Source: Streptomyces xanthophaeus
GTDB lineage: Bacteria; Actinomycetota; Actinomycetes; Streptomycetales; Streptomycetaceae
Assembly (NCBI RefSeq): GCF_000725805.1
Contig: NZ_KL647132.1
Span: forward strand, 248,001 to 312,000
Length of the DNA stretch: 64,000 bases
Direction of reading: 5' to 3'
Both the position numbers and the translations under genes were made by a program. Under the pieces are notes generated by a model. It did no database searches and was not told the origin of the DNA. It was given only the letters and a program-made list of their open reading frames with translations. Positions 1-64,000 of this stretch are shown here, one piece after another. Numbering within the stretch: the first letter of the stretch is position 1; each line of letters begins with the position of its first letter.

Positions 1-4071
<4,071 letters not shown>

Positions 4072-4401
4072 CGGCTCTCCCGTCGTCGTCGTGGCATATG
4101 TGCATAGCCGAGGGACGACGTTGGCCCTCTGCGAAATTTCGTGCAGATTACATGATGACGACAATCCCGAGAAGCGGATACGTCATTCCAGCATGCGGAC
4201 ACTGCGCGAGGCAGAAAAGAGGGGACCTTCGCTGAACATCCGAAGGTCGTACGACGGATGCGTCACGGGGCGAGGGTCCCGGTGCAGGGCGGGCATCGTT
4301 GCCCGGAGCCCTGGTGTGATGCCCGGCGGACACTCAATCGAAACCGCCGAGTAACGGACTACTTATGTTGCCTACTGCATAGTGTCTCATTCCCTGCGCG
4401 G
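4072..4401. other. Intergenic region between gltB and the VIT-family gene
   Basis: This 330-bp stretch is upstream of gltB and downstream of the VIT-family gene, so it should hold the gltB promoter. It is less GC-rich than its surroundings. Visible elements are the palindrome CGAAATTTCG at 4132-4141, a GlnR-box-like pair at 4136-4151, and an 8-bp inverted repeat GACCTTCG/CGAAGGTC at 4224-4231 and 4241-4248. No convincing open reading frame with a ribosome binding site is seen. Confidence 0.6.
4136..4151 (-). promoter_or_regulatory. Possible GlnR-type half-box pair upstream of gltB
   Basis: Read on the minus strand the site is GTAAT-N6-GAAAT, matching 8 of 10 positions of the actinomycete GlnR pattern gTnAc-N6-GaAAc. 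It ends about 65 bp before the gltB ATG, a plausible position for nitrogen control of a GOGAT gene. Only one box pair is seen, so the call is weak. Confidence 0.3.
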
Positions 4402-5133
4402 TCAGCCTATGGCCCCACCGATCCAGGTTCCCAGGATGTACGTCACACCCGCGGCCGCGCCACCCAGGACGAGCTGGCGCACACCGCTGTACCACCAGGA
4501 CCTGGCCGTGACCCGGGCGACGACCGCGCCGCAGGCGAAGAGCCCCACCAGCGCCAGCAGGACCGCGGGCCACAGGGACGTGGCCCCGAGCAGGTACGGC
4601 AGTACGGGCAGCAGCGCACCGAGCGCGAACGAGCCGAAGGACGAGACGGCGGCGACCATCGGCGAGGGCAGGTCGTCGGGGTCGATCCCGAGCTCCTCGC
4701 GGGCGTGTATCTCCAGCGCCTGCTCCGGATCGCGCGACAGCTGCATGGCGACCTCGCGGGCGAGGGCGGGCTCGACGCCGCGCGAGACGTAGAGCTCGGC
4801 CAGCTCCTCCATCTCGTCGACCGGGTGCTTGCGCAGCTGCTGGCGCTCGATGTCCAGCTCGGCCAGGACCAGCTCCCGCTGTGAGGCGACGGAGGTGTAC
4901 TCACCGGCGGCCATCGAGAAGGCGCCGGCCGCCAGGCCCGCCAGGCCGGTGATCACCAGGGTCTGCGGGGCGACGGCGCCGCCGGCCATGCCGGTCATCA
5001 GGGCGAGGTTGGAGACCAGCCCGTCCATGGCGCCGAACACGGCCGGCCGCAGCCATCCGCCGTTCACGTCCCGGTGGGTGTGGTTGTCCCGGTGGGCGGT
5101 GTGCAGCGGTGCCTGGACGTCAATGATGGACAT
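4402..5133 (-). CDS. VIT1/CCC1 transporter family membrane protein
   Basis: A 243-residue membrane protein of the VIT1/CCC1 family, whose characterised members move iron or manganese across membranes. After a short His-containing cytoplasmic start (HTAHRDNHTHRD) comes VFGAMDGLVSNLALMTG, the conserved first helix, then GAFSMAAGEYTSVASQREL typical of the family. A charged cytoplasmic segment (about residues 75-150) and three hydrophobic helices follow. The start ATG at 5133 has GGGGAG about 8 nt upstream; a longer in-frame reading runs back over the divergent gene and is not credible. The metal substrate cannot be read from sequence. Confidence 0.88.
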   Translation of the reverse strand: MSIIDVQAPLHTAHRDNHTHRDVNGGWLRPAVFGAMDGLVSNLALMTGMAGGAVAPQTLVITGLAGLAAGAFSMAAGEYTSVASQRELVLAELDIERQQLRKHPVDEMEELAELYVSRGVEPALAREVAMQLSRDPEQALEIHAREELGIDPDDLPSPMVAAVSSFGSFALGALLPVLPYLLGATSLWPAVLLALVGLFACGAVVARVTARSWWYSGVRQLVLGGAAAGVTYILGTWIGGAIG

Positions 5134-5379
5134 GCGACAAATCTCCCCTTTTGCGCGAACGGGCGGCGCGACACGTCCCGCTCCCCCTGACACCTCGAAC
5201 CTACGCACGATTTTTCGGCCCCGCCAGCAAGGAAGGCCGTACTTACCTGCGGTTTTGCGCCTCGGCGACCGGGTGACGGGGGTCTTCGCGGGGTGTTTCG
5301 CGACAGGCGACAAACCACATGCCATGGCACAAATCCCCCAAGGGCTCAATATGAGTCCCATCAAGTGGAGAGGCGCGCC

Positions 5380-6366
5380 ATGGAGCTGATTGCATGCAAT
5401 CCGCAGGTCCTCCTCGAACGGGCCAGGGGCGCTCTTCTGGGCCTCGCGGTGGGTGACGCGCTGGGCGCCCCCGCAGAGAACATGAAGCCGTCCGAGATCC
5501 GGGCGAAGTGGGGCCGCATCGAAGGCTTCGTGTCGGAGGACCCGGCGGGTACGGACGACACCGAGTACGCGATCTTCTCGGGGCTCCTCCTGGCCCGGCA
5601 CGGCTCGGCCCTCACCGTCTCGCACGTGGAACGGGCGTGGCACCACTGGATCGCGGACCTGGACGAGGGCCCCTTCCGCGGCGCCGGCTTCTCCGAGCGC
5701 GGCACCCTGGAGAACCTCCGCCGGGGGCTCGCCGCCCCCATCTCGGCGCAGCACCGGCACGCGTGGTCGGACGGCCTCGCCATGCGGGCGGCGCCCTTCG
5801 GGGTGTTCGCCGCGGGCCGGCCCGCGGAGGCGGCCCGGCTGGTGGCGATCGACGGCTCGGTCAGCCACGACGGGGAGGGCATCTACGGCGGCCAGGCGGT
5901 CGCGGCGGGGGTCGCCGCCGCGATGGCGGGCGGCTCCGCGGCCTCGGTCGTCTCGGCGGCCCTGTCCGTCATCCCGTCCGACTCCTGGACGGCCCGCTCC
6001 CTGCGGCGGGCGGTCACCGCCGCCCCGCGCGGCGAACGGGCGGTGCGCTCGGCGGTGGTCATCGGCGGCTACCCGTGGACCGACCTGGCCCCGGAGGCGG
6101 TGGGCCTGGCCTTCGGCGCCTTCGCCGCCTGCCGGGGGGACTTCTCCGGCTCGGTCCTGACGGCCGTGAACATGGGACGGGACGCGGACACCACGGCGGC
6201 CGTCGCGGGCGCCCTGGCCGGGGCGATGTCCGGCGCCGCGGCGATCCCCGAGGCATGGGCCTCGGCGATCGGCCCGGTGCGGGGCAGCTGCCTGCCCTCG
6301 ATGCGGGGCTACCACGTCCTGGACATCGCGGACCTCCTCACCCCCGAATACGAGGCCCCCCGATGA
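5380..6366 (+). CDS. ADP-ribosylglycohydrolase family protein (ARH1 of array)
   Basis: First of four consecutive ARH/DraG-fold proteins, 328 residues. Family members hydrolyse N- or O-glycosidic bonds to ADP-ribose or related ribosides with two Mg ions. The metal motifs look complete: GLAVGDALGAP near residues 21-31, TDDT at 58-61, and GRDADT with Asp268 and Asp270 near the C-terminus, followed by the Ala/Gly-rich helix typical of the fold. The start ATG at 5380 has GGAGAGG upstream; an in-frame upstream ATG at 5293 adds residues unlike the family. Its stop overlaps the next start as ATGA. It is probably an active hydrolase; the substrate is unknown. Confidence 0.9.
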   Translation: MELIACNPQVLLERARGALLGLAVGDALGAPAENMKPSEIRAKWGRIEGFVSEDPAGTDDTEYAIFSGLLLARHGSALTVSHVERAWHHWIADLDEGPFRGAGFSERGTLENLRRGLAAPISAQHRHAWSDGLAMRAAPFGVFAAGRPAEAARLVAIDGSVSHDGEGIYGGQAVAAGVAAAMAGGSAASVVSAALSVIPSDSWTARSLRRAVTAAPRGERAVRSAVVIGGYPWTDLAPEAVGLAFGAFAACRGDFSGSVLTAVNMGRDADTTAAVAGALAGAMSGAAAIPEAWASAIGPVRGSCLPSMRGYHVLDIADLLTPEYEAPR

Positions 6367-8471
6367 CCCGCTCCCCCGACCCCACCCCGGCGACCACCAC
6401 CCCGCCCGCGCCAACCCTCGGCGCGGGCGCCACGACTACGGCAGGCCTCAGCGCGAGCGCCACCGCCGCGGCAGGACCCGGCGCGGGGGCCGCTGGCCCC
6501 GTCCCGTCAGCCTCCGGCCCGGCAACCCCGCCCGCGCCAACCCTCGGCACTGGCGCCCCGACTCCGGCAGTTCTAGGGGCGGGGACCTCGGCCCCGGCAG
6601 GCCTCGGCGCGGGGGCCTCAACCCGGGCGGGCCTCGGCACGCCGCCCACCAGCCCCGTCCCGGCAGCCTCCGGGCCGGCAACCCCGACCCTCGCGGGCCT
6701 CGGCGCGAGCGCCCCCGCCGTGGCCGGACCCGGCGCGGGGGCCACTGGCCCCGTCCCGGCAGCCTCCGGCCCGGCAACCCCGGCCCCCGCGGGCCTCGGC
6801 ACTGGCGCCCCGACTCCGGGCCTCGGCGCGGGGGCCGCAACCCCGGCGGGCCTCGGCGCGCGGGCCGCGGCCCCAGCGCCCCTCGGCGCGAGCGCCACCG
6901 CCGCGGCAGGACCCGGCGCGGGGGCCGCCGTCGGGGCTGCGGCGCCTGGCTCCGTGCCCGCCGCGCCCACGGCCCCGGCCGCCGGCGGTGTGGCCCTCGC
7001 CCCGCCGGCCCCCTTCTCCGGACCCGGGACCAGAATCGTCCTCCACCCCCACCCGGCCCCGGCCGGCCTGCCCCCCGTACCGCCCCTGTCCCCCGTCCCC
7101 GAGCCCGCAGGGCCGGGCACGGCCGCGGATCCCGGTGCGGTTCTGCCCCCCACCGGGACCGCCCTGCATCCCGCCGGGCCCCGTCCGGCCCTGGCCCCGG
7201 CGGGCCTGCACCCCGTAGGGCCCGGCCCCGTACCGGTCCTGGCACCCGCCGCCGGGCCCGCACGGGCCGGTACCGCATCGGCCCTCGCCGCAGCCCCGGC
7301 GGCCCCGGCCCCGGCGGTCCGGCCCGTGTCGCTCCCCGCAGGGGTCCGCGCAGGGGTCCGGCCCATCGAGGGGCTGCTCCTCGGGCTCGCCGCAGGCGAC
7401 GCCGCCGGGTGGCCCGCCGCCCGGCACCGGGCCAGCCGGATGCCCGAGTGGACCCGCCGCCTCACCCGCGAGCTCGACACCTTCGCCGAGCAGAACGCCA
7501 CCACCACCCTCCCCGTCCCCATCGCCCTCAACCAGCCCCCCGAACCCCTGCGCCTCGGCCCGAGCGACGACGCCGAATGGGCCGCCTTCGTCGCCGAGTC
7601 CGTCCTCACCGCCGCGGGCGTGCTGCTCAGCGACCTCTCCCGGTCCCGCCGCATGCGCGCCGCCATCGACCTCGCCTGGAACGCCCTCGCCTCCGAGATC
7701 GCCGCGGCGGCCGAACGCGCACCCGAGGTCGAATCCGCCGTCCTCCCCCTCCGCGCCCGGATCTCCGTCCGGGCCGGTCTCGGCAACCTCGCCGCAGGCC
7801 TCCGCCCGCCCGCCACCGGCCACGACAACCCGCACTACTTCGACGACGCCGCCTGCGTCCGGGCCTGTGTCCTCGCCGTCGTCCACCCCGGGGACCCCCG
7901 CGCGGCCGCCGACCTCGCCGAGTTCGACGCCCGCTACACCCAGGACGGCGACGGGGTCCACGGGGCCCGCGCCATGGCCGCCGCCATCGCGACCGCCCTC
8001 GGCGGCGCGGACGTCGACTCCGCGGTCGAGGCCGCCCTCGGACAGCTCCCCGAGGCCACCGAGATCGGCCGCAACGCCCGCCACGCGGTCCGTCTCGCCC
8101 GTACGAGCCGGGAAGGCGGTGCGTTCGCCATCGTCCCGACCCTGGAACACGAGATCGTGGACCACGTGTACAGCTACGGGATCGCCGCCGCCGAGACCGT
8201 GCCCGTCGCCCTGGCCCTGGCGACGGCCGCCCGCGGCAGGGTCACCGAGGCCGTCCCGGCCGCGGCCTGCCTGTCCCGCGTAGCCGACTCCGCCCCCGCC
8301 CTGGCCGGCGCGCTCACCGGCGCCCTCGGCGGCGGCGACTCGATCCCCACGGCCTGGCGCGAGGCCTGCCGCACCCTCTCCGGATGCGCCCTCCCCCGGC
8401 TCGCCGGCACCGACCTCGTGGAACTCGCCGCGCTCCTGACCCGCACGGAACTCACCTCACCCAAGGGATGA
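6363..8471 (+). CDS. ARH-fold protein with long Ala/Pro/Gly leader and degenerate active site (ARH2)
   Basis: Second ARH-fold protein, 702 residues. Residues 1 to ~330 are low-complexity Ala, Pro, Gly, Thr and Val with imperfect repeats of the type PAASGPATP and GLGAGA; the globular domain starts near residue 331 (RPIEGLLLGLAAGDAAG). The active-site motifs are weakened. TDDT is replaced by SDDA (401-404), and the C-terminal GRDADT-type motif reads SRVADSAP, so the first metal-binding Asp is Val640 while Asp642 remains. It may be a non-catalytic partner of its neighbours. The ATG overlaps the previous stop (ATGA). An alternative start is GTG at 7326, which would remove the leader but has no ribosome binding site. 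Confidence 0.75.
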   Translation: MTRSPDPTPATTTPPAPTLGAGATTTAGLSASATAAAGPGAGAAGPVPSASGPATPPAPTLGTGAPTPAVLGAGTSAPAGLGAGASTRAGLGTPPTSPVPAASGPATPTLAGLGASAPAVAGPGAGATGPVPAASGPATPAPAGLGTGAPTPGLGAGAATPAGLGARAAAPAPLGASATAAAGPGAGAAVGAAAPGSVPAAPTAPAAGGVALAPPAPFSGPGTRIVLHPHPAPAGLPPVPPLSPVPEPAGPGTAADPGAVLPPTGTALHPAGPRPALAPAGLHPVGPGPVPVLAPAAGPARAGTASALAAAPAAPAPAVRPVSLPAGVRAGVRPIEGLLLGLAAGDAAGWPAARHRASRMPEWTRRLTRELDTFAEQNATTTLPVPIALNQPPEPLRLGPSDDAEWAAFVAESVLTAAGVLLSDLSRSRRMRAAIDLAWNALASEIAAAAERAPEVESAVLPLRARISVRAGLGNLAAGLRPPATGHDNPHYFDDAACVRACVLAVVHPGDPRAAADLAEFDARYTQDGDGVHGARAMAAAIATALGGADVDSAVEAALGQLPEATEIGRNARHAVRLARTSREGGAFAIVPTLEHEIVDHVYSYGIAAAETVPVALALATAARGRVTEAVPAAACLSRVADSAPALAGALTGALGGGDSIPTAWREACRTLSGCALPRLAGTDLVELAALLTRTELTSPKG

Positions 8472-8478
8472 TTCGGAC

Positions 8479-9624
8479 ATGACGCTCACGTTGGAGGAAC
8501 GGGCCGCAGGCGCCCTCGTCGGAGCCGCCGTGGGCGACGCCCTCGGCGGCCCGGTGGAGGGCTGGACCCCGGAGCAGATCCTCGACCGGCACGGCGGCCG
8601 CGTGCACGGCATCGTCGGCCCGTGGCACGAGGACTGGCGCACGGCCCGCCCCATCGCCCCGTACCACAAGGGCGACGGGCACGTCACCGACGACACCCTC
8701 ATGACCCACGCCCTGGTGCGGGTCTACGCGACCGTGCGCGACCACCTGGACGCGTACGCGGTCGCCGAGCACCTGGTCCCCGACCTGATGACCAACCCCC
8801 GCTGGATCCCCGAGCTGGAGGCCGAAGCCCTGCCGCTCCAGCGGATCTTCCTCGCCGAGAAGTGGATCGTGACCCGGCTGCACTACGGGCACGTCGACCC
8901 GCGCGAGGCCGGCAGCGGCAACATCGTCAACTGCGGCGCCGCGATGTACATGGCGCCCGTCGGGATCGTCAACGCGGGCAATCCGCACGGCGCGTACGCG
9001 GAGGCGCTGGACCTGGCCGGCGCCCACCAGTCCTCGTACGGGCGGGAGGCGGCCGGGGTGTTCGCGGCGGCGGTGGCCGCCGCCTGCCTGCCCGGGGCGA
9101 CGGCCTCCTCGGTGGTGGAGACGGCCCTGTCCCTGGCCAAGGACGGCACCCGGGCGGCCATCGCCGCCGTCGCCGAAGCGGCCTCGGCGCACCGGGACTT
9201 CGAGTCGGCGCTGGCTCCGCTGCGGGCGGCGGTGGCCCCGTACGACTCGGTCGGCCCGGACTACCGCAACCCGTCGCTGGGCGCCCGCCGCCCCTCGCGC
9301 CTGCACTCCATCGAGGAACTGCCCGTCGCGCTCGGGATGCTGCTGGTCGGGAACGGCTCCTACGAGACCTCCGTGCTCGGCGCGGTCAACTACGGCCGGG
9401 ACTGCGACTCCATCGCCACCATGGCCGGGGCGATCGCCGGGGCGCTCGGCGGCGAGCAGGCGGTCCCGGCGGCCTGGGCCAAGCAGGTCGCCGAGGCCAG
9501 CCGCCTCGACCTGCACGCCCCGGCCGCGGTCCTCGCCACGGTGGCCCGGGAGGTCTTCACCCGCGACCTGGCACGCCGCGATGCCCACGAGTCGGCCTTC
9601 ACCGCGATCTCGGCCCCCCGGTGA
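8479..9624 (+). CDS. ADP-ribosylglycohydrolase family protein (ARH3 of array)
   Basis: Third ARH-fold protein, 381 residues, compact, with no low-complexity leader. The motifs are complete: AAVGDALGGPVEGW near the N-terminus, VTDDT with Asp71 and Asp72, and NYGRDCDS with Asp308 and Asp310, followed by MAGAIAGALGG. It carries an insertion around residues 95-160 (containing MTNPRWIPELEAEALPLQR) that is absent from ARH1, pointing to a different substrate pocket. It begins 8 nt after ARH2 and ends in a GTGA overlap with ARH4. It is probably catalytic; the substrate is unknown. Confidence 0.9.
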   Translation: MTLTLEERAAGALVGAAVGDALGGPVEGWTPEQILDRHGGRVHGIVGPWHEDWRTARPIAPYHKGDGHVTDDTLMTHALVRVYATVRDHLDAYAVAEHLVPDLMTNPRWIPELEAEALPLQRIFLAEKWIVTRLHYGHVDPREAGSGNIVNCGAAMYMAPVGIVNAGNPHGAYAEALDLAGAHQSSYGREAAGVFAAAVAAACLPGATASSVVETALSLAKDGTRAAIAAVAEAASAHRDFESALAPLRAAVAPYDSVGPDYRNPSLGARRPSRLHSIEELPVALGMLLVGNGSYETSVLGAVNYGRDCDSIATMAGAIAGALGGEQAVPAAWAKQVAEASRLDLHAPAAVLATVAREVFTRDLARRDAHESAFTAISAPR

Positions 9625-11327
9625 ACCGTGCCCCCGGCCTCGCGCCCCCCGGCCCGGTGCCACCCGGTACGGAGCCCGGCCCGCCCGGCGCCGCCCCGGC
9701 CCCCACCCCGGCCCCGACCCCGACTCCGACTCCGGCTCCGGCTCCGACTCCGGCTCCGGCCCCGACTCCGGCTCCGGCCCCTGCTCCCGGCCGGCACCCC
9801 GGCCCGGCGGCCCGCCCGGGCTCCGGGCCCGTCCGCGGTGGCGCCGCGGAGTACGGCGACGTGCTGCTGCGGGTGACCTGGGTGCAGCCCGAGGACCTGA
9901 TCGGGCACGAGTTGCGGCAGGCCGCCGAGGACGGACGCGACCCGGGGCCCGCCCGGCGGGCCTGGCTCGCCGCGGGCGGGCACCTCGCGCCGGAACGCGC
10001 CGGGGCCTCCCCCGGCCCGGCAGACCCGGCCCTGCGCGCCCTGGCCGTCCGTCTCCTGGACGAACTCGCGGCCCTGCCGTCCCCGTCGGCCGTCGACGAA
10101 CCGCAGACCTGGGAAGCCGTACGCGCCTGCTGGCCCACCCATGACGGCCAAGCAGCGCCCGTCCCCGACGGCCAAGCAGCGCCCGTCCCCGACGCCCACC
10201 CTGCGCCCGGGCCCGGCCACGCCGCGCCCCGCGCCGCCGGGCCCGGCGCGCCGCGGCCCCCGGTCCCGCCGGACCTGCGGGACCGGCTGGAGGCCGCCTG
10301 GCTCGGGCGCGCCGCGGGCTGCTTGCTGGGCAAGCCCGTGGAGAAGCTCCCGCTCCAGGCCATCCGGGCCCTGGCCCGCGCGGCGGGCAACTGGCCCCTC
10401 GACGGCTGGTTCACCGCCGAGGGGGTCCCGCCGGAACTGCTGGCCGCGCACCCCTGGAACCGGCGCTCCGCCCCCACCTCCCTCGCCGAGAACATCGACG
10501 GCATGCCCGAGGACGACGACCTCAACTACCCCCTCCTGGGCCTGCTGCTGCTCCAGCGGCACGGCCCGGGCTTCACCACCGCCGACGTGGGCCGCCTCTG
10601 GCTCGACGAGCTGCCGGCGGGGCGGACCTTCACCGCCGAGCGCATCGCGTACCGCAATCTCCTCCTCGGCCTGGAACCGCCCGCCACCGCCACCCACCAC
10701 AACCCCTTCCGCGAGTGGATCGGCGCCCTCATCCGCGCCGACGTCCACGGCTGGACCCACCCCGGCGACCCGGCCGCCGCCGCGGCCGCCGCCTACCGGG
10801 ACGCCGCCCTGACCCACACCGGCAACGGCGTGTACGCGGCCCTGTTCGTCGCCGCCGCCACCGCCGAGGCCGCCTCCGGCCGGGCCGACGTGCACGGCGC
10901 GCTGCGGGCCGGGCTGGCCGTCGTACCGCCGCGCTCGCGCCTCGCCGAGGCCGTCCGTTCCGGGATCGGGGCGGCCTGCGAGGAGCCGGACTTCGAGGCC
11001 GTCGTCGACCGGCTGCACGCCCGCTACGGCCACTACCACTGGGTGCACGCCGTCCCCAACACCGCTCTGGTCGCCGCCGCCCTCACCCACGCCGGCGGCG
11101 AGTTCACCGGGTCCATCTGCCGGGCCGTTTCCGGCGGTTGGGACACCGACTCCAACGGGGCCACGGCCGGCGCGCTCGCCGGGATCCTGGCCGGGTCGCC
11201 CGGGCGGCTGCCCGAGCGCTGGACCGCTCCGCTGCGCAACCGCCTCGCCACGACCGTCGCCGGTTTCGACGGCATCGGCTTCGACACCCTCGCCCACCTC
11301 ACCGCACAGGAGGCAGCCCGCTCATGA
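9621..11327 (+). CDS. ARH-fold protein with Pro/Ala/Thr-rich leader and DDDLNY motif (ARH4)
   Basis: Fourth ARH-fold protein, 568 residues, starting at a GTG that overlaps the previous stop. Residues ~14-60 are a Pro-Ala-Thr repeat encoded by a near-hexameric DNA repeat. Residues 70-175 form a separate small region (EYGDVLLRVTWVQPEDLIGH) also seen with this subfamily, followed by a direct repeat of DGQAAPVP. The ARH domain begins near residue 225 (AAWLGRAAGCLLGKPVE). The first metal motif is EDDDLNY (297-303) instead of TDDT, a variant shared by a distinct ARH subfamily; the C-terminal motif GGWDTDSNGA with Asp508 and Asp510 is intact. It is likely active on a substrate different from that of ARH1 and ARH3. 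Confidence 0.82.
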   Translation: MNRAPGLAPPGPVPPGTEPGPPGAAPAPTPAPTPTPTPAPAPTPAPAPTPAPAPAPGRHPGPAARPGSGPVRGGAAEYGDVLLRVTWVQPEDLIGHELRQAAEDGRDPGPARRAWLAAGGHLAPERAGASPGPADPALRALAVRLLDELAALPSPSAVDEPQTWEAVRACWPTHDGQAAPVPDGQAAPVPDAHPAPGPGHAAPRAAGPGAPRPPVPPDLRDRLEAAWLGRAAGCLLGKPVEKLPLQAIRALARAAGNWPLDGWFTAEGVPPELLAAHPWNRRSAPTSLAENIDGMPEDDDLNYPLLGLLLLQRHGPGFTTADVGRLWLDELPAGRTFTAERIAYRNLLLGLEPPATATHHNPFREWIGALIRADVHGWTHPGDPAAAAAAAYRDAALTHTGNGVYAALFVAAATAEAASGRADVHGALRAGLAVVPPRSRLAEAVRSGIGAACEEPDFEAVVDRLHARYGHYHWVHAVPNTALVAAALTHAGGEFTGSICRAVSGGWDTDSNGATAGALAGILAGSPGRLPERWTAPLRNRLATTVAGFDGIGFDTLAHLTAQEAARS

Positions 11328-12229
11328 CGGCCATCGCCGTGCTCGGCAGTACGAACATGGACCTCGTCGCCTACGTCCCGAAGGCCCCCCGCCTCGGGGA
11401 GACCGTCACCGGCCGCGCCTTCCGCACGGCCCCCGGCGGCAAGGGCGCCAACCAGGCCGTGGCCGCCGCCCGCAGCGGCGCGGAGGTGGTGATGATCGGG
11501 GCGGTCGGGGCCGACGACTTCGGTGTGCGGCTGCGCTCCGCGCTCGCCTCCGCCGGGGTCGACACGACGGCCCTGCGCACCGTGGAGGGCGCCAGCGGCA
11601 CCGCGCACATCACGGTGGACGACGAGGGCGCCAACAGCATCATCGTGGTCCCCGGGGCGAACGCGCACGTCACCGGCCTGGAGGCGGGTGACGACGGCCG
11701 GATCGGCGCCGCGGACCTGCTGCTGCTCCAGCTGGAGCTGCCGCTGGAGGCGGTGCTCGCCGGGGCCCTGGCGGCCCGCGCGCACGGGGTGCGTACGGTC
11801 CTCACCCCGGCCCCGGCGCAGCAGCTGCCCGCCGGGCTCCTCGCCGCCACCGACCTGCTGGTCCCCAACGAGCACGAGGCGGCCGCCCTGACCGGGCTCA
11901 CCGACCCGTACCGGGCCGCCGAGGCGCTCCTGGAGCAGGTGCCGGAGGTCGTGATCACCCTGGGCGCCGCCGGATCGCTGTACGCGGCCAGGGGCCGGGA
12001 GCCGCGCGCCGTGCCCGCCCCGCAGGTGCGGGCCGTGGACACCACCGCCGCCGGGGACACCTTCGTCGGGGCGCTGGCCGTGGCGCTCGGGGAGGGCCGC
12101 GCGATGGACGGCGCCCTCGCCTGGGCCTCCTGCGCGGCGGCGCTGTCCGTGCAGCGGCCGGGCGCGCAGGACTCGATGCCGTCCCGCGCCGAGCTCGTCG
12201 CCTTCGCGGCCGCCCAGGGCGTCCGCTGA
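11324..12229 (+). CDS. rbsK: Ribokinase-like PfkB family sugar kinase
   Basis: A 301-residue PfkB-fold kinase closest to ribokinase, expected to phosphorylate ribose or a ribose-containing product at O5. It shows the substrate motif GSTNMDLV, the APGGKGANQA loop near residue 40, and the ATP/anion-hole motif TTAAGDTF with catalytic Asp245. AGGAGG lies 10 nt before the ATG, which overlaps the ARH4 stop (ATGA). Co-translation behind four glycohydrolase-fold proteins suggests it captures the sugar they release. The substrate could also be a nucleoside or another pentose. Confidence 0.88.
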   Translation: MTAIAVLGSTNMDLVAYVPKAPRLGETVTGRAFRTAPGGKGANQAVAAARSGAEVVMIGAVGADDFGVRLRSALASAGVDTTALRTVEGASGTAHITVDDEGANSIIVVPGANAHVTGLEAGDDGRIGAADLLLLQLELPLEAVLAGALAARAHGVRTVLTPAPAQQLPAGLLAATDLLVPNEHEAAALTGLTDPYRAAEALLEQVPEVVITLGAAGSLYAARGREPRAVPAPQVRAVDTTAAGDTFVGALAVALGEGRAMDGALAWASCAAALSVQRPGAQDSMPSRAELVAFAAAQGVR

Positions 12230-13428
12230 TGGCCGAGCCGCCCGCCGGACCGCTGCGGGGGCTGCGCGTCCTCGACCTCGCCACCCTCTTCGCCGGGCCG
12301 CTGGCCGCCACCCTGCTCGGTGACTTCGGCGCCGAGGTCGTGAAGGTGGAGCATCCCGGCCGGCCCGACCCCTCCCGGGGCCACGGCCCCGCCAAGGACG
12401 GCATCGGCCTGTGGTGGAAGCTGCTCGGCCGGAACAAGCGGACGATGACCCTCGACCTGTCGGTGCCCGGCGGCCGGGACACCCTGCTGCGTCTGGCGGC
12501 CACCGCCGACGTGATCGTCGAGAACTTCCGCCCCGGCACCCTGGAGAAGTGGGGGCTGGGCTGGCCCGAGCTGTCGGCCGTCAACCCCCGGCTGGTCCTG
12601 GCCCGGGTCACGGCCTTCGGCCAGCAGGGCCCGTACGCGCACCGGCCCGGCTTCGGCACCCTCGCCGAGGCGATGAGCGGCTTCGCCGCGATCACCGGGG
12701 AGCCTGAGGGCCCGCCCACCCTGCCGCCGTTCGGGCTCGCGGACTCCATCGCCGCGCTGACCACCGCGTACGCCGTGATGACCGCGCTGGCCGGGCGCGA
12801 GCGCACCGGGCACGGGCAGGTCGTGGACCTGGCCATCATCGAGCCGATCCTCACCGTGCTCGGCCCGCACCCGCTCTGGTACGACCAGCTCGGCTACGTC
12901 CAGCCGCGCACCGGCAACCGCTCCTCGAACAACGCGCCCCGCAACACCTACCGCAGTGCGGACGGGCGCTGGCTGGCCGTCTCGGCCTCCGCGCAGTCCA
13001 TCGCCGAACGGGTGGTGCGGCTGGTGGGGCGGCCCGAGCTGATCGACGAGCCCTGGTTCGCGTCCGGCACGGAGCGGGCCGCCCACGGGCACGTCCTGGA
13101 CGAGGCGGTGGGCGGCTGGATCGCCCGGCACAAGGCGGACGAGGTGGTCGCGGCCTTCGAGGAGGCCGAGGCGGCCGTGGCGCTGGTGTACGACGTGCGG
13201 GACGTGATGGAGGATCCGCAGTTCGCCGCGCTGGACACGGTCACCGAGGTGCAGGATCCGGAGCTCGGCCCGCTGCGGATGCAGAACGTCCTGTTCAGGC
13301 TCTCCGAGACTCCGGGGGCGATCCGCTGGGCGGGCCGCCCGCACGGCGCGGACACCGAGGAGGTGCTGACCGAGCTGGGGCTGACCCCGGCCGAGGTCAC
13401 CGCGCTCCGCACCGAGGGGGCGCTGTGA
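12229..13428 (+). CDS. CaiB/BaiF family (class III) CoA transferase
   Basis: A 399-residue class III CoA transferase, which moves CoA between carboxylic acids. It shows the family start RVLDLATLFAGPLAATLLGD, then EVVKVEHPGRPD, ENFRPGTLEKWGLG and a central FGLADSIAALTTAYAV, whose Asp is the expected acyl-carrying nucleophile. Its ATG overlaps the kinase stop by one base (TGATG). The next gene is a CitE-like lyase, so the two probably act in sequence: CoA activation of an acid, then C-C cleavage. The acid is unknown; formyl-CoA, malate or itaconate-type substrates are all possible within the family. Confidence 0.87.
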   Translation: MAEPPAGPLRGLRVLDLATLFAGPLAATLLGDFGAEVVKVEHPGRPDPSRGHGPAKDGIGLWWKLLGRNKRTMTLDLSVPGGRDTLLRLAATADVIVENFRPGTLEKWGLGWPELSAVNPRLVLARVTAFGQQGPYAHRPGFGTLAEAMSGFAAITGEPEGPPTLPPFGLADSIAALTTAYAVMTALAGRERTGHGQVVDLAIIEPILTVLGPHPLWYDQLGYVQPRTGNRSSNNAPRNTYRSADGRWLAVSASAQSIAERVVRLVGRPELIDEPWFASGTERAAHGHVLDEAVGGWIARHKADEVVAAFEEAEAAVALVYDVRDVMEDPQFAALDTVTEVQDPELGPLRMQNVLFRLSETPGAIRWAGRPHGADTEEVLTELGLTPAEVTALRTEGAL

Positions 13429-14240
13429 TCCTGACCTGGCTGTACGCCCCGGGCGACCGTCCTGCGGTGGTGGCCAAGGCCCTCGGCTGCGGGGCCGACG
13501 CCGTCATCGTGGACCTGGAGGACGCGGTGCCGGCCTCCCGCAAGGAGTACGCCCGCGCCGCGACGGCCGAACTGCTCGCCGAGCGGCCCCCGGTCCCCGT
13601 GCACGTCCGGGTGAACGCCCTGGCCTCGCCCTGGGGCGGCGTCGACCTGACCGCGCTGGCGCCCTGCCGCGGGCTGGCCGGGCTGCGGCTGCCCAAGATC
13701 AGCGCCCCGGAGCAGGTCGCGGCGGTCGCCGACCGCACCGGGGGGGTCGCCCTGTACGCCCTGCTGGAATCCGCGCTGGGTGTGGAGCGCGCCTACGAGA
13801 TCGCCCGCGCGCACCCCGCCCTGCGCGGGCTCTCCCTCGGCGAGGCGGACCTGCGGGCCGACCTGGCCGTCAGCGCGGAGACGGGCCTGGACTGGTGCCG
13901 CTCCCGGGTGGTGGTCGCGGCCCGCGCCGCCGGGCTGGTCCCGCCGGCCCAGTCGGTGTTCCCCGACATTCGGGACCTGGAGGCGCTGGCCGTCTCCTGC
14001 TCGCGGGGCCGCTCCCTCGGCTTCCTGGGGCGGGCGGCGATCCACCCCCGGCAACTGCCGGTGATCGAGCAGGCCTACCTGCCCGCTCCCGCAGAGGTCA
14101 CCGCGGCCCGGGAGGTGCTGGCCGCGGCCCGCGCCACGCCCGGGGCGCTGGCGCTGCCCGACGGGCGTTTCGTGGATCCTGCCGTGGTCGCCGCCGCGCA
14201 CCGCACCCTCGCACTGGCCGCGCGGGTCCCCGCGCACTGA
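13425..14240 (+). CDS. CitE-like HpcH/HpaI family CoA-ester lyase
   Basis: A 271-residue CitE-type protein starting at GTG inside the previous stop (GTGA). Family members cleave or hydrolyse malyl-, citramalyl- or citryl-CoA-like thioesters using Mg. Visible motifs are LYAPGDRP at the start, VIVDLEDAVP with the metal-adjacent Glu-Asp, HVRVNAL, LRLPKIS, LLESALG with a metal-binding Glu, and GRAAIHPRQLPVIE near the C-terminus. No CitD or CitF partners are present, so this is a stand-alone lyase or thioesterase, not citrate lyase. It ends the seven-gene operon and is followed by a strong bidirectional hairpin. Confidence 0.86.
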   Translation: MILTWLYAPGDRPAVVAKALGCGADAVIVDLEDAVPASRKEYARAATAELLAERPPVPVHVRVNALASPWGGVDLTALAPCRGLAGLRLPKISAPEQVAAVADRTGGVALYALLESALGVERAYEIARAHPALRGLSLGEADLRADLAVSAETGLDWCRSRVVVAARAAGLVPPAQSVFPDIRDLEALAVSCSRGRSLGFLGRAAIHPRQLPVIEQAYLPAPAEVTAAREVLAAARATPGALALPDGRFVDPAVVAAAHRTLALAARVPAH

Positions 14241-14258
14241 CCGCGGCCGGCCGCGCAA

Positions 14259-14300
14259 CGTGAAGGGGGCGCCGCGGTGTGCGCGGCGCCCCCTTTCACG
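14259..14300. terminator. Bidirectional hairpin between the CitE-like gene and lgt
   Basis: CGTGAAGGGGGCGCCGCG pairs with the complementary 3' arm around a GTGTG loop, with only one bulged T. It lies exactly between two convergent genes and could serve both. There is no U-tract, as is common in Streptomyces. Confidence 0.8.
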
Positions 14301-14311
14301 GATCGTTGCGG

Positions 14312-15352
14312 TCAGAGCTTCTTGGGCTCCGGGGCTTCGCCCTCGGTCGGGTGCTTCTTGCTCAGGTCGGCCTTGGCGGGCTCGCCGTTCGTCGCCACGG
14401 ACGCCTCGACCTTGTCCTGCGCCTCGTCCTGCGCCTTGTCCTGGTCGTCGTCCTCCGCGCCGGAAGGGGCAGTGGTGTCCGCGGACCCGTCCCCGGCCGG
14501 GACCTTCGCGTCCGCGTCCGCACCGCCGGAGGTGTCCGGCTCGACGATCTCCTCGCGGCCCGGCCGCAGCTTCGCCGACAGCACCAGGTAGACCACGGCC
14601 AGGACGAAGACGACGATCGAGGTCCACACGTTGAGCCGCAGGCCCAGGATGTGGTGCGCCTCGTCGACCCGCATGTACTCGATCCAGCCGCGGCCGACGC
14701 AGTACGCGGCGACGTACAGGGCGAAGGCCCGTCCGTGGCCGAGCTTGAAGCGGCGGTCGGCCCAGATCACCAGTACGGCGACGCCGATGCACCACAGCGA
14801 CTCGTAGAGGAAGGTCGGGTGGTAGGTCCCGGCGACCCGGTTCGGGCCCTCGCTGATCTCCACCGCCCACGGCAGATCGGTGGCGCGGCCGTACAGCTCC
14901 TGGTTGAACCAGTTGCCCCAGCGGCCGCAGGCCTGGGCCAGGGCGATGCCCGGGGCCAGGGCGTCGGCCCAGGCCGGCAGCGGGATGCCGCGCAGCCTGC
15001 AGCCGATCCAGGCGCCGACCGCGCCCAGCGCGATCGCGCCCCAGATACCGAGGCCGCCTTCCCAGATCTTGAAGGCGTCGACCCAGTTGCGGCCCTCGCC
15101 GAAGTAGAGCTGGTAGTCGGTGATCACGTGGTAGAGGCGACCGCCGACCAGGCCGAACGGCACTGCCCACACAGCGATGTCCGCGACCGTGCCCGGCTTT
15201 CCGCCGCGCGCGATCCACCGCTTGTTGCCGAGCCAGACAGCGACGAAGACGCCGAGAATGATGCAGAACGCGTAGCCGCGCAGCGGGATCGGTCCGAGAT
15301 GGATCACGCCGGTCGACGGGCTGGGGATGTAAGCAATGTCCATGGCAGACAT
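14312..15352 (-). CDS. lgt: Prolipoprotein diacylglyceryl transferase
   Basis: This enzyme transfers diacylglycerol from phosphatidylglycerol to the lipobox cysteine of prolipoproteins in the plasma membrane. The product has 346 residues with about seven hydrophobic helices and the Lgt signature GRWGNWFNQELYG; the conserved HVITDY motif precedes it. The C-terminal ~80 residues are an acidic, Asp/Glu/Ala-rich cytoplasmic tail (DDDQDKAQDEAQDKVE) absent from proteobacterial Lgt. The ATG at 15352 (MSAMDIAYIP) has AGGG 7 nt upstream and was preferred over a start 20 codons earlier. The lspA gene for the next lipoprotein step is also in this window, at 59.4 kb. Confidence 0.95.
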   Translation of the reverse strand: MSAMDIAYIPSPSTGVIHLGPIPLRGYAFCIILGVFVAVWLGNKRWIARGGKPGTVADIAVWAVPFGLVGGRLYHVITDYQLYFGEGRNWVDAFKIWEGGLGIWGAIALGAVGAWIGCRLRGIPLPAWADALAPGIALAQACGRWGNWFNQELYGRATDLPWAVEISEGPNRVAGTYHPTFLYESLWCIGVAVLVIWADRRFKLGHGRAFALYVAAYCVGRGWIEYMRVDEAHHILGLRLNVWTSIVVFVLAVVYLVLSAKLRPGREEIVEPDTSGGADADAKVPAGDGSADTTAPSGAEDDDQDKAQDEAQDKVEASVATNGEPAKADLSKKHPTEGEAPEPKKL

Positions 15353-15460
15353 GACGCTACCCTGCCGGGCGGTGCTGACCGCAACCGCCCGGCAAGCCGA
15401 AACCAAATCCACACACGGCCCGCGGGGTCGCGCTCACCCGCCGACCCCCACCGAGCCGCC

Positions 15461-16471
15461 CTACGGGGCCGTCCTCGACCCTGCGCCCGAGGACCCGGAC
15501 GAGGCCGAGGAGGAGGCCGAGGAGGAGGGCGAGGACTTCGTCCCGGAGCCCGAGCGTGTGCCCGTCCCGGCCGACGGCGAGGACTTGTCCGACCCCTTGT
15601 CCGACCCCTTGTCCGATTCCTTGTCCGACCCCTTCTTGGCCCCGGAGCCCGACACCCCTCCGTCTGCGCCGCCGGGGTCCTTCGCCGCCGCCTCCACCTG
15701 AGCCTTGAGCTTCTGCGGGGTCAGCGGATTCGCCTGGTCGGCGAAGATGTCCTTGCCGTCCAGCAGCACGGTCGGGGTGCCCCGGAACTTGCCGGCCCGG
15801 AAGGCCTCCTGCGACTTGCCCACCCAGCTGTTGTGCGTGCCGTCCGCGACGCAGGAACGGAAGGCCGGGGTGTCCAGCCCGTCGACCTTGCCCGCCAGCT
15901 CCAGCAGCTTGGCGTCCTTGCCGTAGGCGTCGTCGACCTCCTGCGGCTGGTTCTGGAAGAGCACGTCGTGGTAGGCGGTGAACTTGCCGGCGTCCTGCGC
16001 GCAGGCCGCCGCATTGGCGCTCTTCAGGGAGCCGCTGCCGCCCATGTTCCCGTCGATGAGCGTGACCAGGTGGTAGTCCACCTTGAGCAGCCCCTTGGCC
16101 TCCAGGTCGTGGATCGTGTCCCGGTAGTTGTCCTCGAAGGCCTTGCACGCGGGGCAGCGGAAGTCCTCCCACACCGTCAGGGTGGACTTGGCCTCGCCCT
16201 TGCCCGTCTGGATGGCGAGCGCGTCCTTGCCGGAGGCCCCGGAGGGGGCGACCACCGGGCCGTCCTTGGCGGAGTCGCCGCTCTTGCCGGTGTTGGCCGC
16301 GATCAGGCCGACGACGGCGGCCAGGCCGAGCACGCCGACCACCGCCGCCGACACGACGAGGGTCCGCCGGCGCTTGTCCCGGGTCTTCTGCCGCTCGCGC
16401 TCCATCTGGAGTCGCTCCCGGGCCGATCGTTTCGTCGCATCGCGGTTCGCACCGTCGTTCTTCTCGCTCAC
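15461..16471 (-). CDS. DsbA-like membrane-anchored thioredoxin-fold protein
   Basis: A 336-residue thiol-disulfide oxidoreductase-like protein. A charged cytoplasmic start rich in Arg and Lys leads to one membrane helix (LVVSAAVVGVLGLAAVVGLI), placing the rest outside the cell. The thioredoxin-fold active site is FRCPACKAF, a CxxC, with the cis-Pro loop in FRGTPTVLLDG. The last ~55 residues are Ser/Gly/Lys-rich with repeats of GSDK. The start is a GTG at 16471 (SEKNDGANR follows); the ribosome binding site is poor. It sits between trpA and lgt, separated from trpA by a strong hairpin. A homologue with a similar N-terminus is at 45.2 kb. Confidence 0.87.
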   Translation of the reverse strand: MSEKNDGANRDATKRSARERLQMERERQKTRDKRRRTLVVSAAVVGVLGLAAVVGLIAANTGKSGDSAKDGPVVAPSGASGKDALAIQTGKGEAKSTLTVWEDFRCPACKAFEDNYRDTIHDLEAKGLLKVDYHLVTLIDGNMGGSGSLKSANAAACAQDAGKFTAYHDVLFQNQPQEVDDAYGKDAKLLELAGKVDGLDTPAFRSCVADGTHNSWVGKSQEAFRAGKFRGTPTVLLDGKDIFADQANPLTPQKLKAQVEAAAKDPGGADGGVSGSGAKKGSDKESDKGSDKGSDKSSPSAGTGTRSGSGTKSSPSSSASSSASSGSSGAGSRTAP

Positions 16472-16485
16472 GTTCGGCCAAACGA

Positions 16486-16515
16486 AGCGGGGAGGCACTC
16501 GCGTGCCTCCCCGCT
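16486..16515. terminator. Perfect 13-bp hairpin after trpA
   Basis: AGCGGGGAGGCAC and GTGCCTCCCCGCT pair perfectly around TCGC. It lies between the end of trpA and the start of the DsbA-like gene and probably ends most trp transcripts. Confidence 0.8.
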
Positions 16516-16566
16516 CCCACTTCCACCCGATCGGGCTACAGAACCCGCCCGGCGAACCGCTGTGCG

Positions 16567-17405
16567 TCAGCTCCTGCGTACGCCTTCCGCAAGCTCGCCC
16601 GCCAGGGACCGCACCGCGGCGAGCCCGGCGGGCAGGTCCGGCGCGTCCAGGAGCAGCTTCACGAAGGCCGAGCCGACGATCACGCCGTCGGCGAAGGCCG
16701 CGACCTCCTTGGCCTGCGCCGCGTTGGACACGCCCAGCCCGACGCAGACCGGCAGGCCCTCCCGGGCGCCGGGGGTGGCGCGGGTGCGCTCCACGAGGTC
16801 CTGGGCCTGGTTGCCGACCGACTCCCGGGTGCCGGTGACACCCATCAGGGAGGCGGCGTAGACGAAGCCGGAACCGGCCTCCGTGATGGTGGCCAGGCGC
16901 TCGTCCTTGCTGCTGGGAGCCACGACGAACACGGTCGCCAGACCGTGCTCGTCCGCGTGCTCGCGCCACAGCGCGGACTCCTGGACCGGCAGGTCCGGCA
17001 GGATGCAGCCGGCGCCGCCCGCCTCGGCCAGCTCGGCGGCGAACCGCTCCACGCCGTAGCGGTCGATGGGGTTCCAGTAGGTCATCACCAGGACCGGGGC
17101 GCCGGTGGCCGCGTGGGCCTCGCGGACGGTGCGCAGCACGTCGGCGATCTTGACGCCGCCGCGCAGGGCGATGTCGTCGGCGGTCTGGATGATCGCGCCG
17201 TCCAGGACCGGGTCGCTGTGCGGGAGGCCGATCTCGACCACGTCCGCGCCGCCCTCGATGACGGCCTTGACGGCCTCGATGGCCCCGTCCACGGTCGGGA
17301 ACCCGGCCGGGAGGTAGGCGACGAGGGCCGCGCGGTCCTCGGACTTCGTCTTGGCGAGGGTGTCCTTCAGCAGCTGGATGCGCCCGGTCTTCTCGCTGGC
17401 CGTGC

Positions 17406-17409
<4 letters not shown>
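16567..17409 (-). CDS. trpA: Tryptophan synthase alpha subunit
   Basis: This subunit cleaves indole-3-glycerol phosphate to indole and glyceraldehyde 3-phosphate and passes indole to TrpB through a tunnel. The 280-residue product has [10 protein letters not shown] at the start, the catalytic Glu in [11 protein letters not shown], the catalytic Asp in PVLDGAIIQ, and the phosphate-binding VCVGLGVSN and [12 protein letters not shown] at 17409 overlaps the trpB stop (GTGA), so the two subunits are translationally coupled, consistent with the alpha2-beta2 complex. Confidence 0.96.
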
Positions 17410-18650
<1,241 letters not shown>

Positions 18651-18855
18651 GCCCAGTACTCCTACGGATGCGTGGTGCGGCGGGGGTTTTCACCGTATTG
18701 CGCCGCCCGCCCGTGACGCGCACACCCCGCTGGGGCATGCCGTGCGTACGGCAGGGGGCGGCCCGTGCCCGGAGCCGGCGGCCCGGGCTGCGGACCGTAC
18801 GGGAACAGCCCTCGGGGCGCCCTGCCTCGCAGCAGGGACCGCCCGGCGTTCCTCG

Positions 18856-19065
18856 TTACAGCGCGCTTCCGCGACGCCATCGCATGCCGTTGACCTGACC
18901 GGGCTCGGAGCCGATCACGTACCGGACCCGCCGCCCGTGCACGCGCCGGGCCGGGGCGCGGCAGCCGCGAGGGCGGCAGCCGCGCGCCAGGGGCGCGTGC
19001 GCCGTCGGCACGGCGGCACGGCCGGAGCCGGGCCGGGTGCGGACGGAGGAGCGGTCGTGGGCCAT
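18856..19065 (-). CDS. trpM: Tryptophan biosynthesis modulator TrpM
   Basis: A small basic 69-residue protein between trpC and trpB. Its C-terminal half, with GCRPRGCRAPARRVHGRR and then YVIGSEPGQVNGMRWRRG, is the conserved part of the actinomycete TrpM family, named for its effect on tryptophan synthesis in S. coelicolor. It is very Arg-rich with two cysteines. It starts 9 nt after trpC ends, so it is in the same transcript. The biochemical role is not evident from sequence. The family assignment rests on position and remembered conserved residues. Confidence 0.8.
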   Translation of the reverse strand: MAHDRSSVRTRPGSGRAAVPTAHAPLARGCRPRGCRAPARRVHGRRVRYVIGSEPGQVNGMRWRRGSAL

Positions 19066-19074
19066 GGGTGCGGG

Positions 19075-19884
19075 TCAGCTCCGCCCGTGGCGCAGGGCGG
19101 GGTGGGCCCCGGCGGCGACGAGGTCGGCCACGGCCGACTTCGGGTCGCGGCCGGTGACCAGGGACTCCCCGACCAGGACGGCGTCGGCGCCCTCGTTGGC
19201 GTAGGCGATCAGGTCGTGCGGTCCGCGGATGCCGGACTCGGCGACCTTGACGATGTGGGCGGGGATCTCCGGGACGACGCGCTCGAAGGTGGAGCGGTCG
19301 ACCTTCAGGTCCTTGAGGTTGCGGGCGTTGACGCCGATGATCTTGGCGCCGGCGGCGACCGCGCGCTCGACCTCCTCCTCGTCGTGGACCTCGACGAGCG
19401 GGGTGAGGCCGATGGACTCGGCCCGCTCGATGAGGGAGACGAGCGCCTCCTGCTCCAGGGCCGCGACGATCAGCAGCGCGAGGTCTGCGCCGTAGGCGCG
19501 GGCCTCCCACAGCTGGTACGCGGTGACGATGAAGTCCTTGCGCAGGATCGGGATGTCCACGCGGGCGCGGACTGCCTCCAGGTCGGCCAGCGAGCCGCCG
19601 AAACGACGCTGTTCGGTGAGGACGGAGATGACCGCCGCACCGCCCGCCTCGTAGTCCGCGGCGAGCCCGGCCGGATCGGCGATCGCGGCCAGCGCGCCCT
19701 TGGACGGGCTGGACCGCTTGACCTCGCAGATCACCTTGACGCTGTCGCCGCGCAGGGCAGCGACGCCGTCCTTGGCCTGGGGCGCCTTGGCGGCACGCTC
19801 CTTGAGCTCGTCGAGGCTCACGCGGGCCTGCCGTTCGGCAAGGTCTTCGCGGACCCCTTCGATGATCTCGTCGAGCACACTCAC
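19075..19884 (-). CDS. trpC: Indole-3-glycerol phosphate synthase
   Basis: This enzyme closes the indole ring from CdRP with loss of CO2 and water. The 269-residue TIM barrel carries [13 protein letters not shown] (the catalytic Lys motif), [33 protein letters not shown] and VAESGIRG. It is monofunctional, without a fused TrpF domain, and no trpF occurs in the window; PriA is expected to make its substrate. The GTG at 19884 (SVLDEI follows) has a GGGGGCC-type purine-rich stretch upstream. It is probably the first structural gene of the trpC-trpM-trpB-trpA unit. Confidence 0.96.
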
Positions 19885-19921
19885 GCGAGCGGCCCCCTTC
19901 CGGGTTGATGACGGTCGGCCG

Positions 19922-19947
19922 CCTTGCAGACACGTACAACTGCAAGG
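19922..19947 (-). promoter_or_regulatory. Hairpin in the trpC leader
   Basis: CCTTGCAG and CTGCAAGG form a perfect 8-bp stem around a 10-nt loop, about 40-60 nt before the trpC GTG. A short reading frame (MSSYWDDVNR, 21 codons at 19955-20020) precedes it. The arrangement resembles a leader region, but only one Trp codon is present and no U-tract follows. Confidence 0.25.
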
Positions 19948-20040
19948 TCAGCACTCAAATGGTATCCGCAGGAGGCCTTGCTCTCCGCACGCGGTTGACG
20001 TCGTCCCAGTAACTGGACATTCGGAATCCGGGCTTCATAT

Positions 20041-20056
20041 GGCCTGCTGACAGGCC
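20041..20056. terminator. Short hairpin after the DUF2752 gene
   Basis: GGCCTG-CTGA-CAGGCC is a perfect 6-bp stem with a 4-nt loop, directly after the DUF2752 stop at 20057 in the direction of transcription. It probably separates that gene from the trpC leader. Confidence 0.55.
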
Positions 20057-20512
20057 TCAGGGCGCCAGCGCGGAGCCGAAAGAAAGATTTCGGATCACGG
20101 CGAAAACCAGGGCCGCGGCGCCGATCCCCCACCAGTAGCGCGGTGCCAGGGAGATCCCCGGCAGGGGCCCTCCGCGGGCCGCCCGCAGCAGCCACAGGGC
20201 CATGTATCCGGCGAAGACGAAGTAGCCCGCGACGGCCACGGCATTTGCCCCGAAAGCTGTGATCAGATCGCCGTGGGCGAACGCGTGCGCGCTGCGCAGG
20301 CCGCCGCAGCCGGGGCACAGCAGGCCGGTCAGCCGGAAGAGCGGGCACACCGGGTAGTGGCCGGGCTCGTTCGGGTCCACGGCGCCCACGTAGCCGAAGG
20401 CGGCGACGGCCCCGGCCAGTACCAGGACGGGCGCGGCCATCCGTCGGACCAGGCCGGCCCGGGCGGCTTCGGGGGTACGGGAGGCGTCCACGCGCTGATT
20501 CTCTCCGCTCAT
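20057..20512 (-). CDS. DUF2752 membrane protein
   Basis: A 151-residue protein with three or four hydrophobic segments and the DUF2752 hallmark CPLFRLTGLLCPGCGGLRSA, in which a CPxCGG motif lies at the mouth of a helix. The function of the family is unknown. The ATG at 20512 (MSGENQRVDA) was chosen because upstream in-frame sequence crosses a hairpin and the previous gene. It lies between the HGxxPAAW gene and trpC, a conserved place in Streptomyces. Confidence 0.82.
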   Translation of the reverse strand: MSGENQRVDASRTPEAARAGLVRRMAAPVLVLAGAVAAFGYVGAVDPNEPGHYPVCPLFRLTGLLCPGCGGLRSAHAFAHGDLITAFGANAVAVAGYFVFAGYMALWLLRAARGGPLPGISLAPRYWWGIGAAALVFAVIRNLSFGSALAP

Positions 20513-20516
20513 GACA

Positions 20517-20546
20517 AAAGGCGCAGCCCGACGGGGCCGCGCCTTT
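20517..20546. terminator. Hairpin between the HGxxPAAW and DUF2752 genes
   Basis: AAAGGCGC-A-GCCC pairs with GGGC-C-GCGCCTTT around GACG with a single mismatch. It lies just after the HGxxPAAW stop and may end or attenuate that transcript. Confidence 0.6.
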
Positions 20547-20577
20547 CGGCTGCTCCGGAACCGCCCCGGCCGGGCGC

Positions 20578-20829
20578 TCAGACCTTGGCGGGGACCTTGG
20601 AGGCGGCGATGACCTCGGCGAGGTCCGTGTAGGTGGCCTTCGGCGCACCCATGCCCGCGGCCTTCATCGCCATGCCGACGACACCACCGAGCACGACGAC
20701 ACCCAGACCGAGCCAGAACCCGAGCTGGTTCGCCAGCACCATGAAGGCACCGGAGATGCAGAAACCGATGAAGGCGATGATGACACCGGTCCAGGCGGCC
20801 GGGGTGTGTCCGTGTGAAGTGCCCGCCAT
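20578..20829 (-). CDS. HGxxPAAW family small membrane protein
   Basis: An 83-residue protein beginning MAGTSHGHTPAAWTG, the signature that names the HGxxPAAW family of actinomycetes. Two hydrophobic helices follow (roughly residues 14-35 and 39-58), then a short polar tail (TYTDLAEVIAASKVP). GAGGAG lies 7 nt before the ATG. The function is unknown; the conserved place beside trp genes does not by itself imply a role in tryptophan synthesis. Confidence 0.85.
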   Translation of the reverse strand: MAGTSHGHTPAAWTGVIIAFIGFCISGAFMVLANQLGFWLGLGVVVLGGVVGMAMKAAGMGAPKATYTDLAEVIAASKVPAKV

Positions 20830-20944
20830 GAGTTGCTCCTCGTTGCTCTGTCTGCTCTGTCGCACGTGGTGGGTAGAACGCTCGGGGCCATTGTCCCGCA
20901 CCGGGCGGTGCCGCCGTCCACGGGGGTCCGGTCGGCACACGGGG

Positions 20945-21604
20945 TCAGCGGGTCGGATCCTCTCCGCGGTCCAGAGCCTTCCACAGATCCTCCGGCCGCT
21001 CCGGATCAACCGCCGCGGCGGCGCGCTTGCGCGGGCTTCCGTCACGCTCGTAGCGGCCCCCCATCGCGGGCCAGCCACGGCCGAAGCACAGGGCGAGCAG
21101 TCCGGCGACCAGGATCAGGGCGCCGCCGCCGGCCGTCACGTACGGCCACGCCGTGTGGGTCAGCCCGGCCACCTGCGCGGCGCTGTCCGCCGTCGTCCGG
21201 GCGGCCTCCGCGTCCAGGGCCTGGCGGTCGTCCGCGGCGAAGACGGCGCCCAGCGCCGCGCCCAGGCCGCTCAGCGCGAGCAGCGCGGAGACCAGCAGCC
21301 GCCCCTTGCCCCGTACGGCGAACACGGCCACCAGCGCGGCCAGGCCCACGATGGCCAGCGCCGCCGGGAGCCCGGTGACGGCCCGCCCGTCCGCGGTCAG
21401 CGGCAGCGCGCCGCCGCCGACGGCCGCGGTGCCGCGGGCCCAGACCCGGCCGGAGGCGAGCAGGACGACGGTCGCGCCGAGGCCCCCGAGCAGCAGCGCG
21501 GCCGCCACACTGCGGCGGCTGCTGCGGCTGTCGGGGCCGGCGGGCGCCTGCGGGCCCTCGGGCTCGGAGGCGTCATCGTTTCGGGGCGGGGGTACGGCGC
21601 TCAC
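20945..21604 (-). CDS. TIGR02234-type Trp-region membrane protein
   Basis: A ~219-residue membrane protein with four hydrophobic segments, a Pro-rich N-terminus and a charged C-terminal tail (PERPEDLWKALDRGEDPTR). It matches the family of hypothetical membrane proteins conserved near actinomycete trp genes (TIGR02234). Two GTG starts are possible, at 21613 and 21604; the latter has GGGGAT at a usual distance and was chosen. It follows trpE by about 24 nt, so it is probably in the same transcript. The function is unknown. Confidence 0.82.
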   Translation of the reverse strand: MSAVPPPRNDDASEPEGPQAPAGPDSRSSRRSVAAALLLGGLGATVVLLASGRVWARGTAAVGGGALPLTADGRAVTGLPAALAIVGLAALVAVFAVRGKGRLLVSALLALSGLGAALGAVFAADDRQALDAEAARTTADSAAQVAGLTHTAWPYVTAGGGALILVAGLLALCFGRGWPAMGGRYERDGSPRKRAAAAVDPERPEDLWKALDRGEDPTR

Positions 21605-21627
21605 GTATCCCACTATCCCCTACGCCC

Positions 21628-23118
21628 TCACGCGCCGTGGAGGCGGTTCGCCGCTCCCACCGCGCGCAGCACGGCGGCCGCCTTGTTGCGGCACTCGTTG
21701 TCCTCCAGCTCGGGCACCGAGTCCGCCACGACCCCGGCGCCGGCCTGGACGTACGCCGTCCCGTCGCGCAGCAGCGCGGTGCGGATGGCGATGGCCGTGT
21801 CGGAGTCCCCCGCGAAGTCCAGATAGCCCACGCAGCCGCCGTACAGGCCGCGCCGGGAGGGCTCCAGCTCCTCGATGATCTGCATGGCCCGTGGCTTCGG
21901 CGCACCGGAGAGCGTGCCGGCCGGGAAGCAGGCCGTCAGCACGTCGAAGGCGGTCTTCCCCTCGGCCACGCGGCCGGTGACGGTGGAGACGATGTGCATG
22001 ACGTGCGAGTACCGCTCGATGTTCATGAAGTCGACCACCTCGACGGAACCCGGCTCGCACACCCGGCCCAGGTCGTTGCGGCCCAGGTCGACGAGCATCA
22101 GGTGCTCGGCCCGCTCCTTGGGGTCGGCCAGCAGCTCCTCGGCGAGCTCGTGGTCCTCCTGCGGGGTCGCGCCGCGGTGGCGGGTACCGGCGATCGGGTG
22201 GACCATCGCCCGCCCGTCCTCCACCTTGACCAGGGCCTCGGGGCTGGAGCCGACGACGTCGAAGCCGTTCTCGAAGCGGAAGAGGTACATGTACGGGGAC
22301 GGGTTGGTGGCCCGCAGCACCCGGTAGACGTCCAGCGCGGAGGCCCGGCAGGGGGTCTCGAACCGCTGCGAGGGAACCACCTGGAAGGCCTCGCCGGCCC
22401 GGATCCGCTCCTTGATGTCCTCGACCGCGGCCTGGTACTTCTCGCCGCCCCACAGCGCGGAGAACTCCGGCAGTTCGGAGGCCGGCAGCGGGGCGGGCAC
22501 GTACGGGGCGGGCCGCGCCAGGTCGGCCTCCATCGCGTCGAGGCGGGCGAGGGCGTCCGCGTACGCCTCGTCGACCCCGGTGTCGAGGTCGTTGTGGTTG
22601 ATCGCGTTGGCGATGAGCTGGACGGTGCCGTCCCAGTGGTCCAGCACCGCGAGGTCCGAGGTGAGCAGCATGGTCAGCTCGGGCAGTTCGAGGTCGTCGG
22701 TGGTGTGCTCGCCGATCCGTTCCAGGCGGCGCACGATGTCGTAGCCGAGGTAGCCGACCATCCCGCCGGTGAAGGGGGGCATGCCCGCGGCCAGGTCCCG
22801 CGGGGTGTGCAGGGCCTCGACGGTCGCGCGCAGGGCGTCCAGCGGGTCGCCGTCGGTGGGGACTCCGACGGGCGGGGTGCCGATCCAGTGCGCCTGGCCG
22901 TCGCGGACGGTCAGGGTCGAGTCGCTGCGCACGCCGATGAAGGAGTAGCGGGACCAGGAGCGGCCGTTCTCGGCGGACTCCAGCAGGAAGGTGCCGGGGC
23001 GCTCGCCGGCCAGCTTGCGGTACAGCCCCACGGGGGTGTCCCCGTCGGCCAGCAGCTTGCGGCTCACGGGGACGACGCGGCGGTCGACCGCGAGCTTGCG
23101 GAACGTATCGAGATCCAT
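21628..23118 (-). CDS. trpE: Anthranilate synthase component I
   Basis: This enzyme converts chorismate to anthranilate, using ammonia delivered by a TrpG partner not present in this window. The 496-residue product has the tryptophan feedback site FLLESAENG near residue 45, and the chorismate-binding motifs [43 protein letters not shown] and GGCVGYLDF. It starts 17 nt after hisI, so the two may be cotranscribed. No Trp-rich leader peptide is seen before it, so transcription attenuation of this copy is unlikely. Confidence 0.96.
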
Positions 23119-23135
23119 GTGCGTGGGGACCCTAC

Positions 23136-23504
23136 TCAGTCGGCTTCGCGGAAGAGGACATCGGCGTCGAAGCAGGTGCGGGCGCCGGTGTGGCAGGCGG
23201 CCCCGACCTGGTCGACCTTGACGAGCACGGTGTCGGCGTCGCAGTCGAGGGCGACGGACTTCACGTGCTGGAAGTGGCCGGAAGTGTCCCCCTTCACCCA
23301 GTACTCCTGGCGGCTGCGCGACCAGTACGTGCAGCGTCCGGTGGTCAGGGTGCGGTGCAGGGCCTCGTCGTCCATCCAGCCGAGCATCAGCACCTCACCG
23401 GTGTCGTACTGCTGGGCGATGGCCGGTACCAGGCCGTCCGCGGAGCGCTTGAGGCGCGCGGCGACGGCGGGATCGAGGTTGCCGGGGCGGGGGGACGTAC
23501 TCAT
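23136..23504 (-). CDS. hisI: Phosphoribosyl-AMP cyclohydrolase
   Basis: This enzyme opens the purine ring of PR-AMP in histidine synthesis. The 122-residue monofunctional form shows [26 protein letters not shown] with the conserved Trp/Gly core, and the metal-binding Asp and Cys residues in [24 protein letters not shown]. There is no fused HisE domain. It is separated from the main his operon by about 2.6 kb and sits directly before trpE. Confidence 0.95.
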
Positions 23505-23583
23505 GCGGCCATTGTGCCGGGCGGGAAAGCCGGATACGGATCACTGTCCGCCTGATGAGCAGGCACGCGGCGGGTTCCGGCCG

Positions 23584-23589
23584 TAGGCT
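23584..23589 (+). promoter_or_regulatory. -10 element of a probable leaderless promoter
   Basis: TAGGCT ends 7 nt before the ATG at 23597, the spacing expected when transcription starts at the start codon itself. No Shine-Dalgarno is present. No clear -35 is seen. Confidence 0.45.
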
Positions 23590-23596
23590 TTCGCGC

Positions 23597-24229
23597 ATGT
23601 CTACCCATGCGAAGCGTGAACGCCTGTTGCTGGCGGACCTGTTGGAAGCGGCGGGCCCGGAGGCCCCGACGCTGTGCGACGGCTGGACCTGCCGGGAACT
23701 CGCGGCGCACGTCGTGGTCCGCGAGCGGCGCCCGGACGCGGCGGGCGGGCTCCTGCTGAACGTGCTGAAGGCCCGGCTGGACAAGGTGATGGAGGAGTAC
23801 ACGGCCAAGCCGTACGAGGAGCTCGTGCAGCTCATCCGTACGGGGCCGCCGAAGCTGTCGGTGTACGCGCTGAAGCAGATCGACGAGGCGGCGAACGCGG
23901 TGGAGTTCTTCGTCCATGCGGAGGACGTCCGCCGGGCCCAGCCGGACTGGTCCCCGCGGGAGCTGGACCCGGTGTTCTCGGACTCCCTGTGGTCCCGCCT
24001 GGAGAAGCTGGCCCGCCTGACCGGCCGCCGCTCCCCGGTGGGCCTGGTGCTGCGCCGGCCGAACGGGCAGACGGCGGTGGCGCACAAGGGCTCGCCGGTG
24101 GTGACGGTGACGGGCGAGCCGGGGGAGCTGACGCTGTTCTGCTTCGGCCGCCAGGACGCTGCCGCTGTGGCGCTCGACGGGGAGAAGGACGCCGTGGCCA
24201 AACTGACCACGGCCCAACTGGGCATCTGA
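23597..24229 (+). CDS. TIGR03085 family (MDMPI-type) protein
   Basis: A 210-residue protein of the TIGR03085 family, related to the mycothiol-dependent maleylpyruvate isomerase metal-binding domain and DinB-like four-helix bundles. It begins RERLLLADLLEAAGPEAPTL, and CDGWTCRELAAHVVVRERRPDA carries the His expected to bind metal, with VEFFVHAEDVRRAQ adding His and Asp. The C-terminal half is a small sterol-carrier-like domain. The ATG at 23597 was chosen over an upstream start because TAGGCT lies at leaderless spacing. The substrate is unknown; it may be a mycothiol-dependent enzyme. Confidence 0.85.
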   Translation: MSTHAKRERLLLADLLEAAGPEAPTLCDGWTCRELAAHVVVRERRPDAAGGLLLNVLKARLDKVMEEYTAKPYEELVQLIRTGPPKLSVYALKQIDEAANAVEFFVHAEDVRRAQPDWSPRELDPVFSDSLWSRLEKLARLTGRRSPVGLVLRRPNGQTAVAHKGSPVVTVTGEPGELTLFCFGRQDAAAVALDGEKDAVAKLTTAQLGI

Positions 24230-24880
24230 CCCGTCCCCCGGCTGCGGTGTGCCCTGCCGTCTGCGGCCCCGCCTGCACGGGGCTCCGCCCCGGACCCCGC
24301 GCCTCAAGCTCCCCCAGACTCCGTCCGGGGGGACCCCCGGGCGGGGCTGTTTTTTGCCCAGGTGGGGCTTTGGATGTGCTGGCCGGGTTGGGTCTTGGCC
24401 TGGGTGTCGTGTGCGGGGCGGGGTCCCTCCGGAGTGTCTCCTCGGCCCGCGCACTTAGCCCATGCTGCGAGAGATGCGGCCTGGGTTGCGCGCTCGTCCT
24501 GCGGGGACCCTCCTGCGCGCCCCCACCCCACACGCCCAGGCGTCGGAAGCGAAGCCGTGGTCGAGGGGAGTGGGGATACTGCGGGGTGTCCCCGCAGGAC
24601 GAGCGCGCAACCAGGGCCGAACGTGTCCGACGGGGCTCGGTGCGCGAGCCGAGGAGACACCCCGGAGGGGCACCGCTCCCCGACCCCCAACGCACAGCCC
24701 CCGCTGCAACGAGGCAAAAATCAGCCCCTCCGGCGATTGAGGAGCGGGGTCCGGGGCGGAGCCCCGTGCAGCGGCGCCGCAGACGGGCCACCACGACACC
24801 GCCCAGCCCCGCAGGGACACCGCGGAGCCCCGTGCAACAGAGCCGCAGACGGGCCACCACGACACCGCCCAGCCCGGGTA
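24230..24880. other. Convergent intergenic region with large inverted repeat
   Basis: A 651-bp gap between the TIGR03085 gene and the MFS gene. Small reading frames here have no ribosome binding sites and mirror each other on both strands. The region is built of inverted and tandem repeats listed separately, and probably ends transcription from both sides. T-rich and A-rich patches (GTTTTTTGCC at 24348-24357, GCAAAAATC near 24714) sit in corresponding places of the two arms. Confidence 0.7.
24273..24771. repeat. ~500-bp imperfect inverted repeat
   Basis: Three nested arm pairs share nearly one centre (about 24522-24548). The outer arms, 24273-24300 and 24744-24771, are 28 bp and perfectly complementary. 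The middle arms, 24425-24454 and 24640-24669, match at 28 of 30 bases. The inner arms, 24484-24508 and 24588-24612, are 25 bp and perfect. The whole could fold into one long cruciform or RNA hairpin. Confidence 0.85.
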
Positions 24881-24887
24881 TCAGGAC
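24756..24887. repeat. Tandem duplication, 66-bp period
   Basis: Two units of 66 bp, starting at 24756 and 24822, both begin GCGGAGCCCCGTGCA and share a 34-nt identical core (24776-24809 and 24842-24875). A decayed third part follows at the end of the MFS gene. Confidence 0.8.
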
Positions 24888-26113
24888 ACCGCCGAGCCCC
24901 CCGCAGGGGCAACGGTGAAGGAGAGTTCCGCTCGGCGGACCGCCGGGGCGGACGTGCCTATTGCCGCGCCCGTCATGCTGAGGGCCGCGCCCGCCAGGAA
25001 GACCGGGGTGACGCCCCACAGCGCGGCCGCAGCCCCCGCCAGGGGGTAGGCGAGGGGGGCCAGGCCCACCGCGGTGAAGGCCATCACCGAGCTGACCCGG
25101 CCCAGGTACGCGGGGTCCGTCGCGCTCTGGATCAGGGCCACCGCCAGGCCTCCGCAGACCCCGCAGACCAGCCCCGTCAGCACGGCCAGGACCACCGCCA
25201 CCGGCAGGGTCGGGGCCAGGGCCAGGGCTCCGATGCCGGCCGAGCCGACGATCAGCGTCAGGTTCTGCACCGCCCCCGCCCGGGGAAACCTCGGCACCAG
25301 CGTCAGCACCAGCGCACTGCTCGCCGCGCCCGCCCCGAACGCGCCGACGATCCAGCCGATCCCGCCCGGCCCCCAGTCCCGCTCCTCGGCCAGCAGGATC
25401 AGCCCCAGCGTCAGCGGAGCCGAGGTGCCGAGCTGGCTGAGCGCGCCGGACAGGACCAGCGGTCCGATCAGCCCGTGGCGCCGTATGTAGCCGATGCCGC
25501 CGCGCAGCTGCCGCCACGGGCTCTCCCGCACGGGCCCGACGGGGTCCGGGGCGGCCTGCGGGGCGATCCGTACGGCCAGCAGCAGCACCAGCGAGACCCC
25601 GAACAGCGCGGCCGCCACGGCGAAGGCCGCGGACGGTCCGCCCAGCCCCACCGCCAGGCCCGCCACCGGCGGCCCGGCGGTGTGGCCGACCCGTTCCGCG
25701 AGGCTGCGCAGTCCCTGCACGCGGACCAGGCGGCCCGGCGCGGCGATCCGCGGGGGCAGCGCCCCCACCGCGGGCATGAACAGCGCGTCGACGGCGCCGA
25801 AGACGAGCGCGACGAGGACAAGCACCCCCGGCCCGGGCGAGGTCACGGCGATGGCCACGGCCAGCGCCAGGACGACGGCGCACCGGACCGCGTCGGAGGA
25901 GATGACGACCAGGCGCGGGCCGAACCGGTCGGCCACCACCCCGCCGCCGAGCATCAGCAGGGCGCGCGGCACGGCTCCGGCGGCCATGACCAGCCCGGCC
26001 TCGGCCGGGCCGGCCGACTGCGCCGCCGCCCAGCCGAGGGCGAGGAAGTAGACCCCGTCCCCGATCAGCGAAGCGGCGTACGCGGCCAGCCAGCGCCAGG
26101 TGTTCCGGTTCAC
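24881..26113 (-). CDS. MFS transporter, DHA3/enterobactin-exporter type
   Basis: A 410-residue major facilitator protein with about 12 hydrophobic helices. It starts VNRNTWRWLAAYAASLIGDG, typical of the drug/siderophore exporter branch, and has the loop 2-3 motif VADRFGPR and a long loop (APQAAPDPVGPVRESPWRQL) between helices 6 and 7. GTG at 26113 has GGGGTGGGG upstream; a longer in-frame start would overlap hisF. It follows hisF by 19 nt on the same strand, so it may be read through from the his operon, but no histidine role is implied. The substrate is unknown. Confidence 0.85.
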   Translation of the reverse strand: MNRNTWRWLAAYAASLIGDGVYFLALGWAAAQSAGPAEAGLVMAAGAVPRALLMLGGGVVADRFGPRLVVISSDAVRCAVVLALAVAIAVTSPGPGVLVLVALVFGAVDALFMPAVGALPPRIAAPGRLVRVQGLRSLAERVGHTAGPPVAGLAVGLGGPSAAFAVAAALFGVSLVLLLAVRIAPQAAPDPVGPVRESPWRQLRGGIGYIRRHGLIGPLVLSGALSQLGTSAPLTLGLILLAEERDWGPGGIGWIVGAFGAGAASSALVLTLVPRFPRAGAVQNLTLIVGSAGIGALALAPTLPVAVVLAVLTGLVCGVCGGLAVALIQSATDPAYLGRVSSVMAFTAVGLAPLAYPLAGAAAALWGVTPVFLAGAALSMTGAAIGTSAPAVRRAELSFTVAPAGGSAVS

Positions 26114-26132
26114 CCCCACCCCCCGGGGAACG

Positions 26133-26888
26133 TCAGCGGACGGGGTGGCCCGCCTCTCGGAGGACGTCCTTGACCTCTGAGATCCGCAGGTCACCGAAGT
26201 GGAACACCGAGGCCGCGAGCACCGCGTCGGCGCCGGCCGCGATCGCCGGCGGGAAGTGCGCGAGGGAGCCCGCGCCGCCCGAGGCGATCACCGGGACCGT
26301 GACGTGCCTGCGCACGGCCGCGATCATCTCGGTGTCGTAGCCGTCCTTGGTACCGTCGGCGTCCATCGAGTTCAACAGGATTTCCCCGGCGCCCAGTTCG
26401 GCCGCCCGGTGGGCCCATTCGACGGCGTCGATGCCGGTGCCCTTGCGGCCGCCGTGCGTGGTGACCTCGAACGAGCCCGAGGCGGTGCGGCGCGCGTCCA
26501 CCGACAGGACCAGGACCTGGCGGCCGAAGCGCTCCGCGATCTCCTGGATGAGTTCGGGGCGCGCGATGGCGGCGGTGTTCACGCCCACCTTGTCGGCGCC
26601 CGCCCGCAGCAGTTTGTCCACGTCGTCCGCGGTACGGACGCCGCCGCCCACGGTCAGCGGGATGAAGACCTGCTCGGCGGTGCGGCGCACCACGTCGTAG
26701 GTGGTCTCGCGGTTGCCGGAGGACGCCGTGATGTCGAGGAAGGTCAGCTCGTCGGCGCCTTCGGCGTCGTACAGCTTGGCCATCTCCACGGGGTCGCCCG
26801 CGTCGCGCAGGTTCTGGAAGTTGACGCCCTTGACGACCCGGCCGTTGTCCACGTCCAGGCAGGGGATCACACGTACGGACAGGCTCAT
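26133..26888 (-). CDS. hisF: Imidazole glycerol phosphate synthase, cyclase subunit
   Basis: This enzyme uses ammonia made by HisH to convert PRFAR into imidazole glycerol phosphate and AICAR. The 251-residue TIM barrel has [15 protein letters not shown] with the catalytic Asp, [24 protein letters not shown] with the second catalytic Asp, and VIASGGAGS. The ATG at 26888 overlaps the ridA stop (ATGA). HisH is encoded three genes upstream in the same operon. Confidence 0.96.
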
Positions 26889-27289
26889 GCGGACGGCTCC
26901 CGGTACGCCTCGACCTCCACCTCGACGACCATGCCGGGGTCGACGAAGCCGGAGACGATGAGCATCGTCGCGGCGGGACGGACGGCGTCGAAGAGCTCCT
27001 TGTGGGCGCGGCCCACCTCGTCCACGTCACGGGCGTGGGTGAGGTACATGCGGGTGCGCACGACGTCCTCGGGGCCGAGGCCCGCCTGGGCGAGGGCCTT
27101 GAAGGCGACGTCGAAGGCCGCGACCGCCTGGTCGTACGGGCCGCCCGCGTCGGCGGCGGTGCAGCCGGAGACGAGGACCAGGCCGTTGCCGAGCTGTACG
27201 GCGCGGGAGTAGGCGATGACGTCCTCGTAGGGCCCGCCGGAGGAGATGCGCCGTACGGAGGGCGAGGAGTCGGCGGAGGAACTGCTCAT
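26885..27289 (-). CDS. RidA family protein
   Basis: A 134-residue RidA/YjgF-fold protein. Canonical RidA hydrolyses reactive enamine/imine intermediates made by PLP enzymes. It has [34 protein letters not shown] with the Arg usual in active members, and [21 protein letters not shown]. The ATG at 27289 overlaps the priA stop, and its own stop overlaps hisF. Its place inside the his operon suggests a link with HisC or other PLP chemistry, but this is inference. It is RidA-like rather than certain RidA. Confidence 0.87.
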
Positions 27290-28014
27290 GCGGAGACCAC
27301 CTTCAGGGCTTCTTCCAGGGTGAAGGCCTTGGCGTACAGGGCCTTGCCGACGATGGCGCCCTCGACGCCCTGCGGGACCAGCTCGGACAGGGCCCGCAGG
27401 TCGTCGAGGCAGGAGATGCCTCCGGAGGCGACGACGGGCCGGTCGGTGGCGGCGCAGACGTTCTTCAGCAGTTCGAGGTTGGGGCCGGTGAGGGTGCCGT
27501 CCCTGCCGATGTCGGTGAGGACGTACCGGGCGCAGCCCTCGGAGTCCAGGCGGGCGAGGGTCTCGTAGAGGTCGCCGCCCTCGCTGGTCCAGCCGCGGCC
27601 CTTGAGGGTGGTGCCGGTGACGTCGAGGCCGATGGCGATCCGGTCGCCGTGCTCGGCGATGGCCCTGGCGGCCCATTCGGGCGTCTCCAGGGCGGCGGTG
27701 CCGAGGTTGACGCGGGTGCAGCCGGTGGCGAGGGCCGCGGCCAGCGAGGCGTCGTCGCGGATGCCGCCGGACAGCTCGACCTTGATGTCCATGGCGCCGG
27801 TGATCTCGGCGACCAGGGCGCGGTTGTCGCCGGTGCCGAAGGCGGCGTCCAGGTCGACCAGGTGCAGCCATTCGGCGCCGGAGCGCTGCCAGGCGAGGGC
27901 CGCCTCCAGCGGGGAACCGTAGGAGGTCTCGCTGCCGGACACGCCGTGCACGAGGCGGACGGCCTGTCCGTCGCGGACGTCGACCGCGGGGAGGAGCTCA
28001 AGCGTCTTGTGCAT
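27286..28014 (-). CDS. priA: Phosphoribosyl isomerase A (HisA/TrpF bifunctional)
   Basis: In actinomycetes PriA isomerises both ProFAR (histidine, HisA step) and PRA (tryptophan, TrpF step). The 242-residue barrel has [18 protein letters not shown] with the catalytic base Asp, [21 protein letters not shown], and the catalytic acid Asp in [15 protein letters not shown]. The missing trpF in this trp cluster supports dual function. The ATG overlaps the hisH stop by one base (TGATG). The bifunctional assignment follows from the family and the genome context, not from a residue test alone. Confidence 0.94.
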
Positions 28015-28664
28015 CAGAGGGTCTCGATCCAGTTGGTGAGGAGCTGGGCCCCGGCGTCGCCGGACTTCTCGGGGTGGAACTGGGTGGCCCACAGGGCCCG
28101 GTTCTCCACCGCCGCGACGAAGCGTTCGCCGTGGGTGGCCCAGGTGACCTGGGGGGCGCGGATCGCCGGGTTGGTGACCTCCAGGCTCCACTCGCGCACC
28201 GCGTAGGAGTGCACGAAGTAGAAGCGGGCGTCGGCGTCCAGCCCGGCGAAGGCCTGGCTGTCGGCCGGGGCCTCGACGGTGTTCCAGCCCATGTGGGGGA
28301 CGATCGGGGCCTTGAGCGGGCCGACCGTGCCGGGCCATTCGTCCAGGCCCTCGGTCTCGACGCCGTGCTCGATGCCGCGTTCGAAGAGGATCTGCATGCC
28401 GACGCAGATGCCCATGACGGGGCGGCCGCCGGAGAGCCTGCGGCCGATGATCCAGTCGCCGCGGGCGTCCTTGAGTCCCTGCATGCAGGCGGAGAAGGCG
28501 CCGACGCCGGGGACGAGGAGTCCGTCGGCGTCCATGGCCTTGTCGTAGTCGCGGGTGATCTCGACGTCCGCGCCGACGCGCGCGAGGGCGCGCTCGGCGG
28601 AGCGGACGTTGCCGAAGCCGTAGTCGAAGACCACGACCTTCTTGGTGGGACGTGCTGTGCTCAT
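28014..28664 (-). CDS. hisH: Imidazole glycerol phosphate synthase, glutaminase subunit
   Basis: This subunit releases ammonia from glutamine for HisF. The 216-residue triad glutaminase has [14 protein letters not shown], the oxyanion strand PGVGAF, the nucleophile Cys in [11 protein letters not shown], and the His-Glu pair in TQFHPEKSG. The ATG at 28664 (STARPTKK follows) overlaps the stop of the small membrane gene (ATGA) and was preferred over an earlier in-frame start. HisH and HisF are split by priA and ridA. Confidence 0.95.
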
Positions 28665-28828
28665 TCCCAAATCCCCTGGATCCGCAGGACTCCGGCGGCG
28701 AGACACATCGCGGAGCCGATGGCGAGCAGGATGACGACCGACTTGGGCATCTGCTGCTTCTGGAAGGAGTAGACGCCGCCGGCCAGGAAGAGGCCGAGGA
28801 CGATCAGGATGGTGTTGAGGCCGTTCAC
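28661..28828 (-). CDS. Small two-helix membrane protein inside the his operon
   Basis: A 55-residue protein starting at GTG 28828, 2 nt after hisB and ending in an ATGA overlap with hisH. It has two hydrophobic helices ([17 protein letters not shown] and [21 protein letters not shown]) joined by a short basic loop (QKQQMPKS). Tight coupling on both sides indicates a real gene. No known domain was recognised. It could be a small membrane regulator or simply a conserved passenger of Streptomyces his operons. Confidence 0.75.
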
Positions 28829-28830
28829 GG

Positions 28831-29424
28831 CTAGAGGGCGCCCTTCGTGGAGGGAAGGATGCCGGCGGCGCGCGGGTCGAACTCGGCGGCGTACCGCAGG
28901 GCGCGCGCGAGGGCCTTGAACTGGCACTCCACGATGTGGTGGGCGTTGCGGCCGTACGGGACGTGGATGTGCAGGGCGATCTGGGCCTGCGCGACGAAGG
29001 ACTCGAAGATGTGCCGGGTCATCGTCGTGTCGTAGGTGCCGATCATCGGCGCCATGTTCTCGGGCTCGGTGTGCACGAGGTAGGGGCGGCCGGAGAGGTC
29101 GACGGTCACCTGGGCGAGGGACTCGTCGAGCGGCACGGTGCAGTTGCCGAAGCGGTAGATGCCCACCTTGTCGCCGAGGGCCTGCTTGAAGGCGGCGCCG
29201 AGCGCCAGCGCGCTGTCCTCGATGGTGTGGTGGCTGTCGATGTGCAGGTCGCCCTCGGTCTTGACCGTGAGGTCGAAGAGGCCGTGGCGGCCGAGCTGGT
29301 CGAGCATGTGGTCGTAGAAGCCCACGCCCGTCGAGACGTCGACCTTGCCGGTGCCGTCGAGGTTTATCTCGACGAGGACCGAGGTCTCCTTCGTGGTGCG
29401 CTCGACCCGTCCGATGCGGCTCAT
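28831..29424 (-). CDS. hisB: Imidazoleglycerol-phosphate dehydratase
   Basis: This enzyme dehydrates IGP to imidazole acetol phosphate. The 197-residue monofunctional form (no fused phosphatase) has [30 protein letters not shown], the Mn-binding [10 protein letters not shown] and the second His cluster [17 protein letters not shown]. The ATG overlaps the hisC stop (ATGA). Histidinol-phosphate phosphatase must be encoded elsewhere. Confidence 0.96.
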
Positions 29425-30527
29425 GCGTGCTGCTCCTTCTTCAGTGCGCGAACCGCTTCCAGGAACGCGTCGTTCTCGGCCGGGGTGCCGGCGGTGACCC
29501 GCAGCCAGCCCGGTACGCCGTTGTCACGGACCAGGACGCCCTGGTCGAGGATCTGCTGCCAGGCGGTGTGCGCGTCGTCGAACTTCCCGAACTGGATGAA
29601 GTTCGCGTCGGACTCGGTGACCTCGTAGCCGAGGGCCCGCAGTTCCACGACCAGGCGGTCGCGCTCGGCCTTGAGCTGCTCGACGTAGCCGAGCAGGGTG
29701 TCGGTGTGCTCCAGGGCGGCCAGTGCGGTCGCCTGGGTGACGGCCGACAGGTGGTACGGCAGGCGCACCAGCTGGACGGCGTCGACGACGGCGGGGTCCG
29801 CGGCCAGGTAGCCCAGGCGCAGGCCCGCGGCGCCGAAGGCCTTGGACATGGTCCGGGAGACCACCAGGTTCGGGCGGCCCTCGATGAGGGGCAGCAGCGA
29901 GTCGCGGTGGCTGAACTCCACGTACGCCTCGTCGACGACCACCAGGGAGGGCTTGGCGGCCTGCGCGGCCTCGTAGAGGGCGAGGACCGTCTCGGCCTCG
30001 ACCGCGGTGCCGGTGGGGTTGTTGGGCGAGGTGATGAAGACGACGTCGGGGGCGTTCTCGGCGATCGCCTGCCGCGCCGCCGCCACATCGATGGTGAAGT
30101 CCTCGCGGCGAGGGCCGGAGATCCAGCCGGTGCCGGTGCCGCGGGAGATCAGCGCGTGCATGGAGTAGGAGGGCTCGAAGCCGATCGCGGTGCGGCCGGG
30201 CCCGCCGAAGGTCTGCAGCAGCTGCTGGATGACCTCGTTGGAGCCGTTGGCCGCCCATACGTTCTCCCGCGCGACCGGGTGCTTGGCCGTACGGGTGAGG
30301 TAGGCGGCCAGCTCGGTGCGCAGCTCGACCGCGTCCCGGTCGGGGTAGCGGTTGAGGGTGCGGGCGGCGTCGGCGACGCGCTCGGCGATCCGTGCGACGA
30401 GCTCCGGGGGGAGCTCGTAGGGGTTCTCGTTGGTGTTCAGCTGGACGGGCACGTCGAGCTGGGGGGCGCCGTACGGGGTCTTGCCGCGCAGCTCGTCCCG
30501 GATGGGGAGGTCGTCAATGCCGGTCAC
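29421..30527 (-). CDS. hisC: Histidinol-phosphate aminotransferase
   Basis: A PLP enzyme that transaminates imidazole acetol phosphate. The 368-residue product has [15 protein letters not shown] near the start, [33 protein letters not shown], and the PLP Lys in [20 protein letters not shown] at 30527 overlaps the hisD stop (GTGA) and has GGAAGG 10 nt upstream; an ATG six codons earlier is possible. Confidence 0.95.
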
Positions 30528-31864
30528 GCCTGGGGCACCTTCCATCCGAAGCGCGCCTTGAGGGCGGCGCCGTGCGCGGGCAGGTCCTCGGCCTCGGCCA
30601 GGGTCACGACGTGGTGGGTGACCTCGGCGAGGGCGTCGCGCGTGTAGTCGACGATGTGGATGCCGCGCAGGAAGGACTGCACGGACAGGCCGGAGGAGTG
30701 GCAGGCGCAGCCGCCGGTGGGCAGCACGTGGTTCGACCCGGCGCAGTAGTCGCCGAGGGAGACCGGGGCCCAGGGGCCGACGAAGATCGCACCGGCGTTG
30801 CGCACGCGGGCGGCCCAGGCGGCGGCGTCGGCCGTCTGGATCTCCAGGTGCTCGGCGCCGTACGCGTCGACGACCTTGAGGCCGTCCTCCAGGCTGTCGA
30901 CCAGCACGATCGCGGACTGCTTGCCGGCGAGGGCGGGCTTGATCCGGTCCTCGACGTGCTTGGAGGCCGCGACCTGCGGTTCCAGTTCCTTCTCGACGGC
31001 GTCCGCGAGCTCCGCGGAGTCCGTGACGAGGACGGCGGCGGCCAGCGGGTCGTGCTCGGCCTGGCTGATCAGGTCGGCGGCCACGTGCACGGGGTCGGCG
31101 GTGGAGTCCGCGAGGACGGCGATCTCGGTCGGGCCGGCCTCGGTGTCGATGCCGATCTTCCCGGTGAAGTAGCGCTTGGCGGCGGCGACCCAGATGTTGC
31201 CGGGGCCGGTCACCATGTTGGAAGGCAGGCACTCTTCCGTCCCGTACGCGAACATCGCGACGGCCTGGGCCCCGCCGGCCGCGTACACCTCGTCCACGCC
31301 GAGCAGCGCGCACGCCGCGAGGATGGTGGGGTGCGGCAGGCCGCCGGCTGGGTCTCCTTCAAAAGCGGGCTTCTGCGGCGGGGAGGCCAGCGCGATCGAC
31401 TCGACGCCCGCCTCCTGCGCCGGGACGACGTTCATGACGACGGAGGAGGGGTACACCGAGCGGCCGCCGGGGGCGTACAGCCCCACGCGCTCCACCGGTA
31501 CCCACTTCTCGGTCACCGTGCCGCCGGGGACCACCTGGGTGGTGTGCTCGGTGCGGCGCTGGTTGCGGTGCACGATCCGGGCGCGCCGGATCGACTCCTC
31601 CAGGGCGGCGCGGACGGCCGGGTCCAGCTGCTCCAGGGCGGCCTTGATGGCCTCCGCGGGCACCCGGACCTGCGAGAGCTCGACACCGTCGAACTTCTGC
31701 GCGTACTCGATCAGCGCCGCCGTGCCACGATGATGGACGTCCTCGCAGATGGGCCGCACCTTCTCCAGGGCAGCTTCTACGTCGAACTCGGCACGGGGCA
31801 GCAGATCGCGCAGGGCGCCGCCCTCGGGGAGGGCGTCACCGCGCAGGTCGATACGAGAGATCAC
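30524..31864 (-). CDS. hisD: Histidinol dehydrogenase
   Basis: This enzyme oxidises histidinol to histidine in two NAD-dependent, zinc-dependent steps. The 446-residue product has [53 protein letters not shown] with zinc ligands, and [10 protein letters not shown]. It is the first gene of the his operon. GTG at 31864 is preceded directly by a run of G that can act as a ribosome binding site. The divergent 125-bp gap should contain the operon promoter. Confidence 0.96.
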
Positions 31865-31905
31865 CCCCCAATTCTCTCAGACCGTTTCGCGCCGCCGTTC
31901 TTCCG

Positions 31906-31920
31906 TATCACTGGCTGATA
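31906..31920. promoter_or_regulatory. Inverted repeat TATCA-N5-TGATA in hisD upstream region
   Basis: A perfect 5-bp inverted repeat with 5-bp spacer, 42-56 bp upstream of hisD and shared with the divergent gene. A second, CTTAC-AC-GTAAG, lies at 31957-31968. Either could be an operator; no regulator is identified. Confidence 0.3.
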
Positions 31921-31989
31921 CACGCCCCGGATGTCACAGGCGCCCGTTAGCGTTCCCTTACACGTAAGTGACTGCGGAGGGGGGCCGCC

Positions 31990-33585
31990 ATGACCGAGGC
32001 ACGCGCCGGTGAGGAACCGGCGGACCTCACGGATCCCGAGCGCCGCATGTGGGGCGCCTTCCGCACGGGCAGCGTGTGCGATCTGAGCGCCCGGTCGGCG
32101 GACCGGGACGATCCGCACGCCGACCGGGTCTGGGGCCGCGAGCGCAGTGTCCGGGCCGAGGTGGTGGCGCTGCTGCTGCTCCACGGGCCGCCCCCGGTGC
32201 CGGGCCGGGTGGCCTCGCTGAAGCTGCGCGGCGTACGGATCACGGGGCGTCTGGACCTGTCCGGGGGCACCGTGGAGCCGTACGTGGAGCTGCAGTCCTG
32301 CCGCTTCGACAGCGAGGTGCAGCTGTCCGAGGCCCGCTTCGGCACGCTGCGCCTGATGAACTGCGCGATCCCCCGCCTGGAGGCGGCGCGCCTGCACACC
32401 GAGGGCGATCTGCACATGCCGCGCTGCCGGGTGGCCCGGGGCGTGCGGCTGACCGACGCGCAGATCGGCACCGACCTGCTGATCAGCCAGGCCGTGGTGC
32501 AGCGGGACGGCAAGGGCCGGGCGATCGCCGCGGACGGGCTGTCGGTGGCGCAGGACTTCCAGGGGGAGCTGCTGGAGACGTACGGGGAGGTGAGCCTGCG
32601 CGGGGCGAAGGTGGGGGTGTCGATGAACCTGCGCGGGGCCCGCCTGCGCAACCCGTACGGCCGGTATGCGCTGAACGCCCCGCAGCTGACCGTCGAGCGG
32701 ACCCTGTACCTGACCTCGATCGCCCTGGACTACGTGCCGGGGACGAATTCCTCCACTCCCCCGTACGGGCTGGGGGTGACGCCGACCCGCGGCCAGCGGG
32801 CGCAGCGCTTCGAGTGCCGGGGCGGGCTGCGGCTGGACGACGGCCGCTTCGGCGATGCGATCGACTTCTACGGGGCGCGGTTCACGCTCACCGCCGAGCA
32901 GGAGATATCGCTGCGCCGGATCCAGACGCCTGAGTTCCGTTTCGTGGGCGAGCGGCCCGAGTACGGGCGGGTGGTCGTGTCGGGGGCCAAGGTGGTCAAG
33001 CTCGTCGACACCTCCACGAGCTGGCCGGGCCCGGGCGGCGTGTCCATCGAGGGGTTCGTCTACGAGAACCTCGCGCCGCGCGGCCACTTCCCGCTGGCCC
33101 GCAGGCTGGCCTGGGTCGAGGCGGCCACCCCCGAGTACTCGCCGGAGCCGTACGAGCGCCTCGCCGCCGTCCTGCGGGCCAGCGGCGAGGACTCGGACGC
33201 CCGCGAGGTGCTGCTGGCCAAGCAGCGGCGGCGCCGCACCACCTTGGCACCGGCGGCCAAGGTGTGGGGCTACGTCCAGGACTGGACGGTGGTCTACGGG
33301 TACCGCCCGGGCCGGGCGGCCCTGTGGATGGCGGTGCTGTGGGCGGCGGGGGCTCTGCTGTTCTCCCAGCTGGACCCGCCGGCGATCAAGGCGGACGAGC
33401 ATCCGCAGTGGAGCGCCGCCCTGTACGCCCTGGACCTCCTGCTGCCGGTGATCGACCTGGGGCAGCAGGGCCAGTGGCGGGTGACCGGGGGCTGGCAGTG
33501 GGGCTCGGCGGCCCTCGTGCTGCTGGGGTGGATCCTGGCCACGACCGTGGCGGCGGGCGCGTCCCGCCTGCTGAGGCGGGGGTGA
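31990..33585 (+). CDS. Beta-helix-like protein with C-terminal membrane helices
   Basis: A 531-residue protein with no recognised enzymatic motif. Residues ~80-330 show short repeated strands (LRGVRITGRLDLSG, ARLHTEGDLHMPRCRVA, VSLRGAKVGVSMNLRGARL) resembling pentapeptide-repeat right-handed beta-helices. Residues ~395-430 are basic, followed by two hydrophobic helices (AALWMAVLWAAGALLFS and SAALVLLGWILATTVAAG) near the C-terminus. The CGGAGGGGGG ribosome site and ATG at 31990 fit well. Streptomyces homologues have been labelled membrane-associated oxidoreductase, but no nucleotide-binding motif is visible, so I do not support that name. Confidence 0.75.
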   Translation: MTEARAGEEPADLTDPERRMWGAFRTGSVCDLSARSADRDDPHADRVWGRERSVRAEVVALLLLHGPPPVPGRVASLKLRGVRITGRLDLSGGTVEPYVELQSCRFDSEVQLSEARFGTLRLMNCAIPRLEAARLHTEGDLHMPRCRVARGVRLTDAQIGTDLLISQAVVQRDGKGRAIAADGLSVAQDFQGELLETYGEVSLRGAKVGVSMNLRGARLRNPYGRYALNAPQLTVERTLYLTSIALDYVPGTNSSTPPYGLGVTPTRGQRAQRFECRGGLRLDDGRFGDAIDFYGARFTLTAEQEISLRRIQTPEFRFVGERPEYGRVVVSGAKVVKLVDTSTSWPGPGGVSIEGFVYENLAPRGHFPLARRLAWVEAATPEYSPEPYERLAAVLRASGEDSDAREVLLAKQRRRRTTLAPAAKVWGYVQDWTVVYGYRPGRAALWMAVLWAAGALLFSQLDPPAIKADEHPQWSAALYALDLLLPVIDLGQQGQWRVTGGWQWGSAALVLLGWILATTVAAGASRLLRRG

Positions 33586-33606
33586 CGGGTCCTGGCCTCC
33601 GGCCAT

Positions 33607-33612
33607 TACCCT
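33607..33612 (+). promoter_or_regulatory. -10 element of a probable leaderless promoter
   Basis: TACCCT ends 7 nt before the GTG at 33620, and no Shine-Dalgarno is present, the actinomycete leaderless pattern. Confidence 0.45.
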
Positions 33613-33619
33613 GTGCCTC

Positions 33620-34357
33620 GTGACCACCGTTCGCCTGCCCCTCTTCCCGCTGAACTCGGTGCTGTTCCCGGGACTCGTCCTCCCGCTGAACATCTTCGAG
33701 GAGCGTTATCGCGCCATGATGCGCGAGTTGCTGAAGACGGGTGAGGACGAGCCGCGCCGTTTCGCGGTCGTCGCGATCCGCGACGGCCGGGAGGTCGCGC
33801 CGACCGCGCCGGGCCTGCCGGACCAGACGGCGGTGCCCGAGCGGGGTCCCGCCGCGGGCTTCGGCGCGGACCCGATCCAGGCCTTCCACCGGGTGGGCTG
33901 CATCGCGGACGCGGCGACGATCCGGGAGCGCGAGGACGGCAGCTTCGAGGTCCTGGCCACCGGTACCTCCCGGGTGCGGCTGCTGTCCGTCGACTCCTCG
34001 GGCCCCTACCTGACCGCGGAGCTGGAAGAGCTCCCCGAGGACACGGGCGAGGGAGCCGGGGCGCTGGCCGAGGGGGTCCTGCGGGCCTTCCGCGCCTACC
34101 AGAAGCGCCTGGCGGGGGCCCGTGAGCGGTCCCTGACCGGGGCGGACCTGCCGGACGAGCCGTCGGTGGTCTCGTACCTGGTGGCGGCGGCGGCCGTGCT
34201 CGACATCCCCGCCAAGCAGCGGCTGCTCCAGGCACCGGACACGGCGACGCGGCTGGCGGAGGAACTGAAACTGCTGCGGACGGAGACGGCGGTGATCCGC
34301 CATCTGCCGTCGCTGCCCGCGGTGGACCTGACCCGTGCTCCGACGAGCCCCAACTGA
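33620..34357 (+). CDS. LON substrate-binding domain protein
   Basis: A 245-residue stand-alone LON N-terminal (substrate-binding, PUA-like) domain with no ATPase or protease part. It opens with VRLPLFPLNSVLFPGLVLPLNIFEERYR in family style, then FAVVAIRDGREV, and ends with a helical region (VVSYLVAAAAVLDIPAKQRLL). The start is GTG at 33620, probably leaderless. Family members are thought to bind unfolded protein; the partner is unknown. It precedes ybaK by 13 nt. Confidence 0.88.
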   Translation: MTTVRLPLFPLNSVLFPGLVLPLNIFEERYRAMMRELLKTGEDEPRRFAVVAIRDGREVAPTAPGLPDQTAVPERGPAAGFGADPIQAFHRVGCIADAATIREREDGSFEVLATGTSRVRLLSVDSSGPYLTAELEELPEDTGEGAGALAEGVLRAFRAYQKRLAGARERSLTGADLPDEPSVVSYLVAAAAVLDIPAKQRLLQAPDTATRLAEELKLLRTETAVIRHLPSLPAVDLTRAPTSPN

Positions 34358-34370
34358 CAGGCCGGCACCG

Positions 34371-34865
34371 ATGGCGAAGAAGTCCAAGCAGGCGGCCGGG
34401 ACCCCGGCGATCGTCGCCCTGACGGCGGCGGGGGTCCCCTTCACCACCCACGCGTACGAGCACGACCCGGCCCATCCCTCGTACGGCGAGGAGGCCGCCG
34501 AGGCGATGGGCGTCTCACCGACGCAGGTGTTCAAGACACTGGTGACCGACGTGGACGGCGTCCTGACGGTGGCGGTGGTCCCGGTCTCGGGGTCGCTGGA
34601 CCTCAAGGCCCTGGCCGCCGCGGTGGGCGGAAAGCGTGCGGTGATGGCCGACCCGGCGCTGGCCGAACGCACCACGGGCTACGTCCTCGGCGGGATCTCC
34701 CCGCTGGGCCAGCGCAAGCGGCTGCGCACGGTGGTCGACGCGTCCGCCTCCGGCCACGCCACCGTCTGCTGCTCGGCGGGCCGCCGCGGCCTGGAGGTCG
34801 AGCTGTCCCCCGCCGACCTGACCGCCCTCACCGGCGCGACCCTGGCCCCGATCGCCCGCGCGTAG
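34371..34865 (+). CDS. ybaK: Cys-tRNA(Pro) deacylase, YbaK/EbsC type
   Basis: A 164-residue YbaK-fold editing protein, expected to hydrolyse Cys wrongly attached to tRNA-Pro. It has TPAIVALTAAGVPFTTHAYEHDP, VFKTLVTDVDGVLTVAVVP with the conserved Lys, KRAVMADPALAERTTGYVLGG and ISPLGQRKRLRTVVDASA. The ATG at 34371 (MAKKSKQAAG) was chosen since an earlier in-frame ATG overlaps the upstream gene. It is a stand-alone form, not fused to ProS. Confidence 0.9.
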   Translation: MAKKSKQAAGTPAIVALTAAGVPFTTHAYEHDPAHPSYGEEAAEAMGVSPTQVFKTLVTDVDGVLTVAVVPVSGSLDLKALAAAVGGKRAVMADPALAERTTGYVLGGISPLGQRKRLRTVVDASASGHATVCCSAGRRGLEVELSPADLTALTGATLAPIARA

Positions 34866-34904
34866 CCGTCGTCGGACGCGCGCAGGCCCTGTGCGACGAC
34901 GGCT
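34864..34904. terminator. Hairpin between ybaK and the DUF2567 gene
   Basis: AGCCGTCGTCG and CGACGACGGCT form a perfect 11-bp stem around a 19-nt GC-rich loop, between two convergent genes. Confidence 0.7.
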
Positions 34905-34907
34905 GCG

Positions 34908-35555
34908 TCAGACGCGCGGGGGCTCCGGCGACGCCGGGTCGGCGTGGACGTGCGGCGGCGGGTAGACGGCCCATTCCGCCACCGGGAGCGGATCGCGCGG
35001 GGTCCACAGGGCCGTCAGGCCCAGATGGGTCAGGACCGCAGCCATCGGCCAGGTCAGCAGCACCCCGTGCGCGAGCAGCTGGAGCGGCGCGTCGAAGGCG
35101 ACCCCCTTGCCCGCCGCGGCCGCGGCGGCGGCCAGGTCCGCGGACGGCCCCATCACCAGTCCGAGGCGCCAGCCCACGAGCGCGGCGAAGACCGATCCGA
35201 GGCCGAGGCCGATCGCCAGCGGGACCCCGCCCTTGCGGCGCCACAGGAAGACGGCCACGGCGCTCAGGACGCCGAATCCGACCGAGAGCAGGAAGAACGT
35301 GCCGTCGGCGCCGATCCGCGCCTCGCTCTCGCTGTTGCGCAGGAACACGGCCTCACCGTTGGACACGTACTGCGCCCGCGGCGCCAGCCAGGCCCACAGC
35401 ACGGCGAGGAGCACACCGGCCACCGCGACCCCCAGGGTGACGGCGGCGCCGTCCCGGACGTCCAGCGCGGTGATGCCGCCCGTCTCGTCGCCCGGCTTCT
35501 CGGGCGGCAGCGGCGGCGGGTCGAACGGGGACGGCGGGGTCACGGCTTCGGTCAC
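34908..35555 (-). CDS. DUF2567-type membrane protein
   Basis: A 215-residue membrane protein with a Pro-rich cytoplasmic start (PPSPFDPPPLPPEKPGDE) and four hydrophobic segments, including VTLGVAVAGVLLAVLWAWLAP and FLLSVGFGVLSAVAVFLW. The extracytoplasmic part between helices 1 and 2 (SNGEAVFLRNSESEARIGADG) resembles DUF2567 proteins of actinomycetes. GTG at 35555 follows GGGG; the start is uncertain by two codons. It follows the ABC permease by 34 nt and may belong to that transcript. The function is unknown. Confidence 0.72.
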   Translation of the reverse strand: MTEAVTPPSPFDPPPLPPEKPGDETGGITALDVRDGAAVTLGVAVAGVLLAVLWAWLAPRAQYVSNGEAVFLRNSESEARIGADGTFFLLSVGFGVLSAVAVFLWRRKGGVPLAIGLGLGSVFAALVGWRLGLVMGPSADLAAAAAAAGKGVAFDAPLQLLAHGVLLTWPMAAVLTHLGLTALWTPRDPLPVAEWAVYPPPHVHADPASPEPPRV

Positions 35556-35589
35556 CCCCACATCGTGCCAGGTACGACCGGCAGCGGCG

Positions 35590-36480
35590 TCAGCGGACCG
35601 CCGCCCGCCGGTACGCCCATGTCGCGGCGGCCAGCGAGACGACACCGACGGCGGCGCACACGCCGAGGTCGAGGGCGACGGCCGCCCAGTCCGGATGCGG
35701 CGCGAAGGTGCGGGCGAAGGCTTCCACCCCGTACGTCGACGGGAGCAGGTCCCGGGCCCACACGATGACGTCGGGCATCCGCTCCGGCGGCAGCACCCCC
35801 AGCAGCAGGGCCGCGGACATGCCGAGCTGCCCGGCGAGCGTGGCCAGCTCCTGGCGGGGCGCCAGCAGTCCGAGCGCCGCCCCCAGCCCGGCCAGCGCGG
35901 CCCCGGCGAGCGGCACCACCGCGGCCAGGATCCACAGCCCGCTCATCGGCAGCCCGAACAGCACGCACCCGAACACGGCGGTGACCAGGGTGCCGGGCAG
36001 GGTGAAGGAGGCGTACGCGGCGGCCGCGCCCAGCACCACCGAGGCGGGCGGCACCGGCAGCGTGGCGTAGTGGTCGAGTCCGCCGCCGGCCCGCAGCTGC
36101 CCGAAGTACTGCGCGAGCAGGTTCAGCGCGACGAAGGCGACGACGAGCACCGAGGACCCGGCGACCACGGCCCGGGCCTCCGAGCCGCCGTCCACCACGC
36201 CCCGCATCAGGATCATGATCCCGACGGACTGGAAGGTGGCGACGAACAGCAGCGGGATGCGTGCCACCCGGGCGCGGGAGAGCTGCGCCCGGTACACGGC
36301 GGCCATCGCGGGGAAGAGCCGTGCGCGGGGGGCCAGCGGTGCGGTGGCGCAGGTGTCCGGCCCGTCGGCCGGCCCGGTGGCCGACTCGGGTGCGGAGCCC
36401 GGTGCGGGGGCCGGATCGGGGACCGGCCCGGTGGCCGGGGTCCCGTCCGTCACGACCGTGCCCGTGGAGCGGTCGCTCAC
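35590..36480 (-). CDS. ABC transporter permease (ABC-2 type)
   Basis: A 296-residue permease with a Pro/Ala-rich N-terminus (~45 residues) and six hydrophobic helices, of the ABC-2 export type: SRARVARIPLLFVATFQSVGI, LDHYATLPVPPASVVLGAA and LLPSTYGVEAFARTF are typical. GTG at 36480 overlaps the ATPase stop (GTGA). With the ATPase it should form an exporter of drugs, lipids or peptides; the substrate is unknown. Confidence 0.88.
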   Translation of the reverse strand: MSDRSTGTVVTDGTPATGPVPDPAPAPGSAPESATGPADGPDTCATAPLAPRARLFPAMAAVYRAQLSRARVARIPLLFVATFQSVGIMILMRGVVDGGSEARAVVAGSSVLVVAFVALNLLAQYFGQLRAGGGLDHYATLPVPPASVVLGAAAAYASFTLPGTLVTAVFGCVLFGLPMSGLWILAAVVPLAGAALAGLGAALGLLAPRQELATLAGQLGMSAALLLGVLPPERMPDVIVWARDLLPSTYGVEAFARTFAPHPDWAAVALDLGVCAAVGVVSLAAATWAYRRAAVR

Positions 36481-37526
36481 GACTTCACCAGCCCTTTCGT
36501 CTTGCCGCCGAGGGCCAGGTACACGTCCTCCAGGCTCGGGGTGGCCAGCGTGAAGTCGTCGAGGGCGGCGAAGGCGGGGCCTCCGGTGACCGCAGCCACC
36601 GCGGCCCTCGCCTCGTCCGGCGCGAGCCGCAGTACCCAGCGGCGTCCCGACTCGACGGCGTCCGTGCGCAGCCGCGCGACCTCGGGCACCTCCAGCGGAG
36701 CGCCCTCGCGCCACACCAGCTCCAGACGGACCTCGCCCGAGACCTCGGCCTTGAGCCCGGCCGGGGTGTCGCAGGCGATGACCTTGCCCTGGTCGACGAC
36801 CGCGACCCGGTCGAGGACGGTCTCGGCCTCGATGACGTTGTGCGTGACGAGCAGGACCGTGGCCCCGTGCTGGGCGCGCCGCCGGTCCACGGCGCTCCAC
36901 ACCGCCCGGCGGGCCACCGGGTCCATGCCCGTGGTGGGTTCGTCCAGGACCAGCACCGGCCGCTCGCCCACCAGGGCCGCGGCGAAGCAGGCCAGGCGCC
37001 GCTGTCCGCCCGAGAGCTTCTTCAGGGGCCGTCCGGCGATCTGGGTCAGCCCCAGTTCCTCCAGGACGTCGTCCCGCGCGGCCCGGGCCTCGCGCACGCC
37101 CAGTCCGCGCAGCCGTCCGGTGGTCTCGGCGGCCAGGGACACGGTGAGCTCGTCCAGGGCGGTGGACTCCTGCCCCAGGTAGGCGAGCAGCCGGGAGGCC
37201 CGCTCGGGGTGGCGCACGAGGTCGTGGCCGAGGAGGGTCACGCTGCCGGAGTCGGGCCGCATCAGCCCGGTCAGCTGGCGGACCAGGGTGGACTTGCCGG
37301 CGCCGTTGGGGCCGAGCAGGCCGAAGACCTCGCCGCGCCGGACGTCGAGGGAGATCCCGTCGTTGGCACGGGTCTCGGGCAGGGCCGGGGCCCCGCGCCG
37401 ACCGCGTACCGCGGGATAGGTCTTGACCAGGTCACGCACTGCGCAGACGACGTCGGAGGCCGCTCCCGCGGCTGCTGCCGAGGCCGCCGCCGTGGGATGT
37501 CCCGCGTGTGCTGTGCCCGTACTCAC
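36477..37526 (-). CDS. ABC transporter ATP-binding protein
   Basis: A 349-residue ATPase of the DrrA/CcmA export group. It has Walker A GPNGAGKST, the Q-loop YLGQES, the signature LSGGQ, Walker B VLVLDEP and the switch His in VTHN. About 25 extra Ala-rich residues precede the domain. The C-terminal ~90 residues form an accessory region as in DrrA-like proteins. GTG at 37526 starts 28 nt after the NYN gene ends. Confidence 0.93.
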   Translation of the reverse strand: MSTGTAHAGHPTAAASAAAAGAASDVVCAVRDLVKTYPAVRGRRGAPALPETRANDGISLDVRRGEVFGLLGPNGAGKSTLVRQLTGLMRPDSGSVTLLGHDLVRHPERASRLLAYLGQESTALDELTVSLAAETTGRLRGLGVREARAARDDVLEELGLTQIAGRPLKKLSGGQRRLACFAAALVGERPVLVLDEPTTGMDPVARRAVWSAVDRRRAQHGATVLLVTHNVIEAETVLDRVAVVDQGKVIACDTPAGLKAEVSGEVRLELVWREGAPLEVPEVARLRTDAVESGRRWVLRLAPDEARAAVAAVTGGPAFAALDDFTLATPSLEDVYLALGGKTKGLVKS

Positions 37527-37554
37527 GAGGGAGCAGCCTACGGGGTTCCCGGCC

Positions 37555-38847
37555 CTACTCGGCCGCCGGGGTCGCCGGGGCGACGGGCGCGGCGGGGGCC
37601 GCGCTCGGGACCGCGGCCACGTGTTCGGCGGCCGCCCGGACGTCGATCTCGCGCCAGAACCCGGCCCGGATGGCGTACCGGTCGTGCTCGTCGATCTGGT
37701 CGTCCTTGTGCGCGAGCAGCCCGAACCGGGCGGCGTAGCGCAGCAGCTCGCCGTCGATCCGGTGCGGGATCCGCGGGTACATCGTGGCCAGCTTCTGCAG
37801 GTGCACGGTCTCCGGGAGCCGTTCCATCCAGCGCCGGGCGAACACCTGTCCCACCTCGAAGGGGTCCCCGCCGACGGTGGTGATGTCCTCCTCCCGGTCG
37901 GCCCAGCGCTGCTCGGCGCTGGTGAGCTGGGCGAGAGTGGGCAGGGAGGCGGTCTCGGCGGGTTCGCCCAGCGGCCCGGCCCGGTCGATCCAGCCCTTGT
38001 CGGAGGACCAGCGCAGGGCGCTGCCGGCCGGGGGCTGGGCGGCGCTCTGCCCGGCGGGCGGGCCCTGCTGCTGTCCGGGTGCGCGCAGGGACCCGGCGAG
38101 GTCCTTGGGCGTGGGCACGGTCTTGGCCGCGGATCCGGCGGGCGCGGGCAGGGCGGGGCCGGAGCCCGTGTCGCCGGAGGCGCTGCCGTTGCGGGCGGCC
38201 TCGGCGAGCGCGGCCTCGGGCAGCGGGGCGGAGAGGATCGCGGCGATGTCGGGGCGCGGGGCGGGCGGCGGGGCGCAGAGTCCGGTGAGGTCCTTGGCGC
38301 GGACGGCCCGGGTGATCCAGGCGCGGTCGAGGACGCGTCGTTCGTCGGCCTCGGCGACGAGGTCCTCGGACTGGTTGTAGTCCCCGTCGGCGGCCTGGAC
38401 GGCCCACAGGTGGACGGCGACGCCGTGTTCCTTGGCGGACATCAGGCCGGGCAGCAGGTCCCCGTCGCCGGTCACCAGGACCACGTCGGAGCAGGCCCGG
38501 TTGCGGGCGAGCTCGGTGAGCTCGGCGTGCATGGCGGCGTCGACGCCCTTCTGCGCCCAGCGGCCGTCGCTGCGGGTCAGGGCGCCCAGGCGGACGGTGA
38601 CGCGGGGCATGACGCGCAGCCGCCGGTGCTCGGGCTGCGGCACCCTGTCGGGTGCGCCGTCGAACCAGTAGATGCGCAGCAGGGGCTGCTCGGTGTCGGC
38701 CTCGGCCCGCTCGCGCAGGCCCTGGATGAGGGCGGCATGGTCGACGGTGATGCGGGAGCGCGAGGGCTCCCCTGCGAGAAGGCTCGCGGCGGCGCCCAGC
38801 AGATAGCCGGCGTCCACCAGGACGACGCAGCGGTCCACGCGTTCCAC
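37555..38847 (-). CDS. NYN domain protein (putative RNase/PIN-like)
   Basis: A 430-residue protein with an N-terminal NYN domain: CVVLVDAGYLLGAAA holds the first metal Asp, GVDAAMHAELTELA and VVLVTGDGDLLPGL the further Asp residues of a PIN-like nuclease site. A Pro/Ala/Gly-rich linker follows (about residues 215-300), then a C-terminal globular region (LRYAARFGLLAHKDDQIDEH) that could be a LOTUS/OST-HTH-like RNA-binding module. GTG at 38847 has AGGGAAGAGG directly upstream. RNA cleavage is expected from the family; the target is unknown. Confidence 0.83.
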   Translation of the reverse strand: MERVDRCVVLVDAGYLLGAAASLLAGEPSRSRITVDHAALIQGLRERAEADTEQPLLRIYWFDGAPDRVPQPEHRRLRVMPRVTVRLGALTRSDGRWAQKGVDAAMHAELTELARNRACSDVVLVTGDGDLLPGLMSAKEHGVAVHLWAVQAADGDYNQSEDLVAEADERRVLDRAWITRAVRAKDLTGLCAPPPAPRPDIAAILSAPLPEAALAEAARNGSASGDTGSGPALPAPAGSAAKTVPTPKDLAGSLRAPGQQQGPPAGQSAAQPPAGSALRWSSDKGWIDRAGPLGEPAETASLPTLAQLTSAEQRWADREEDITTVGGDPFEVGQVFARRWMERLPETVHLQKLATMYPRIPHRIDGELLRYAARFGLLAHKDDQIDEHDRYAIRAGFWREIDVRAAAEHVAAVPSAAPAAPVAPATPAAE

Positions 38848-39061
38848 CCTCTTCCCTGGGGGTCCCTGTTCGGCGAGTGCCCCGAGTCTGCCCGACCGCA
38901 AGGGCGTTGACGGCCGGAACTCGATCATCGGCGTGGCGTATCTCCCAGGAGGGCCGGGACGGGCCGTCAGCTACGCGCAGTAATGATCCAAAATGCGCGC
39001 TTTGGGGCGCTGTGTGAGTGTGAAGGCGGTCCTGGACCCTAGACGCAACGGAGGCTCCACC

Positions 39062-39229
39062 ATGGCCAAGAACAAGAACCAGAAGCAGCCGTCGAAGCAG
39101 CAGTCCCGCCCGGCCGGACAGGATCCGTCGAAGAGCTCGCAGGAGACCTCCTCGGAGTCCCTGTCGCCTTCGCCGAGTCCGCTGGACATGGCCCACAAGA
39201 CGAAGCAGAAGAAGTTCGGCCACAACTGA
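39062..39229 (+). CDS. Small hydrophilic protein
   Basis: A 55-residue, highly polar, likely disordered protein (MAKNKNQKQPSKQQSRPAG, then SSESLSPSPSPLDMAHKTKQ). CGGAGG lies 8 nt before the ATG. Such small hydrophilic proteins recur in Streptomyces; the function is unknown. It is flanked by a 215-bp divergent gap upstream and a very strong hairpin downstream, which supports an independent transcript. Confidence 0.72.
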   Translation: MAKNKNQKQPSKQQSRPAGQDPSKSSQETSSESLSPSPSPLDMAHKTKQKKFGHN

Positions 39230-39250
39230 CGCCCTCGCGTCCGGCCGACA

Positions 39251-39295
39251 CGTACGGAAGGGCCTGCCCGGCTGCCGGGCAGGCCCTTCCGTACG
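39251..39295. terminator. Perfect 21-bp hairpin between the small hydrophilic gene and dnaE
   Basis: CGTACGGAAGGGCCTGCCCGG at 39251-39271 pairs perfectly with 39275-39295 around a CTG loop. It lies between convergent genes and should act in both directions. Confidence 0.85.
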
Positions 39296-39337
39296 TCCGT
39301 ACGCGCATGCCCGCGGGGGCGGGCGTGCGGGCGGGTG

Positions 39338-42300
39338 CTACCCGGCCAGGCAGGACGGGCCGAGCAGCACCTTCAGGTCGCCGAAGAGCGCCGGGTCGGG
39401 CTGTACGCGGTGCCGGTCCAGGCGCAGCACGGTGGTGGTCCGCGGGCCCTGGAGCTTGATCCGCACCTCGGTGTTGCCCTTGTGGTGGCGCAGGATCTCC
39501 CCCAGCCGGGTCACCATCGGCGGGGTGACCTTGACGGTGGGGATGGTGAGGACGACGGGTGCGTTGGTGCCGGCGGAGGAGAGGTCGGGGACCATCATCT
39601 CCATGGCGACCAGCCGGGGCACGTCCTCGCGCTTGTCGAGGCGGCCCTTGACGAAGACGACGGTGTCCTCGACCAGCTGGGTGGAGACGAGCTGGTAGGT
39701 CGCGGGGAAGAACATGCATTCGATGGAGCCGGCCAGGTCCTCCACGGTGGCGATGGCCCAGGCGTTGCCCTGCTTGGTCATCTTGCGCTGGAGGCCCGAG
39801 ATGATGCCGCCGATGGTGACGACGGCTCCGTCGGAGTGCTCGCCGCCGGTGAGCTGGGAGATCCCGGCGTCCGTCTTGTCGGACAGCACGTGCTCCAGGC
39901 CGAAGAGCGGGTGGTCGGAGACGTAGAGGCCGAGCATCTCGCGCTCCTGGGCGAGCAGGTAGGACTTCTCCCACTCCACGTCGGAGAACTCCACGTCGAG
40001 CCCGAAGCCGGGCTCGTCGCTCGCGCCCTCGTCGCCCATGCCGCCGAAGAGGTCGAACTGACCCTCGGCCTCCTTGCGCTTCACTGCGACCACGTTGTCG
40101 ATCATCGGCTCGTGGTGGGCGACCAGACCCTTGCGGGTGTGGCCCATCTCGTCGAAGGCGCCGGCTTTGATCAGGGACTCGACGGTGCGCTTGTTGCAGA
40201 CGACGGCCTCGACCTTGTCCAGGAAGTCGGGGAAGGTGGAGTACTTCCCCTTCGCCTTCCTGGTCTTGATGATCGACTCGACGACGTTGCTGCCGACGTT
40301 GCGCACGGCGGTGAGGCCGAAGAGGATCACGTCGTCGCCCTGGGCGGCGAAGTTCGGCTCCGACTCGTTCACGTTCGGCGGCAGGACCTTGATCCCCATG
40401 CGCCGGCACTCGTTCAGGTAGATCGCGGACTTGTCCTTGTCGTCCTTGACCGAGGTGAGGAGTCCCGCCATGTACTCGGCGGGGAAGTTCGCCTTGAGGT
40501 AGGCGGTCCAGTAGGAGACCAGTCCGTACGCGGCCGAGTGGGCCTTGTTGAAGGCGTAGCCGGCGAAGGGGACCAGCACGTCCCACAGGGCCTTGATCGC
40601 CTGGTCGCTGAAGCCCTTCTTCTTGGCGCCCTCCTCGAAGATGACGAAGTTCTTCGCCAGCTCCTCGGGCTTCTTCTTGCCCATCACGCGGCGCAGGATG
40701 TCGGCCTCGCCGAGCGAGTACCCGGCGATGATCTGGGCGGCCTTCTGCACCTGCTCCTGGTAGACGATCAGGCCGTAGGTGACCGCGAGCACCTCTTCGA
40801 GGGGCCCCTCCAGCTCCGGGTGGATCGGGGTGATCTCCTGCTGCTTGTTCTTGCGCAGGGCGTAGTTCGTGTGCGAGTTCATGCCCATCGGGCCCGGCCG
40901 GTACAGGGCCGAGACGGCGGAGATGTCCTCGAAGTTGTCGGGCTTCATCAGGCGCAGCAGGGAGCGCATGGGGCCGCCGTCGAACTGGAAGACGCCGAGG
41001 GTGTCACCGCGGCCGAGCAGTTCGAAGGTCTTGGGGTCGTCGAGCGGGAGGGCCAGGAGATCGATGTCGATCCCCTTGTTGGCCTTCACCATCTTGACGG
41101 CGTCGTCCATGATCGTGAGGTTGCGCAGGCCGAGGAAGTCCATCTTCAGCAGGCCGAGCGACTCGCAGCTCGGGTAGTCCCACTGGGTGATGGTCACCTG
41201 GTCCGTGTGGCGCACCCAGACCGGTACGTGGTCGGTGATCGTCTCGCTGGACATGATCACGCCGGCCGCGTGCACGCCCATCTGGCGCACCAGGCCCTCC
41301 ACACCGCGGGCGGTGTCGATGACCTTCTTCACGTCCGGCTCGTTCTCGTACATCCCCCGGATCTCGCCGGCCTCGCCGTAGCGCGGGTGCGCGGGGTCGA
41401 GGATGCCGGAGAGCGGGATGCCCTTGCCGAGCACGTCGGCGGGCATGGCCTTGGTGAGGCGGTCGCCCATCGCGTAGGGGTAGCCCAGGACGCGCGCCGA
41501 GTCCTTGATCGCGTTCTTGGCCTTGATGGTGCCGTAGGTGCCGATCATGGCCACCTTGTCCTGGCCGTACTTCTCGGTCACGTACCGGATCACCTCGACG
41601 CGCCTGCGCTCGTCGAAGTCGATGTCGACATCGGGCATGGAGACGCGCTCGGGGTTCAGGAAGCGCTCGAAGATCAGGCCGTGGGTGATCGGGTCGAGGT
41701 CGGTGATGCCCATGGCGTACGCGACGATCGAGCCGGCCGCGGAGCCTCGGCCGGGGCCCACCGCGATGCCCTGGTTCTTGGCCCACATGATGAAGTCGGC
41801 GACCACGAGGAAGTAGCCGGGGAAGCCCATCGAGATGATCGTGTCCATCTCGTACTCGGCCTGCTTCATCCGGTCGTCCGGGATGCCTCCCGGGTAGCGG
41901 CGGTGCATGCCGCGCATGGTCTCCTCGCGGAACCAGCTGACCTCGGTGTGGCCGTCCGGGATGTCGAACTTCGGCATCAGGTTCCGGAACTTGAACATGC
42001 CCTCGGTGTCGATCTGGTCCGCGACCAGCTTCGTGTTGGCGCAGCCCTCCTGCCAGGCGTCCGAGGAGTCGATGGCGTACATCTCGTCCGTGGACTTCAG
42101 GTAGTAGCCGGTGCCGTCGAAGCGGAAGCGGTCCGGGTCCGAGAGGTTCTTGCCGGTCTGGATGCAGAGCAGGGCGTCGTGGGCGCCGGCCTCGCTGGCG
42201 TAGGTGTAGTGCGAGTCGTTCGTGACCAGCGGCGGGATGCCGAGCTTCTTGCCGATCTCCAGAAGCCCGTCGCGGACCCGGCGCTCGATCTCGATGCCGT

Positions 42301-42880
42301 GGTCCATCAGCTCCAGGAAGTAGCGGTCCTTGCCGAAGATGTCCTGGTACTCGGAGGCCGACTTCAGGGCCTCGTCGAACTGGCCGAGGCGCAGCCTGGT
42401 CTGGAGCTCTCCGGAGGGGCAGCCGGTGGAGGCGATGAGCCCCTCGGACCACTTGGAGATCGTCTCCTTGTCCATGCGGGGCCACTTCGTGAGCCAGCCC
42501 TCGGCGTAGGCGTCGGAGGACAGCCGGAAGAGGTTGTGCAGGCCGGTGGCGTTCGACGCCCAGATCGTCTTGTGGGTGTAACCACCGGAACCGGAGACGT
42601 CGTCCCGCTTCTGGTGGGGCTGGCCCCACTGGATGCGCCGCTTGTTGCGCCGGGACTCGGGGGCGACGTACGCCTCGATGCCGATGATCGGCGTGATCCC
42701 CGACTTCTGGGCGGTGTGGAAGAAGTCGTAGGCCCCGTGGAGGTTGCCGTGGTCGGACATGGCGATGTGCGTCATGCCCATCTCGTTGCACGCGTTGAAC
42801 ATGTCCTTCAGCCGCGCGGCACCGTCCAGCAGCGAGTACTGGGTGTGGACGTGCAGGTGCGTGAACGGCGGCTTGGTCAC
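39338..42880 (-). CDS. dnaE: DNA polymerase III alpha subunit
   Basis: The replicative polymerase, 1180 residues, full family length. It begins with the PHP domain (HLHVHTQYSLLDGAARL), followed by the polymerase core: GPGRGSAAGSIVAYAMGI and the catalytic Asp pair in VSMPDVDIDFDE. The finger region FNKAHSAAYGLVSYWTAYLK and a C-terminal OB-fold region (VTIGGIISGLQRKMTKQGN) follow. GTG at 42880 has GGAGG 9 nt upstream and was preferred over an in-frame ATG 25 codons earlier. It belongs to the DnaE1 type. Confidence 0.97.
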   Translation of the reverse strand: MTKPPFTHLHVHTQYSLLDGAARLKDMFNACNEMGMTHIAMSDHGNLHGAYDFFHTAQKSGITPIIGIEAYVAPESRRNKRRIQWGQPHQKRDDVSGSGGYTHKTIWASNATGLHNLFRLSSDAYAEGWLTKWPRMDKETISKWSEGLIASTGCPSGELQTRLRLGQFDEALKSASEYQDIFGKDRYFLELMDHGIEIERRVRDGLLEIGKKLGIPPLVTNDSHYTYASEAGAHDALLCIQTGKNLSDPDRFRFDGTGYYLKSTDEMYAIDSSDAWQEGCANTKLVADQIDTEGMFKFRNLMPKFDIPDGHTEVSWFREETMRGMHRRYPGGIPDDRMKQAEYEMDTIISMGFPGYFLVVADFIMWAKNQGIAVGPGRGSAAGSIVAYAMGITDLDPITHGLIFERFLNPERVSMPDVDIDFDERRRVEVIRYVTEKYGQDKVAMIGTYGTIKAKNAIKDSARVLGYPYAMGDRLTKAMPADVLGKGIPLSGILDPAHPRYGEAGEIRGMYENEPDVKKVIDTARGVEGLVRQMGVHAAGVIMSSETITDHVPVWVRHTDQVTITQWDYPSCESLGLLKMDFLGLRNLTIMDDAVKMVKANKGIDIDLLALPLDDPKTFELLGRGDTLGVFQFDGGPMRSLLRLMKPDNFEDISAVSALYRPGPMGMNSHTNYALRKNKQQEITPIHPELEGPLEEVLAVTYGLIVYQEQVQKAAQIIAGYSLGEADILRRVMGKKKPEELAKNFVIFEEGAKKKGFSDQAIKALWDVLVPFAGYAFNKAHSAAYGLVSYWTAYLKANFPAEYMAGLLTSVKDDKDKSAIYLNECRRMGIKVLPPNVNESEPNFAAQGDDVILFGLTAVRNVGSNVVESIIKTRKAKGKYSTFPDFLDKVEAVVCNKRTVESLIKAGAFDEMGHTRKGLVAHHEPMIDNVVAVKRKEAEGQFDLFGGMGDEGASDEPGFGLDVEFSDVEWEKSYLLAQEREMLGLYVSDHPLFGLEHVLSDKTDAGISQLTGGEHSDGAVVTIGGIISGLQRKMTKQGNAWAIATVEDLAGSIECMFFPATYQLVSTQLVEDTVVFVKGRLDKREDVPRLVAMEMMVPDLSSAGTNAPVVLTIPTVKVTPPMVTRLGEILRHHKGNTEVRIKLQGPRTTTVLRLDRHRVQPDPALFGDLKVLLGPSCLAG

Positions 42881-42921
42881 GGTGGGAGTCCTCCGGGGGG
42901 AGAGAGCGGCGGCAGCTCTGA

Positions 42922-42927
42922 ATCCTA
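42922..42927 (-). promoter_or_regulatory. -10-like element upstream of dnaE
   Basis: On the minus strand TAGGAT, a full match to the Streptomyces -10 consensus, lies about 42 nt before the dnaE GTG. No good -35 is seen at 17-18 nt. Confidence 0.35.
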
Positions 42928-43071
42928 CGTCTCCGGGGTGACACATCCGGGGCACCGACCGGTACCTTCATCCGTTGCAGAACCAGATGGGAACGGACAC
43001 CGGTCCGAGCCCTGCTTGATCAGAACGCGATCGGCAAGCGATCCACCCCGCACCACCAGGAGGCACCGGCC

Positions 43072-44397
43072 ATGGCGGTTCCCGACACCACCGACGAACA
43101 GCGCGCCGAGCAGATACTCGATGTCTTCGACACCGCGTTCGGCGAGCTCCTCGCCGCCGACCCCGCCGCCTTCCAGGTCAAATTCCGCAAGATGGCCGCC
43201 TCGGCCTTCGCGTTCTACCGCGGCACGGCCTGCCTCTTCTACGCCGACCTGGAGCACGACCGGCACGGCGGCCCGTACCTGGACGAACGGACGGGCCGGG
43301 TGTGGATCCACGGCGACCTGCACGCCGAGAACTTCGGCACGTACATGGACGCCAACGGCCGGCTGGTCTTCAACGTCAACGACTTCGACGAGGCCTACGT
43401 CGGCCCGTTCACCTGGGACCTCAAGCGGTTCGCCGCCTCCGTCGCCCTGATCGGCTACACCAAGGCGCTCAGCGACGAGCAGATCAGCGAGCTGGTGCGG
43501 ATCTACGCCGGCGCCTACCGGGAACGGATCCACCGCCTGGCCACCGGCGCCAAGCATGACGAGGTGCCCTCCTTCACCCTGGACACCGCCGAGGGACCGC
43601 TGCTGTCGGCCCTGCGCTCGGCCCGGTCCCGCACCCGCTTCTCGCTGCTGGACTCGATGACGGAGATCCGGGAGTACGAGCGCCGCTTCTCCCCGGGCGG
43701 CGGCACCCTGGAGCTGGACGCCGCCACCCGGTACAAGGTGCTGGCCGCCTTCGACGGGTACCTGGAGACCCTCCCCGACGAATCGCTGGTCCGCCCGGAC
43801 TCCTACCGGGTCAAGGACGTGGTGGGCCGCCGCGGCATCGGCATCGGCTCGGCGGGCCTGCCCTCCTACAACATCCTGCTGGAGGGGCACAGCGATGCCC
43901 TGGAGAACGACGTCGTGATCTACCTCAAGCAGGCCCAGACCCCGGCGGTGTCCCGGCACATCACCGACCGGGCGGTGCGGGACTACTTCCAGCACGAGGG
44001 GCACCGCACGGTGATCTCCCAGCGCGCCCTGCAGGCCCATGCCGACCCGTGGCTGGGCTGGACGGAGCTGGACGGCTCGGGGCAGCTGGTGGCGGAGGTC
44101 TCCCCGTACGCGGTGGACCTGGACTGGTCGGACCTGGACGACCCGGAGGAGATCGCCGCCGTGGTCGCCGACCTGGGCCGGGCCACGGCGACCATGCACG
44201 GGGCGGCCGACGCGGACGAGAGCGGGCAGACCCTGGTGCCCTTCTCCACCGAGCGGGCCATCGACGCGGCCATCGCGGCCGACGAGGAGGGCTTCGCCGA
44301 GCTGCTGGTGGACTTCGCCCACGCGTACGGGGCCCGGGCGCGCGCCGACCACCAGATCTTCGTGGACCTGTTCCGCAACGGCAGGATCATGCCGTAG
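43072..44397 (+). CDS. DUF2252 family protein
   Basis: A 441-residue DUF2252 protein. The family has motifs resembling aminoglycoside-phosphotransferase-like kinases: FRKMAASAFAFYRGTA near the N-terminus, IHGDLHAENFGTY (catalytic-loop-like), and FNVNDFDEAYVGPFTWDLKR (metal-binding-like Asp). AGGAGG precedes the ATG. The biochemical function is unknown; a kinase-like reaction is only an inference from the HGDLHxxN and DFD motifs. Confidence 0.88.
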   Translation: MAVPDTTDEQRAEQILDVFDTAFGELLAADPAAFQVKFRKMAASAFAFYRGTACLFYADLEHDRHGGPYLDERTGRVWIHGDLHAENFGTYMDANGRLVFNVNDFDEAYVGPFTWDLKRFAASVALIGYTKALSDEQISELVRIYAGAYRERIHRLATGAKHDEVPSFTLDTAEGPLLSALRSARSRTRFSLLDSMTEIREYERRFSPGGGTLELDAATRYKVLAAFDGYLETLPDESLVRPDSYRVKDVVGRRGIGIGSAGLPSYNILLEGHSDALENDVVIYLKQAQTPAVSRHITDRAVRDYFQHEGHRTVISQRALQAHADPWLGWTELDGSGQLVAEVSPYAVDLDWSDLDDPEEIAAVVADLGRATATMHGAADADESGQTLVPFSTERAIDAAIAADEEGFAELLVDFAHAYGARARADHQIFVDLFRNGRIMP

Positions 44398-44407
44398 GTC
44401 ACACGGT

Positions 44408-44425
44408 CCGGGACCGAGGTCCCGG
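44408..44425. terminator. Short palindrome after the DUF2252 gene
   Basis: CCGGGACCGAGGTCCCGG is a perfect palindrome 11 nt after the stop codon, able to form a 7-bp stem with a 4-nt loop. It may be a weak terminator or an operator for the next gene. Confidence 0.4.
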
Positions 44426-44456
44426 TTTCACAGGGACCCGTGGCACACTCGCGGCG

Positions 44457-45146
44457 ATGGACATATCAGGGGCAGGGCTTCGGGGGCTGCGGGCCGCGCT
44501 GTTCAGCGCGCTCGTCGTGCTGCTCTCGGCGGGCTCGCACGTCCTGATGTCGCGGGTGCCGCTCCCGGCGACCCTGGTGGCCGGGGCCTTCGTGGCCGTG
44601 TTCGTCACCGCCTACGCACTGGCGGGCCGCGAGCGCGGCCTCGGCCCCATCGCCGGGCTGCTCGTGCCGCTGGAGCTGGCCGCCGACACCGTCTTCACCG
44701 CCGGACAGCACGTCTGCTACGGCCCCGCGGGCGGCCCGGTCTCCGGTCCGCTGCGCGCGCTGGGCCTGGAGGAGCTGTGCGGGGGCACGCCGGTGGGCGG
44801 GCCCCTGGCCGAGGTGGGCGGCCCGGCCGCCGATCCGGTGGCGCTGCTGGCCGCGCCCGGCCCGTGGGCGCCCTGGCTGCTGCTCGGCGCGCACGTCACC
44901 GTCGGGCTGCTGGCCTCCGCCTGGCTCGGGTACGGCGAGCGGGCCCTGGGCCAGCTGCTGCGCGCCGTGGCCGCCTGCGCGTTCCGGCCGCTGCTGCTCG
45001 CGGCGGCCCAGGTGGCGGTGGCCGCCGGGCCGGTGCGCCGGGTGCTGCGGCCCCTCCTCGCGGGCACGGTGGCCCGTACGCGTTTTCCCGCCCATTCCGT
45101 GGGACGGCGGGGACCTCCCGTGTGCGGCGCGCTCAGCGGCGCCTGA
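44457..45146 (+). CDS. Membrane protein of unknown function
   Basis: A 229-residue hydrophobic protein with four or five membrane segments (ALFSALVVLLSAGSHVLM, TLVAGAFVAVFVTAYALA, WLLLGAHVTVGLLASAWLG and others). An outside loop carries two cysteines (GQHVCYGPAG and LEELCGG) that could form a disulfide, and it lies just before a DsbA-like gene. The C-terminus is basic and cytoplasmic. No domain was recognised. The start ATG at 44457 lacks a clear Shine-Dalgarno. Confidence 0.7.
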   Translation: MDISGAGLRGLRAALFSALVVLLSAGSHVLMSRVPLPATLVAGAFVAVFVTAYALAGRERGLGPIAGLLVPLELAADTVFTAGQHVCYGPAGGPVSGPLRALGLEELCGGTPVGGPLAEVGGPAADPVALLAAPGPWAPWLLLGAHVTVGLLASAWLGYGERALGQLLRAVAACAFRPLLLAAAQVAVAAGPVRRVLRPLLAGTVARTRFPAHSVGRRGPPVCGALSGA

Positions 45147-45216
45147 CGCACGTACGGCAGTCCCCCCCCCTTTTCTTTCTGCATGTCACTGACATGCCAC
45201 ACCCACGGAGATCACG

Positions 45217-46011
45217 ATGAGTGCACGCAACAGCCAGGCGAACAAGGCGGCGGCCCGCGAGCGGCTGCGCGCCGAGCGCGAGAAGCAGGCCAAGCGGGAC
45301 CGCACCCGCCGCCAGGTGATCGTGGCCGGCGCGGTCGCCGCCGTCCTCGCCCTGGCGGGCGGCGTCGGCTACCTGGTCGTGCAGGCCAACGAGCCCGGCT
45401 ACTGGGAGAAGGCCGCCGACGCCGCCCTGGTCAAGCCCAAGAACACCGAGGGCGAGGACGGCACCACCGTCGTCCTCGGCAAGGCCGAGGCGAAGAAGAC
45501 CCTGGAGCTGTACGAGGACTCGCGCTGCCCGGCCTGCGCGGACTTCGAGCAGAAGTCCGGCGAGCAGATCCGCAAGGACGTGGACGCGGGCAAGTACAAG
45601 CTCCAGTACGTCGGCGCGACCTTCATCGACAACGCGGTCAAGGGCGAGGGCTCGAAGAACGCCCTGAGCGCGCTGGGCGCGGCGCTGAACGTCAGCCCGG
45701 AGGCCTTCCTCGACTTCAAGGCGGCGCTGTACTCGAAGGAGCTGCACCCCGAGGAGACGGTCGACAGCTTCGCCAAGGACGACTACCTCCTGAAGGTCGC
45801 GGACACCGTCCCGACGCTCAAGGGGAACGCCGAGTTCAAGAAGGCCGTCGAGGACGGTACGTACGACCGGTGGGCGCTGGAGATGTCGAAGGCCTTCAAC
45901 AAGTCGGGCGTGACCGGTACCCCGACGCTGAAGATGGACGGCAAGAAGATCGAGACCCCGGACTCCCCGGAGGCCCTCACGGCGGCGATCGACAAGGCCC
46001 TCCAGGGCTGA
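45217..46011 (+). CDS. DsbA-like membrane-anchored thioredoxin-fold protein
   Basis: A 264-residue protein with a charged cytoplasmic start (ARERLRAEREKQAKRDRTRR), one membrane helix (VIVAGAVAAVLALAGGVGYLV) and an outer thioredoxin-fold domain. The active site is SRCPACADF (CxxC), with the cis-Pro in VTGTPTLKMDG. GGAG lies 8 nt before the ATG. It resembles the protein at 15.5 kb but lacks its Ser-rich tail. It probably assists disulfide chemistry of secreted proteins, such as the downstream phosphatase and metalloprotease; that link is inference. Confidence 0.88.
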   Translation: MSARNSQANKAAARERLRAEREKQAKRDRTRRQVIVAGAVAAVLALAGGVGYLVVQANEPGYWEKAADAALVKPKNTEGEDGTTVVLGKAEAKKTLELYEDSRCPACADFEQKSGEQIRKDVDAGKYKLQYVGATFIDNAVKGEGSKNALSALGAALNVSPEAFLDFKAALYSKELHPEETVDSFAKDDYLLKVADTVPTLKGNAEFKKAVEDGTYDRWALEMSKAFNKSGVTGTPTLKMDGKKIETPDSPEALTAAIDKALQG

Positions 46012-46053
46012 TCCCCGGCCAATCCGGGAACGGCTTTCCGGACAAGTGACCGC

Positions 46054-46092
46054 CAACGGGCGGGCGGACTCCAAGAGTTCGCCCGCCCGTTG
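46054..46092. terminator. Long hairpin after the DsbA-like gene
   Basis: CAACGGGCGGGCG pairs with CGCCCGCCCGTTG, and the inner ACTC/GAGT pairs close a CAA loop, giving an 18-bp stem with one G-U pair as RNA. It lies 43 nt after the stop. Confidence 0.8.
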
Positions 46093-46128
46093 CGTTCCCG
46101 GGTCTGTCCTCTGAGGTGTACCCGTCAG

Positions 46129-46134
46129 TAATAT
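46129..46134 (+). promoter_or_regulatory. -10-like element close to the phoD start
   Basis: TAATAT ends 8 nt before the GTG, suggesting a leaderless or near-leaderless transcript. The preceding GGTGTACCCG loosely resembles half of a PHO box, but no second repeat is convincing. Confidence 0.4.
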
Positions 46135-46142
46135 GATCGTCC

Positions 46143-47804
46143 GTGACCAGTCATCTCACCTCTTCGGCGACCCCGGCGACGCCCCGCCGCCGGACCGTCG
46201 TCCTCGCCGCTGCGGCCACCGCCGCACTGGCCCCCCTCACCTCGCTCGGCGCCACCGCCGCCCACGCGGCGGGGGCCGCCCCCGCCTTCCTGCACGGCGT
46301 CGCCTCCGGCGACCCGCTGCCCGACGGCATCCTGCTGTGGACCAGGGTCACCCCGGTCCCCGAGGCCGTACCCGGTTCGGGCGCGGGCCCCGACACCCAG
46401 GTGACCTGGGAGGTGGCCGGGGACAAGGCCTTCTCCCAGGTCGTCGCCCGGGGCTCCGTCACCGCGAGCGCCGCCACCGACCACACGGTCAAGGTGGACG
46501 TGCGCGGTCTGCGGCCGCAGACCCCGTACTGGTACCGCTTCACGGCGGGCGCCGCCGTCTCCCCGGCCGGGCGCACCCGGACCACCGCGGACCACGGAAC
46601 GACCACGGCCGGGGTCCGCTTCGGCGTGGTCTCCTGCGCCAACTGGGAGTCCGGCTGGTTCTCCGCCTACCGGCACCTGGCCGCCCGTGCGGACCTGGAC
46701 GCGGTCCTGCACCTGGGCGACTACATCTACGAGTACCCCTCGGGCGCGTACCCGGAGGCCAAGTACGTCGTGCGCCCGCACGAGCCGAGACACGAGATCG
46801 TCTCGCTCGCCGACTACCGCACCCGGCACGGCCGGTACAAGACGGACGCAGACCTCCAGGCGCTGCACGCCGCGCACCCGGTCGTGGCCATCTGGGACGA
46901 CCACGAGTTCGCCGATGACTCCTGGGCGGGCGGGGCCGGCAACCACACCCCCGGCGCCGAGGGCGAGTGGGCGGCCCGGGCGGCCGCCGCCAAGCAGGCC
47001 TACTTCGAGTGGATGCCCGTACGCGCCTCGACCGCCGGCACGGTCTACCGGCGGCTGCGCTTCGGCACGCTCGCGGACCTGCACCTGCTCGACCTGCGCT
47101 CCTTCCGTTCCCAGCAGGTCAAGGTGGGCAGCGGCGCGGTGGACGACCCGGAGCGCACCCTCACCGGGCGGGCCCAGCTGGACTGGCTCAAGGCGGGGCT
47201 CGCGGGCTCGGACGCGACCTGGAAGCTGGTCGGCACCTCGGTGATGATCTCGCCGGTGGCCTTCGGCTCCCTGCCCGCGCACCTGCTGGGGCCGCTGACC
47301 AAGCTGCTGGGCCTGCCGGAGGGCGGACTCGCGGTCAACGTGGACCAGTGGGACGGCTACACGGACGACCGCAAGGAACTCCTGGGCCACTTGAAGGACC
47401 GCAACGTCAAGAACACGGTGTTCCTGACCGGGGACATCCACATGGCCTGGGCCAACGAGGTCCCGGTGCACAAGGCGACGTACCCGGCGTCGGGTGCGGC
47501 GGCGACCGAGTTCGTGGTCACCTCGGTGACCTCCGACAACCTCGACGACATCCTGCACGTCCCGGCGGACACCGCCTCGCTGGTCGCCGAGTCGGCCGTC
47601 AAGGCCGCCAACTGGCACGTGAAGTGGCTGGACATGGACGCGCACGGCTACGGGGTGCTGGACGTGACGGCCGAGCGCTCGCAGATGGACTACTACGTGG
47701 TGTCCGACAAGCGGCGGCAGGACGCCACCTCCGCGTGGGCCCGCTCCTACCGGACCCTGAACGGGACCCAGAAGGTGGAACGGGCCGACCGGCCGGTTTA
47801 CTGA
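46143..47804 (+). CDS. phoD: Secreted PhoD-like alkaline phosphatase/phosphodiesterase
   Basis: A 553-residue PhoD-family enzyme that hydrolyses phosphomono- or diesters outside the cell with Ca and Fe in characterised members. A twin-arginine signal is visible ([19 protein letters not shown], then AHA before the mature part), so export by Tat is expected. Domain order: N-terminal PhoD Ig-like region ([20 protein letters not shown]), then the metallophosphatase with [31 protein letters not shown] and [11 protein letters not shown]. The start is GTG at 46143. Phosphate control by PhoP is usual for this gene, but a full PHO box is not seen. Confidence 0.93.
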
Positions 47805-47828
47805 CAGACCGTCAATTTTACGGCACGG

Positions 47829-47858
47829 AGGGGCCCCTGGTGCAGACCAGGGGCCCCT
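47829..47858. terminator. Hairpin after phoD
   Basis: AGGGGCCCCTGGT and ACCAGGGGCCCCT pair perfectly over 13 bp around GCAG, 25 nt after the phoD stop. Confidence 0.8.
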
Positions 47859-47991
47859 TCCGCATCAGAAGCAACAAATCTTTAACGTCAGACTCTTGAC
47901 CTGTACGTGTCATGAACCCATAAGCTTCGCGCCATCCGAAGTGATCTTCGGCCTGAAAGCCCCCACCGAGACCCCACCTCGAGGAGCACAC

Positions 47992-48990
47992 GTGCGCGCC
48001 GTCGCCCGCATATCCCCCCTTCTCCGCCGCCGCCTGATGGGCACCGCGGTCCTGGCCGGGACCCTGGCCTTCACCCCGCTCGCCGCCCCCACCACGCTCG
48101 CCGCCGCCAAGACCCCCGCCGAGGTGTGCGCCGAGGACTCCGCCGCCGGCGCCGCCGCGAACGCCCGCGTGGCCCGTCCGGAGAACCAGCACGCGGCCGA
48201 GCCGAACGAGGTCACCGACTCCCAGGCCCAGGCCATGGACGCCGACCTCAAGTCCAAGCTGGACAAGGCCCTCAAGAACCAGCCGCAGCGCAGCCAGGGC
48301 GCGGCCGCGGCCGTCGTGAACATCCCCGTGTACTTCCACGTCGTGCACTCGGGCACCACCGGCAAGCTCTCGGCCACGGACGTCAACAACCAGCTGTCGG
48401 TCCTCAACGCGGCCTACGGCGGCCAGGGCACCGGCAACACCAACACGAACTTCCAGTTCAGCCTGGCGTCCACCGACTACACGGACAACGCCTCCTGGTA
48501 CAACCTGGCCTCCGGCTCCCAGGCCGAGAAGGACATGAAGAACACCCTGCGCAAGGGCGGGCCGGGCGCGCTGAACTTCTACACCGCCAAGCTCTCCGGC
48601 GGCCTCCTCGGCTGGGCCACCTTCCCGACCTCCTACGCCTCGGCCCCCAAGATGGACGGCGTGGTCGTCCTGGACAGCTCGCTGCCGGGCGGCTCCGCGG
48701 CCAACTACAACGAGGGCGACACCGCGACCCACGAGGTCGGCCACTGGCTGGGGCTCTACCACACCTTCCAGGGCGGCTGTAACGGGAACGGCGACTACGT
48801 CTCCGACACCCCGGCCGAGAAGAGCGCCGCGTACGAGTGCCCGACCGGTCGCGACAGCTGCGCCAGCAAGCCGGGCGTGGACCCGATCCGCAACTTCATG
48901 GACTACACGTACGACTCCTGCATGTACCAGTTCACCGCCGGCCAGGTGACCCGGATGCAGAACAGCTGGACCGCCTACCGCGCGGGCTGA
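47992..48990 (+). CDS. Secreted M43-type (pappalysin-like) zinc metalloprotease
   Basis: A 332-residue preproprotein. A Sec signal peptide is visible: basic [11 protein letters not shown], then [18 protein letters not shown] pro-region follows, then the catalytic domain starting near [14 protein letters not shown]. The zinc motif [11 protein letters not shown] has His247, Glu248, His251 and His257, and the Met-turn is NFMDYTYD with Met303. These place it in the metzincin family M43. Several cysteines ([22 protein letters not shown]) fit disulfides as in ulilysin-like enzymes. GTG at 47992 has GAGGAG 5 nt upstream. The substrate is unknown. Confidence 0.9.
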
Positions 48991-49020
48991 CCCCTCCCCG
49001 GGCCGGCCCCGGCCGTACAC

Positions 49021-49072
49021 GGGACCGGCCTTCCGCGGCCACCGGACCACCGGACCGCGGAGGGCCGGTCCC
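49021..49072. terminator. Hairpin between the metalloprotease and dienelactone hydrolase-like genes
   Basis: GGGACCGGCCTTCCGCGG pairs with CCGCGGAGGGCCGGTCCC over 18 positions, with one T-G pair, around a 16-nt loop, between convergent genes. Confidence 0.75.
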
Positions 49073-49111
49073 GGCGTCTTCCGCCGGCAGCCGCTTCGGC
49101 CGGGCCCGGGA

Positions 49112-49681
49112 TCACAGGCTGTCGAGGAACCCGATCGCGACCTTCCAGGCCTGCTCCGCGGCCTCGGCGTCGTAGTCCTCCAGCCCCGGGTCGGTGAACA
49201 GGTGCCCGGCGCCCGGGTAGTTGTGCACCTCCACGTCGGCCCCGGCCCGCTGCATCCTCAGGTACCAGGCGGTCAGCCAGTCGTGCGGCTCGAAGGGGTC
49301 CGGGTCGGCGATGTGCAGCTGCACCGGCAGCTCGTCGACCGCGACGCCCTCGTCCAGGTCCGCGGTCCCGTGCAGGAGCAGCAGCCCGCGCGCCTTCTCG
49401 TCGGCCAGCGCCAGGTGCTGGGCCACGGACCCGCCGAAGGAGAAGCCCGCGTAGACCAGACCCTGGTCGGAGTGGGGGGCCGAGGCCAGCACCGCGCGCT
49501 TGAGCAGCTCGTCACGGCCGATCTCGTCCCGCAGTGCCATGCCCTCCTCGACGGTGTCGAAGGTGCGCCCCTCGAAGAGGTCCGGCACCTGGACCTGGTG
49601 CCCGGCCGCGCGCAGCCGGTCGGCCGCCGCGTGCACCGCGGGCCGCAGCCCGTACGTCGAGTGGAAAAGCATGATGTTCAT
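49112..49681 (-). CDS. Dienelactone hydrolase family protein
   Basis: A 189-residue alpha/beta hydrolase of the dienelactone hydrolase group. The nucleophile motif is AGFSFGGSVAQ with Ser instead of the Cys of classical dienelactone hydrolase; the acid is likely in IADPDPFEPHDW and the His is in PGAGHLFTD. The small size and lack of cap fit the family. The start ATG at 49681 has TGGAG close upstream. The substrate cannot be told; ester or carboxylester hydrolysis is likely. Confidence 0.85.
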   Translation of the reverse strand: MNIMLFHSTYGLRPAVHAAADRLRAAGHQVQVPDLFEGRTFDTVEEGMALRDEIGRDELLKRAVLASAPHSDQGLVYAGFSFGGSVAQHLALADEKARGLLLLHGTADLDEGVAVDELPVQLHIADPDPFEPHDWLTAWYLRMQRAGADVEVHNYPGAGHLFTDPGLEDYDAEAAEQAWKVAIGFLDSL

Positions 49682-49730
49682 GACTCCATCGTGCCAGTTT
49701 CCGAGGGCGCCTTCCGGTTACGTTCACGTC

Positions 49731-50828
49731 ATGGAGATGGAGCCCGTCCTACGCCCCCTGATCGTCATCGGCGGCTCGCTGCTGATCACCCTCGTCGCCG
49801 GGTGGCTGCTCGACCTGCTGCTGCGCCGGATCGACACCCGGCACCCGGAGACCCCCCTGTGGGGCCTGCTGAGGCGCTGCCGGGTGCCCTTCCAGCTGCT
49901 GCTGTGCACCGGCCTGCTCAGAGGGTCCTACCGGCAGGCGGGCATCCTCCCCGACTACGCGTTCTTCATCGGCCGCACCCTGACCCTGGTGACGATCGCC
50001 ACCGCGGCCTGGCTGGCCATCCGCATCGCGACGGCCGTGGTCGACGCCTCGTACGCCCGCTACGCCTCCGTGGCCCAGGACCACGCCCGGGTCCGCCGGG
50101 TCCGCACCCAGGTCACGCTGATCCAGCGGGTGGTCACGGCGGTGGTCGTCGTGGTGGCGGTCGCCGCGATGCTGCTGACCTTCCCGCCGATGAAGACCTT
50201 CGGCGCCTCGATGCTGGCCTCCGCGGGCGTCCTCGGCATCGTGGCGGGCATCGCCGCCCAGTCCTCGCTGGGCAATCTCTTCGCCGGCCTCCAGATCGCC
50301 TTCGGCGACACCGTGCGCATCGGCGACACGGTGGTGGTCGACAAGGAGTGGGGCACGGTCGAGGAGATCACCCTGACCTTCCTGACCGTCCGCACCTGGG
50401 ACGAACGCCGCATCACCATGCCCGTCTCGTACTTCACGAGCAAGCCCTACGAGAACTGGTCGCGCGGCGGCGCGCAGATGACCGGCACCGTCTTCTGGCA
50501 CCTGGACCACAGCGCACCGGTCGCCCTGATGCGGGAGCACCTCCAGGACCTGCTGAAGGAGATCCCCGAATGGGACGGCCGCGGCGCCGGCCTGGCGGTG
50601 ACCGACACCACCCCCAACACCGTCCAGATCCGCGCGGTGGTCACGGCGAAGGACGCGGACGACGTGTGGACGGTCCGCTGCGCGGTGCGCGAGCGCATGA
50701 TCGCCTGGCTGGTGGAGCACCACCCGTACGCCCTGCCGCGGGTCACGACCGCCGAGGCCGCCCCGGGGCCGTCCGGCTCCGCCGCGCCCGGACCCGCGCC
50801 CGGGGCGGGCGCCGCCGCCGCCGAGTGA
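49731..50828 (+). CDS. MscS-type mechanosensitive ion channel
   Basis: A 365-residue channel protein with four hydrophobic helices before the pore helix. The MscS signature covers the Gly/Ala-packed pore helix and beta-domain: SAGVLGIVAGIAAQSSLGN, then FAGLQIAFGDTVRIGDTVVV and WGTVEEITLTFLTVRTWDERR. A soluble C-terminal region and a Pro/Ala-rich tail (~25 residues) follow. It should open under membrane tension during hypo-osmotic shock. The ATG at 49731 was chosen because the longer in-frame reading runs across the divergent gene. Confidence 0.92.
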   Translation: MEMEPVLRPLIVIGGSLLITLVAGWLLDLLLRRIDTRHPETPLWGLLRRCRVPFQLLLCTGLLRGSYRQAGILPDYAFFIGRTLTLVTIATAAWLAIRIATAVVDASYARYASVAQDHARVRRVRTQVTLIQRVVTAVVVVVAVAAMLLTFPPMKTFGASMLASAGVLGIVAGIAAQSSLGNLFAGLQIAFGDTVRIGDTVVVDKEWGTVEEITLTFLTVRTWDERRITMPVSYFTSKPYENWSRGGAQMTGTVFWHLDHSAPVALMREHLQDLLKEIPEWDGRGAGLAVTDTTPNTVQIRAVVTAKDADDVWTVRCAVRERMIAWLVEHHPYALPRVTTAEAAPGPSGSAAPGPAPGAGAAAAE

Positions 50829-50906
50829 GCGCCCGGCCCCGTCGGCGGGCACCGGCGGCGGGCCCGGGCGGCGGAGCGGGTCAGCGGGGCGGGTCTGCGG
50901 GTCGGG

Positions 50907-52319
50907 TCAGCCGCCGAAGGACAGCCGGAAGAGCGCCCCGCCGCCCGGCGCGGCCTCCGCCACCAGCTCGGCGCCGTGCGCCCGTGCGATCTGCCGGGCC
51001 ATGGCCAGGCCCAGTCCCGACCCCGGCAGCGCCCGCGCCGCTTCGGCCCGGTAGAAGCGGTCGAACACGTACGGCAGGTCCTGCGCGGCGATCCCCGGGC
51101 CATGGTCGCGGACCGTCACCTCGGGTCCCGGGCGTCCCCCGGCGGACGCCGTCAGCTCGACTTCCACCGGGAGTCCCGGCGGGCTGAACTTCGCCGCGTT
51201 GTCCAGCAGGTTGCCCAGCAGCCTGCTCAGCCGGGCCGGCACCCCCGGCACCACGGCGGTCGCGCCGCCGCCCTCCGGCAGGTGCACCCGCAGCTCGAAC
51301 GGCACCCCGGGCCAGTGCGCCCGCGCCGCCCGCACCCCGTGCTCCACCAGGGCGTCCAGCCGGACCTGCTCCACGAGCGGCTGCGGCTCCTCGTCCCGGG
51401 CCAGCTCGATCAGGTCGTTCACCAGCCCCGTCACCTCCCGCAGCTGGCGCCCCAGCGCGCCGGACGCCCGCTCGCGCTGCGCCGGGGTCAGCCGGTCGGC
51501 CCGTGCGAGCAGCTCCGCATTGGTCCGCAGGGCCGTCAGCGGGGTCCGCAGTTCGTGGGAGGCGTCCGCGACCAGCCGCCGCTGGGCGGTGACGGAGGCC
51601 TCCAGTTCCTGGAGCATCGTGTTGAAGCTCCCGGCCAGCCGGGTGATCTCGTCCTCCCGGCCCGGCGGCGGGAGTTCGATGCGGTGCCGGGGGTCCCGGG
51701 TCGCGGCGATGCGCTCCGCGGTCGCGGTGAGCCGGGTGACGGGGGCCAGCCCGGTCCGCGAGACCCAGTAGCCGAGCACGGCGGCGAGGAGCACCCCGGC
51801 CGCCGCCGTCAGCGCGAGCCACCCGGCGGCCTCCTCGATGCCCTCCTCGACCCGGTCGGCCCGCAGGGCCACCTGGAGCGCCCGCCCGGGGGCGTAGTCG
51901 GTGGTGAGCATCCGCGTGGGGTGCCCCGCGAGCACGAAGTTCGTGTAGTACGGGGCCTTCTCGCCCCGGGCGACCAGCCGGGCGGCCGGGTCCACGGGCA
52001 GCAGGCCGGGCGTACGGGGATCGTCGGCCGGATCGGCCGGGACCACCTCCGCGCACGCCGGGGCGGCCAGGAAGCGGCACTCCCCGGCCAGCGTGCCGGG
52101 CCCCGCCGCCGGATCGCGCTGGGCGGCGAGCCGGGCGGACTGGGTCAGGCTGAGGTCGAGCTGGCGGTAGAGGGCGCCCCGTACGACGACGAAGGCCGCG
52201 GCGCACACCCCGAGCGCCACGAGGGCCACGGCGGCCGTGGCCGCCAGGGCCAGCCGGGTGCGCAGGGGTCGCCGCCTGCGCCAGGCGGCCCCGAGCCCCC
52301 GTCTGCCGCGCCCGGTCAC
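50907..52319 (-). CDS. Sensor histidine kinase, HAMP type
   Basis: A 470-residue membrane kinase. After a basic start comes helix 1 ([21 protein letters not shown]), an outer sensor domain of ~125 residues (two cysteines in [14 protein letters not shown]), helix 2 ([21 protein letters not shown]) and a HAMP linker. The H-box is [15 protein letters not shown], the N-box [10 protein letters not shown], and the ATP site DHGPGIA and [16 protein letters not shown] at 52319 overlaps the regulator stop (GTGA). It should phosphorylate the adjacent regulator; the signal is unknown but may be cell-wall stress, given the divergent murG-like gene. Confidence 0.92.
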
Positions 52320-53011
52320 GCGGTGTCCAGCCGGTAGCCGACCCCGTGCACGGTGTGGACCAGCCGCGGCTCTCCCGCCGCCTCCAGCTTGCGGCGCAGG
52401 TAGCCGATGTACACGGCCAGGGAGTTCGAGTCCGGCCCGAAGTCCCGCCCCCACACCAGTTCCAGGATCAGCTCGCGCGGCAGCACCTGGCCGGGGTGGC
52501 GCAGGAGCAGCTCCAGCAGCGCGGCCTCGGTCCGGCTGAACTCCAGCGGCCGGCCGCCGCGCCGCCCGGTGCGGGTGACGGGGTCCAGGACCAGGTCGGC
52601 GAAGGCCGGAGCGGCGGCGCCCGCGGGTTCGGGCGCGGCCCGCCGCAGCAGCGCCCGTACCCGCGCGACCAGCTCGTCCAGCGCGAACGGCTTGACGAGG
52701 TAGTCGTCGGCGCCCGCCTCCAGCCCGTCGACGCGTTCGCTGACCGAGCCGAGCGCCGTCAGGACGAGCACGGGCGTCCGGTCGCCGAGGGCGCGCAGCT
52801 GCCGGCACACCCCCAGCCCGTCGAGGACCGGCATCATCACGTCCAGGACGACGGCGTCCGGCTCCCAGGCCGCCACCTCGGACAGGGCGGCCAGCCCGTC
52901 CGCGGCGCCCCGCACCTCGTACCCCTCGACGGCGAGACCGTCCTCGACGGCGGCCCGCACCTCGGGCTCGTCGTCCACCACCAGAATCCGATGCCTGCTC
53001 AGGGAGCTCAT
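52316..53011 (-). CDS. OmpR/PhoB family response regulator
   Basis: A 231-residue regulator with receiver domain ([17 protein letters not shown], phosphorylation Asp in [12 protein letters not shown], Lys in DDYLVKPF) and a winged-helix DNA-binding domain ([33 protein letters not shown]). It is the first gene of the pair with the kinase. The 73-bp divergent gap to the murG-like gene has tandem AGAACCT repeats, as expected for a dimeric OmpR-type binding site, so it probably controls itself and the divergent pair. Confidence 0.93.
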
Positions 53012-53039
53012 GGCACAAAGCCTGCCAAAGCCGTCTGAG

Positions 53040-53060
53040 AGAACCTCTTAGAACCTTCTT
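53040..53060. promoter_or_regulatory. Tandem repeats, probable response-regulator site
   Basis: AGAACCTCTT (53040-53049) and AGAACCTTCTT (53050-53060) lie head to tail with a 10-bp period, followed by AGG. Direct repeats of about one helical turn are the usual OmpR-family binding pattern. The site is in the centre of the divergent gap between the regulator and murG-like gene. Confidence 0.5.
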
Positions 53061-53084
53061 AGGGCACACCGGGAGTGTGCGGCC

Positions 53085-54272
53085 ATGACCACACGACACA
53101 CATCCGGGACGCCGCTCTCCGTGGTGATCGGGGCGGGCGGCACCGGTGGCCACATCTATCCGGGACTCGCCCTCGCCGAGGCGCTGCGGGAGGCCGTCCC
53201 CGGCGCCGTGGTCTCGTTCATCGGGACCGAACGGGGCCTGGAGACCGAGCTGATACCCGGTGCGGGCTACCGCCTGCACACCGTCGACATGATCCCCTTC
53301 GACCCGGCGCTGGGCGCGAAGCGGTACCTGCTGCCCGCCGCGCTGCTGCGTTCGGCGCACCAGGCCCGTTCCGTGATCCGGGCCCAGGGCGCGCACGCCG
53401 TCGTCGGCATGGGCGGCTACCCGAGCGCGCCCGCCGTGCTCGGTGCCCGCCTCGCCGGGCTGCCCGCGGTGATCCACGAGTCCAACGCGGTGCCCGGCCG
53501 CGCGAACCAGTTCGCGGCCCGGCTCACCCCGCACGTCGCGGTGGCCTTCGACCGCAGCCGCGCCCATCTGACGGGCGGGGCGCGGGCGCTGACCACCGGG
53601 ATGCCGATCTCGGCGGCCCTCGCCGGGCTCGCGGGCCTGCCCGGACCGGACCGGGCGGCGCTGCGCGCCGAGGCCCGGCGGGCGCTGCGGGTACCGCCCG
53701 GGCGGCGCCTGGTGGTGTTCAACGGCGGCAGCCTGGGCGCCCTGCGCCTGACCGGGGCGGCGGCCGCGCTGGCCGGGCTCTGGCAGGGCAGGGACGACGT
53801 ACAGCTGCTGGTCAAGACGGGTCCGGCGGCGCTGGCGGACACCGAGCGGGAGCTCGCGGCCTCGGGCGGCGGGCGGATCGCGCGGGCCGTGCCGTACCTG
53901 GACCGGATGGACCTGGTCTACGCCGCCGCCGACCTGGTGGTGTGCCGGGCCGGCTCGGCGACGGTGGCGGAGCTCGCCGCGACCGGCGTCCCGGCGGTGC
54001 TCGTCCCGTACCCCCACGCCCCGGGGGACCACCAGACCCACAACGCCCGGGTGCTGTCCGACGCGGGCGCCGGCCTGCTGCTGCCGGACGCCGAGACCAC
54101 CGCCGAACGACTCGCCTCGCTCGTCGGCCCGCTGCTGGCCGACCCGGCGCGGCTGGCGGCGATGGCGGGCGCCGCCGACCCCGGCCCGCACGCGCGGGCC
54201 GCCGAACTGCTGGCCGCGGAGGTCCTCCGCGTCGCCGGCCTCGTCCCCTCACCCCTTCTGGAGCGCATGTGA
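53085..54272 (+). CDS. MurG-like UDP-GlcNAc transferase (second MurG)
   Basis: A 395-residue glycosyltransferase with all MurG motifs: GAGGTGGHIYPGLALAEAL, GMGGYPSAPAV, HESNAVPGRANQ, FNGGSLGALR and CRAGSATVAELAATGVP, with HAPGDHQTHNA. MurG adds GlcNAc to lipid I to make lipid II. The essential murG is normally in the dcw cluster, not next to a two-component system, so this is probably an extra copy. GTG overlap at its end joins it to the epimerase gene. It may reinforce or alter lipid II supply under stress; a different acceptor is also possible. Confidence 0.85.
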   Translation: MTTRHTSGTPLSVVIGAGGTGGHIYPGLALAEALREAVPGAVVSFIGTERGLETELIPGAGYRLHTVDMIPFDPALGAKRYLLPAALLRSAHQARSVIRAQGAHAVVGMGGYPSAPAVLGARLAGLPAVIHESNAVPGRANQFAARLTPHVAVAFDRSRAHLTGGARALTTGMPISAALAGLAGLPGPDRAALRAEARRALRVPPGRRLVVFNGGSLGALRLTGAAAALAGLWQGRDDVQLLVKTGPAALADTERELAASGGGRIARAVPYLDRMDLVYAAADLVVCRAGSATVAELAATGVPAVLVPYPHAPGDHQTHNARVLSDAGAGLLLPDAETTAERLASLVGPLLADPARLAAMAGAADPGPHARAAELLAAEVLRVAGLVPSPLLERM

Positions 54273-55264
54273 ACACCTGGACCGACCGCACCGTCCTCGT
54301 CACCGGAGCCGAGGGCTTCATCGGCTCGACGCTGGTGGACCTGCTGGTGGCGCGCGGCGCCCGGGTGCGCGCCTTCGTGCACTACAAGCCGTACGCCGAG
54401 AAGGGCCACCTGGCGCGCTACCTGGCCGACCCGGACGGGCCGGTCGAGATGTGGGCGGGCGACGTCCGCGACGCGGGCCGGGTCAGCGACGCGGTGGCCG
54501 GCTGCGACACCGTCTTCCACCTGGCGGCGCTGATCGGGATCCCGTACAGCTACGCCTCGCCGGGTGCGTACGTGCAGACGAACGTGACCGGCACGCAGAA
54601 CGTGGCGGAGGCCTGCCGCCGCCACGGTGTGCGCCGTCTGGTGCACACCTCCACCAGCGAGGTGTACGGGACGGCGCTGACGGCCCCGATCGCCGAGAGC
54701 CACCCCCTGCAGCCGCAGTCCCCGTACTCGGCGTCGAAGATCGGCGCGGACATGATGGCGCTCTCCTTCCACCACGCCTTCGAGCTGCCGGTGACGGTGG
54801 TGCGGCCGTTCAACACCTACGGGCCCCGCCAGTCGGCGCGCGCGGTCGTCCCCACGATCCTGGCGCAGCTGCACGCGGGCGCGGCGCAGATCCGCCTCGG
54901 CTCGGTGACGCCGACGCGGGACTTCACGTACGTGACGGACACGGCGGAGGGCTTCCTCGCGGTGGCGGAGTGCGACCGGGCCCTGGGCGAGGTGGTCAAC
55001 CTCGGTACGGGCGAGGAGATTTCCGTCGGCGACCTGGCGAAGGCCCTGATCACGGCCTCGGGCCGGGACGCCGAGGTGGTCGTGGACCCGTCCCGGCTGC
55101 GTCCGGCGGGGAGCGAGGTGCAGCGGCTGCTGTCGGACAATTCCCGCGCCCGCGACTGGGCCGGCTGGCAGCCCCAGGTGTCCCTCACCGAGGGCCTGCG
55201 CCGCACCTCGGACTGGGTCGCGGGGAACCTCCACCTCTTCGCGCCGGACCGCTACGCGGTCTGA
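54269..55264 (+). CDS. NAD-dependent sugar-nucleotide epimerase/dehydratase
   Basis: A 331-residue extended SDR protein. It has the NAD motif TGAEGFIGSTLVDLL, FHLAALIGIPYSY, STSEVYG with the catalytic Ser/Thr area, YSASKIGADMM (YxxxK), and FNTYGPRQSARAV. The closest look is to GDP-mannose 4,6-dehydratase and UDP-glucose epimerase types; the substrate is not certain. GTG at 54269 overlaps the murG-like stop (GTGA), so the two are coupled and may act on the same nucleotide sugar. Its 3' end overlaps the convergent TetR-like gene by 13 nt. Confidence 0.88.
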   Translation: MNTWTDRTVLVTGAEGFIGSTLVDLLVARGARVRAFVHYKPYAEKGHLARYLADPDGPVEMWAGDVRDAGRVSDAVAGCDTVFHLAALIGIPYSYASPGAYVQTNVTGTQNVAEACRRHGVRRLVHTSTSEVYGTALTAPIAESHPLQPQSPYSASKIGADMMALSFHHAFELPVTVVRPFNTYGPRQSARAVVPTILAQLHAGAAQIRLGSVTPTRDFTYVTDTAEGFLAVAECDRALGEVVNLGTGEEISVGDLAKALITASGRDAEVVVDPSRLRPAGSEVQRLLSDNSRARDWAGWQPQVSLTEGLRRTSDWVAGNLHLFAPDRYAV

Positions 55265-55806
55265 GCCCGGGCGGGAGCGCAGCCGTAGGGGCCGTGGGGA
55301 CCGTCAGGTGCGTCGGGTGCGAGCGCGGCCAGGAGCGTTGCCGCGGACTCCTCGGCCAGGTCCTCCGCATACGGCGGCAGCGCGCGCCCGGACCGGAGGT
55401 GGCGGCGGACCACGGCCAGCGGCAGGTCGACGAGGGCCAGGGCGACGCGCTCCTGGTCCTCGGGCCCGTTCGCCCCGAGGACCGCGGCGAGGGAGCCCAC
55501 CGCGCCGAGCACCCGGGCGTTGCCCCGGGCGTTGCCCCGGTCGGCGCGCTCCCGGGGCTCCTCGGACCGGTCGGCGCGGCCGTAGAGCAGGAGCGCGGCC
55601 TCGTGCGGGTGGGCCCTGCTCCATGCGATCACGTGCCGGGCAGCCGCCCCGGCGGCCGCCCCGGGCTCGGAGGGGGCCTCGACCAGGGCGAGGTACCCCT
55701 CCTGGAACGCCTCCACGGTGCGCAGCCACACCTCGGCGAGCAGCGCCGGCCGCCCCGCGAAGCGGTGGTACACCGAGCCGCTGGGCGCGCCGACGGCCTG
55801 GGCCAC
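55252..55806 (-). CDS. TetR-like regulator lacking its N-terminal helix
   Basis: The 184-residue product begins AQAVGAPSGSVYHRFAGRPA, which is the recognition half of a TetR helix-turn-helix, and continues with a TetR-type ligand domain. Full-length TetR proteins have about 25-30 more N-terminal residues containing helix 1. Upstream in the same frame only HGQDRELV-like sequence continues for a few residues and then family similarity is lost, so the gene may be truncated or frameshifted. The GTG at 55806 has no convincing ribosome binding site. DNA binding by this form is doubtful. Confidence 0.6.
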   Translation of the reverse strand: MAQAVGAPSGSVYHRFAGRPALLAEVWLRTVEAFQEGYLALVEAPSEPGAAAGAAARHVIAWSRAHPHEAALLLYGRADRSEEPRERADRGNARGNARVLGAVGSLAAVLGANGPEDQERVALALVDLPLAVVRRHLRSGRALPPYAEDLAEESAATLLAALAPDAPDGPHGPYGCAPARAQTA

Positions 55807-55862
55807 GAGTTCGCGGTCCTGCCCGTGGATGCGGACCGCACCCTGCTGCGGCGCACCTCGCG

Positions 55863-56058
55863 ATGTCCACGAGCGGCCTGCCCCGTGTCACCTGGCCACT
55901 GGTCTGGCGCCCGCTGCACGACGCCTGCCTGGAGGACTCGCTGGACCGCGCCGAGCTCGCCCGTACGGGGCACCGTCGCCCGTCCGGCCCGCTGGTCCCC
56001 CTACGTCCGCTTCCTGCGGACCTGGCGGGCCGGGCGAGCTAGTCCGCCGGCCAGCTAG
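55863..56058 (+). pseudogene. Possible frameshifted remnant of a small gene
   Basis: One frame reads MSTSGLPRVTWPLVWRPLHD then ACLEDSLDRAELA; the next frame continues ARPARWSPYVRFLRTWRAG to a stop at 56058. Both parts look protein-like and join near 55950-55990, suggesting a small ORF broken by an indel. The uninterrupted alternative is a 59-residue ORF ending at 56042. No domain is recognised. It lies between two damaged-looking or convergent genes. Confidence 0.3.
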
Positions 56059-57644
56059 CTGCGCAGGCTGCGGACGTCGAGGTGGCGCAGCACCCGGTCG
56101 ACGATCTCCGGGTCGGATCCTGCCTCGCTGCGGGCGGCGAGGATCTCGTGGCGGGCGGCCGACATCATCTCGCGCTGGATCCGCTGGATGTCCCGGATCC
56201 GTTCCACCCGCTGCGCGTACGCCTCCCGCCGCTCCTCGTCCACCATGTCGGGGCTGATCCGGGCCCCCACGTCGTACGCGCGCCGGTACAGCGTCTCCAC
56301 CAGGTCCTCCGGCAGGTCCTCCACCTCCTCGATCTCCTTGAGCCGCCGCTTCGCCGCCTTCGCCGCGCGGATCGCCAGCTGCCGCTCGGTCTCCCGTTCC
56401 GCGTCCGAGTCGGCCTCCACCCCCAGCCGCCGGACGAGCCACGGCAGGGTCAGGCCCTGGAGCACCAGCGTCGCCATGATCACGGCGAAGGCGATGAAGA
56501 CGATCTGGTCCCGGGCCGGGAAGGGCTCCCCGCTGTCGGTCCGGAAGGGAATGGCCAGCGCCAGCGCCACCGAGGCCACCCCCCGCATCCCGGCCCACCA
56601 CATGACGACGCTCTCCCGCCAGCTCAGCGGGATCTCCTCGTCGTAGTCGCGCCGGTTGTGCAGCTTCTTGGCGAGCCAGCCGGCCGGCAGCAGCCACACC
56701 AGCCGTACGCCGACCACCACCGCGATCACGATCGCCGCCCACCCGGCCATCTCCCAGGCGCGCCCCTGGGCGGTGCCGAACACGTTGTGGAGCTCCAGCC
56801 CGATCAGCCCGAACGCCACGCCGGTGACGAGCACGTCGACGACTTCCCAGAAGGTGTGCCCGGCGAGCCGCCCCAGCACGTCGTCGGCGTCGTTCGCGTA
56901 CTCGGCCAGGAAGAGCGCGGTCGTCAGCACGGCCAGCACCCCGGAGCCCTGGAGCTCCTCCGCCACCACGTACGACACGAACGGCACCAGCAGCGTCAGC
57001 CCGATCTGGAGCGTGGCGTCGCCGAGCCTGCCCATGAGCCGGTTGGCGGCCCAGCCGAGGGCCAGGCCCACGGCCAGCGCGACGACGGCGGACAGGACGA
57101 ACTCCCCGAGCGCGTCGGGCCAGGAGAAGGTGCCGCTGACGGCGGCGGCGATCGCCACATGGTAGAGCACGATGGCGGTGACGTCGTTGAAGAGCCCCTC
57201 GCCCTCCAGGATCGACACCATGCGGCGGGGCAGCCCGAGCGAACCGGCGACGGCGGTGGCCGCGACCGGGTCGGGCGGGGCGACGAGAGCGCCGAGCGCG
57301 ACGGCCGCGGCGATCGGCAGCCCGGGCACCACGGCGTGCGCGACGGCCGCGACGGCGGCGGTCGTGACGAACACCAGGGCCACGGCCAGCAGCAGGATGG
57401 GCCGGAAGTTGGCGGCGAACTGGCGCCAGGAGGTGCGCTGCACGGAGGCGTAGAGCAGCGGCGGCAGCACCAGCGGCAGGATGTACTCGGGCGGGATGTC
57501 GACATTGGGGACGGCCGGCACCAGCGCGAGGCCCACCCCGCCGAGGGTCATGAGCACCGGCGCGGGCAGCCCGAGCCGGTCCCCGAGCGGCACGGTCACC
57601 ACGGCCCCGAGCAACAGCACGAACAGCAGAGCAAGCTGGTCCAC
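56055..57644 (-). CDS. Na+/H+ antiporter, CPA1 (NhaP-like) family
   Basis: A 529-residue monovalent cation/proton antiporter with about 12 membrane helices. Typical motifs are LVAPPDPVAATAV, SILEGEGLFNDVTAIVLY and ESVVMWWAGMRGVASVALALA. The last ~110 residues are a charged, probably helical cytoplasmic domain (RAAKAAKRRLKEIEEVEDLP). GTG at 57644 follows GGGGGA directly; an earlier in-frame ATG lies in low-complexity sequence and was rejected. It should help with sodium and pH balance. Confidence 0.92.
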   Translation of the reverse strand: MDQLALLFVLLLGAVVTVPLGDRLGLPAPVLMTLGGVGLALVPAVPNVDIPPEYILPLVLPPLLYASVQRTSWRQFAANFRPILLLAVALVFVTTAAVAAVAHAVVPGLPIAAAVALGALVAPPDPVAATAVAGSLGLPRRMVSILEGEGLFNDVTAIVLYHVAIAAAVSGTFSWPDALGEFVLSAVVALAVGLALGWAANRLMGRLGDATLQIGLTLLVPFVSYVVAEELQGSGVLAVLTTALFLAEYANDADDVLGRLAGHTFWEVVDVLVTGVAFGLIGLELHNVFGTAQGRAWEMAGWAAIVIAVVVGVRLVWLLPAGWLAKKLHNRRDYDEEIPLSWRESVVMWWAGMRGVASVALALAIPFRTDSGEPFPARDQIVFIAFAVIMATLVLQGLTLPWLVRRLGVEADSDAERETERQLAIRAAKAAKRRLKEIEEVEDLPEDLVETLYRRAYDVGARISPDMVDEERREAYAQRVERIRDIQRIQREMMSAARHEILAARSEAGSDPEIVDRVLRHLDVRSLRS

Positions 57645-57821
57645 TCCCCCACCCTGCCAGGCCGCTGCGCTCGCCCCGGCCGGTGAGCGGCCCGCACCTG
57701 CCGTGTCGGGCCCCGGCCCGGACCCCTGCGGCGCCCCGCGCCCGCGCCTCGAACGCCGCCGGGACCGCAAAGGCCCGGCCCAGCCACGCGATTGCGGCGC
57801 CGTCGGCGTGCGCGGCGCGAG

Positions 57822-57840
57822 GGTCCGGGGCGGAGCCCCG
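57822..57840. repeat. Short intergenic repeat, copy shared with 24.75 kb
   Basis: GGTCCGGGGCGGAGCCCCG is identical to 24748-24766, and its complement lies in the left arm near 24278-24296. It sits in the 275-bp gap between the GNAT and antiporter genes, which otherwise shows only GC-rich short repeats such as the doubled CAGGGCTACGG near 57904-57925. Confidence 0.6.
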
Positions 57841-57919
57841 CGGTCACCCGGCCCCGCAGGCCTTCGCGGCGCGGGAATCCGGGGGCCGCCCCCCGGCAGA
57901 CCGCAGGGCTACGGCAGGG

Positions 57920-58399
57920 CTACGGCAGGAGGCGTCGCATCGAGCGGTGGGGGATGCCCGCGTCCTGGAACTCCGGGCCGTACGCCACGTACCCGAGCCG
58001 CTCGTAGAAGCCCAGCGCGTGCGTCTGCGCGCCCAGGTCGACCGCGGCGAGGCCCAGCCGGGCCGCCTCCGCCTCGATCGCGCGGACCAGGGCCACGCCC
58101 ACGCCCAGTCCGCGCGCGGACTGGGCGACGGCGAGACGGCCCAGCGAGCCGACGCCCTCGGACCCGGTCTTGGCCAGCGCGACGGCCCCGTGAAGCAGCC
58201 GTCCGGTGCCCAGCGGCTCCCCGTCCGGCCCCACGGCCAGGACGTGCACCGCGCCCGCGTCGTACGCGTCGTACTCGATCGACTCCGGCACGGACTGCTC
58301 GACCACGAACACCTCGGTCCGCACCGCGAAGCAGGCCTTCAGGTCCTCCTCGGAGGCGACGACCCGCACCTCGACCGGCGCGGCGGCCCGCGAGGTCAC
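57920..58399 (-). CDS. GNAT family acetyltransferase, ElaA-like
   Basis: A 159-residue GNAT protein. [18 protein letters not shown] is characteristic of the ElaA-like group, [20 protein letters not shown] contains the acetyl-CoA loop, and [14 protein letters not shown] is the C-terminal motif. GTG at 58399 overlaps the stop of the pseudouridine synthase gene (GTGA). The acceptor is unknown. Confidence 0.88.
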
Positions 58400-59337
58400 T
58401 CGCTCTCCGCCCGGATCACGTCCAGCGCGTGCTGCAGGTCCGCCGGGTAGGTGCTCTCGAACTCCACCCACTGCCCGTCGGACGGGTGCTCGAAGCCGAG
58501 CCGCACGGCGTGCAGCCACTGACGGGTCAGCCCGAGGCGCTTGGCGACCGTCGGGTCGGCGCCGTAGGTCAGGTCGCCGACGCAGGGGTGGCGGTGCGCG
58601 GCCATGTGCACGCGGATCTGGTGCGTACGCCCCGTCTCCAGCTTGATGTCCAGCAGCGAGGCGGCGCGGAAGGCCTCGATCAGGTCGTAGTGGGTGACGG
58701 AGGCCTTGCCGTCCTGCGTCACCGCCCACTTGTAGTCCGCGCTGGGGTGGCGGCCGATCGGCGCGTCGATCGTGCCGCTCATCGGGTCCGGGTGCCCCTG
58801 CACCAGCGCGTGGTAGCGCTTGTCCACGACCCGCTCGCGGAACTGGTTCTTCAGCGAGGTGTACGCCCGCTCCGACTTGGCCACGGCCATCAGGCCGGAC
58901 GTGCCGACGTCGAGGCGGTGCACGATGCCCTGGCGCTCGGCCGCGCCGGAGGTCGAGATGCGGTACCCGGCCGCGGCGAGGCCACCGATGACGGTGGTGC
59001 CGGTCCAGCCGGGGCTCGGGTGGGCGGCGACGCCCACCGGCTTCATGATGACGACGATGTCGTCGTCGTCATGGACGATCTCCATGCCCGGGACGGGCTC
59101 GGCGACGACCTCTACCGGCCGCGGCGGCGCGGGCATCTCGACTTCGAGCCAGGCACCGCCGTGCACCCGCTCGGACTTCCCGACGACGCTGCCGTCGACC
59201 GCCACCTTCCCCGCGGCCGCGAGTTCGGCCGCCTTCGTCCGGGAAAATCCGAACATACGGGCGATGGCGGCGTCGACGCGCTCGCCCTCGAGGCCATCGG
59301 GAACGGGCAGGGTGCGGATCTCGGGAATCGTACTCAC
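58396..59337 (-). CDS. RluA family pseudouridine synthase (RluD-like)
   Basis: A 313-residue pseudouridine synthase with N-terminal S4 domain ([21 protein letters not shown]) and catalytic domain: [17 protein letters not shown] holds the catalytic Asp, and [20 protein letters not shown] is the other conserved stretch. The layout is that of RluD, which modifies 23S rRNA helix 69; the exact sites are unproven. GTG at 59337 ([10 protein letters not shown] follows) was chosen over an earlier in-frame start. It follows lspA by ~40 nt, a common pairing in bacteria. Confidence 0.92.
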
Positions 59338-59378
59338 CCGTCGAGTATGCAGGACTCGACAGGACAGCGGCCCCGCGC

Positions 59379-59939
59379 TCAGTCCTTGTGGACGGTCCCG
59401 TCCGGGTCCAGACCCTTGAACGAGAGCAGCACGATCAGGATGCCGCCGCACACGATCGCGGAGTCGGCAAGGTTGAAGACGGCGAAGTGGGACGGCGCGA
59501 TGAAGTCGACGACCGCGCCCCGGAACACGCCCGGCGAGCGGAAGATCCGGTCGGTCAGGTTGCCCAGCGCGCCGCCGAGCAGCAGGCCCAGCGCGATCGC
59601 CCAGGGCAGGCTGTAGAGCTTGCGGGCGAGCCGGACGATCACGACGATCACCGAGGCGGCGATGCAGGTGAAGATGATCGTGAAGGCCTCGCCGAAACCG
59701 AACGCGGCGCCCGGGTTGCGGACCGCCTCGAACCTCAGCAGGTCCCCGATGATCTCGATCGGCGGCTGGTGCTCCAGCTTCGCCACGACCAGCATCTTGC
59801 TGCCCAGGTCGAGCACGTACGCCAGCAGCGCCACGACGAGCAGCGCCACGATCCGCCGGTGCCCCTTGGGCTCGGCGGGCTCCGGCTGGGCGTCGTCCCC
59901 GACCTCCGGCGTACCGATGATGCGTTCCGCCTCTGCCAC
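59379..59939 (-). CDS. lspA: Lipoprotein signal peptidase
   Basis: Signal peptidase II removes the signal peptide from diacylglyceryl-prolipoproteins. The 186-residue product has a longer cytoplasmic N-terminus than E. coli LspA, four membrane helices and the catalytic aspartates in [10 protein letters not shown] and [23 protein letters not shown] is the other family motif. The start is GTG at 59939 (AEAERIIG follows); an in-frame ATG 25 codons earlier is possible. It completes, with lgt at 14.3 kb, the core lipoprotein pathway. Confidence 0.94.
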
Positions 59940-60170
59940 GTGAGTCCCTCGAACTAGCTCGAACCAGGTTGCCGACGACACAGACCTGCCAGGTTCCTGG
60001 ACCCTGACGGACACGAGGGTACGTCAGGGCGCCCGTACACCGCCCGTCAGGAGCCGCACTGGGGTCCGGACCGTGCGCACGGCCGCCCGGCGGCCACCGA
60101 CGGTGACCGCCGCAGCACCGCGGGTCCAGCGGCTACCGCGGCTCCAGTCGCTCTCGCGGCTCCCGCGGCT

Positions 60171-60908
60171 CTAGTGGCGCCGCTCCTGCTTCTGCTTGCA
60201 GTCCACGCACAGGGTGGCCCGCGGGAAGGCCTGCATCCTGGCCTTGCCGATGGGCTGGCCGCAGTTCTCGCACAGCCCGTACGTGCCCGCCTCCAGCCGT
60301 TCCAGGGCCCGCTCGGTCTGCTCCAGCATCGAGGTGGCGTTCGCGGCCAGGGCCAGCTCGGACTCCCGGGTGATGTTCTTGGTGCCCGTGTCGGCCTGGT
60401 CGTCGCCCGCGCCGTCCCCGGAGTCCCGCATCAGGCCCGAGATGGCCGCCTCCGAGGCGTCCAGTTCGTTGCGCAGCCGCAGGATCTCCGACTCCAGCTC
60501 CGTACGGGCCTGCGCGACCTCCGCCGGGGTCCAGGGGTCCTCCCCGGGCCGTACGGCGAGCTCGCCCGGCGCCGTGGCGGCCGTCGCGCGCGTCTTGGGC
60601 AGCCCGCTGGTGGCGGCCGTGGCCGCCTTCCTCGCCGTACCGGTGCTCTTCTTGGCAACCACTTTCCGGACTCCCGTCTTCTCCGCGGCCTCGGCCGCCC
60701 CCTCGGCTCCGGCCGCCTTGGCCGTGGCCTTCCGCTTGTCGACGGTGGTCGCCCTGCCGGCCACGGTCTTCTTCTCCACGGCCTTCTTCGCGACGGCCTT
60801 CTTCACGGTCCTCTTCGCCGCGGCCTTCTTCGCCACGGGTTCCCCGGCCGGCACTTCCCCGGAGGCAGCCGTCCTGGCAGTACTCCCGGCGGTCTTCTTC
60901 GCCACCAT
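60171..60908 (-). CDS. ddbA: Histone H1-like tail fused to DksA/TraR zinc finger (DdbA-like)
   Basis: A 245-residue protein. Residues 1-~110 are Lys/Ala-rich (KKAAAKRTVKKAVAKKAVEK), like a histone H1 tail and expected to bind DNA. The C-terminal half is a coiled-coil plus TraR/DksA zinc finger: CENCGQPIGKARMQAF followed by CVDC completes four Cys. In S. coelicolor a protein of this architecture and place is known as DdbA, a nucleoid-associated protein. The ATG at 60908 has GAAGGGG upstream. A role coupling DNA structure to transcription is inferred from the two halves. Confidence 0.88.
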   Translation of the reverse strand: MVAKKTAGSTARTAASGEVPAGEPVAKKAAAKRTVKKAVAKKAVEKKTVAGRATTVDKRKATAKAAGAEGAAEAAEKTGVRKVVAKKSTGTARKAATAATSGLPKTRATAATAPGELAVRPGEDPWTPAEVAQARTELESEILRLRNELDASEAAISGLMRDSGDGAGDDQADTGTKNITRESELALAANATSMLEQTERALERLEAGTYGLCENCGQPIGKARMQAFPRATLCVDCKQKQERRH

Positions 60909-61212
60909 GGCCGCGGCCCCTTCACATACTGTGATCATTGCTCGCGAATCGTGCCGGAACGATAAGTCGGCACCGGCCCCGCGGCAACGGGGCACGCATC
61001 CATCGAGGTCAACCTGCATCCGTTGTGCCCATCCGGAGGCCCGGTAACCCGCCCCACCGGCCCCGCCCGGAGCCGTACCGGTGCGTCGGGCTGTTCGGGT
61101 CACTCCGGCGCCCGTCCCGCACCCCCGCCACGCCGGTGGAGCGGCCCCGCCACGGGCCCCCGTAAACCGGTCTGCCGGGGCGCCCCCCGGCCCGTACACT
61201 GGGCCCAGCGAG
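60909..61212. other. Divergent intergenic region between ddbA-like gene and ileS leader
   Basis: About 300 bp holding both promoters. For ileS, TACACT at 61195-61200 is a good -10. For the ddbA-like gene no clear promoter was found. No supported reading frame lies here. Confidence 0.6.
61195..61200 (+). promoter_or_regulatory. -10 element for the ileS T-box transcript
   Basis: TACACT fits the TANNNT consensus and lies just upstream of the T-box leader. The -35 (TCTGCC at 61171-61176, 18-nt spacer) is weak. Confidence 0.45.
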
Positions 61213-61472
61213 AGGCATGGATGGGGACGAGTAGCGTCGGACGCAGCCAGGAGCGACCCGGGGACGGTGAGAGCCCGGGGGCGAGCGCGATGTGAAGGAT
61301 CACCCCGGAGCCGCCGGAAGAACGCCCCCAGGGCCAGTAGAACCGGCTTCGCACCCCAATGAGGGGGCCACCGGACCCGTCCGGAGGCCAAGGAGGGTGG
61401 TACCGCGGGAGCCGTCAGCGCTCTCGTCCCTCCGGTCGGAGAAGAAACCCGCCGGAGGAAGAGTCCAGCCTC
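61213..61472 (+). promoter_or_regulatory. T-box leader controlling ileS, translational type
   Basis: The RNA leader senses uncharged tRNA-Ile. Stem I features include GGGGACGAGTAG near 61228; a likely specifier is ATC at 61299-61301 in GTGAAGGATCACC. The T-box sequence AGGGTGGTACCGCGGG is at 61394-61409; its TGGT (61398-61401) would pair with ACCA of tRNA-Ile. Downstream, CCTCCGG (61429-61435) pairs perfectly with CCGGAGG (61452-61458), hiding the Shine-Dalgarno GGAGGAAGAG. No U-tract terminator is seen, so control of translation, as described for actinomycete ileS, is the best reading. Confidence 0.9.
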
Positions 61473-64000
61473 ATGACCACACCGCCGCAGTACCGCCCGG
61501 TACCCGCCCAGGTCGACCTGCCCGCCCTCGAACACGCCGTTCTCGACTTCTGGCGCGAGAGCAAGACCTTCGACAAGACCCTGCAGCAGTCCGAGGGCCG
61601 CCCCGAGTGGGTCTTCTACGAGGGCCCGCCGACCGCGAACGGCATGCCCGGCGCGCACCACATCGAGGCCCGCGTCTTCAAGGACGTCTTCCCCCGCTTC
61701 CGCACCATGCGCGGCTACCACGTGGCCCGCAAGGCCGGCTGGGACTGCCACGGCCTGCCCGTGGAGCTCGCCGTGGAGAAGGAGCTGGGCTTCAACGGCA
61801 AGCAGGACATCGAGGCGTACGGCATCGCCGAGTTCAACGCCAAGTGCCGCGAGTCCGTGACCCGCCACACCGACGCGTTCACCGAGCTCACCACCCGCAT
61901 GGGCTACTGGGTGGACCTGGACGACGCGTACCGGACCATGGACCCCGAGTACGTCGAGTCCGTGTGGTGGTCCCTGAAGGAGATCTTCAACAAGGGGCTG
62001 CTCACCCAGGACCACCGGGTCGCCCCCTGGTGCCCGCGCTGCGGCACCGGTCTCTCCGACCACGAGCTGGCCCAGGGCTACGAGACGGTCGTCGACCCCT
62101 CGGTCTTCGTCCGCTTCCCGCTGACCTCCGGCCCGCTGGCCGGGCAGGCGGCCCTCCTCGTCTGGACGACGACCCCCTGGACCCTGGTGTCCAACACCGC
62201 GGTCGCCGCGCACCCCGAGGTGACGTACGTCGTCGCCACCAATGGCGAAGAGAAGCTGGTCGTCGCCCAGCCGCTGCTGGAGAAGGCCCTCGGCGAGGGC
62301 TGGGAGGCCACCGGCGAGTCCTTCACCGGCAAGGAGATGGAGCGCTGGACCTACCAGCGTCCCTTCGACCTCGTCGAGTTCCCCGAGCCCGCCCACTACG
62401 TCGTGAACGCCGAGTACGTCACGACCGAGGACGGCACCGGTCTGGTCCACCAGTCCCCCGCCTTCGGCGCCGACGACCTCGCCGTCTGCCGCGCGTACGG
62501 TCTGCCGGTCGTGAACCCGGTCCGCCCCGACGGAACCTTCGAGGAGGACGTCCCGCTCGTGGGCGGCGTCTTCTTCAAGAAGGCCGACGAGAAGCTGACC
62601 GCCGATCTCGACGCGCGCGGCCTGCTCTTCAAGCACATCGCCTACGAGCACAGCTACCCGCACTGCTGGCGCTGCCACACGGCCCTGCTCTACTACGCGC
62701 AGCCGTCCTGGTACATCCGCACCACCGCCGTCAAGGACGCGATGCTGCGGGAGAACGAGAAGACCAACTGGTTCCCGGACTCCGTCAAGCAGGGCCGCTT
62801 CGGCGACTGGCTGAACAACAACATCGACTGGGCGCTGTCCCGCAACCGCTACTGGGGCACCCCGCTGCCCATCTGGCGCTGCGAGGAGAACCACCTCACC
62901 TGCGTCGGCTCCCGCGCGGAGCTGACCGAGCTGTCCGGCACCGACCAGTCGCAGCTGGACCCGCACCGCCCGTACATCGACGAGGTCACCTTCACCTGCA
63001 CCCACGAGGGCTGCTCGCTGGAGGCCGTACGCGTGCCGGAGGTCATCGACGCCTGGTACGACTCGGGTTCGATGCCGTTCGCGCAGTGGGGCTACCCGTA
63101 CAAGAACAAGGAGATCTTCGAGAAGCGCTACCCGGCGCAGTTCATCTCGGAGGCCATCGACCAGACCCGCGGCTGGTTCTACACGCTGATGGCGGTCGGC
63201 ACCCTCGTCTTCGACAAGTCCTCCTACGAGAACGTGGTCTGCCTCGGCCACATCCTCGCCGAGGACGGCCGCAAGATGTCCAAGCACCTGGGCAACATCC
63301 TCCAGCCGATCCCGCTGATGGACCAGCACGGCGCCGACGCCGTGCGCTGGTTCATGGCGGCCGGCGGCTCCCCGTGGGCGGCGCGGCGCGTCGGCCACGG
63401 CACGATCCAGGAGGTCGTGCGCAAGACGCTGCTGACGTACTGGAACACGGTCGCCTTCCAGGCGCTGTACGCCCGCACCTCGAACTGGGCGCCCTCCGCG
63501 TCCGACCCGGCACCGGCCGACCGCCCCGTCCTCGACAAGTGGCTGCTGTCCGAACTCCACGCCCTCGTCGGCGAGGTGACGGAGGCGATGGAGGCCTACG
63601 ACACCCAGCGAGCCGGCAAGCTGCTGTCCGCGTTCGTCGACGACCTCTCGAACTGGTACGTCCGCCGTTCGCGCCGCCGCTTCTGGCAGGGTGACGCGGC
63701 AGCGCTGCGCACGCTGCACGACGTCGTGGAGACGGTCACCCGGCTGATGGCCCCGCTGACCCCCTTCATCACGGAGCGGGTCTGGCAGGACATGATCGTC
63801 CCGGTGACCCCGGACGCCCCGGAGTCGGTGCACCTGTCGGCCTGGCCGCAGGCGGACGCCTCCGCGGTGGACCCGGTGCTCTCCCAGCAGATGCAGCTGG
63901 TCCGGCGCCTGGTGGAGCTGGGCCGGGCCACGCGCGCCGAGTCGGGCGTGAAGACCCGCCAGCCGCTCTCCCGGGCCCTGGTCGGCGCGGTGGGCTTCGA
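61473..64000 (+). CDS. ileS: Isoleucyl-tRNA synthetase, 3' end cut by window
   Basis: This enzyme attaches isoleucine to tRNA-Ile. The visible 842 residues of about 1040 include the Rossmann catalytic core, the editing domain (VWTTTPWTLVSNTAVA) and the GRKMSKHLGN motif. The nucleotide-binding HIGH motif is replaced: PTANGMPGAHHIEAR reads GAHH, the GxHH form found in a subset of IleRS2-type enzymes. This type resembles eukaryotic IleRS and is associated with resistance to mupirocin. The ATG at 61473 has GGAGGAAGAG 9 nt upstream, inside the T-box sequestrator. Confidence 0.96.
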   Translation, partial: MTTPPQYRPVPAQVDLPALEHAVLDFWRESKTFDKTLQQSEGRPEWVFYEGPPTANGMPGAHHIEARVFKDVFPRFRTMRGYHVARKAGWDCHGLPVELAVEKELGFNGKQDIEAYGIAEFNAKCRESVTRHTDAFTELTTRMGYWVDLDDAYRTMDPEYVESVWWSLKEIFNKGLLTQDHRVAPWCPRCGTGLSDHELAQGYETVVDPSVFVRFPLTSGPLAGQAALLVWTTTPWTLVSNTAVAAHPEVTYVVATNGEEKLVVAQPLLEKALGEGWEATGESFTGKEMERWTYQRPFDLVEFPEPAHYVVNAEYVTTEDGTGLVHQSPAFGADDLAVCRAYGLPVVNPVRPDGTFEEDVPLVGGVFFKKADEKLTADLDARGLLFKHIAYEHSYPHCWRCHTALLYYAQPSWYIRTTAVKDAMLRENEKTNWFPDSVKQGRFGDWLNNNIDWALSRNRYWGTPLPIWRCEENHLTCVGSRAELTELSGTDQSQLDPHRPYIDEVTFTCTHEGCSLEAVRVPEVIDAWYDSGSMPFAQWGYPYKNKEIFEKRYPAQFISEAIDQTRGWFYTLMAVGTLVFDKSSYENVVCLGHILAEDGRKMSKHLGNILQPIPLMDQHGADAVRWFMAAGGSPWAARRVGHGTIQEVVRKTLLTYWNTVAFQALYARTSNWAPSASDPAPADRPVLDKWLLSELHALVGEVTEAMEAYDTQRAGKLLSAFVDDLSNWYVRRSRRRFWQGDAAALRTLHDVVETVTRLMAPLTPFITERVWQDMIVPVTPDAPESVHLSAWPQADASAVDPVLSQQMQLVRRLVELGRATRAESGVKTRQPLSRALVGAVGF

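What the first reader, a model, noticed from the sequence alone, without database searches (positions are those of the whole stretch)
5380..14240. Seven-gene operon of four ARH-fold proteins with ribokinase, CoA transferase and CitE-like lyase
Four consecutive ADP-ribosylglycohydrolase-fold genes are coupled (ATGA, 7-nt gap, GTGA, ATGA) to a ribokinase-like kinase, a class III CoA transferase and a stand-alone CitE-like lyase. The order suggests a catabolic route: cleavage of an N- or O-riboside, phosphorylation of the sugar, then CoA activation and C-C cleavage of the remaining acid. The E. coli yegT-yegU-yegV set (transporter, ARH, PfkB kinase) is a precedent for an ARH-kinase pair. No transporter or regulator is in this operon, so the substrate may be made inside the cell. 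I know of no described pathway with this set.
Basis: partly seen in the sequence, partly recalled or inferred. Interest (0 to 1): 0.78.

Follow-up and report, generated by a model that had tools for sequence, protein, structure and literature searches.

The report
Bacterial operon likely eating ribose conjugates
A conserved set of soil-bacterium genes, which in many related bacteria sits next to a sugar importer and its regulator, probably helps take up a ribose-containing compound, cut it with enzymes of a kind best known for removing ADP-ribose, and break down the acid that is left; the compound itself is not known.

Summary
The seven-gene operon is real, with the junctions described. Among 126 actinobacterial loci chosen for ARH_C, 123 keep the core order A-B-C-D-(ribokinase)-CaiB-CitE for the genes present. 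Outside the genus, all 33 genomes hit in a class-wide search were fetched; with Nonomuraea, 32 of these 34 loci carry LacI and sugar-ABC genes upstream, as do 11 of 92 Streptomycetaceae loci. In the window's genome the importer lies on another contig; its binding protein groups with the operon-borne Streptomycetaceae copies. Some rhizobial plasmids link LacI/ABC, an ARH_C homologue and CaiB-CitE or ribokinase. So 'no transporter, hence an internal substrate' is not supported; catabolism of an imported riboside-type conjugate is the best reading. ARH_A, C and D keep their metal-site residues almost without exception; ARH_B has lost two everywhere, yet A and B occur together in every uncut locus that has either: probably an enzyme/pseudoenzyme pair. 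Ribokinase is often lost. The substrate is unknown; no activity is shown. In 41 Streptomyces genomes importer and ARH_C are not associated. Ten searches of one open-access library found no description of this pathway.

The parts
5380..6366 (+). ARH_A: ADP-ribosylglycohydrolase-fold protein, 328 aa, all seven scored metal-site positions present
   Evidence: PF03747 203 bits; motifs conserved in 80-81 Streptomycetaceae and 30 further loci, with Ser for Thr in 2 rows; aligns to DraG 2woe/2woc
6363..8471 (+). ARH_B: degenerate ARH-fold protein, 702 aa; residues about 1-330 are a variable P/A/G-rich extension; lacks the Glu and the first Asp of the DxD motif
   Evidence: PF03747 127.6 bits at residues 337-663; both residues replaced in every ortholog scored; frame open back to ARH_A stop in 79 of 81 Streptomycetaceae and 22 of 29 other loci
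8479..9624 (+). ARH_C: ARH-fold protein, 381 aa; the member shared with rhizobial operons
   Evidence: PF03747 178 bits; 42-46% homologues in 20 Hyphomicrobiales plasmid records
9621..11327 (+). ARH_D: ARH-fold protein, 568 aa, with an N-terminal extension (variable P/A-rich part plus about 90 aa that recurs by eye in another genus)
   Evidence: PF03747 157 bits at residues 225-527; at least 86 codons between the ARH_C stop and the ARH-domain match in all loci scored, frame open in 89 of 90 and 26 of 32; similar stretch read in L239
11324..12229 (+). Ribokinase (PfkB family)
   Evidence: TIGR02152 315.7 bits, over its cut-off of 299.65
12229..13428 (+). Class III CoA transferase (CaiB type)
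   Evidence: PF02515 403 bits; aspartate D172 invariant in all rows scored
13425..14240 (+). Stand-alone CitE/RipC-type CoA-ester C-C lyase
   Evidence: PF03328 102.7 bits; RipC 148 bits, below its cut-off of 375; E115, D142 and H207 invariant in rows scored, R62 in all but one
14259..14300 (.). Long GC-rich hairpin between the operon and the convergent lgt gene, possibly a terminator
   Evidence: stretch 14241-14312 folds at -49.1 kcal/mol, z -3.3, 1 of 200 shuffles as stable

Best explanation
The genes encode the intracellular half of a LacI/ABC-importer-fed catabolic pathway for an exogenous ribofuranoside-type conjugate. The importer is in the same operon in most relatives outside Streptomyces and at a second locus in this Streptomyces. 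ARH-fold enzymes (ARH_C as the core, ARH_D, and ARH_A working with its degenerate partner ARH_B) hydrolyse the glycosidic bond(s). The released ribose enters metabolism as ribose 5-phosphate through the linked ribokinase, or through another kinase where this one is lost. The released hydroxy-acid is activated by the CaiB CoA transferase and split by the CitE-type lyase into acetyl-CoA plus a small oxo-acid. Because such lyases need a free 3-hydroxyl on the CoA ester (general knowledge), the simplest substrate is an O-riboside of a beta-hydroxy(di)carboxylic acid of the malate/citramalate kind, whose hydroxyl is unmasked by deribosylation. Shown here: gene content, conserved order, linkage to sugar-importer and LacI genes in relatives, conserved motifs in A, C, D, CaiB and CitE, and loss of two metal ligands in B. 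Inferred: every reaction, the substrate, and the A/B complex.
For: Conserved order in 123 of 126 loci. LacI, both permeases and the binding protein in 32 of 34 loci outside the genus and 11 of 92 Streptomycetaceae loci; in all 43 the binding protein lies on the ARH strand, -21 to 421 bases (match to match) before the first ARH. Tree of 50 binding proteins: eight orphan Streptomyces copies, own genome included, group with the Streptomycetaceae operon-borne ones at 100/100; each of the 28 Streptomyces genomes with this protein has a single match. Alphaproteobacterial plasmids: LacI-permease-permease-SBP-ARH_C-ARH700-UgpC followed by CoA transferase and CoA ester lyase (L174, L180-L183; L179 shows only the CoA transferase) or ribokinase (L172). 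Mycolicibacterium and Deinococcus plasmids hold LacI, sugar-ABC genes, ARH and ribokinase together. Ribokinase equivalog cut-off met. Motifs largely invariant in ARH_A, C, D and in CaiB, CitE, RBK. A protein with a loosely alpha-amylase-like and an FGE-like part lies before CAIB in 18 of 34 loci outside the genus.
Against: No substrate is known and no activity was shown. In 41 Streptomyces genomes the binding protein and ARH_C do not co-occur beyond chance (both 22, SBP only 6, ARH_C only 9, neither 4; Fisher p 0.70), so in Streptomyces the orphan importer may serve something else. The nesting of the orphan copies rests on one long-branched row (L035); an old duplication is not excluded. Three loci with LacI/ABC/ARH and about 7 kb of room lack linked CaiB-CitE (L177, L242, L243), and one Streptomyces keeps only ARH_C and CaiB (L065). 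Of ten rhizobial records viewed, four have no CaiB-CitE (L172, L173, L175, L176) and only L172 has the ribokinase. Ribokinase is lost repeatedly. Rhizobial CitE is only about 32-34% identical to the window's, and the CaiB tree places stand-alone copies near both groups, so the acid need not be the same in both phyla. The amylase-like resemblance is weak (TM-scores below 0.5). The O-riboside deduction rests on general chemistry of this lyase class, not on a test.
Confidence: 0.5

Rival explanations
1. Two functional modules under one promoter: ARH genes plus ribokinase recycle ribosides or ADP-ribose, while CaiB-CitE degrades an unrelated imported acid such as citramalate or malate.
For: CaiB-CitE pairs occur apart from ARH genes, at 62-64% CaiB identity in Burkholderia and Nonomuraea; in Nonomuraea they lie about 0.58 Mb from the ARH operon; one Rhodococcus pair lies near an SLC13 permease and PrpF gene; three ARH operons with room lack them.
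Against: Tight overlaps at D/RBK/CAIB/CITE in the window; CAIB in 90 and CITE in 89 of 92 Streptomycetaceae loci, two of the misses being contig ends; linkage also in some rhizobia, with CaiB proteins that group apart.
Confidence: 0.25
2. Classical ADP-ribosylation reversal: four ARH hydrolases remove ADP-ribose from protein, nucleic acid or antibiotic, and ribokinase handles downstream ribose.
For: PF03747 membership; conserved metal motifs in three of four; ARH_A aligns to DraG; S. coelicolor SCO2028-2031 are listed in print as uncharacterised DraG/ARH homologues (PMC9411070, passage seen).
Against: Sugar-ABC and LacI genes in the same operon in relatives; none of the seven genes is a transferase of ADP-ribose by Pfam; SCO2028 and SCO2030 showed no activity on synthetic uracil-alpha-ADP-ribose (PMC13036486, passages seen), though that is one substrate only.
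Confidence: 0.13
3. Salvage of O-acyl-ADP-ribose made by sirtuins: ARH releases the acyl acid, which CaiB re-activates and CitE cleaves.
For: Recalled, no call: ARH3 hydrolyses O-acetyl-ADP-ribose. The window's CaiB scores best, below cut-off, against succinate-glutarate CoA transferase.
Against: Needs no importer, yet importer genes are linked in relatives; none of the seven genes is a sirtuin. Sirtuins elsewhere in these genomes were not looked for.
Confidence: 0.05

Closest known systems
E. coli yegTUV (transporter, ARH, sugar kinase; repressor YegW/GgaR)
   Same: ARH-fold protein with a sugar kinase and a transporter under a dedicated regulator
   Different: Predicted nucleoside:H+ symporter and GntR regulator instead of ABC and LacI; one ARH, not four; no CoA transferase or C-C lyase in that operon; reported link to ADP-glucose and glycogen (PMC10819704, passages seen)
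DraG / ARH1-3 ADP-ribosylhydrolases
   Same: Fold family PF03747 and, in A, C and largely D, the metal-site motifs
   Different: Equivalog cut-offs missed by far; in relatives the operon has sugar-importer genes; B lacks two ligands
Itaconate degradation RipA-RipB-RipC (operon make-up recalled)
   Same: CoA transfer followed by a RipC-type C-C lyase
   Different: No hydratase in the operon; RipC cut-off missed; coupled to ARH-fold genes and a ribokinase
LacI-regulated CUT1-type sugar ABC operons (type label recalled)
   Same: LacI, two permeases, extracellular binding protein, intracellular hydrolases, sugar kinase
   Different: Hydrolases are ARH-fold, with a CoA-dependent acid branch; a UgpC query found no ATPase gene in the actinobacterial ARH operons, though the Mycolicibacterium and rhizobial ones have it

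Membership tests
ADP-ribosylglycohydrolase fold (PF03747) | Pfam gathering score | tested here: met
   All four proteins over 26.2 bits
ADP-ribosylglycohydrolase fold (PF03747), proteins A, C, D | Dinuclear metal-site motifs (Glu; TDD; DxDT/S), positions recalled from DraG and checked by alignment | tested here: met
   Conserved almost without exception; D has Glu at the Thr position
ADP-ribosylglycohydrolase fold (PF03747), protein B | The same motifs | tested here: not met
   Lacks the Glu and the first Asp of DxD in every row
DraG equivalog TIGR02662 | Curated cut-off 337 bits | tested here: not met
   78.5, 59.9 and 18.8 bits for A, C, D; no match for B
Tri1 equivalog NF041672 | Curated cut-off 490 bits | tested here: not met
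   47.1 and 44.6 bits for A and C; no match for B and D
ADP-ribosylhydrolases | Release of ADP-ribose from a modified substrate | not testable with these tools
   SCO2028 and SCO2030 reported inactive on one substrate; their match to ARH_A and ARH_C is inferred from gene numbering
Ribokinase TIGR02152 | Curated cut-off 299.65 bits | tested here: met
   315.7 bits
Succinate-glutarate CoA transferase NF052585 | Curated cut-off 750 bits | tested here: not met
   226 bits
RipC NF038242 and citE TIGR01588 | Curated cut-offs 375 and 443.4 bits | tested here: not met
   148.1 and 130.5 bits
Itaconate degradation operon | Itaconyl-CoA hydratase beside CoA transferase and lyase | tested here: not met
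   No such gene among the seven
LacI-ABC sugar-uptake operon | LacI regulator, two permeases and SBP_bac_1 binding protein adjacent to the enzymes | tested here: inconclusive
   Met by tblastn in 32 of 34 loci outside the genus and 11 of 92 Streptomycetaceae loci, LacI and binding protein Pfam-checked for Nonomuraea only; not met at the window itself, where the importer lies on another contig
yegTUV-type set | ARH and sugar kinase with a nucleoside symporter and GntR regulator | tested here: not met
   ARH and kinase present; transporter and regulator in relatives are ABC and LacI

The most novel reading that the evidence does not exclude
The ARH fold has been taken over as a family of metabolic ribosidases feeding a complete route, widespread in Actinomycetes and with a parallel form in rhizobia, for an unrecognised environmental ribose conjugate, probably an O-riboside of a beta-hydroxy acid. 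One ARH pair (A/B) acts as an obligate active/pseudoenzyme complex, and deribosylation unmasks the hydroxyl that a CoA-dependent retro-Claisen lyase needs.
Probability: 0.3. Interest if true: 0.8.

Novelty: new variant of a known kind. Interest (0 to 1): 0.6.

Why it matters
Streptomyces coelicolor is reported to encode eight uncharacterised DraG/ARH homologues (PMC9411070, passage seen), and the number of hydrolases has been taken to suggest a lively ADP-ribosylation metabolism (PMC5087735, passage seen). If four of the ARH proteins belong to a nutrient pathway, part of that surplus is metabolic, and assays on ADP-ribosylated substrates alone would miss it. The conserved binding protein gives a direct handle on the substrate. 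The A/B pair is a testable case of an enzyme/pseudoenzyme pair in this fold.

Tried and rejected
Substrate made inside the cell: rejected as a general reading because of the linked importers. Promoter scan: no sigma-70-like site found in 5100-14400, uninformative. A conserved block upstream of ARH_A in Streptomyces was examined as a possible operator; in L092, where VIT and ARH_A are apart, it stays with VIT, and Rfam has no match there. Structure of ARH_C: mean pLDDT 65.9, too low, not used further. Distant ARH_D relatives: glycerate kinase is the divergent neighbour in L162 and L163, a lead not followed; the four other ARH loci of the own genome were fetched and only gene-called. Homologue searches with ARH_C and CitE: every row of the top 120 that bore a host name was Streptomyces, so they gave no wider view. 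Literature: all ten searches covered one open-access library; one search listed 25 of 232 papers. Opened, passages only: PMC9411070, PMC5087735, PMC13036486, PMC5036795, PMC10819704 and PMC10434189; in the last, the ARH and ribokinase genes belong to different organisms. Other listed papers were not opened. The SCO numbers were recalled; SCO2028-2031 were then confirmed as ARH homologues, SCO2032 and SCO2033 were not found in any paper. Co-occurrence of orphan importer and ARH operon in Streptomyces: no association. The CaiB tree holds two rows with branch length 10; I use it only to say that rhizobial and actinobacterial operon copies group apart.


Full report
OBSERVATION. Pfam gives four PF03747 domains, PfkB, CoA_transf_3 and HpcH_HpaI. 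The ribokinase passes the TIGR02152 cut-off; the CoA transferase and lyase pass no NCBIfam equivalog cut-off, their best matches being succinate-glutarate CoA transferase and RipC. The operon lies between a VIT1 family gene and lgt, both on the other strand. A GC-rich hairpin stands between citE and lgt.

IN STREPTOMYCETACEAE. ARH_C orthologs (E <= 1e-40) were in 14 of 61 genomes of the family, 3 of 17 genera; within the window's genus, 29 of the 40 genomes and 31 of 41 have it (E <= 1e-50). I fetched the 13 neighbourhoods other than the window's and the 80 best loci of a scan of named genomes, 93 in all. The window's genome has eight PF03747 genes, the same number as reported for S. coelicolor, where SCO2028-SCO2031 are listed among uncharacterised DraG/ARH homologues (PMC9411070, passage seen). 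That SCO2028-2031 are ARH_A-D is my inference from numbering; I did not compare sequences.

BEYOND STREPTOMYCES. A search of 394 genomes of the class found ARH_C orthologs in 62, in 15 of 137 genera; at most four candidates per genome were scored, so this is a lower bound. All 33 matches outside the genus were fetched, plus one Streptomyces with a cut ARH_C (G581, L254) and, from the plasmid collection, Nonomuraea. The full form is LacI-PermA-PermB-SBP-ARH_A-B-C-D-RBK-CAIB-CITE; 22 of the 34 loci have all of these. Present in the 34: LacI, both permeases and SBP 32, ARH_A 29, ARH_B 30, ARH_D 32, RBK 27, CAIB 29, CITE 29. The two without importer genes (L221, L224) begin at the contig edge. The order differs in two of them (L232, L237); the third exception of 126, L035, is flagged only because a distant kinase hit (41%) lies elsewhere. 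A 100% protein match and the taxonomy place one large group in Jiangellaceae; two carriers have genomes of only 1.3-1.8 Mb (G574, G645). A search of 296 genomes of the phylum found ARH_C (E <= 1e-25) only in the window's genus, in 10 genomes, with at most six candidates scored per genome.

THE IMPORTER. In 11 of 92 Streptomycetaceae loci LacI and the importer sit directly upstream of ARH_A. In all 43 loci with both, the binding protein is on the ARH strand within -21 to 421 bases of the first ARH match. In the window's genome the best match to the Nonomuraea binding protein is on another contig at 51% identity, the next at 23-30%, with both permeases beside it and no LacI hit. In a tree of 50 binding proteins the Streptomycetaceae copies form one group (100/100); in it L035 (operon-borne, long branch) lies outside a pair of sister clades, the eight orphans (98/91) and ten operon-borne copies (100/99). 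Each of 28 Streptomyces genomes with this protein has one match only, and in two of these it lies a few kilobases from ARH_C (G718, G741). I read this as relocation of the importer in most Streptomyces; an old duplication with losses is not excluded. Against a continuing link: in 41 Streptomyces genomes SBP and ARH_C are not associated (22/6/9/4, Fisher p 0.70).

OTHER PHYLA. In the plasmid collection ARH_C has 42-46% homologues in 20 Hyphomicrobiales records, of which I viewed ten (12 of the 22 records that matched). The usual form is LacI-permease-permease-SBP-ARH_C-(700 aa ARH)-UgpC. It is followed by CoA transferase and CoA ester lyase in L174, L180, L181, L182 and a frame-broken L183, by the CoA transferase alone in L179, by ribokinase in L172, and by neither in L173, L175 and L176; L176 lacks the 700 aa ARH as well. 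Mycolicibacterium and Deinococcus plasmids hold LacI, sugar-ABC genes, ARH and ribokinase. Window and rhizobial operon CaiB are about 45% identical, CitE 32-34%. In the CaiB tree the two groups lie apart with stand-alone copies near each, which suggests, without proving it, that the CaiB-CitE pair was recruited twice.

WHICH PARTS ARE ESSENTIAL. The 126 loci were chosen for ARH_C, so its presence is given. CAIB is in 90 and CITE in 89 of 92 Streptomycetaceae loci; two of the misses (L083, L097) are contig ends. An in-place RBK is in 62 of 88 scorable Streptomycetaceae loci (one of them, L113, only a fragment), and the tree needs seven gains or losses, at least four forced. ARH_A and ARH_B are both present in 111 of 126 loci and both missing in five, of which L221 starts at ARH_C at the contig edge; ten have B alone, all with at most 1.05 kb before B to the contig end. 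One Streptomyces (L065) keeps only ARH_C and CAIB between VIT and lgt.

ARH_B. At seven positions matching the recalled DraG metal site, A, C and D are conserved almost without exception: Ser for Thr in 2 A rows, Gln for Glu in 1 C row, Ala for Glu at the D Thr position in 1 row. ARH_D has Glu where A and C have Thr. ARH_B has Ala, Gly, Val or Arg for the Glu, and Val, Ile, Leu, Thr, Lys or Asn for the first Asp of DxD, in all rows. Kept as a protein but without two ligands, and always with ARH_A in uncut loci, it looks like a pseudoenzyme partner.

MECHANISM. Importer genes under a LacI-type regulator in relatives, ARH-fold enzymes, a ribokinase and a CoA transferase/C-C lyase pair point to a glycoside of ribose and an acid. 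Conserved CaiB and CitE residues suggest active enzymes. A CitE-type lyase needs a 3-hydroxyacyl-CoA, so I infer that the ribosidase step frees that hydroxyl; this is chemistry from general knowledge, not a result. In 18 of the 34 loci outside the genus a further protein lies between ARH_D or RBK and CAIB; none of the 93 Streptomycetaceae loci has it. Its C-terminal part is FGE-like. The model (mean pLDDT 81.5) resembles alpha-amylase-family enzymes only loosely (best E 1.5e-8, TM-scores below 0.5). In the window's genome it has only weak FGE-part matches. It hints that the native substrate may carry further sugar.

PRIOR WORK. SCO2028 and SCO2030 were reported inactive on synthetic uracil-alpha-ADP-ribose (PMC13036486, passages seen). 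PMC5087735 lists SCO2028-2030 as putative DraG-like hydrolases (passages seen). E. coli yegTUV is repressed by YegW/GgaR, which was reported to respond to ADP-glucose (PMC10819704, passages seen). Ten library searches gave no paper describing this operon as a pathway; this covers open-access papers only, and most listed papers were seen as listings.

VERDICT. A real, widely conserved operon that I could not find described; the reading as riboside or ribose-conjugate catabolism is likelier than any single rival but unproven.

Noticed in passing
window 5222-5260: A conserved block (GCCAGCAAGG... GGCCGTACTTACC) lies between VIT1 and ARH_A; its core was in 60 of 69 intergenic regions. In L092 it stays beside VIT, so it probably belongs to the VIT1 gene; no Rfam match.
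   Followed up: partly
window 6363-7370 and 9621-9850: ARH_B and ARH_D carry P/A/G-rich N-terminal extensions that vary from a few to several hundred residues between species while the frame mostly stays open.
   Followed up: partly
L162 6912-9395, L163 5633-8029: ARH_D-like genes elsewhere in two Streptomyces genomes stand divergently beside a glycerate kinase gene; L164 has a similar arrangement that was not scanned.
   Followed up: no
L223 5187-7112 (and 17 other loci outside the genus): A protein of about 640 aa with a loosely alpha-amylase-like N-terminal fold and a formylglycine-generating-enzyme-like C-terminal part lies between ARH_D/ribokinase and CaiB.
   Followed up: partly
L174 11136-13235: The second rhizobial ARH is about 700 aa; its last 400 residues have no Pfam match above cut-off (a sub-threshold Laminin G hit). 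Similar proteins occur in Enterobacter (L185) and Deinococcus (L188).
   Followed up: no
L065 8745-13490: Streptomyces kronopolitis retains only ARH_C and CaiB between VIT and lgt, a natural reduction of the operon.
   Followed up: no
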